Of a stretch of DNA of 33,326 nucleotides, positions 1-33,326 are shown piece by piece; position 1 is the stretch's first letter, and each line of letters begins with the position of its first letter. The DNA is from Halobacteriales archaeon QS_9_67_17 (GTDB lineage Archaea; Halobacteriota; Halobacteria; Halobacteriales; Haloarculaceae), in the NCBI GenBank assembly GCA_003023185.1, contig PXSB01000056.1, forward strand, positions 1 to 33,326, given 5' to 3'. The notes beneath the pieces were generated by a model. That model was not told the origin of the DNA. It did not search any database and worked only from the letters and a program-made list of their open reading frames with translations. Both the position numbers and the translations under genes were made by a program.

Positions 1-2
1 TC

Positions 3-1376
3 GACGACCCCGTCTCCGTCGTTCCGGAGCGGGCGCTGGCCTTCTTCGCACGCAACCGCGACCGCATCCGGGCGGCCGCCCGCGTCCACGACGCCGCGGG
101 CCTGGACGCGCCGCTCGACACCGACGCCGTCGACACCGCGCTCGCACGACTCACGGAGGAGGGCACCGTCGCTGACGACGACGAACTCGACCGGCTCTCC
201 GTCGCCGTGGACGATCTCGACGCAGCCGTCTCGATGGCCGAGAGCACCGCCAACGACCGGCTCCGCGAGGCCATCGAGGAGCGAGACGTGACCATTGAGG
301 GGGCCGACCTGCTGTCGCTCGTCGAGCGAGGTGCGGGGGTCGACTCCCTGCTCGACCGGGAGCTGGCCGACGAGTACGACGAGGCTATCGCCGCGGCCCG
401 CGACCACCTCGTCGACGTGCTCGCCTTGGACGACCACGCCGCCCGCGCCCGGACGGCGTTCCCCGACGAGCCGACGTTCCCCGTGGAGGCCGACGACCGC
501 GTCGTCTCGAAGCTCCGCGAGGAGTTGACCGCCGCGCGCGACCGCCGAGCCGCCCGCCTGAAACGTGAGTTGGCCGCCGAGCTAGCCGACCTCCGCGACC
601 CCGCCGAGGACCTCGTGGACGCCGCGCTGGAACTGGACGTGGAACTCGCGGTCGCCCGGTTCGCCCGCGATTTCGACTGCACGATGCCGACCTTCGACGG
701 CGACGGCGTCCGCATCGAGGGTGGTCGTTCCCCCCTGCTCGACGTGGCGTTCGAGGATGTCGAGCCGGTGGACTATGGCGTCGACGGCGTCGCGGTCCTC
801 TCGGGCGTCAACTCCGGCGGCAAGACCTCGACGCTGGATCTGGTCGGCTTGATCGCCGTGCTCGGACAGATGGGGCTGCCCGTCCCCGCCGAGTCGGCCG
901 AACTGGAGCGGTTCGAGGCGCTCCACTATCAGGCCAAATCGCAGGGCACCCTCGACGCCGGTGCGTTCGAATCGACGCTCCGGGAGTTCGGCGACCTCGT
1001 CGCGGGCGACGACCGCCGGCTCGTGCTCGTCGACGAACTCGAATCGATTACCGAGCCGGGCGCGAGCGCGCTCATCATCGCCGGCATCCTCGAAGCCCTC
1101 CACGAGTCGGACGCGACCGCCGTCTTCGTCTCCCACCTCGCCGGGGAGATACGCGACGCCTGCGGGTTCGGCGTGCAGGTGGACGGCATCGAGGCGACGG
1201 GCCTCGTGGACGGCGAACTCCGCGTCGAACGGTCGCCGGTGAAAGGAAAGCTCGCGCGCTCCACGCCTGAACTCATCGTCGAGAAGCTGGCTCGGGGGTC
1301 GTCGGGCGACGTGGCGGACGAGAGCGGCGACTCGCCCGACGGGTTCTACGGCGACCTGTTGGAGAAGTTCGAGTGA
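3..1376 (+). CDS. MutS-family (MutS2/MutS5-like) ATPase, 5' end outside the window
   Basis: Frame open from base 3 into the 207..1376 ORF; Walker A 'GVNSGGKTSTLDLVGLIAVLGQMG', Walker B 'RLVLVDELESITEPG', 'AVFVSHLAGEI'. Confidence 0.88.
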   Translation, partial: DDPVSVVPERALAFFARNRDRIRAAARVHDAAGLDAPLDTDAVDTALARLTEEGTVADDDELDRLSVAVDDLDAAVSMAESTANDRLREAIEERDVTIEGADLLSLVERGAGVDSLLDRELADEYDEAIAAARDHLVDVLALDDHAARARTAFPDEPTFPVEADDRVVSKLREELTAARDRRAARLKRELAAELADLRDPAEDLVDAALELDVELAVARFARDFDCTMPTFDGDGVRIEGGRSPLLDVAFEDVEPVDYGVDGVAVLSGVNSGGKTSTLDLVGLIAVLGQMGLPVPAESAELERFEALHYQAKSQGTLDAGAFESTLREFGDLVAGDDRRLVLVDELESITEPGASALIIAGILEALHESDATAVFVSHLAGEIRDACGFGVQVDGIEATGLVDGELRVERSPVKGKLARSTPELIVEKLARGSSGDVADESGDSPDGFYGDLLEKFE

Positions 1377-1377
1377 T

Positions 1378-1687
1378 GGTGGTGTTCAGGTAAACGGGCC
1401 GTCGCTCGGTCGAGAAGTCGCGGTGAAGGGACTGAAAGGGGCCGTTATCGGCGGCTTCGCCGCCGGTTGCTCGGGAGAGCTCTGCTCTCTCGGTGAGCGC
1501 TCGACCCGGCCCCGGCGTTCGGAAGACGCGAAGGGTCTTCCGCAGCCCGTCAGAAATCTTCGATTTCTGCGGACGACGCAAACCACGAGACGACTCCGCC
1601 GCCACGCTGCACGCAAGGTGAGCGACCGGGAACTTTCCACACCTCGTTGGCCGTAGTCGCCGAACTCACCCTCATTTGAGCACTATC
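1378..1687 (+). repeat. Intergenic repeat element copy A (divergent, expanded interior)
   Basis: Starts 2 nt after the mutS-like stop; ends ggtggtgttcaggta / catttgagcactatc; core 'gggactgaaagggg' ... 'gagcgaccgggaactttccacacctcg'. Confidence 0.75.
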
Positions 1688-1742
1688 GATTCCGACGCCC
1701 CACGACTTACCCGTCTCCCGCTCCGACAAGTGTACACGCTGA

Positions 1743-2159
1743 ATGGTTCCGAGAGACGTTCGACAACGGCCGGACGCCGACACCGAGCAGCCGCCAGTCC
1801 CGTGTGCTGCGTGTCGGGCCGTCTTCGAGTCGCCCGACCGTGACGCCGCCGCGTTCCTGCTCGTCGACCAGTTGACGATCCCCGTCGTCGGCTGTGCCGA
1901 CCACCTCGACGAGTTTCGCGCCGTCTGCGGCCACACGACCGACGGGACGGCCGACCTCCTCGACCATCGGCCGGCCGGCGGCATCGCGTGTCCGAGCTGT
2001 CGGCTCGCTCCCCGGAGTCACGAGCATCCGCTGATTCCAGTCGAACGGGGTGGCGTCGTCGTGCTCGCGTGTCCGACTCACCGGTCGCAGATCGTCGGCC
2101 GCTTCCAGACGGGACTGGAGACGCGCCGACAGATCACCTCGCCACTCGACACGTCGTAG
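1743..2159 (+). CDS. Conserved haloarchaeal Cys-rich (probable zinc-binding) protein, 138 aa
   Basis: ORF with CAAC, CGH and CPSC motifs; intact between flanking genes; TAG stop. Confidence 0.75.
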   Translation: MVPRDVRQRPDADTEQPPVPCAACRAVFESPDRDAAAFLLVDQLTIPVVGCADHLDEFRAVCGHTTDGTADLLDHRPAGGIACPSCRLAPRSHEHPLIPVERGGVVVLACPTHRSQIVGRFQTGLETRRQITSPLDTS

Positions 2160-2180
2160 CGCCCCAGCGCCGCGACGGCG

Positions 2181-2630
2181 TTAGTCGTAGTAACTCAGCC
2201 GCTCAACCACGTCGGCGAAGGCGACGTTCTCCTGCACGTCGGCGATCTCGATGCGTACGCGCTCACCCTCCTCGGCGTCCGGCACGATGACGACGAAGCC
2301 CCGTTCGACGCGGGTCAGGCCGTCGCCCTGATCGCCCGTGTCCTCGATCTCGACGGTGCGCTGTTCCCCTTCATCGACCGGCGGGCTGGGCGGACTGGAA
2401 GGATCACGATCACGCGTCGGTTGCGGGGTCGTCGCCTCGCCCGCTTCGCCGCTCGTGTCGGCCGTCTCGCCGTCGGTCGACGACGACCGGAAGATCGCCA
2501 CGCGGTACGTCTCGTCTTCCCGTAGTTCGCCGAGTTCGAGTTCCCGAGCCGGCACGTCGATGACGTACGAATCGTCTCGGGTTTCTACCTCCGCGGAGAA
2601 CAGACAGCGTAACTGGTCAGAAATGTCCAT
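2181..2630 (-). CDS. TRAM domain protein
   Basis: C-terminal TRAM-like 'VEIEDTGDQGDGLTRVERGFVVIVPDAEEGERVRIEIADVQENVAFADVVE'. Confidence 0.88.
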   Translation of the reverse strand: MDISDQLRCLFSAEVETRDDSYVIDVPARELELGELREDETYRVAIFRSSSTDGETADTSGEAGEATTPQPTRDRDPSSPPSPPVDEGEQRTVEIEDTGDQGDGLTRVERGFVVIVPDAEEGERVRIEIADVQENVAFADVVERLSYYD

Positions 2631-2776
2631 CAGTTGGGCCTCTACGGCATGATACGCGAGGGGAGGTATTTTACTCTACTTGTCCTCGCCGAACCGCCAG
2701 TAATGCGGAGGCGGTGGTACAATCGGAGGACCGACGCTCGGCTACACATCCCGTACAGCAGTGCCGTCTCGCGTGT

Positions 2777-3151
2777 TCAGTTGTAGAACTCGCTGATGAG
2801 TTCGAGCAGAGACCGCACGGACGGGTCGGCGGAGCTATCGAACACGAGGAACACGCCTTTCCTGTCCTCGGACGGCTAGAAGTGAGCCACGGTGCCGCCC
2901 TCGAAGATACGTAGCTTGCCGCGAACGTCCCCCATGTCCTTGAACAGGTCCTCCTGAAACGGCTGTGCGATGTCTTGCACTACCACGTCGTCGTATATGT
3001 CGTCGATGTTGCTCTGTGAGTAGTTCGCATCCACGTCTTGACTGGTGTAGTGGAGTTCGTACCCGTCGGGGTCGTACGTCGCAACAACCCGTAGCGTATT
3101 GTCGTACGTCGACTGAAGCCTCTCTACTAACTGGGCGGAGTGTGAAGTCAT
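2777..3151 (-). pseudogene. Haloarchaeal conserved small protein with in-frame TAG (codon 92); predicted ORF 2876..3151 continues in frame to 2777
   Basis: 91-aa ORF ends ...IFEGGTVAHF*; same frame continues PSEDRKGVFLVFDSSADPSVRSLLELISEFYN* (375 nt total, no frameshift). Confidence 0.65.
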
Positions 3152-3289
3152 CGTACCCGTGGAAGATGCGTGTATGATTTAAGTCTTTTAGTAAGGTGGG
3201 GGTCGTTCGTGTCGCTCCGCTCGGTCCGAATCGCGGCGGAGGGACGGTGTTGACCGTGCGTGCGCCAGTCACGTGCCGACGCCGCCCTG

Positions 3290-4297
3290 TTACCGGCGCG
3301 ACCGCCGTGCCACACAGCGACGGCTCGGCCCTGCGCCCTCACACTCGACGAGCCCGTACTGCTCTAGCTTCCGGAGATACGTCCGGACGGTCCGCTTCGT
3401 CTTTGGCTCGTCGGCCCGCCGCGCGTAGCGGTCGTAGAGCTCCTTCGGCATCGACGGCCCCGACTCCAAGAGCACGTCGTACACCAGTCGCTGGTCTTCG
3501 GTGAGCTTGTCGAGGCTCCGCTGTCGGAGGTTGTCTCGCGCGGCCGGGATGGCCGTCCGGACGTGGTCGCTGGTGATCTCGTCCGCGCCGTCCCACTCGG
3601 CCTCCTGTGCCGCCTGCCGGAGGAACGTGATCGCGTCGCGGGCGTTGTCGGCGGCGGCGTCCGCGAGGTGGTCGAGATGGGTTTCGTCGATGGCGTCCGG
3701 GGCGAGTGCGGCCTCGGCGCGCTCGCGGAGGATCGCCACGAGTTCGTCGTGGCGATACCGGTCGAAGGAGATCCGGGTCGCGCTCCGGAGCCGCGACCGC
3801 ACCCGCTCGTCCAGCGGGTTCAACACGTCTTTCTCGCGGTTCGCGATGACGATGAACGTGAGCCGGGGAATCGACCATAGCTCGCGGAGCAGATCCTTGT
3901 CCGCGAGTTGGTCGGCCTCGTCCAGAATGACGACGTACGGCGCGTCGACGGCTGCCAGCCGCGACAACATCGCGTCCTGCGGGGTGTTCCGGTGGATGTC
4001 GTGTGTCGGGCCGACCCCGTCGAGCAGTTCCAACAGCACGCGAAACCGGTTCGAGTGCGTCCAGCAGTCGACGTACTGGGTCTGCACGTCGAGGGCGCGC
4101 TCCGCGAGCTTGTCCGCGGTGAACCGCGCGAGACAGGTCTTGCCCGCGCCGGAGGGGCCTTCGATCAGCACGTCCCGAGGCGTCCGGTCGTCGAGCACCG
4201 GTTGGAGCGCGTTCCGGAGGCGATTCTTCTCCGCGTTCCGGTGGACGATGTCACCGGGCACCCAGTCGGCGTCCAGAACGCGGGCGTCGCGTAACAT
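3290..4297 (-). CDS. Orc1/Cdc6-family-like AAA ATPase with C-terminal winged helix
   Basis: Walker A 'GPSGAGKTCLARF', Walker B 'VVILDEADQL', sensor 'FIVIANREKDVLNPLDERVRSRL', wHTH 'LVYDVLLESGPSMPKELYDRYARR'. ATG at 4297 preferred because a TTAAAT box lies about 27 nt upstream. Confidence 0.87.
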   Translation of the reverse strand: MLRDARVLDADWVPGDIVHRNAEKNRLRNALQPVLDDRTPRDVLIEGPSGAGKTCLARFTADKLAERALDVQTQYVDCWTHSNRFRVLLELLDGVGPTHDIHRNTPQDAMLSRLAAVDAPYVVILDEADQLADKDLLRELWSIPRLTFIVIANREKDVLNPLDERVRSRLRSATRISFDRYRHDELVAILRERAEAALAPDAIDETHLDHLADAAADNARDAITFLRQAAQEAEWDGADEITSDHVRTAIPAARDNLRQRSLDKLTEDQRLVYDVLLESGPSMPKELYDRYARRADEPKTKRTVRTYLRKLEQYGLVECEGAGPSRRCVARRSRR

Positions 4298-4420
4298 CCC
4301 ACCCGACACACGGACGCACGGCAATTTAAGCGGAAGGGGGTCGTTTCCGGGTTTCCGAGTTCGAGATGCGGCACAGGCATAGGGTCGTCACTGCGCTCCG
4401 GCCATCGACACAGATAGGCC

Positions 4421-4446
4421 GCGCCGGTACGTAGCGCCGGTATGTC
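4421..4446. repeat. Tandem 13-bp direct repeat in the divergent orc1-like/rnhA promoter region
   Basis: gcgccggtacgta followed immediately by gcgccggtatgtc (11/13 identical). Confidence 0.5.
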
Positions 4447-4476
4447 GCCGAGACGGCCACGGCAAATCGCCGGCCG

Positions 4477-5160
4477 GTGGGTTCCGTGAGCGACCGCCCC
4501 GGGTCCGCGCCGGTGTGCGCGGAGTCGCTGTCGCCGCTCGCGACGGCGACCGAGCGCGTCCTCGCCAGATACGACTACGAGATCGCGGCGGCGACCGACG
4601 CAATCGACGCGGCCGTCCCCGGCTTCGGTGGGCTGTTCGACCCGGAAACGTCGGCAAACGAACTCGCCGACGCACTCGAACGCGTGCTCAACGCGACCGA
4701 CGAGACACCGGTCCGCGACCAGCCGACGAACGCCGGGAGCCCGGTGTGTCTCTACGTCGACGGCAGTTCGCGCGGCAACCCCGGCCCGGCGGGTGCGGGG
4801 GCCGTGCTCGTGGCCGACGACGGGGAGACGTTGGCTCGCCTCGGCCGGCCGGTCGGGTCGCGGGCGGACAACAACACGGCCGAACACGCCGCGCTCCGCC
4901 TCGGGATCTCACAGCTCCTCGCCCGCTGTGACCCGGAGCGTGTCAAGATACGCCTCGACTCGCGGACCGTCATCCGCGGCGTGTGGGGCGACCCGGACTC
5001 GCCGGCCGAGGAGTTCGGTGCGTATCGGCGCGCAATCGACGACCTGCTGGCGCACGTGCCGGAGCACGACTGGCAGCATCTCGTCGACAGCGACCCGAAT
5101 CCGGCCGACGCGCTCGCGACCGTGGGCGCCGACATCGCGGCCCTCGGCCCGGGCGGCTGA
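4477..5160 (+). CDS. rnhA: Ribonuclease HI family protein with N-terminal extension
   Basis: 'CLYVDGSSRGNPGPAGAGAVLV', 'ADNNTAEHAALRLGI', 'IRLDSRTVIRGVWG' RNase H fold motifs; start (GTG 4477 or 4486) uncertain. Confidence 0.87.
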   Translation: MGSVSDRPGSAPVCAESLSPLATATERVLARYDYEIAAATDAIDAAVPGFGGLFDPETSANELADALERVLNATDETPVRDQPTNAGSPVCLYVDGSSRGNPGPAGAGAVLVADDGETLARLGRPVGSRADNNTAEHAALRLGISQLLARCDPERVKIRLDSRTVIRGVWGDPDSPAEEFGAYRRAIDDLLAHVPEHDWQHLVDSDPNPADALATVGADIAALGPGG

Positions 5161-5310
5161 ACGATGGCGCGATGGACACTCGCCCCGTCGGGTGTCGGTG
5201 GGGCGTGGTGACTCGTCTCGTGGAACCTCGTCTCACGGGATTCCGTCTCGCGCAGGCCTCTTAGGCCTGTAGCCCCTCGATCATACAATGAGAAATACGT
5301 CGCTGAGCGG

Positions 5311-6327
5311 GTGGTGTCCCTGACGCAGACGGGCCTCGTTCCGTCGCTACCGACCCTGCCGACAGTCCCGACACGCTACCGTGACGCCGCGCTGTTCGTG
5401 TTGCTCGCCGTCCTCTTTGGCGGCGCGTTCGTCGCGATCAAGACCGGACTGCGCGAACTGCCGCCGGTGCTGTTCGCCAGTCTCCGGTTCGACATCGCGG
5501 CCGTCGCGCTGTTGGGCTACGTCGCGGCCACGCGCGCCCGGTCGACGTGGCTCCCGCGGAGTCGCGGCGACCTGCTCGGCATCGGCGTGGCGGCGGTGTT
5601 CCTCGTCGCCATCAACAACGGGCTGTTGTTCCTCGGACAGGAGACGACGACGCCCGCGACGGCCTCGGTCATGTACGGGCTGAACCCGGTGCTTGCACCG
5701 GTGTTCGCCCTGTGGCTGCTGAACGACCGGCTCTCTCGGGTCGGCGCGCTCGGCATCGGCGTCGCGCTGAGCGGCGTGGTGATCATCGTCCAGCCGTCGC
5801 CGTCGGCCCTCGCCGACGCGAGTTCGGTCGGACAGCTGCTCGTGCTGGGCGCGGCGGCGGCCGTCGCGCTCGGGAGCGTCCTGCTCCGCCGCATCGGCCC
5901 GCAGATGGACAGCGTCCCGCTAACGGCGTGGGCGATGGCCGGCGGCGCGCTCCTGCTCCACGGCGGAAGCCTCGCGGCCGGCGAGTCGCTGGCGAGCGTG
6001 GCAAGCATCGGCCCGGCGACCGTTGCGAGCCTGTTCGTCGTCGGCGTTCCGTCGACGGCCGTCGCGTACGCGATCCACTTCGGCCTCATCGAGCGAGCCG
6101 GCCCGGTCCGCGCGAACATGGTTGCGTACGCCGTCCCCGTGTTCGCGGCGCTGTTGGGATGGCTCCTGCTCGGCGCCCCGGTGTCACGCTGGACGATGAT
6201 CGGCTTCCCGGTCGTCGTCGCCGGCTTCACGCTGGTCGAGCGTGACACGCTCCGGCGCGAACTGTGTCGGCTCCGCCGGCGGACGACCGACCAGACGCCG
6301 TCGGCGGCACCGCCCTGCGACGACTGA
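5311..6327 (+). CDS. DMT superfamily transporter, EamA domain
   Basis: About 10 hydrophobic segments; 'FVAIKTGLRELPPVLFASLRFDIAAVALL', 'TTPATASVMYGLNPVLAPVFALWLL'. GTG start, exact start uncertain. Confidence 0.87.
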   Translation: MVSLTQTGLVPSLPTLPTVPTRYRDAALFVLLAVLFGGAFVAIKTGLRELPPVLFASLRFDIAAVALLGYVAATRARSTWLPRSRGDLLGIGVAAVFLVAINNGLLFLGQETTTPATASVMYGLNPVLAPVFALWLLNDRLSRVGALGIGVALSGVVIIVQPSPSALADASSVGQLLVLGAAAAVALGSVLLRRIGPQMDSVPLTAWAMAGGALLLHGGSLAAGESLASVASIGPATVASLFVVGVPSTAVAYAIHFGLIERAGPVRANMVAYAVPVFAALLGWLLLGAPVSRWTMIGFPVVVAGFTLVERDTLRRELCRLRRRTTDQTPSAAPPCDD

Positions 6328-6338
6328 CCGTCGGATGG

Positions 6339-7679
6339 TTACGCGACGAGTGCGGCGTCGAGCAGTTCGAGCGGGTGACGAACCTCGTAGCCCGTGCCGT
6401 GTTCCATCTGCATCGCACAGGTGGGACACTCCGTCATGCCGGTTTGCCCCTCGGCCGCCTCCATGTGGTCGAACATCTCGTCGCCGATTGCCATCGACGT
6501 GTCGTACTTCTCCGCCTTCCAGCCGTAGGTGCCGGAGATACCGGAACAGGAGTCGCCGACGTCCGTGACGCCGACGCCGTCGAGCTCGCGGAACAGCTCC
6601 ACGGCCTGTCGCTCTAACCCCTGATTGCGTGCGTGACACGGGGCGTGGTAGGCGAACTCCTCGGCGAGGGCACCGTCGATCTCTGCGTCGGCGAGCGCGC
6701 CACGGAGGTCCTCGTGGACGCGGAGATACTCGACGGCCTCGAAGGTGTGGGCGGCCACCTCGTCGACGCCCTCGATGTCGAACAGCTCCGGATACTCCTG
6801 ACGCAGCGCCATCGAACAGGAGGTACACGACGCGATGGCGTCGTACCCCTGATCGACGAGGTCGGCCATCGAGGAGACGTTCACCTCGGCGTGACGGCGG
6901 GCGTCCTCAAGCATCCCGTTGGCGAACATCGGCGTGCCCGAACACTTCTGCTCGGGGACGACCACCTCGTAGCCGAACTGCTCGAACACCCGGACCATCG
7001 CCTTCCCGACCGCCGTCGTGTTGTAGTTGGCGTAACAGCCGTGGAAGTACGCGACCTTCTTATCGGCGTCGCGGGGGTCGCCGCGAGCCGCGCGCCGCTC
7101 CTGCGCGCGGCGGCGCGAGCCGTCGGCCCCGCCCCGCCGCGTCCACCACTCGCGGAACGTCTCCGTCGCGAACGCGGGGAACTCGCGCTCGCTGGTGATA
7201 CCCATCGTCTTCTCCAACAGCCAGCGGGCGGGCCCGAAGTTCATCGCGGCGTTGGCGAGGCGGGGAGCCTTGCTGGCGAGGAACGCCGAGGTGCGGTAGT
7301 TCGCGAGCAGGCGATTGCGCCAGTACGTCACCGAGAGCTTCGACATCCCGTCGACGTACTCCCCGCGGGCGGCGTTGTGCATCTGTGAGAGCGGCACGTC
7401 GGCGGGACACGCCTCGTCACACCGCATGCAGTTCGAGCAGTCCATCACCGACGCGTCGACGGTGTGCTCGTCGTCGCGCTGTTTCAGCCGCCACTGCTCC
7501 GGGCCTTGGAACTTCGGACCCGGGAAGTCGTCGTCGACCTCCGCGACCGGACAGTTCGTGTCGCACGTCGAGCACTTGTAACAGGAGTCCGATCCCGGCC
7601 GCAGGTCGAAGTCGGGGTCGTCGTCGAACACGTCGATGGGGAACTCGTCGTCGGCGTCGGGCTGTGAGGCGTCGCTCAT
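6339..7679 (-). CDS. glpC: Anaerobic glycerol-3-phosphate dehydrogenase subunit C
   Basis: Fe-S motifs CYKCSTCDTNCP and CSNCMRCDEACP, two CCG-type domains; operon with glpB and glpA. Confidence 0.93.
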   Translation of the reverse strand: MSDASQPDADDEFPIDVFDDDPDFDLRPGSDSCYKCSTCDTNCPVAEVDDDFPGPKFQGPEQWRLKQRDDEHTVDASVMDCSNCMRCDEACPADVPLSQMHNAARGEYVDGMSKLSVTYWRNRLLANYRTSAFLASKAPRLANAAMNFGPARWLLEKTMGITSEREFPAFATETFREWWTRRGGADGSRRRAQERRAARGDPRDADKKVAYFHGCYANYNTTAVGKAMVRVFEQFGYEVVVPEQKCSGTPMFANGMLEDARRHAEVNVSSMADLVDQGYDAIASCTSCSMALRQEYPELFDIEGVDEVAAHTFEAVEYLRVHEDLRGALADAEIDGALAEEFAYHAPCHARNQGLERQAVELFRELDGVGVTDVGDSCSGISGTYGWKAEKYDTSMAIGDEMFDHMEAAEGQTGMTECPTCAMQMEHGTGYEVRHPLELLDAALVA

Positions 7680-8950
7680 CGTGCCCTCCGTGCCGCGCTT
7701 CGCCCGGCGGCGTAGCCCGTCGCAATAGAGACGCCGCTTCCCGACTTCTCGGCGGCGAAGTCGTAGCCGCCGAGCACCGACCCGGCGGCGCGCACGTTGT
7801 CGAACTCGACGCTATCGTCGCCGTCGACGGGCCTGAGGTCGCCGTCGGTGTGGACGCCGAACCGGGCGAAGTCGTGGTTGCCGAACGGCTCGCGGTCGAA
7901 CCAGTCGTAGCGGTCGTCGGCGTGTGCGACGTGACAGTCGAACACCGGTTCGTACACCCGCTCGCGGTCCGAGTCGATGCCCTTCCCGACCAGTCCCCCC
8001 GTAGCCAGCACGTACTGGTCGGCGCTGTTCGGGATGCGCGCGCCGTTCTTCTCGACGTACACCTGCTCGACGCGGCCGTCGCCGTCGTACCCGACGACCG
8101 GGTTGCCGGTCGCGATACTGACGCCCGCCTCGTCGAGGGCCGCGAACAGCGAGTCTTCGAGACGGAGGCCCGGCAGCGAGGGCGGGCCCATCGGCACCTC
8201 GAAGACGGCGGCGTCGAGTCGCTCCGCCAGTGCCGCCCGAATCTCGGCCGGGTCGTCGTCGCCGAGGATGGCCGGGAAGCCGATTCGCGGCTCGCCGTCG
8301 TGCTCGGCGGCGACCCGGTCGGCCAGCGCCGCGCGAACCGGGCACTCGCGTCCGTCGGCCGTGACCGTGCCGTTCGTGTCGAGCAGCTTCGCGTACCGGG
8401 TGATCGCCGCGTCGGCGCGAAGGTCGCCCGGGAACTGGATCGTGACGCCGCGAACGTCGAACGGAACGCCCGCGGCCGTGAGATGCGCGGCGACGTGCGG
8501 GGCGTCAAAGTCGGTCATCGACTCGATGCCGACGAGCAGCGCGTCGCGGCCGTCGCTCGCGATGCCGTCGCTGACCCCGGCCGGATAGCGCGCGGTCGGC
8601 TTGACCGTGCCGCCGTGGGTCGGGAGGAGGGCGTTCGCGTCGGTGTGACCGCCGCGGTAGCGGGGCGTCACCTCGTCGAACAGCGCCATCGCCTTGCGGA
8701 CCGTGTCGACGCCGACCGTCCGATATGGGTGGTCGGCCGGCAGGTTCGGGATGGCGTCGTACGGGTCGACCAGCGGTCCCTCGCCGTCGGCGGTGTAGCC
8801 GAGCACGTCCACCAGTCCGGAGGCGTTGCGGAGGGTGCTCTGCTTGGCGGCGACCAGCCGAACGTCTGCGCCCTCGCGTGCCGCCGCGAGCGCGCTCGTG
8901 AGGCCGGCGAGTCCGCCGCCGATCACGAGTACGTCGGACTCAATCGCCAC
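7676..8950 (-). CDS. glpB: Glycerol-3-phosphate dehydrogenase subunit B
   Basis: FAD-binding N-terminus '[32 protein letters not shown]'; GTG start at 8950 preferred over the upstream in-frame ATG; overlaps glpC and glpA. Confidence 0.92.
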
Positions 8951-10637
8951 GCTGATCGCCTCCGTCAGCGGCGACGCCGGCATCGAACGCGCCGAAGTCG
9001 ACCGGGTCACCGTCGGCCGGGTCGTTGTCGCGGTTCTGTGTCGTCGCGTGAAGCGCGTAGTTCAACATCGCCTGCGAGAGCTGTTCGCCCCACAGCGCGT
9101 GTCGCTGGCCCGTCCACCGCTCTCGGAGGAGGTCATCCCACGCCTCGCGGACGACCGCTTCCTCGTGGTCGTCGTGCAGTTCGCCGGCGAGTCGGTGACA
9201 GCAGAAGCCGCCCTGACAGCTCCCCATCGAGGCGCGGGTGCGGAGCCGGACGGCGTTGAGATCCGACCCGGACTGGTCGACGGCGTCCTGTATCTCGGCG
9301 CGCGTCACCGCCTCGCAGTTACACACCGTCGGGTTTGGGCCCGACGTTTCGAGCACGTCGTCGGCCCGCGAGCCGAGGCGTTCGACGCTCCGGCGGCCGA
9401 TGGGCGACCGGAGGTCGAACTCGTCCATGTAGTCGCGCAGCACCGAGAACTCCTCGCTGCCCGGCAGGGACACGTCGGCGGTGCGGCAGTCGGCGTCGAC
9501 GCCGAACCGCTCGCAGACGTGGTCGCTGACCGCCTCGGCCATCAGCCGGTAGGTCGTGAGCTTCCCGCCGACGATGGTGGTCAGCCCGTCGAGCGCGTCG
9601 CGCTCGGCGTGGTCGAGCAGGAAGAAGTCACGGGTGATGTCTGTCGGGTCGTCGCTGTCGACCGAGGGCGGTTCGTACAGCGGTCGCACCCCCCAGAAGG
9701 AGCGGATCGTCCGCGCGTCCCGCAGCATCGGCACCAGCTCCGCGAGGGTGTCGATCATCATGTCGACCTCCCACTGCTCCTCGGGGTACTCCTCGGGATC
9801 GTCGACCTCCTCGTCAGTCGTGCCGAGGATGGCCGCCGTCTCGTGTGGCACGATGATGTCCGCGTCCCCCTTCGGCCGACAGCGGTTGATGACGGTGTCG
9901 ACTTGCCGGGTGTTCATCACCGTCATCACGCCCTTCGAGGGGCGAACCTCGATGTCGACGCCCGCCATCGCGCCGGTCCGGCCGGCCCACGCGCCCGTCG
10001 CGTTGACGACGTGGTCGGCGCGGATAATCTCGGTACCGCCCTCCGTGCCGTGGACGTGTTTGCCCGGGCCGGATGCGTGGTCGAGTTCCGCGCCGACCAC
10101 CTCGCGGTCCTCGACACGTATGTCCGTCACCGTCGAGTGGGTCTCGATCCGGGCACCGTGTTCGCGGGCGCTCGCGGCGTTCGCGACCACGAGCCGGAAC
10201 GGGTCGACGGCTCCGTCGGGGACCGAGATCGCCTTCTCGATGTCCGGCGCGAGATGCGGCTCCACGGCACGGGCTTCCTCCGCCGAGAGCACTTCCGTCG
10301 GGATGCCGCTCGCCGCACAGCCGTCCAGTTTCTCTTGAAAATACGCCTCGGAGTCCTCGGGTCGCTTGACGAACAGGCCGCCGGTCGTCTCGACGCAGTG
10401 GCTGGCGATGTCGCGGAGCACGCGGTTCTCCTCGATACACTCCGCGGCGCTCACCTGATCGGAGACGGCGTAGCGCCCGCCGCTGTGGAGCAGGCCGTGC
10501 ATCCGGCCCGTCGTGCCGTGCGTCAGATTCCCCTGCTCGACGAGCGTCACCCCGACGCCCCGCATCGAGAGGTCCCGGGCGATCCCAGCCCCGGTCGAGC
10601 CGCCGCCGATGACGAGGACCTCGGTCTGCCGTGACAC
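8940..10637 (-). CDS. glpA: Glycerol-3-phosphate dehydrogenase subunit A
   Basis: '[52 protein letters not shown]', C-terminal [14 protein letters not shown]-like [2Fe-2S] motif. Confidence 0.95.
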
Positions 10638-10789
10638 GCTACCCGGATTGTAGCCGGAGCGTCTTATCCTTGTCTCCGGTCACTCTTCGGGGTGTTCGCC
10701 TTCGAATCCACCGACTGTTGTGGGCGTCGTCAGAACCACGTTATCCTGCTTCTCCCCGTTAGTTTCTGCTTAATTTGCCACAGAGATCT

Positions 10790-11329
10790 ATGCAGCCCCG
10801 CATTTTTGTGTTCGAGGATTTAGGTGACGGTATGTCGGTGGCCGGTCGAACGGTCTCTGTTAAGCAGTTCCCTCATCTGCTCGGAGTCTGGACTGTCGTG
10901 TCGGCTATCACGGTCGGCATGACGCTGAACCGAGTGCTTCCGTGGATCATCGAGCGGTCACCACTGGTGTTTCAGGCTCTCCACTACATCATCGGTCCTG
11001 CATTACTCGTCGCAGTCGGCATCTACGTCGAACGTCGCTCCAGCAAGCCGTGGGTCGTTGCCATCGGGACGGTGTTCCTACTGTGGGGAGCGATGTCATT
11101 TGCGCTTGGCTGCCCGGCTGGTGGCTGCGACGTGCCAGACGGCTACTCGTATTTGCAGGGTATCAGGCTCGCTACGGACATTGGTATCGCGGGACCGAGC
11201 CTCTTGATAAGTGCTAAGCCCGAACAGTGTGCCTTCTCGTGTCCGTACCGCATCCAACTCATCCCGATGGCTATCGCGTATGCCGCTTTCGGTTACGGAC
11301 TCATGAACTGGAATTGTACGAGCCAATGA
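10790..11329 (+). CDS. Uncharacterised multi-pass membrane protein overlapping the glpK start
   Basis: Hydrophobic ORF with about 5 TM segments; TGA stop (11327-11329) overlaps glpK ATG (11326) as ATGA; TTAATTT box about 20 nt upstream. Start may instead be ATG 10832. Confidence 0.72.
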   Translation: MQPRIFVFEDLGDGMSVAGRTVSVKQFPHLLGVWTVVSAITVGMTLNRVLPWIIERSPLVFQALHYIIGPALLVAVGIYVERRSSKPWVVAIGTVFLLWGAMSFALGCPAGGCDVPDGYSYLQGIRLATDIGIAGPSLLISAKPEQCAFSCPYRIQLIPMAIAYAAFGYGLMNWNCTSQ

Positions 11330-12861
11330 CACAGGACACCTACGTCGGCGCGATAGATCAGGGGACGACCGGCACCCGGTTCATGATCTTCGACCACGGG
11401 GGAGATGTCGTCGCCAACGCGTACGAACAGCACGAACAGATCTACCCGGAACCGGGCTGGGTCGAACACGACCCCATCGAGATCTGGGAGAACACCAAGG
11501 CGGTCGTGACGGTCGGGCTCGCGGAGGCCGGGCTGGCGGCCGACCAGCTAGCGTCGCTGGGGATCACGAACCAGCGCGAGACGACCGTCATCTGGGACGC
11601 GCCGAGCGGGAAGCCGGTGTACAACGCGCTCGTCTGGCAGGACCGCCGCACGACCGACCGGGTCGAGGAACTGCAGGAAGCCGGGAAGGTCGAGGGGATC
11701 CGCGAGAAGACCGGACTGGAGTGTGACGCGTACTTCTCGGCAACCAAGGCGGAGTGGATACTCGACAACGCCGAGCCGCTGAAACTCGAGAGCGCTCGGT
11801 CTCGGGATCTCCGCGACCGCGCCCGCGAGGGCGAGCTACTGGTGGGAACCATCGACGCGTGGCTCATCTATAACCTCACGGGCAACCACGTCACCGATGT
11901 CTCCAACGCCTCGCGGACGATGCTGTACGACATCGAGGATCTGGACTGGGATCCCGACCTTCTCGAAGAGTTCGGCGTTCCGGCGGCGATGTTGCCGGAT
12001 GTGCGGCCGTCGTCCGACGAGGAGTACTACGGCCACACCGACCCGGACGGCTTCCTCGGTGCCGAGGTGCCGGTCGCCGGCGCGCTGGGCGACCAGCAGG
12101 CGGCGCTGTTCGGGCAGACCTGCTTCGACGCCGGCGACGCGAAGAACACGTACGGCACCGGCTCCTTCTACCTGATGAACACGGGCGAGACGCCCGTCGA
12201 GTCCGACCACGGCCTGCTCACCACCATCGGCTTCCAGCGCTCGGGCGAACCCGTCCAGTACGCGCTGGAAGGGTCGATCTTCGTCACCGGGGCCGCAATC
12301 GAGTGGCTCGAAGACATCGACCTGATCAACAACGCCGCGCAGACGGCCGAGCTCGCAAAGTCGGTCGATTCGACCGACGGCGTCTACGTGGTGCCGGCGT
12401 TCACCGGCTTGGGTGCCCCCCACTGGGACGGCCGCGCACGCGGGACGATAGTCGGGATGACCCGCGGGACGGAGAAGGCGCATCTGGTGCGGGCGACGCT
12501 GGAGGCAATCGGCTACCGGACGCGCGACATCGCCGCGGCGATGGAGGCCGATTCGGGCGTGGAGACGACCACGCTCCGGGTCGACGGCGGCGCGGTGAAG
12601 AACGACTTCCTCTGTCAGCTGCAGAGCGACATCATCCAGACGGACATCGTCCGTCCGGAGGTCGACGAGACGACGGCGCTCGGGGCGGCGTACGCCGCCG
12701 GTCTCGCCGTTGGCTACTGGGACAGCATCGACGAACTCCGGTCGAACTGGCAGGTCGACGAGACGTTCGAGCCGGCGATGGACGCCGAACGAGCGGACGA
12801 GATGTACGACCGGTGGGCCGACGCCGTCGAGCGCTCGCGCGGCTGGGCGAGCGAGGAGTGA
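11326..12861 (+). CDS. glpK: Glycerol kinase
   Basis: 'YVGAIDQGTTGTRFMIFDHGG', 'GITNQRETTVIWD', 'PVYNALVWQDRRT', 'GALGDQQAALFGQTCF'. Confidence 0.97.
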   Translation: MTQDTYVGAIDQGTTGTRFMIFDHGGDVVANAYEQHEQIYPEPGWVEHDPIEIWENTKAVVTVGLAEAGLAADQLASLGITNQRETTVIWDAPSGKPVYNALVWQDRRTTDRVEELQEAGKVEGIREKTGLECDAYFSATKAEWILDNAEPLKLESARSRDLRDRAREGELLVGTIDAWLIYNLTGNHVTDVSNASRTMLYDIEDLDWDPDLLEEFGVPAAMLPDVRPSSDEEYYGHTDPDGFLGAEVPVAGALGDQQAALFGQTCFDAGDAKNTYGTGSFYLMNTGETPVESDHGLLTTIGFQRSGEPVQYALEGSIFVTGAAIEWLEDIDLINNAAQTAELAKSVDSTDGVYVVPAFTGLGAPHWDGRARGTIVGMTRGTEKAHLVRATLEAIGYRTRDIAAAMEADSGVETTTLRVDGGAVKNDFLCQLQSDIIQTDIVRPEVDETTALGAAYAAGLAVGYWDSIDELRSNWQVDETFEPAMDAERADEMYDRWADAVERSRGWASEE

Positions 12862-13004
12862 CCGACTCTAGTCTCGGAGCGTCGCCTCGTGGACGTTCGG
12901 GAGAGGGTGAGCCATTCCTCAGCCGGGCGCGTGCCGTTCGACTGGGCGGTGTGACGGTCGTCGCGAGCGGAAACCGGTTTGAACCGTCGGTTGCAAGGGG
13001 GTGT

Positions 13005-14102
13005 ATGAGCGACGATCGCGCGGATCTCCGGTTGCGGAAGCGCGTCGAGGAAATCCGGGATCTCGAAGGCCAAGGCACGGAGCTGGTGACGCTGTTCATC
13101 CCGCCGGACGACAACCTACAGAGTTGGGTGCGGCGGCTGAGCAGCGAGTACTCCGAGGCGGGCAACATCAAATCGAAGCGGACGCGGACGAACGTCCAGT
13201 CCGCGCTCAAGAAGGCGAAGAACCTGCTCCAGCAGTACAAGCAGACACCCGAGAACGGGCTGGTGGTGTTCACCGGACAGGTGGACGACGACTTCATTTC
13301 GCTGCTGTTCGACGACCTCCCACACCCCATCTCGGAGTCGAACTACATCTGTGACGACCACTTCCACACGGAGCCGGTCGAGAGTCTGGTCACGCCCGAC
13401 GAGGCGTACGGCCTGATCGTGGTCACCCGCGATAAGGCAACCATCGGCCTGCTGGTCGGCGACCGCATCGAGACGGTCCGCGAAATCGAGAGTCTCGTGA
13501 TGGGAAAGACCCGTGCCGGCGGTCAGAGTGCTCAACGGTTCAAGCGGATTCGCGAGAAACAAAAAGAGGAGCACTTCAAGGACGTGGCCGCCGCGGCCGC
13601 CGACACCTTCCTCGACGACGGGGGCGAGCAGTTGGACGTTGAGGGGGTGCTCATCGGCGGGACGGACATCACCGTCGACGACTTCGTGAGCCACGACTGG
13701 CTCGACTACCGGATCAAGGAGAACACGCTCGGCAAATTCAACGTCGCTCACGGCGACCAGACCGGGCTCAAACAGCTCGTCGACAAGTCAGAGAGCGTGC
13801 TGCAGGCGGACAAGCAGAGTCAGGCCCGCGAGCTGATGGGCCGATTCATGCAGGGACTGCGCGGCGACGCCGACCCGGCGGTGGCGTACGGCGACGAGGA
13901 GGTCGACCGCGCGCTGGAGTACGGCGCTGTCGACACAATTCTGCTGTCGGAGTCGCTCGACGGCGACCGGATCGACGAGCTGAGCGAGCGCGCCGAGAAC
14001 ATCGGCAGCGACGTACAGCTCGTCTCTACCGCCTTCGAGGAGGGCGAACAGCTTCGGAACGTGTTCGGCGGCGTGGCCGCCGTCCTGCGGTACGAGATCT
14101 GA
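13005..14102 (+). CDS. Archaeal peptide chain release factor 1 (aRF1) paralog, 365 aa
   Basis: NIKS ('EAGNIKSKRTRTNV'), YxCxxxF ('NYICDDHF') and GGQ ('RAGGQSAQRF') motifs. ATG 13005 chosen over the long upstream ORF extension that overlaps glpK. Confidence 0.9.
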   Translation: MSDDRADLRLRKRVEEIRDLEGQGTELVTLFIPPDDNLQSWVRRLSSEYSEAGNIKSKRTRTNVQSALKKAKNLLQQYKQTPENGLVVFTGQVDDDFISLLFDDLPHPISESNYICDDHFHTEPVESLVTPDEAYGLIVVTRDKATIGLLVGDRIETVREIESLVMGKTRAGGQSAQRFKRIREKQKEEHFKDVAAAAADTFLDDGGEQLDVEGVLIGGTDITVDDFVSHDWLDYRIKENTLGKFNVAHGDQTGLKQLVDKSESVLQADKQSQARELMGRFMQGLRGDADPAVAYGDEEVDRALEYGAVDTILLSESLDGDRIDELSERAENIGSDVQLVSTAFEEGEQLRNVFGGVAAVLRYEI

Positions 14103-14117
14103 TTGCACCGAGCCGAG

Positions 14118-14389
14118 GGTAGTGTTCAGATACGCGGGTCGTCACTTGGCCGAGCAACCGCAGTGGGTGGGACTGAAAGGGGCCGGGCGCTCGACGACGC
14201 ACGACGACGCAAGGACCGCATCGCGAGCGACGCGAGCGGGCGGACCGCAGCGAGGTCCGCTCGCGGCTGGAGGCCGCTTGCACGGCCCGTGGAGCTTCGC
14301 TCCACGCTGCGCGCGAGGCGAGCGACCGGGGGCTTTCTCCACCTCGTTGGCCGGCTCTCCTCCGGAGCCACTCTTATCTGAACACTACC
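14118..14389 (+). repeat. Intergenic repeat element copy B (type copy, 272 bp, perfect 15-bp terminal inverted repeats)
   Basis: ggtagtgttcagata (14118-14132) ... tatctgaacactacc (14375-14389); core arms 14167-14193 and 14319-14342. Confidence 0.9.
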
Positions 14390-14406
14390 GGAGCGAACGG
14401 CGTCAG

Positions 14407-17067
14407 TCACTCTTCTAACTGCTCCTGCCATCGCTGGACCGCCGCCATCAGTTCGACCGGCGAGGTCTCGTTCACGTCCGTCGCGCGGAGGTCGTCGAGC
14501 ACGGTCTCGATGTCGGCGTCTATCCCTGTGTCGCTCGCGGTGTCGGCCGCCTGCTTGCCGCTTTTCTCGCCGCCTGTGAACTCCCCGCGTCCCAAGTCGA
14601 ACGTCGTCTGGACGGTGCCGTCCGAGGAGCTACCTCGCGCCTCGATGGCCTTCTCGCGGCGGAGTCGGTCGAGGACGGTCCCGGCCCGCGAGACGACGGG
14701 GTCGGGGACGCCCGCGAGTTCGGCGACATGGACACCGTAGGAGCGGTCTGTCGGCCCCTCGGCGACCGTCCGCAGGAACGTCACGTCGTCGCCGGCGTCG
14801 TCCACCGCGACGTGGACGTTCGCCACGCGGTCGAGGTGGTCCGCGAGCGCGGTGAGTTCGTGGTAGTGGGTGGCGAACAGCGTCTTCGCGCCGACCTCGT
14901 TGTGGAAATACTCGGTCGCGGCCCACGCGATAGAGATGCCGTCGTACGTCGCCGTCCCCCGGCCCACCTCGTCGAGGACGACCAGCGACTCCTCGGTCGC
15001 GGAGTGGAGGATGTTCGCCAACTCGCCCATCTCGACCATGAACGTTGAGCGGCCCTGTGCGAGTTCGTCGAGCGCGCCGACGCGCGTGAAGATACCGTCG
15101 ACGAGCCCGACCTCGGCGGCTTCGGCGGGGACGAAACTGCCCACCTGCGCGAGCAGCGTGACGAGCGCCGCCTGTCGCATGTACGTCGATTTCCCGCTCA
15201 TGTTCGGGCCGGTGACGAGCAGGAACCGCCGGTCGCGGTCGAGATGGAGGTCGTTCGGGACGAACTCGACGGACTGCTCGACGACCGGGTGGCGACCCGC
15301 CTCGACGCGGAGTGTGTCGCCGTCGGTCAGTTCGGGGCGCGTCCAGTCGTTGCGCGCGGCGTGAGCCGAGAGCGAGCAGTACACGTCCAGTTCGGCGAGC
15401 GCGCGCCCGACGCGCTGGAGCAGGTCGGCGCTGTCGGCGAGCCGGTCACGGAGCTCCTGAAACAGTTCGTACTCCAGTTCGCCGCGCCGCTCCTCCAATC
15501 GGATGATCTCGCGTTCTCGCTCTCGTAGCTCCGGCGTGGTGAACCGCTCGCTGTTCTTCAGCGTCTTGATCCCCTCGTAGTGGTCCGGGGCGGCGTCGGC
15601 CTCCGACTGGCCCACCTGAATGTAGTAGCCGTCCGTCTTGTTGCGGTCGACGCTCAGATGCGTGAGACCGTGCGCCTCGGACTCGCGGTCCGCGAGCGTG
15701 TCGATCCACTCGCGAGCGGACTCGTGCTGCTCGATCACGTCGGCCAACTCCGGGTCGTAGCCGGGCGCGAGCAGGCCGCCCTCGGTCAGCGTGCCCGGTG
15801 GGTCGGTCGCGAGCGCGTCGTCCAACTCGGCGTGGAGGTCCGCGACGGCCGCGCGGTCGACCCCCTCGAACACCGTCGCGACCGCGGAGTCGTCCAGCCG
15901 CGGACTCGAATCGACGGCCTCGGCGAGGTCGGCGACCAGTCCGAGCGTGTCGCGGACGCGGCAGGCCCCCGGTGCGTCCAGACTCCCCGACACCGCCCGC
16001 GAGGCCAGCCGTTCGAGGTCGTAGACGTCGCCGAGCAGGTCGCGGAGTCGTTCGCGGCCCATCGCGTCGGTCGCCAGCGCGGCGACGGCCGCCTGTCTGT
16101 CGTCGAGTTCCGCGCGGCGACGGATCGGGCGGGCGAGCCACTCACGGAGGAGGCGACCGCCGGCGCTCGTCTCGGTGTGGTCGACCGTCTCGAACAGCGA
16201 GACGCCGCGGTCGGTCATCGGCTCCGTTAATTCGAGATTGCGCTGGGTGGTCGCGTCGAGCGTGACGTGCTCGTCGGGCGTGTAGGCGTGGAGGCGGGTG
16301 ACGGACGCGAGCACGCCCACGCCGGTCGCGTCCACGTACGCGAGGGCTGCGCCGGCCGCCTGCACGGCCGCGTCCGTCTCTACTCCGACCTGTTCGGTCG
16401 CGCCGCCAAACTGCTCGCGGAGGGTGTGACGGGCACGCCCCGGCGCGAAGTCGTCGGTCGCGTGGAGCGTCAGCGTCGCGTCGACGCGCTCGCGAACGGA
16501 ATCGAGGAACGCGTCGTCGCCGCGCAGGTCGGGACCCGGCAACACCTCCGTCGGCGCGAACCGGTAGAGTTCCGTCAGCGCCTGCGCCTCGGCGTCCGCA
16601 CCCGCGACGCTCGTCACGTGGAACCGACCGGTCGTCACGTCGAGGAAGGCGAGCCCATATGCGCTCGCCGCGCGGACGACCGTCGCGAGATACCGCGCCG
16701 CCTCGCTGGTCGGGTCAACGAGCGTGCCGGGGGTGACGACCCGCGAGACGCGCCGCTCGTGGCCGCCGTCCGTCTCGTGCTGGTCGGCGACCGCGACCCG
16801 ATAGCCGCGCTCGACGAGTGCCTTCAGATACGGGTCGAGGTCGTCCACCGGGACGCCGGCCATCTCGTAGCTGTCACCGCCCGAGGCTCGCTCGGACACC
16901 TTCAGGTCTAACTCGTCGCCGACGGTCGCGGCGTCCTCGCCGAAGAACTCGTAGAAGTCGCCCATCTGCATCGCCAGCAGGTCTGCTTCGGCCTCGCGTT
17001 TCAAGTCGAGATACTCCCCGACGATGCCGTCCGCAGTCATGCCCGGGTCTGGTTCCGGTTCGGGCAT
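14407..17067 (-). CDS. mutS: DNA mismatch repair protein MutS
   Basis: N-terminal 'LKREAEADLLAMQMGDFYEFFGEDA', ATPase 'VTGPNMSGKSTYMRQAALVTLLAQVGSFVPA', 'LDEVGRGTATYDGISIAWA', 'TLFATHYHEL'. Confidence 0.97.
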   Translation of the reverse strand: MPEPEPDPGMTADGIVGEYLDLKREAEADLLAMQMGDFYEFFGEDAATVGDELDLKVSERASGGDSYEMAGVPVDDLDPYLKALVERGYRVAVADQHETDGGHERRVSRVVTPGTLVDPTSEAARYLATVVRAASAYGLAFLDVTTGRFHVTSVAGADAEAQALTELYRFAPTEVLPGPDLRGDDAFLDSVRERVDATLTLHATDDFAPGRARHTLREQFGGATEQVGVETDAAVQAAGAALAYVDATGVGVLASVTRLHAYTPDEHVTLDATTQRNLELTEPMTDRGVSLFETVDHTETSAGGRLLREWLARPIRRRAELDDRQAAVAALATDAMGRERLRDLLGDVYDLERLASRAVSGSLDAPGACRVRDTLGLVADLAEAVDSSPRLDDSAVATVFEGVDRAAVADLHAELDDALATDPPGTLTEGGLLAPGYDPELADVIEQHESAREWIDTLADRESEAHGLTHLSVDRNKTDGYYIQVGQSEADAAPDHYEGIKTLKNSERFTTPELREREREIIRLEERRGELEYELFQELRDRLADSADLLQRVGRALAELDVYCSLSAHAARNDWTRPELTDGDTLRVEAGRHPVVEQSVEFVPNDLHLDRDRRFLLVTGPNMSGKSTYMRQAALVTLLAQVGSFVPAEAAEVGLVDGIFTRVGALDELAQGRSTFMVEMGELANILHSATEESLVVLDEVGRGTATYDGISIAWAATEYFHNEVGAKTLFATHYHELTALADHLDRVANVHVAVDDAGDDVTFLRTVAEGPTDRSYGVHVAELAGVPDPVVSRAGTVLDRLRREKAIEARGSSSDGTVQTTFDLGRGEFTGGEKSGKQAADTASDTGIDADIETVLDDLRATDVNETSPVELMAAVQRWQEQLEE

Positions 17068-17148
17068 GAACCTGTGGATTCACGTCCTCGGGGACGGGGT
17101 GACAGGGAGTGATCAGGATGCTGGTTGTGAACTATTATGAAAGATAGT

Positions 17149-17158
17149 GATATTTATT
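17149..17158 (+). promoter_or_regulatory. Putative TATA box for the ALDH gene (leaderless start at 17183)
   Basis: gatatttatt about 27-30 nt upstream of ATG 17183. Confidence 0.5.
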
Positions 17159-17182
17159 TCGCTCACGGCCGAATCTCGCGAC

Positions 17183-18532
17183 ATGAGGCCCGAAGCGACT
17201 CGGCGAGGTACAGCTGAGTCCGCTGGTCCGGAGCGCGTCGTCGCCGACCTGATCACCGACGCCCGATGGGCGATGGCGTCGATAGAAGAGTACGATCAGG
17301 CGGCAGTCGACCAGTTGGCGCGCGCGGCCGGCTGGGCAGTGTATCAGGAGGACCGCTGTCGCGAACTGTCGGAACTGGCCGTCGAAACCACCGGGCTGGG
17401 CGACACGGAGGACAAGTTCCGGAAGAAGCGCCGAAAGATCCCCGGCGTCCTCGACGAGATGTTGGGCGAGCCGACGGTCGGCGTCGTCGACCGCGACGAG
17501 GCGAATGGTCGCGTCGAGATCGCGAAGCCAGTCGGCGTGGTCGGCGGCGTGGTTCCGTCCACCAATCCCGGCGCGACACCGGTCGTGTTGTCGATGCTAA
17601 CACTGAACGGTCGCAACGCGATCATCCTCTCGCCGTCGCCGCGTGGCTACGACGTGTGCGAGCAGGTGGTCGAGTACGTCCACGAACAGCTCGACGAGGT
17701 CGGCGCGCCCCGCGAGTTGGTACAGATACTTCCGGAGCCCGTGAGCAAGGCGAAGACGTACGCGCTGATGGATCAGGTCGATCTCCTGCAGGTCACCGGC
17801 TCCGCGGACAACGTCCGCGCCGGCCAAGAGTCCGGCACGCCAAACTACTGTGTCGGTCAGGGGAATCCGGTCGCCATCGTCGACGAGACGGCCGACATCG
17901 AGGCGAGCGCCGAGCGCATCGCCACCAGCCAGACGTTCGACAACGGCACCTCCTGCTCCAGTGAGGGAAATGCCGCCGTCGTCGAGGACGTGTACGAGGC
18001 GACCGTCGCCGCGCTGGAACGGGAGGGCGGCTATCTGTGTGACGCCGACGAGCGGCGCAAACTCCGGGAGACGCTGTTTCCCGACGGCAACACGCTCAAC
18101 CCCGACACGCTGGCGCGACCGGCAGGCGTCATCGCCGAACGGGCCGAGAAGATCGCGCCGATCCTCAACCTGTTTCGGGTGCCCGACGTGGAAGCGGCGT
18201 TCGCGCTCACGGAGTGTATCCTCGCGTACGAGGGCGCGGGCCACTCCACAAACATCCAGACGACGGACCCCGAGCGGGCGCGCCGCGCCGGCGAGGCAGT
18301 CGGCGTCGCGCGGCTGCTGGTCAACCAGCCGAACGCGCTCGCCAACGGCGGCCACTACCGGAACGGTCTCACCTCGACGCTCTCCGAGGGCACCGGCACG
18401 TGGGGCGGCAACCAGCTCGACGAGAATCTCGGCGTCGAGAAGTTCTACCAGACGACGACGGTGTCGCGGCCAATCGAGGACGCGACGCCGCCCGACGCCG
18501 AGGCGCTGTTCGCCCCCTACGTCGACGAGTAG
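17183..18532 (+). CDS. Acylating-type aldehyde dehydrogenase (EutE/SauS/AdhE-N-like)
   Basis: 'VVGGVVPSTNPGATPVVLSMLTLNGRNAIILSPSP', active-site region 'TFDNGTSCSSEGNAAVV', 'FRVPDVEAAFALTECILAYEGAGHSTNIQT'. Confidence 0.85.
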   Translation: MRPEATRRGTAESAGPERVVADLITDARWAMASIEEYDQAAVDQLARAAGWAVYQEDRCRELSELAVETTGLGDTEDKFRKKRRKIPGVLDEMLGEPTVGVVDRDEANGRVEIAKPVGVVGGVVPSTNPGATPVVLSMLTLNGRNAIILSPSPRGYDVCEQVVEYVHEQLDEVGAPRELVQILPEPVSKAKTYALMDQVDLLQVTGSADNVRAGQESGTPNYCVGQGNPVAIVDETADIEASAERIATSQTFDNGTSCSSEGNAAVVEDVYEATVAALEREGGYLCDADERRKLRETLFPDGNTLNPDTLARPAGVIAERAEKIAPILNLFRVPDVEAAFALTECILAYEGAGHSTNIQTTDPERARRAGEAVGVARLLVNQPNALANGGHYRNGLTSTLSEGTGTWGGNQLDENLGVEKFYQTTTVSRPIEDATPPDAEALFAPYVDE

Positions 18533-18565
18533 CACGCGAACTGCGTCCCGACCCCCAGACACAGC

Positions 18566-19768
18566 ATGACCGACACGAACCGCTTTGTCGCCCCCGACGA
18601 GATACTCGTCGGTCGCGGGAGCGTCACAGAGATCGGACCGCTGATGGCCGCGCGTGGCTCGCGGGCGCTGGTGGTCGCCACCGCAGGCGGGATCGACCGC
18701 CACGGCGACCGCGTGCTCGACAGTCTCCACGCGGCCGGCCTCGACACGACCGTCTACGACGGCGTCGAGCCGGACCCGACGGTCGCGATGGTCGAGGCGG
18801 GCGTCGACCGGTATCACGCGGGCGACTGTGACTGTCTCGTGGCGCTCGGCGGTGGCTCACCCATCGACGCGGCCAAGGCCATCGGCGTGGCGGCGGCCAC
18901 CGGCACCCCGATCCGCGAGCACGCCACCGACCGAGCGGGTTACGAGACGCTCGACGGCCCGCTCCCGCCCCTCGGTGCCGTCAACACCACGGCCGGCACC
19001 GGGAGCGAGGCCACGCGGTCCATCGTCGTCACCGACGAGGCCACCGCCACGAAGTTCCTCGTCGTCTCGACGGCGGTAGTGCCGGAGGTGGCCGTCGAGG
19101 ACCCCGAACTCGTGGCGTCGCTCCCACCCAGCCACACCGCGTTCACCGGGATCGACGCCCTGACCCACGCCATCGAGGCGTACGTCTCCCGAGAGGCGTG
19201 GCCCATGTCGGACACGCTGGCGCGGGCGGCGATCCAGCGGCTCGCCCGCTGGCTCCCCGTCGCGTGGGAGGACGGCGACGACCTGACGGCCCGCGAGGAG
19301 ACGCTGATCGGCCAGCTACAGGCCGGACAGGCGTTCACGAACGCCTCTGTCGCGCTCGTCCACGGGATGGCGCGGCCCTTCGGCGCGCAGTTGCATCTGC
19401 CACACGGCCTCGCGAACGGCGTCCTCCTGCCCGCGGTCGTCGACTACTCCGTCGAGGGGAACCCCGAGCGGTACGCCGACATCGCCCGCCTGCTCGGCGC
19501 GGCCGACGAGGGCGACGCGGACCGGACGGCCGCAACGCAGGCCGCGCCCGCGATCCGTGACCTCTGTGAGGCGGTGTCGCTGTACGGGTATCTCGACGCG
19601 TTCGCCGACGTGCCCGACCGCGAGACGTACGCGGGACTGGTCGGTGAGATGGCCGAGGACGCGCTCGCCTCCGGGTCGCCAGCGAATAACCCCCGCGTCC
19701 CCGACCGCGAGGCCATCGAGCGGCTGTATCTGGACGTGTACGACCGCGCGCTCGCCGACCACGCCTGA
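18566..19768 (+). CDS. Iron-containing alcohol dehydrogenase family protein
   Basis: 'VALGGGSPIDAAKAIGVAA', 'NTTAGTGSEATRSIVV', 'FTGIDALTHAIEAYVS', 'LVHGMARPFGAQLHLPHGLANGVLLP'. Confidence 0.93.
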   Translation: MTDTNRFVAPDEILVGRGSVTEIGPLMAARGSRALVVATAGGIDRHGDRVLDSLHAAGLDTTVYDGVEPDPTVAMVEAGVDRYHAGDCDCLVALGGGSPIDAAKAIGVAAATGTPIREHATDRAGYETLDGPLPPLGAVNTTAGTGSEATRSIVVTDEATATKFLVVSTAVVPEVAVEDPELVASLPPSHTAFTGIDALTHAIEAYVSREAWPMSDTLARAAIQRLARWLPVAWEDGDDLTAREETLIGQLQAGQAFTNASVALVHGMARPFGAQLHLPHGLANGVLLPAVVDYSVEGNPERYADIARLLGAADEGDADRTAATQAAPAIRDLCEAVSLYGYLDAFADVPDRETYAGLVGEMAEDALASGSPANNPRVPDREAIERLYLDVYDRALADHA

Positions 19769-19930
19769 ACGGGCGAGGTGCGGCGCAGGTGTGCCGGCAC
19801 TGGCCGGATGGCCGCTCACGGTCGCCGACCGAGAGGCGCTCTTCGTCGCTCTCACGGGAAGCGGGCCGCTGGCGGCGTGACCGCCCCGTGACTGTGCGTG
19901 CAGTAGCGGGAGCCGCGCCGCCGATGCCGG

Positions 19931-19940
19931 ATATTTAACC
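19931..19940 (+). promoter_or_regulatory. Putative TATA box upstream of the ThDP enzyme and short uORF
   Basis: atatttaacc about 26-30 nt upstream of ATG 19964. Confidence 0.45.
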
Positions 19941-19986
19941 CCGCGTTACGCCAAGGCCGGACGATGACTGTCGACACGGAGGGACG

Positions 19987-21636
19987 ATGACCGTCGGCGA
20001 GCGCGTCGTCGCCCGTCTCGCCAGCGAGGGCATCGACACCGTCTTCGGCATCCCCGGCAAGCAGACGCTCCCGCTGAACGAGGCGATGGCGACCCACGGT
20101 ATCCGGTTCGTGGTCGCGCGCCACGAGACGGCCGTCTCGCATCAGGCGTGGGGGTACGCCGAGACCAGCGGCGAGATGGCCGCCACCGTCGTCGTCCCCG
20201 GCCCGGGCGACATGAACGCGATGAACGGGCTGAAGAACGCGCTGAACGACTGCACACCGCTCGTCCACGTCGCCGTCGAGACCGACCCGGCCGTCCGCGG
20301 CGGCGACGGCATCCACGAGACGCCGCCAGACACCTACGATAACGTCGTGAAGGCGAACCGGCTCGTCGAAGGGCCACAGGAAGCCGTCGCGACGCTCACC
20401 GAGGCGATGCGAACCGCCCGGACGCCACCGAAAGGACCGGTCCGGGTGGGGATTCCGAAGAACTTCCTGACGATGGACGTGCCGCAGGCCGCGCCGTCGG
20501 CCGACGGCGTCCCGACGCTACCCGAACCGGACCCCCACGCGGTCGCGACGGCGACGACTACCCTCCAAGCTGCCGACGAGCCGGTCGTCATCGCGGGCGG
20601 AGGCGTCCGCACGGCCGAGGCGACGGCGGAGCTCCGCGCGGTCGCGGAACGGCTCGACGCACCGGTCGTCACGACCTACAAGGGGAAGGGGACGCTCCCG
20701 GAGGCGCATCCGCTGTCGGCCGGCGTCTTTTCTGGTGCCACCAGTCCGGAGTTGGAGGCGCTCGTCGCCGACGCGGACGCCGCGCTCGCGGTCGGCACCG
20801 ACTTCGACGCCGTCGCCTTCGCGCGGTGGGAGCGCGACCTGCCTGACGAACTCGTCCACGTGACGCTCCACGCAGCAGACGTGGGCACCGGCTACGAGCC
20901 GTCGGTCGCGCTCATCGCCGACGCCGGGGCGACCCTCGCCGCGCTTGCCGACCGCCTGCCGGCGGGGATCCTCGATGATGACTCGCCGGGCGTCGAACGG
21001 GCGCAGTCGGTCCGGGCGTCGGACGCGGCCCGCATCGCCGCGCTGACTGAGGGCGACGACCCGCCGCTCACGTCACCGAGTGCGCTGGCGGCGGTCCGAG
21101 CGGCCGTTCCCGAGGGAGCTACCGTCGCCGTCGACGCGGGCGGCTTCCGCATCTGGACGCTGGTCTCGTTCCCGGCCGCAGGGCCGCGGTCGTACGTGAA
21201 TCCCGGGTCGTGGGCGACGATGGGCACCGGCCTCCCGTCGGCCATCGGCGCGAAACTGGCGACCCCCGACGAGGACGTGGTAGCGTTGACGGGCGACGGG
21301 GGGCTGTTGATGTGTATCCACGAACTCCACACCCTCGCGGCCGAGGGGATCGACGTGACCGTCGTCGCCTTCCGGAACGACGACTACGCCATCATCAGCG
21401 AGGAGGCGGAGCGGTCGTACGGCCTCGACGAGATGGCCTACGGCTGGCGCGACGCCCCGCTGTCGCTCACCGACATCGCGGCGGGGATGGGCGTCGAGGC
21501 CGAGCGCGTGGAGACGGCAGACGCGGTGGAACGTGCTGTCTCCGCCGCTGTCGAAGCCGACGAACCACGGCTGGTGTCTGTGCCGACCGACCCGACCGAA
21601 CCGCAGGCGAGCGAGTGGTTCGCGGGCGAGAAGTGA
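19987..21636 (+). CDS. Thiamine-diphosphate-dependent enzyme, acetolactate synthase-like large subunit family
   Basis: 'DTVFGIPGKQTLPLNEAM', catalytic Glu region 'VARHETAVSHQAWGYAE', ThDP motif 'LTGDGGLLMCIHELHTLAAEGIDVTVVAFRNDDYAII'. Confidence 0.92.
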   Translation: MTVGERVVARLASEGIDTVFGIPGKQTLPLNEAMATHGIRFVVARHETAVSHQAWGYAETSGEMAATVVVPGPGDMNAMNGLKNALNDCTPLVHVAVETDPAVRGGDGIHETPPDTYDNVVKANRLVEGPQEAVATLTEAMRTARTPPKGPVRVGIPKNFLTMDVPQAAPSADGVPTLPEPDPHAVATATTTLQAADEPVVIAGGGVRTAEATAELRAVAERLDAPVVTTYKGKGTLPEAHPLSAGVFSGATSPELEALVADADAALAVGTDFDAVAFARWERDLPDELVHVTLHAADVGTGYEPSVALIADAGATLAALADRLPAGILDDDSPGVERAQSVRASDAARIAALTEGDDPPLTSPSALAAVRAAVPEGATVAVDAGGFRIWTLVSFPAAGPRSYVNPGSWATMGTGLPSAIGAKLATPDEDVVALTGDGGLLMCIHELHTLAAEGIDVTVVAFRNDDYAIISEEAERSYGLDEMAYGWRDAPLSLTDIAAGMGVEAERVETADAVERAVSAAVEADEPRLVSVPTDPTEPQASEWFAGEK

Positions 21637-21639
21637 GTC

Positions 21640-22359
21640 TCAGGACGTAGAGAAGCCACCGTCGACCCGTAGTCCCTCGCCGGTGATGTAGGAAGCCTCG
21701 TCGCTGGCGAGGAAGGAGACGGCGTCGGCGATCTCGCTTGGCTCGGCGAGGCGGCCCAGCGGATACCGCTTCAGCATGATCTCCTTGGCGCGCTCGGGGT
21801 CGTCGCGCGTCTCGAAGAACTGCCGGCCGAGTTCCGTGTCGGTGAACGCCGGACAGACGGCGTTACACCGGACGCCCGACCGCCCGGCCTCGGCGGCGAC
21901 GGCCCGCGTGAAGTTCATCACCGCCCCCTTCGACAGCGAGTACGCCCCCTGTTTCGGCAACCCGTACTTGAGGTAGGGGAGGGCGGCCTGACAGCCGTTC
22001 CAGACGCCCCGCACGTTCACATCCAGCACGAACTCGAAGACGGAGCGGTCGGTGTCCTCGACGGTCGCGGGGGGGTGGCCGACGCCGGCGTTGTTCACCA
22101 CGGCGTCGAGACCGTACTCGTCGGCGGTGGCGTCGACGACCGCCTCGAACGCCTCGCCGTCGGTCACGTCCAGCTCCGTGAACTCGGCCTCGCCAGCGTA
22201 ATCGCCGGCGTTGATGTCTGCGACGGTCCCCTCGCCCGTCTCGCTGTCCACGTCGGTCGCGACGACGAACGCGCCGGCCTCGGCGAATCGCTTCGCCGTC
22301 GCTTCCCCGATTCCCTGTCCGGCACCGGTAACGAACGCCGTCTGGTCCTCGTGTCGCAT
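21640..22359 (-). CDS. SDR family oxidoreductase with apparent in-frame internal deletion
   Basis: 'TAFVTGAGQGIGEATAKRFAEAG', 'VVNNAGV', 'AYSLSKGAV'; the beta5/catalytic-Ser segment between 'ALPYLK' and 'YGLPKQGAYSLSK' is absent. Confidence 0.85.
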   Translation of the reverse strand: MRHEDQTAFVTGAGQGIGEATAKRFAEAGAFVVATDVDSETGEGTVADINAGDYAGEAEFTELDVTDGEAFEAVVDATADEYGLDAVVNNAGVGHPPATVEDTDRSVFEFVLDVNVRGVWNGCQAALPYLKYGLPKQGAYSLSKGAVMNFTRAVAAEAGRSGVRCNAVCPAFTDTELGRQFFETRDDPERAKEIMLKRYPLGRLAEPSEIADAVSFLASDEASYITGEGLRVDGGFSTS

Positions 22360-22437
22360 GCGCGTACGTCCGATTGGGGCAACTTAGTTCTCCCCCGCGA
22401 TGACAACGGCTTTGCCGGTGGCGGTTCCCCTTCTCGT

Positions 22438-22896
22438 ATGCTTGACCTTGGCACCCCGGCTCCCAAGTTCGAACTGCCGAATCAGGACGGCGACCCGGTC
22501 GCGCTCCCCGACCACGGCACCGTCATCGTCTACTTCTACCCGCGGGCGGACACGCCCGGTTGTACGACCGAGGCCTGCGGCTTCCGTGACCGCTGGAGCG
22601 CCTTCGAGGACAGAGACGTGCGCGTGTTCGGCATCAGCGACGATCCCGTTCCCATGTTGGCGACGTTCGCCGAGGAGTACGACCTGCCGGTCGAGTTGCT
22701 CTCTGACACGGACGGGTCGGTCGCGAACGCCTACGACTCCTACGGCGAGCGCGACCTGCTCGACGACACCGTCGAGATCGCGTTCCGCAACACGTACGTC
22801 GTCCGCGACGGCGAAATCGCGCTCGCGTACGAGGGCGTCGATCCGGAGGGCCACGCGACGGAACTGCTGGTCGACATCGATGCGCTAGACGACTGA
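22438..22896 (+). CDS. bcp: Bcp/PrxQ-type peroxiredoxin
   Basis: 'GTVIVYFYPRADTPGCTTEACGFRD'; ATG 22438 'MLDLGTPAPKFELPNQDG'. Confidence 0.93.
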   Translation: MLDLGTPAPKFELPNQDGDPVALPDHGTVIVYFYPRADTPGCTTEACGFRDRWSAFEDRDVRVFGISDDPVPMLATFAEEYDLPVELLSDTDGSVANAYDSYGERDLLDDTVEIAFRNTYVVRDGEIALAYEGVDPEGHATELLVDIDALDD

Positions 22897-22916
22897 GTTT
22901 GGAGCGGCGCGTGCCG

Positions 22917-23121
22917 GCTAGTGTTCTAATAAATCGGATGAGCTGGCACAGCCAATGTGACGAGTTTGGAAGCCCCCGCCAGCTCGACTCCCGGGCCTCG
23001 CTGCGGTCCTCGGCCGTTGGCCTGCGGTCCTTGCGTCGGCCGGGGTCGTCGAGCCGACGGCCCCTTCCAGTCCCACCCGACCGCACTCGTTCGGTCGGCC
23101 ACCGTCTATCTGGACACTGCC
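22917..23121 (-). repeat. Intergenic repeat element copy C
   Basis: Ends ggctagtgttctaata / tatctggacactgcc; arms 22968-22988 and 23048-23068, then AGT CCCAC at 23069-23076. Confidence 0.85.
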
Positions 23122-23130
23122 ATCGCCGGA

Positions 23131-23347
23131 GCGGTGTTCAGATACAGGGGTCGTCGCGCGACTGACAATCGCCGTGGGCAGGACCGAAAGGGGTCGGGCG
23201 CTGCGGGAAGCCCGACGACGCAAGCACCGGAAGCCGGCCGCAGGGAGGCTACGGAGCGCAGCGAGGCGCGCGACCGCAGCGACCGGGGGCTTTCTACACC
23301 CTGTTGTCCTCCTCTTTCTCCTCGAAGTCACTCTTCTTCGAACGCCA
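23131..23347 (+). repeat. Intergenic repeat element copy D, 9 bp from copy C in opposite orientation
   Basis: gcggtgttcagata start; GAAAG-GGG (23186-23193) ... CCGG-GGG-CTTTC (23283-23294); degenerate right end ttcgaacgccac. Confidence 0.8.
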
Positions 23348-23397
23348 CTCGTCGTGCAGGCCAAAAGACGAAGAGGACCCCTACCCGAGACTTCGGT

Positions 23398-24168
23398 ATG
23401 GACATCGGCCAGTCGCTAAACGACAAAACAGCAGTGGTGACGGGTGCGAGTGCAGGTATCGGCGCGGCGACAGCGACCACGCTCGCCCGGGAGGGTGCGA
23501 ACGTCGTCATCGCGGCCCGCCGGGAGGGCCGACTCGAATCGCTCGCGAGCGACCTCGAAGCCGCACACGACGTGGAGGTCGCGCCCGTGCCGACGGACGT
23601 GACCGACGAGGCCGCCGTGGCGGCGCTCGTTAACGCCGCTGTCGAGCGGTTCGGCGGGCTCGACGTGCTGGTCAACAACGCCGGCGTGGCGCGCGGTAGC
23701 GACGTGGCGGAGATGGCGACCGCCGACTACCGGACGATGATGAGCGTCAACTGCGACGGGATGTTCTACGCCACGCGCGAGGCACTCCCGCACCTCCGCG
23801 AGTCGGGCGGGACGCTCGTGTTCATCGGGAGCTTCGCCGGCCAGTACCCCCGACCGTTCAATCCGGTGTACGCGGCGACGAAGTGGTGGACGCGCGGCTT
23901 CGCCAAGTCGGTCTCCGCGCAGGTTGGCGACGACTGTGCCGTGACGGTGATCAACCCCGCGGCAGTACGAACAGAGTTCACCGTCGAGAGCGAGGCCGAC
24001 GACGCCGAGTTCGCGACCGAGCCGTTCGAGGAGCAGTTCGCCCCCGGCGAGGCAATCGAACCCGAGGAGGTCGCGGCGGCGGTCGTCTTCGCGGCCACGC
24101 AGTCGCCGTCGATGGTCAGCGAACTCGACCTGTACGACCGAGACAAGTTGACGCTGCTTGATGGCTGA
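23398..24168 (+). CDS. SDR family oxidoreductase
   Basis: 'TAVVTGASAGIGAATATTLAREGANVVIAARR', 'VLVNNAGVARG', 'GTLVFIGSFAGQYPRPFNPVYAATKWW'. Confidence 0.93.
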   Translation: MDIGQSLNDKTAVVTGASAGIGAATATTLAREGANVVIAARREGRLESLASDLEAAHDVEVAPVPTDVTDEAAVAALVNAAVERFGGLDVLVNNAGVARGSDVAEMATADYRTMMSVNCDGMFYATREALPHLRESGGTLVFIGSFAGQYPRPFNPVYAATKWWTRGFAKSVSAQVGDDCAVTVINPAAVRTEFTVESEADDAEFATEPFEEQFAPGEAIEPEEVAAAVVFAATQSPSMVSELDLYDRDKLTLLDG

Positions 24169-25099
24169 CGCCCGCGAGTTCGTCGCCGTCGGCGGCGCGA
24201 TGGTCGACCGCTACTACGACCTGTCGAACCTCCCCGAACCAGACGGCGGCGCGTTCATCCGCGACGAACGGGTGGGCGTCGGCGGCATCGCGGGCAATCT
24301 CGCGAGTACCGCCGCCCGACTCGGCCGCGAGACAGGGCTGATCGCTCGCGTCGGTGACGACGACCGCGCCGACCGGATCGAACGCGACCTCGCGCAGCGC
24401 GACATCGATACGACGCGCGTCCGCCGGGGCGACGGCGAGTCGACGCACTCGCTGGTGTTGCGGGCCAACGGCGAACGGATGGTCGTCACCGGTGGGGATT
24501 CGGCGGCGGCACTCGCGCTACGGGACGCCGACCGACCGTATTTCCAAGGTGCGGCCGTCGTCGCGGCGAACGCGTACCTGCCGGAACGGGTGACTGCGCC
24601 GCTCGTCGAGATGCGCGAGACGGGGGCGCTCTCGCTGCTCTCCTTCGACCTCTCCGGGCCGCTCTCGGAGTTGGTCGGCCGCGGGACGACGCCGGGGACT
24701 ATCGACCGCGCGCTGGCCGCCGCCGACCTCGTGCTCGTCGGCGAGGTGGCGATGGACGCGTATCTCGCCCACCACGACGCGTCCGACCCAGTCGCGCTCC
24801 TCCGCGAGCAGGGTGTCGAGCGGGGGGCGCTCACCCACGGCGACGACGGCGCGACCCTCCTCGCGCCCGACGGCACCATCGCGATAGACGCATTCGGCGT
24901 GGACACGGTCGACACGACCGGTGCCGGCGACGCCTTCCATGCCGCGCTGGTCGACGCGTGGTTGCTTGCGGAGCGAGCGCCGCGCGCAGCCGGCGAGTTC
25001 GCCGCCGCAACCGCCGCGCTGAACTGCACCGGTGACGGGGCACGCGGGGGTCTACCGACCCGCGAGGACGTGGAGACGCTACTGGCTCACCGCACCTGA
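24161..25099 (+). CDS. PfkB family carbohydrate kinase
   Basis: 'VGVGGIAGNLASTAARLGRETGLIARVGDD', 'VDTTGAGDAFHAALVDAWLL'; start overlaps the upstream SDR stop. Confidence 0.92.
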   Translation: MADAREFVAVGGAMVDRYYDLSNLPEPDGGAFIRDERVGVGGIAGNLASTAARLGRETGLIARVGDDDRADRIERDLAQRDIDTTRVRRGDGESTHSLVLRANGERMVVTGGDSAAALALRDADRPYFQGAAVVAANAYLPERVTAPLVEMRETGALSLLSFDLSGPLSELVGRGTTPGTIDRALAAADLVLVGEVAMDAYLAHHDASDPVALLREQGVERGALTHGDDGATLLAPDGTIAIDAFGVDTVDTTGAGDAFHAALVDAWLLAERAPRAAGEFAAATAALNCTGDGARGGLPTREDVETLLAHRT

Positions 25100-25902
25100 T
25101 CGGCTGCCGCGATCAGTTCCTCGACGCGCCCCACTGACACCGGGTTCGTCGTCTCCGCGCCCTCCTTGAGCGCCGTGCCGACGATGACGCCGTCGGCGAC
25201 GCGGAGCAGGTCACCCACCGAGTCGGCGGTGACGCCGCTCCCGACGAGGACTGGCACGTCAAGCCCGCGCTGGTCGCGCCGCTCGACGGCGGCTTCGACA
25301 GCGCCGAGCGGCGTCGCGCGGCCGGTGTGGCTCCCGGAGACGACGATGCCGTCCGCGAGGCCGCGGGTCGCGGACTCGGCCAGCGTCTCCTCGCCGTCGC
25401 CCGTCGCCAGCGGTTCGGAGTGTTTTACACCCACGTCGGCAAGCAGGCGCACGTCCGCGTCGATGCGCTCGCGGCATCGCATCGTCTCGTGGGCGCGGCC
25501 TTCGAGCACGCCTTGGTCGGCGACGCGTGCGCCGACGTGGACGTTGACGCGGACGAAGTCGGCACCAGCGGCCGCGGCGACGGCGACCGCCGCCGACCCG
25601 TCGTTGCGGAGCACGTTCACCCCGACCGGGCAGTCGGCGGCCTGGCGGACCGTCCCGGCCAGCGCCGTGAGGTCCGCGACGACGTGGTTCGGTACGCGCT
25701 CGGGGTGGAACGGCGCGTCGCCGAAGTTCTCGACGATCACCGCGTCGACGCTGCCGTCGGCCAGTCGCTCGGCGTCGCGGCGGGCCGCCTCGTGGAGCGC
25801 ATCCCGTCCCGCCTCGGGGTCGTACCGCGGCGCGCCCGGCAGCGGCGGCAGATGCACCATCCCGATCACTGGCGTCGCGGCACCGAAGGTGTCATCGTCC
25901 AT
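25087..25902 (-). CDS. BtpA/SgcQ family protein
   Basis: 'PVIGMVHLPPLPGAPRYD', 'VDAVIVENFGDAPF', 'GVNVLRNDGSAAVAVAAAAGADFVRVNVHVGA', 'LVGSGVTADSVGDLL'. Confidence 0.93.
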   Translation of the reverse strand: MDDDTFGAATPVIGMVHLPPLPGAPRYDPEAGRDALHEAARRDAERLADGSVDAVIVENFGDAPFHPERVPNHVVADLTALAGTVRQAADCPVGVNVLRNDGSAAVAVAAAAGADFVRVNVHVGARVADQGVLEGRAHETMRCRERIDADVRLLADVGVKHSEPLATGDGEETLAESATRGLADGIVVSGSHTGRATPLGAVEAAVERRDQRGLDVPVLVGSGVTADSVGDLLRVADGVIVGTALKEGAETTNPVSVGRVEELIAAADQVR

Positions 25903-25926
25903 ACCGGAGGGTCGCCCGCCGGACCC

Positions 25927-26281
25927 TTAATCGGTGGTCTCCACGGCTACCACCGCCGCTGGCGAGTCGGCCCCGCGCTCGTAGCGGGGTGGCGTGCCGG
26001 GCTCGGGGGAAGGTCGGAGTCGAAACGCCCGGACGTGGACGAGGAGCCGCTGGTCGAGCGTGGCGCGCAGCAGCACGCCCTCGCCGGTGACCACGACGTA
26101 CGGCGGCGCGGCGACGGGATCGGCGGCGAGTTCGTCGCCGGCGGCCGCCACGCGGCGTCGCCTCACCGTCCCAATCGGCCGCGACGGCGTCGGCACAGTC
26201 GAGGGCCGCCGCCACCCACGACCGGCGGTCGGACAGCAGGTGGTCGTGGACGGCGGCGACGTTCACGGGTCGGTCACGCAC
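25927..26281 (-). pseudogene. Frameshifted and internally deleted haloarchaeal conserved protein
   Basis: N-terminal part 'VRDRPVNVAAVHDHLLSDRRSWVAAALDCADAVAADWDG' (GTG start 26281) in one frame; C-terminal part 'VAAAGDELAADPVAAPPYVVVTGEGVLLRATLDQRLLVHVRAFRL...VAVETTD*' in another. Confidence 0.55.
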
Positions 26282-26420
26282 CTCGTTGGATTGCGTCGGC
26301 GGGCGTATCTGCGAGGTTCAGCGCCACGTGTGCCGGTACATCTGTCGGGCGATAAAGCCCCGGCCCGCGCGCCGAGTGGAATCCCTCGGGCTTCATACGG
26401 CTCGCGTCGTACGTATCGGT

Positions 26421-26765
26421 ATGGCTCCGTCGGACGGTCCCTCTCGCGACGGCGACCCGACCAACGTGCCGACAGTTCGCTGCTCGCAGTGTGAGGACTC
26501 GTGGACACTCGAACACGAACTGGAGGATCTCGGTCTCGGCAACGACGCCGTCGAGGCGTTCGCCATCGACCACCGCGAGCACACGGGTCACTTCCCGGAC
26601 GACGTGACGCCGTGGGTCGCCGACTGTCGGCGCTGTCCGGACGGCGTGGAACGGCTCGACGAGGCGGCCGCGCGTCGGTGGGCGCGAACCCACGCCCGGC
26701 ACACGGACCACGTCGTCGCGCTCGAACACGACAGCCGAGACGACCCCGAACGCGTCGGCGAGTGA
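26421..26765 (+). CDS. Conserved small protein with CxxC motifs (probable zinc binding), 114 aa
   Basis: 'VRCSQCEDSWTLEHELEDLGLG', 'VADCRRCPDG'. Confidence 0.75.
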   Translation: MAPSDGPSRDGDPTNVPTVRCSQCEDSWTLEHELEDLGLGNDAVEAFAIDHREHTGHFPDDVTPWVADCRRCPDGVERLDEAAARRWARTHARHTDHVVALEHDSRDDPERVGE

Positions 26766-27164
26766 TCACTCCACCGTCGAGAGCACGAGCGTCGAGAAGT
26801 CCGTCTCCGAGAGGTTCCCCGCCGCCAGCGCGTGGAACCATCCCTCGTGCACCTCGAAGTGGCCGACCGTCTCCCGCTCGTCGTCGGCGTCGTCGAACGC
26901 CCACACCTCCACGTCCTCCGGCTCCCAGTCGCCGGCCTCGGGGATGCCCGAGACGTCGCGGCCGTCCGTCTCGATGCCCGCCAGGTCCAGTAGAAACCGC
27001 AGGAGCGTGCCGACCTGATTCTGCGGGATGCCGTCGCCCACGCCCGGCGACTCGTAGCCGACGTGGAGCGCGCCGTCGTGCCGTTCACAGTCCGTCACGT
27101 AGAGCCCTTCGCCCATCAGGTGCGTCTCCAACACGTCGCCGATATCCTCGCCCGAGAGCGTCAC
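26766..27164 (-). CDS. Conserved hypothetical acidic protein, 132 aa
   Basis: Acidic haloarchaeal composition; fits between flanking genes. Confidence 0.75.
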   Translation of the reverse strand: MTLSGEDIGDVLETHLMGEGLYVTDCERHDGALHVGYESPGVGDGIPQNQVGTLLRFLLDLAGIETDGRDVSGIPEAGDWEPEDVEVWAFDDADDERETVGHFEVHEGWFHALAAGNLSETDFSTLVLSTVE

Positions 27165-27210
27165 ACCCGACGTTTCGGACCCGCGAACTTAGACTGTGGG
27201 GGTTTCGCCG

Positions 27211-27429
27211 GGCTAGTGTTCAGAGAAGGACAATTCGGTTGGATGAGCCAGCAACAGGGTGGAGAAAGCCCCCGGTCGCTGCGGTCGCACGCCTCGCTGC
27301 GCTCCGCAGCCTCCCTCCGGTCGGCTTGCGGTGCTTAGGTCGTCGGGCTTCCCGCAGTGACCGGCCCCTTTCAGTCCCACCCGGCACGGTTTCTCGGGCA
27401 GGCAACGACCCGATTATTTGAATACTACC
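27211..27429 (-). repeat. Intergenic repeat element copy E
   Basis: Ends ggctagtgttcagag / tatttgaatactacc; GTGGA-GAAAG-CCC-CCGGTCGCTGCGG (27259-27284) opposite CCGCAGTGACCGG-CCC-CTTTC-AGT-CCCAC (27352-27380). Confidence 0.88.
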
Positions 27430-27448
27430 TCCGCTGGGCATGGCCTGT

Positions 27449-27865
27449 TCACACCGGCTCTGGCGGCTTGTCTTGATACGCGACGACTGCCTCGCGGAAC
27501 GCTTCGGGCACCGTCGTCGGCTCGCCGTCGCTGACGGCGACGTGGGTGACCGACCCCTCCGCACAGGTCGGCCCGTCGCGCTGTCGGCAGACCCACTCGA
27601 ACGTTAGCGACGACTCCTCAATGGCGTCGGCACGAATCCCGCAGACGAGTTCGTCGCTGAACGCCGCGGGGGCGCGGTAGTCGATGTCCACGTTGACGAC
27701 GTGGATATCCCAGTCGGCCTGCTCGATGTCAGTCCACGGGTAGCCGATCTCGCGGAGATACTGCGAGAACGTCTCGTCTTGATAGGTGACGTAGTTGCCG
27801 TAGAAGACGATCCCCTGTGCGTCCGTCTCCGCGAACCGGACCGTCGTGTTCCAGACATCCTGCAT
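27449..27865 (-). CDS. Acyl-CoA thioesterase, hotdog fold (4HBT family)
   Basis: 'TVRFAETDAQGIVFYGNYVTYQDETFSQYLREIG'. Confidence 0.92.
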   Translation of the reverse strand: MQDVWNTTVRFAETDAQGIVFYGNYVTYQDETFSQYLREIGYPWTDIEQADWDIHVVNVDIDYRAPAAFSDELVCGIRADAIEESSLTFEWVCRQRDGPTCAEGSVTHVAVSDGEPTTVPEAFREAVVAYQDKPPEPV

Positions 27866-27956
27866 ATCCGCTTCCGGCCCGCAGGCGGCTTAACTGTTGC
27901 AGCTACCGTTCGGAGGGCCCGAAAGAATTTGTGGGTTGGTCTCGCAGCCCTGTGTG

Positions 27957-29162
27957 ATGCCCTCCAGACGCCGCTTTCTGACGACGATCAGCACGGCGGG
28001 TGTCGTTGGTCTCGCCGGCTGTGCTGGCCGCGGTGTGTCGACCTACTCCCCCGGGACGGACGAGACGACCGAGTGGCCGTTACCTGCGTACGGTCGCGGC
28101 TCTTCGGCGTACAACCCCGACGCCGCGGCACCTCGGGACGGCGTGACCGAGCGGTGGTCGACGGATCTCTCCGGGGTAAAACCGTCCGCCCGTCCGGTCG
28201 TCGCCGCCGGTCACGTACTGGTGCCGACCTCCGGCGCAGTGGTCGCGCTCGACCTCGACACCGGTGAGACACGGTGGCGCTACGGGCAGGACCAACCGTG
28301 GTCGAGTGCGCCGGTCGTCCGGGACGGCACAGCGTACGTCGGATTCGCCGACCGGCGTGGTCTCGTCGCACTGGACATCGAAACCGGCGAGGAACAGTGG
28401 CAGGTCGAGACCCGCGGCGACATCAGGGCCGCGCCGACGTTCGAGACGGCGGGCTACAACGCCCTGTACGTCGGTGACGATACCGGCCGCGTGTACCGCA
28501 TCAGGCCCGAAGACGGTGAGATAACGCTCCGAGGAGAGGTGTTCGGTCCGGTGACGGCGCTCGCACACGACCGCTCGCTGCTGGTCGGGACAGAGAGCGG
28601 CGAGGTGTACAATCTGCTACCGCGCGACGAGACGTTCGCGGGACAGTGGCGTCGGAAGGTCGACGGGTGGGTAACCGCTCTCGGCTGTTCCCGCGAAGGG
28701 GGTATCTTCGTCGGGACGTTCCGTGGGACGGTGTATAGCCTCCTCGACGGCGCGAATGTCGGGAGCAGTCGGTGGACCGTCGAGAACGGCGGCGCATATC
28801 TCGCCGTGACGGGTGAGGATGTCGTCGCGACCGACGGGGGCAACCTCCGAACGCTCGACGCGCGCACCGGCTCGGTCGCGTGGGAACGCGACGGGAAGTA
28901 CGACGCCGCCCCGGCGATTGCCGGCGACACGGTCTACGTCGGCGGAGGCGAGAAGGGGGGAAACGGGACCGGCTTCGTCGCGGCGTATCCGCTCTCCGGC
29001 GGCACCGGCCTCGGGTCACTGGTGGGTGACGGTCGACGGTGGCAGTTCGACACGGAGAGCGCCGTCATCGAGGGTGTGGCGGTCGCCGACGGGGCCGTGT
29101 TCGCCGCCACGCAAGGGCCGGGGGAGTCACCGTCACGGGTGTACGCGCTGGACGCCGCCTGA
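27957..29162 (+). CDS. PQQ-binding-like beta-propeller protein, Tat lipoprotein
   Basis: Signal 'MPSRRRFLTTISTAGVVGLAGCAG' (twin Arg plus lipobox); repeated 'ALDLDTGETRWRYG', 'ALDIETGEEQWQVE', 'TLDARTGSVAWERDG'. Confidence 0.92.
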   Translation: MPSRRRFLTTISTAGVVGLAGCAGRGVSTYSPGTDETTEWPLPAYGRGSSAYNPDAAAPRDGVTERWSTDLSGVKPSARPVVAAGHVLVPTSGAVVALDLDTGETRWRYGQDQPWSSAPVVRDGTAYVGFADRRGLVALDIETGEEQWQVETRGDIRAAPTFETAGYNALYVGDDTGRVYRIRPEDGEITLRGEVFGPVTALAHDRSLLVGTESGEVYNLLPRDETFAGQWRRKVDGWVTALGCSREGGIFVGTFRGTVYSLLDGANVGSSRWTVENGGAYLAVTGEDVVATDGGNLRTLDARTGSVAWERDGKYDAAPAIAGDTVYVGGGEKGGNGTGFVAAYPLSGGTGLGSLVGDGRRWQFDTESAVIEGVAVADGAVFAATQGPGESPSRVYALDAA

Positions 29163-29202
29163 CCGTCTTGGCTCTCCGATCTGCCGCGGTAGCTCCCCTC
29201 GC

Positions 29203-29847
29203 TCACAGCCGGTCGGCCAGTCCGCCCGCCGTGCCGGCATCGAGATACGTGTCCCGAACCGTCTCCGCGAGGAAGCCGTCGGGGTCGAGCACGATGTAGA
29301 CGGCCACGAACGGCTCCTCGGGGTGGTCGATGACGAACACCTCGAACGGTGGGTCTGCTCCCCCGTCGTCGTCACCCTCGTACGCCTCGCGCCCGCCGGC
29401 GGCGCGCACGAGTAGCGGCTCCAGCGGCTTGACGCCGTCCCGAAACTCCGCGAACAGGTCGCGACTGCCGGACTGCTCGGCGAACGTGTAGACGACGCCG
29501 TTCGGCTCGCCGTCCGTCCCGTAGGTCACCCGGGAGTTCATCCCGCTGTGCTGCTCGACCGCGTCGCGCCAGCAGCGGGTGGCCGCCTCGAAGATCGGGT
29601 CGGTCGTCTGGACGAAGTGAAACCGCGTGGCGTCGACGACATCGCACGACTCGACGCGCGGGTCGCCGTCGACCCACGCGAGGTCGGCGTCGATGCGGTT
29701 GCCGGGGGTAAGCGTCGTGGTGTCCGCGGCGTCGCCGTCGGTGCGGGGGACGTACGTCGGGTCGCCGCTCTCGGCGTCGAGCAGCAGCCACTCGTCGTCG
29801 TCGCGGCCGGGCAACACCCGGTAGCCCCCGGTCGTCGTCTGCTCCAT
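29203..29847 (-). CDS. Conserved haloarchaeal hypothetical protein, 214 aa
   Basis: Single long acidic ORF, 'DATRFHFVQTTDPIFEAATRCWRDA', 'FEVFVIDHPEEPFVAVYIVLDPDGFLAETVRDTYL'. Confidence 0.85.
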   Translation of the reverse strand: MEQTTTGGYRVLPGRDDDEWLLLDAESGDPTYVPRTDGDAADTTTLTPGNRIDADLAWVDGDPRVESCDVVDATRFHFVQTTDPIFEAATRCWRDAVEQHSGMNSRVTYGTDGEPNGVVYTFAEQSGSRDLFAEFRDGVKPLEPLLVRAAGGREAYEGDDDGGADPPFEVFVIDHPEEPFVAVYIVLDPDGFLAETVRDTYLDAGTAGGLADRL

Positions 29848-29890
29848 ATCTCGCGTTGTTCGTGTGGCCCGAAAACGTTCGCGTTCCGCG

Positions 29891-30107
29891 GGTAGTGCTG
29901 TTTAGTGACGCCGTGGAGTCGTGGTGACTAAAGCGGTGACGGCTTTGGAAGCCCCTGTGCGCTCGACTCGCGCGCCTCGCTGCGGTCCGCCCGCTCGCGG
30001 TGCTCGCGGTGCGGTCCTTACGTCGCCGTGCTTCGTCGAGCGCACAGCCCCTTCCAGTCCCACCCCGAGCGGTTCCCTCGCCAGCCATCGTTTAGGTAAA
30101 CACGATC
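29891..30107 (-). repeat. Intergenic repeat element copy F
   Basis: GGAAG-CCC-CTGTGCGCTCGAC (29947-29967) opposite GTCGAGCGCACAG-CCC-CTTCC-AGT-CCCAC (30035-30063); degenerate TIR ends. Confidence 0.87.
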
Positions 30108-30153
30108 CTGCGAGTGCCGACAGGAATAAGCGCCGTGCCACGCCAGCCGAGAT

Positions 30154-30615
30154 ATGTACGAGAGCGGCGCGTACGTCGCGACCTACGTCGATCCCGTTAC
30201 GGACGAACAGATACAGCCGAACGGGGTCGACCTGACGCTCGGCGCGGTGGAACGACAGGTCACACCCGGCCGGATCGGCACGGACGGGAAGACGGTCGGC
30301 AAGCGCGAGACCGTCGAGCCGACCGACGGCGAATACCACCTGTCGCCCGGTGTGTACGTCGCGCGCTACGCGGAAACGATCCGAATCCCCGAGGGCCACG
30401 TCGGGTTCGTCTACCCCCGGTCGTCGCTCCTGCGGAACTCCTGTATGCTCAACACGGCCGTCTGGGACGCCGGCTACGAAGGCCGCGGCGAGGGGCTGTT
30501 ACAGGTCGGCCACGAGATACGGCTGGAGGCCGGCGCGCGGATCGCACAGCTCGTGTTCGCCACCGCCGACCACGAGGAAACGTACGACGGCACGTATCAG
30601 GGCGAGAATCTGTAA
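30154..30615 (+). CDS. dut: dUTPase/dCTP deaminase family protein
   Basis: 'IQPNGVDLTLGAVER', 'GFVYPRSSLLRNSCMLNTAVWDAGYEGRGEGLLQV', 'GARIAQLVF'. Confidence 0.92.
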   Translation: MYESGAYVATYVDPVTDEQIQPNGVDLTLGAVERQVTPGRIGTDGKTVGKRETVEPTDGEYHLSPGVYVARYAETIRIPEGHVGFVYPRSSLLRNSCMLNTAVWDAGYEGRGEGLLQVGHEIRLEAGARIAQLVFATADHEETYDGTYQGENL

Positions 30616-30670
30616 CTGAGAATAGTATTAAAAAGGAGGTTTATGACCCCGACCCACGAAGTGAGTAGTA

Positions 30671-31696
30671 ATGGGCACGAACGCGCAGTCCGAGTCGTTC
30701 GCGGACCGAGCGTTCTTCGAGACGCTCGTTCAGAAAGGGTCGGACGCGATCATCACCATCGACACCGAGGACGAAATTCAGTTCGCGAACGAGGCGACCG
30801 AGCGCGTACTCGGCCACGACCCCGAAGAGCTGGTCGGCGAGTCGCTCACGACGATCATGCCCGAGCGGTTCCACGGCGCCCACCGGACCGCCATCGAGAC
30901 GTATCTCGAAACCGGTGAGCGGACGCTCGACTGGAGCGACATCGAACTCCCGGCCGAACACGCCGACGGCCACGAGATAGAGGTGTCGATCACCTTCGAG
31001 GAGTACGAGCACGAGGGTACGAAGCTCTTCTCGGGGATCATCCGCGACATCTCCGACCGGAAGGAGCGAGAGCGCCAGCTGAAACAGCAGACGGAACAGC
31101 TCGAACGGTTCGCGAGCGCCGTGAGCCACGACCTGCGAAGCCCGCTGCAGACGGCCAAATCGACGCTCGCCGTCGCGCGGGCGACGGACGACGAGTCGGC
31201 GCTGGATGAACTCGACGACCTGTTCGACCGGATGGACGAGCTGATCGACGACGTGCTCGCGCTCGCGACACAGGGGCAAGCCGTCGACGACACCGAATCC
31301 GTCTCGCTGGAGCGTGTTGCCCGCGACGCGTGGAGCGTCGCCGGCGACGACGACGTGACGCTGACGGTCGACTCGGCACGCATCGAGGCGGACCCCGAGC
31401 GGCTCCGCACGCTGTTCGAGAACCTGTTCGGCAACGCACGCGACCACGGCGACGCCGACGCGATTCGCGTCGAGACGCTGTCGGGCGGGTTCGTCGTCGC
31501 GGACGACGGAACCGGACTCGACCAGGTGGACGAGGACAAGCTGTTCGACTTCGGCTACACGAAGAGTGAGTCGGGGACGGGGATCGGACTCAACATCGTA
31601 GAGACGGTCGCCAACGCCCATGGCTGGCGGGTGGAGGTCGGAGAGAGCGACGAGGGGGGCGCGCGCTTCGCGTTCCACGAGGTGGAGTCACAGTGA
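30671..31696 (+). CDS. PAS domain sensor histidine kinase (soluble)
   Basis: PAS 'GSDAIITIDTEDEIQFANEATERVLGHDPEELVG'; H-box 'FASAVSHDLRSPLQTAK'; N-box 'LFGNARDHG'; G-box 'FGYTKSESGTGIGLNIV'. Confidence 0.95.
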   Translation: MGTNAQSESFADRAFFETLVQKGSDAIITIDTEDEIQFANEATERVLGHDPEELVGESLTTIMPERFHGAHRTAIETYLETGERTLDWSDIELPAEHADGHEIEVSITFEEYEHEGTKLFSGIIRDISDRKERERQLKQQTEQLERFASAVSHDLRSPLQTAKSTLAVARATDDESALDELDDLFDRMDELIDDVLALATQGQAVDDTESVSLERVARDAWSVAGDDDVTLTVDSARIEADPERLRTLFENLFGNARDHGDADAIRVETLSGGFVVADDGTGLDQVDEDKLFDFGYTKSESGTGIGLNIVETVANAHGWRVEVGESDEGGARFAFHEVESQ

Positions 31697-32271
31697 GCGC
31701 CGAGGGGGACGCGACCGACGCCGAGCGGCCGGTCGTGCTCGCGGTGGACGACGAGCCGCGCATCACCCAGTCGTTCGACATCTGGCTCGACGGCTACGAG
31801 GTGTTGACGGCGATGTCCGGCGAAGAGGCGCTGTCGGCGGTGAGCGACCGCGTGGACGTGGTGTTGCTCGACCGCCACATGCCGGGGATGAGCGGCGACG
31901 AGGTGCTCGAACAGATTCGCGAGCGCGACGTGTCGCCCCGGGTCGCGATGATCACCGGCGTCGAGCCGGACTTCGACATCGTCGAGATGCCGTTCGACGA
32001 CTACGTCGAGAAGCCGGTCGGCCCAGAAGAGGTCGCTGACACCGTCGACGGGCTCTTGGACCGCACCACGTACGACGAACGGATCGGCGAACTCGAAACC
32101 GTCGCCGGCAAGATCGCACTGCTCGAAGACACCTACACGGACGCGGAACTGGAGGACCACGAGCGGTTCACCGAACTCGTCGAGCGACGCGACCGACTCC
32201 GACGGGAGGCGGACGAACTCCTCGCCGACTTGGACTCCGGGGAGTTCGAGCAGATCATGTCTGATTTCTGA
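31693..32271 (+). CDS. Response regulator, receiver plus HalX-type C-terminal domain
   Basis: 'VLAVDDEPRITQSF', 'VVLLDRHMPGMSGDEVL', 'YVEKPVGPEEV', HalX-like coiled C-terminus; GTG start overlaps the kinase stop. Confidence 0.93.
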   Translation: MSAEGDATDAERPVVLAVDDEPRITQSFDIWLDGYEVLTAMSGEEALSAVSDRVDVVLLDRHMPGMSGDEVLEQIRERDVSPRVAMITGVEPDFDIVEMPFDDYVEKPVGPEEVADTVDGLLDRTTYDERIGELETVAGKIALLEDTYTDAELEDHERFTELVERRDRLRREADELLADLDSGEFEQIMSDF

Positions 32272-32467
32272 GCGCGACCACCATGGCGCTCGACTCTGCT
32301 CGGCGGAGGAGGGTCGCGACCGTGGCCGGGTCGGTCCCCAGTCGGAGGGCGAGTTCGGTGTGGGTCGTCTTTCGTGGCTGCTCGTAGTAGCCGGCGTCGA
32401 GCGCCGCGGCGACGACGCGCTCTTCCTCGTCCGTGAGGCTGGGCGCGGACGAAGGAGCGTCCGACAT
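32255..32467 (-). CDS. Stand-alone HTH_10 (bacterio-opsin activator-type) DNA-binding domain, 70 aa
   Basis: 'LTDEEERVVAAALDAGYYEQPRKTTHTELALRLGTDPATVATLLRRAES' resembles HTH_10. Confidence 0.75.
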   Translation of the reverse strand: MSDAPSSAPSLTDEEERVVAAALDAGYYEQPRKTTHTELALRLGTDPATVATLLRRAESSAMVVALRNQT

Positions 32468-32517
32468 GTTACCGAACGATTCGGCGCACTGTCGGTTGAA
32501 ACTTTCTGCCAGCCGTT

Positions 32518-33132
32518 TTACACGTCGCCCGCGCCGGTCGCGGCCTCCGGCAGGTCGTAGGCGACGACCTCCATGCCGAGTTCCTCGATAGCCTCGCGCA
32601 TGTGCTCGTCGCCAGCGAAGTCGGCACCCGCCTCCTCGCGGATGCGCTGGGCGGTCGCGAGTACCTCCCCCCGGCGGTCGTCGGGGATCTCGAACTTGTC
32701 CGTCGACAGTTCGATCACGAGGCCGTTGTTGTCACGGGTGTACAGCGAGAAGAAGACGCCGCGGTCGAAGATGTTGTAGCCGCGCCCGTCCGCCTCGACT
32801 GCCTCGACGACCTCCTCGAACCGCTCGGGGGCGACGCTGAAACAGAGGTGGTGGACCGCGCCGGTCCGGGTCTGTTGGGCGCGCACCGAGTCGCGGTCGT
32901 CGGTCACGAAGAAGGTGAGGATGCGACCGTCGCCGGTGTCGAAGAAGAGGTGTGTCTGTGACGGGTCGTCAAGATTCGGCTGGCGCATGACCAGCGGCAT
33001 CCCGAGCAGGTCGCGGTAGAACGCGACCGTGTCTGCCTCGTTCGACCCCCAGACCGTGACGTGGTCGGTGCCGGTGGTGTGGATCGGAGCGTCGGGCCGT
33101 TCCTCGGTGACTGGCGTCGGTCCGTCGGGCAT
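32518..33132 (-). CDS. VOC family protein (glyoxalase/dioxygenase fold)
   Basis: 'GTDHVTVWGSNEADTVAFYRDLLGMPLVMRQPN', 'GAVHHLCFSVAPERFEEVVEAV', 'SLYTRDNNGLVIELSTD'. Confidence 0.92.
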   Translation of the reverse strand: MPDGPTPVTEERPDAPIHTTGTDHVTVWGSNEADTVAFYRDLLGMPLVMRQPNLDDPSQTHLFFDTGDGRILTFFVTDDRDSVRAQQTRTGAVHHLCFSVAPERFEEVVEAVEADGRGYNIFDRGVFFSLYTRDNNGLVIELSTDKFEIPDDRRGEVLATAQRIREEAGADFAGDEHMREAIEELGMEVVAYDLPEAATGAGDV

Positions 33133-33260
33133 ACGTTCACTTTACGCCACACGAATAAAACGCTCCCGGGCGTGGTCGTCCCCTGATGACTGCGATGTCA
33201 CGGGGGCCGTCGGTTGCGGCTGTCGTGGCGTGACCGGAGATTTACCCGGCGGTTCGCCAA

Positions 33261-33326
33261 GGCGGTGTCCAGATACGCGATGGCTACTCGAACGAGTGCG
33301 GTCGGGTGGGACTGGAAGGGGCCGGC
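33261..33326 (+). repeat. Intergenic repeat element copy G (truncated by window end)
   Basis: ggcggtgtccagata followed by gggtgggactggaaggggccggc. Confidence 0.75.

Follow-up and report, generated by a model that had tools for sequence, protein, structure and literature searches.

The window analyzed here, a stretch of 33,326 nucleotides, is contig C56 of the draft genome of Halobacteriales archaeon QS_9_67_17 (G000; 2.02 Mb, 102 contigs, 67.5% complete). Two MutS-type genes stand within 14 kb of window sequence, at 207-1376 on the plus strand and at 14407-17067 on the minus strand; element copy A neighbors a MutS domain V protein and copy B a full MutS. The seven intergenic copies (A to G) proposed in the initial annotation were all recovered, with boundaries 0-3 bases from those first assigned. 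They are given below together with the target duplications of copy B, which are compared with the empty site of the close relative G086; E-values refer to a covariance model (CM) and are rough by design.

1378..1687, plus strand: copy A, IS6-type MITE; core on the plus strand at ~1424-1632, with extra hairpins that lengthen it; degenerate right end
14110..14117, no strand: left 8-bp target duplication of copy B, GAGCCGAG; 6/8 versus the G086 empty-site sequence GGGGCGAG
14118..14389, plus strand: copy B, complete IS6-type MITE of 272 bp; core at 14165-14341 with extra hairpins; CM E=1e-9
14390..14397, no strand: right 8-bp target duplication of copy B, GGAGCGAA; 6/8 versus the same G086 empty-site sequence
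22917..23121, minus strand: copy C, IS6-type MITE; core at 22964-23078 on the minus strand; GGAAG/CTTCC subtype; CM E=2e-18
23130..23349, plus strand: copy D, IS6-type MITE; core at 23176-23298; right end decayed; CM E=1e-15
27212..27429, minus strand: copy E, IS6-type MITE of 218 bp; core at 27260-27382 on the minus strand; CM E=2e-19
29894..30107 (start approximate), minus strand: copy F, divergent ends; core at 29943-30065 on the minus strand; GGAAG/CTTCC subtype; CM E=3e-19
33261..33326, plus strand: copy G, truncated by the contig end to its 5' part; terminal inverted repeat (TIR) 14/16; core motif at 33308-33322

Copy B is bounded by near-perfect terminal repeats, GGTAGTGTTCAGATA and TATCTGAACACTACC (TIR 15/16 and 16/16). 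The ends of copy A match at 14/16 and 12/16, with the core motif at 1428-1442, and copy D adjoins copy C in the opposite orientation. Both the shared ends and the shared core that had been proposed for these copies exceed chance: the end motif TAGTGTTCAGATA, with at most 3 mismatches, is found 10 times against 1.2 expected, and the core motif 9 times against 2.1 expected, each count being reached in 0 of 100 shuffles. As a point for annotation, crude gene calling puts some copies within predicted ORFs.

Outside the window, about 160 further copies are present in the genome. More specifically, the exact core motif occurs 166 times in G000 and 0 times in the reversed control, and with at most 2 mismatches it occurs 193 times versus 18 in the control. 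This is the highest core count among 292 haloarchaeal genomes, and the elements make up ~1.8% of the assembly (count multiplied by the median length of 218 bp). The window is indeed unusually dense, as had been claimed, with 7 copies versus the ~2.7 per 33 kb predicted by the genome mean. The contig ends of C7 and C23 and the right end of the window fall inside or beside element copies; since several contigs end in this way, the true copy number is probably above the count.

The element had been described as a single unit. The family stands, and it comprises two things, namely IS6-type ends at the level of the genus and a core that is class-wide. The outer layer is a non-autonomous IS6-family transposon (MITE), a known kind of element. 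In the copies of the source genome, the end motif lies at a fixed spacing, 51 nt upstream and 52 nt downstream of the core. Several loci of relatives that encode the IS6-type transposase domain PF13610 (L170, L175, L179, L180, L187, L188) carry the ends GGTAGTGTTCAGATAAGC and GGCGGTGTTCAGATAAGG, which match the MITE ends including their GGTAG/GGCGG asymmetry. The sequences GGTAGTGTTCAGATAAG and GGCGGTGTTCAGATAAG bound both PF13610 loci and MITE copies, the shared terminal repeats by which an IS6-family MITE is recognized. One such locus, L188, is an insertion sequence of 697 bp; its ORF encodes 211 aa, and its 8-bp duplication, CCGCCGGG, is perfect. The MITE copies measure 137-326 bp, under the ~500 bp limit for an IS6-family MITE and too short for the ~211-aa transposase of L188 plus ends, which agrees with the earlier observation that no transposase ORF lies inside.

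Members of the IS6 family produce 8-bp target repeats (PMC7986276). The earlier impression that there is no clear target-site duplication fails at the level of the family, as flank identity peaks at exactly 8 bp (0.55 versus 0.275, 43 elements) and is near background at k = 6, 7, 9, 10 and 11. Among 77 elements of the source genome, 32% have flanks that match at 6/8 positions or more, versus 0.8% in mismatched controls, so that the 8-bp duplication of an IS6-family MITE is present. Within the window the duplications are degenerate, with copies E and F keeping 6/8. An identity as IS200/IS605-derived PATEs, which have subterminal palindromes, is excluded by the terminal repeats and the 8-bp duplication. 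A PF13610 transposase was not found in the assemblies of G000 (67% complete) or G086 (96% complete). Insertion sequences are often missing from draft assemblies of this kind. The MITE copies would presumably be mobilized in trans by an IS6 transposase.

In their IS6 terminal repeats, 8-bp target duplication, lack of an ORF and length, the copies resemble two elements (227 and 336 bp) that a review of the IS6 family lists as MITEs (PMC7986276), with which they were compared by description only; the copies here number more than 160 and hold a conserved, covarying structured interior common to many other element types. The haloarchaeal IS6/IS240-type insertion sequences (clades Ai-Aiii, PMC7986276) share identical ends and the 8-bp duplication, but are ~700 bp long, encode a DDE transposase and have no core inside.

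Comparison with G086, which aligns to the window at 92-96%, provided the filled and empty sites by which movement can be judged. The sites of copies B and F are empty in G086, whereas copies C and D are also present there at the same sites. At the site of copy E the junction is identical in G086, but the copy found there is another one and is oppositely oriented. Both there and at G000 C68 ~6667, the other site of opposite orientation versus G086, the interiors have diverged, like those of the Haloquadratum 'switch repeats'. In two more 20-kb regions compared between the two genomes, G086 is empty at C68:18057, where GTAGCCAC is duplicated in G000, and at C50:44033, an empty site placed by alignment coordinates alone; one insertion is found in G086 only and has its own 8-bp duplication. 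Synteny between G000 and G086 breaks at element copies at C50 ~40,507-40,743 and 45,929-46,137 (L251 2508-2744 and 7930-8138), a coincidence which suggests that element copies act as recombination sites. The MITEs, PATEs and SMRs of Haloquadratum are likewise dense, transposase-free repeats, and site E is reminiscent of their 'switch repeats', which occupy identical positions; PATEs differ in being without terminal repeats or duplications, and the accessible portion of that account describes no conserved structured core (PMC3119063).

The inner core is a separate module of ~120 nt, older and wider in range than the IS6 ends. It extends from GGGACTGRAAGGGGC to GGGGCTTYC and often occurs without IS6 ends. 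Of 292 haloarchaeal genomes, 160 carry the exact motif, and so do 51 of 77 genera, at 0 to 166 copies per genome and with one control match overall. BLAST against plasmids recovered mainly query positions 46-166, which correspond to the core, from many haloarchaeal genera. At least 108 stretches from bacterial and archaeal genomes are haloarchaeal wherever the name is informative, and phage records gave no match. In many genera, pairs of cores stand head to head ~46 nt apart (L034, L042, L045, L055, L106, L128 and others); some of these dimers have IS6-type outer ends, and L106 also has an 8-bp duplication. In several genera (L040, L109, L112, L115, L086 and others) another conserved haloarchaeal module, GCGCGAGGGATGAGC...CGGCTGGGGAGGGTGTGGC, adjoins the core on its upstream side; this module often follows a long hairpin and is also found without the core.

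When 70 cores from numerous species are aligned, they fold as a four-helix rod of 28 pairs. Helix P1 (GRAAG/CTTYC) is followed by an invariant G-rich internal loop with GGG opposite GGG, by P2 of ~12 bp and by P3, then by a conserved loop with GAYGYAAG opposite CAGCGAG, and finally by P4; the tip of the rod beyond P4 is variable and grows by added hairpins. Pairing is lacking at many of the invariant positions, namely the GGG/GGG between P1 and P2, the GAYGYAAG/CAGCGAG loop and an A.A mismatch in P4. In these 70 cores, 95.0% of the cells are paired and both sides have changed in 21 of the 28 pairs. The covariation score of 0.506 exceeds the 0.136 of shuffled and the ≤0.082 of slid partners (about six times the latter), as is seen in structured RNA families. 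Copies of the source genome, nearly all outside the training set, score 0.320 versus ≤0.065 in controls, in an alignment that was fitted to the covariance model and is hence biased towards it. G-U outnumbers A-C at paired positions by about 2.5-fold (38:17 and 43:14), from which one strand appears to be folded; single-stranded DNA would fit equally. Copies C and F of the window fold with z = -4.2 and z = -5.1, respectively, and both strands fold well. A G-quadruplex formed from the four conserved G-runs was also considered and rejected, being absent from the minimum-energy fold in 70 of 70 sequences when allowed.

Copies that have lost P2 to P4 recur both in the source genome (L194, L208, L220, L230) and elsewhere (L121, L122, L127, L129). 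In these, GGGACTGAAAGGGGC is joined to GGGGCTTTC, or nearly so, which is consistent with a deletion between direct GGGGC repeats. One such copy of the source genome keeps a 7/8 duplication, and the full fold is therefore probably not required for movement.

One site allows the core to be followed outside the IS6 context. Four species of Natrinema and relatives (L041, L050, L058, L110) carry a core in the same gap between genes that, from their translations, we take to be nucS and endA, and no IS6 ends are visible at this site. In these species the seven outermost P2 pairs are TTCCGGG/CCCGGAA, TTGCGCC/GGCGCAA, TGGCGCG/CGTGCCA and TGACTCG/CGAGTCA. Five of the seven have been rewritten, and pairing is retained in all 28 cells, one of them as G-U. 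As the helix has been rewritten at an orthologous site and yet is paired, the fold would seem to be selected in place, and transposition alone would hardly explain it; conversion from another copy is the remaining alternative for these helix changes.

The core is also absent from the collections of described RNAs. The window has 0 matches at the Rfam 15 gathering threshold, and a permissive search of the core-bearing loci gave no credible weak match, only an unrelated leuA-Halobacteria match in L086. Like Rfam families, the core has a conserved secondary structure supported by covariation, but it has no match among them. The core motif was not found printed in the haloarchaeal literature covered by the search, which lay mostly outside subscription papers. 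The element is thus apparently a known mobile-element kind that carries a class-wide structured module undescribed in Rfam or the searched literature. The bacterial BOX, ERIC and Correia elements are abundant intergenic mobile repeats with conserved stem-loops and modular interiors (for a review of MITEs, see PMC10969869). The element described here works similarly, a likeness of description; the bacterial elements belong to another domain of life, and here the core is class-wide and separable from the ends.

Taken as a whole, we consider it probable that the locus combines two layers, an IS6-type MITE and an independent class-wide structured module that most likely works as RNA. The initial annotation had left open a MITE-like element, a structured RNA or 3'-UTR module, or both. 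Both hold, as separable layers: the MITE through terminal repeats identical to those of the IS6 family, the 8-bp duplication and empty sites, and the structured module through strong covariation, including that of mostly held-out copies and of one orthologous site without IS6 ends. The 3'-UTR module finds no support, as 35 intergenic copies of the source genome lie in divergent gaps, 40 in tandem and only 10 in convergent ones, and two shared sites are flipped between species. A 3'-UTR or leader role had also been considered from gene orientation, and the early bias weakened with more than three times as many copies of the source genome. In tandem gaps, 49 copies are sense versus 31 antisense (p ~0.06; 24:16 in the source genome, 25:15 in others), counts that depend on crude gene calls. 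A replication-strand bias in orientation was absent on the full match list for G290.

Under the two-layer reading, the module would most likely work as RNA: the core strand would be transcribed, and through helices that vary freely it would present its invariant loops to a partner conserved among haloarchaea. In most lineages the module would persist in few copies; in the source genus and some others, IS6 ends would have captured it and amplified it, to more than 160 copies in the source genome. Most MITE copies would then probably be neutral hitchhikers and not regulators of the adjoining gene. A more specific version, which we regard as plausible but hold only tentatively, is that the core is a haloarchaeal ncRNA, class-wide and so far undescribed, which has a protein partner of its own and serves a function in the host. 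It would have been retained over genus-level time at certain fixed sites, the nucS-endA gap among them, and repeatedly captured and amplified by different mobile elements.

Of the competing explanations, the strongest, although unlikely in our view, is that the fold acts as DNA, with a single-stranded core hairpin being bound by protein during replication, repair or transposition and no RNA being needed. REP/BIME and IS200/IS605 hairpins are recognized by protein. The elements are mobile, the head-to-head dimers with their outward-facing cores recall BIMEs, and the polarity of the fold would suit one DNA strand equally. Palindrome-based mobile elements, the PATEs, are also known in haloarchaea, but the ends found here are of the DDE-type IS6 family with an 8-bp duplication, whereas PATEs lack terminal repeats and duplications (PMC3119063). 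Furthermore, the fold persists at an orthologous site where these ends are missing, and copies without P2 to P4 exist, including the one with a 7/8 duplication.

Less probable still is an ordinary MITE with a palindromic interior, in which quasi-palindrome correction and gene conversion among copies, and not function, would maintain the pairing. MITE transcripts usually make stable stem-loops (PMC10969869), the good folding of both strands fits a palindrome, and the many related copies permit conversion, which could mimic some compensatory change. However, correction would erase the mismatched loops, GGG/GGG and the A.A of P4, and yet these are the most conserved part; the excess of G-U above A-C and a class-wide core that outlives the IS6 ends also argue against it. 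Least probable of all is a cis-regulatory leader or insulator of the adjoining gene, spread through its usefulness upstream of promoters: the scarcity of convergent gaps noted above, together with 12 dimer cores of other species that lie in divergent gaps, against none in convergent ones, would suit it, but part of the excess may stem from the probably greater length of divergent gaps, the sense bias in tandem gaps is weak, orientation is flipped at the two shared sites and copy B itself sits in a convergent gap.

If the module works as RNA, as the two-layer reading holds, a whole archaeal class has an unstudied RNA with invariant loops and rewritten helices, and a partner protein to be found. 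The IS6-type ends can carry a structured module to genome saturation, as the source genome illustrates. Finally, the sites that are filled, empty or flipped between the two close species offer paired material for studying effects on neighboring genes.
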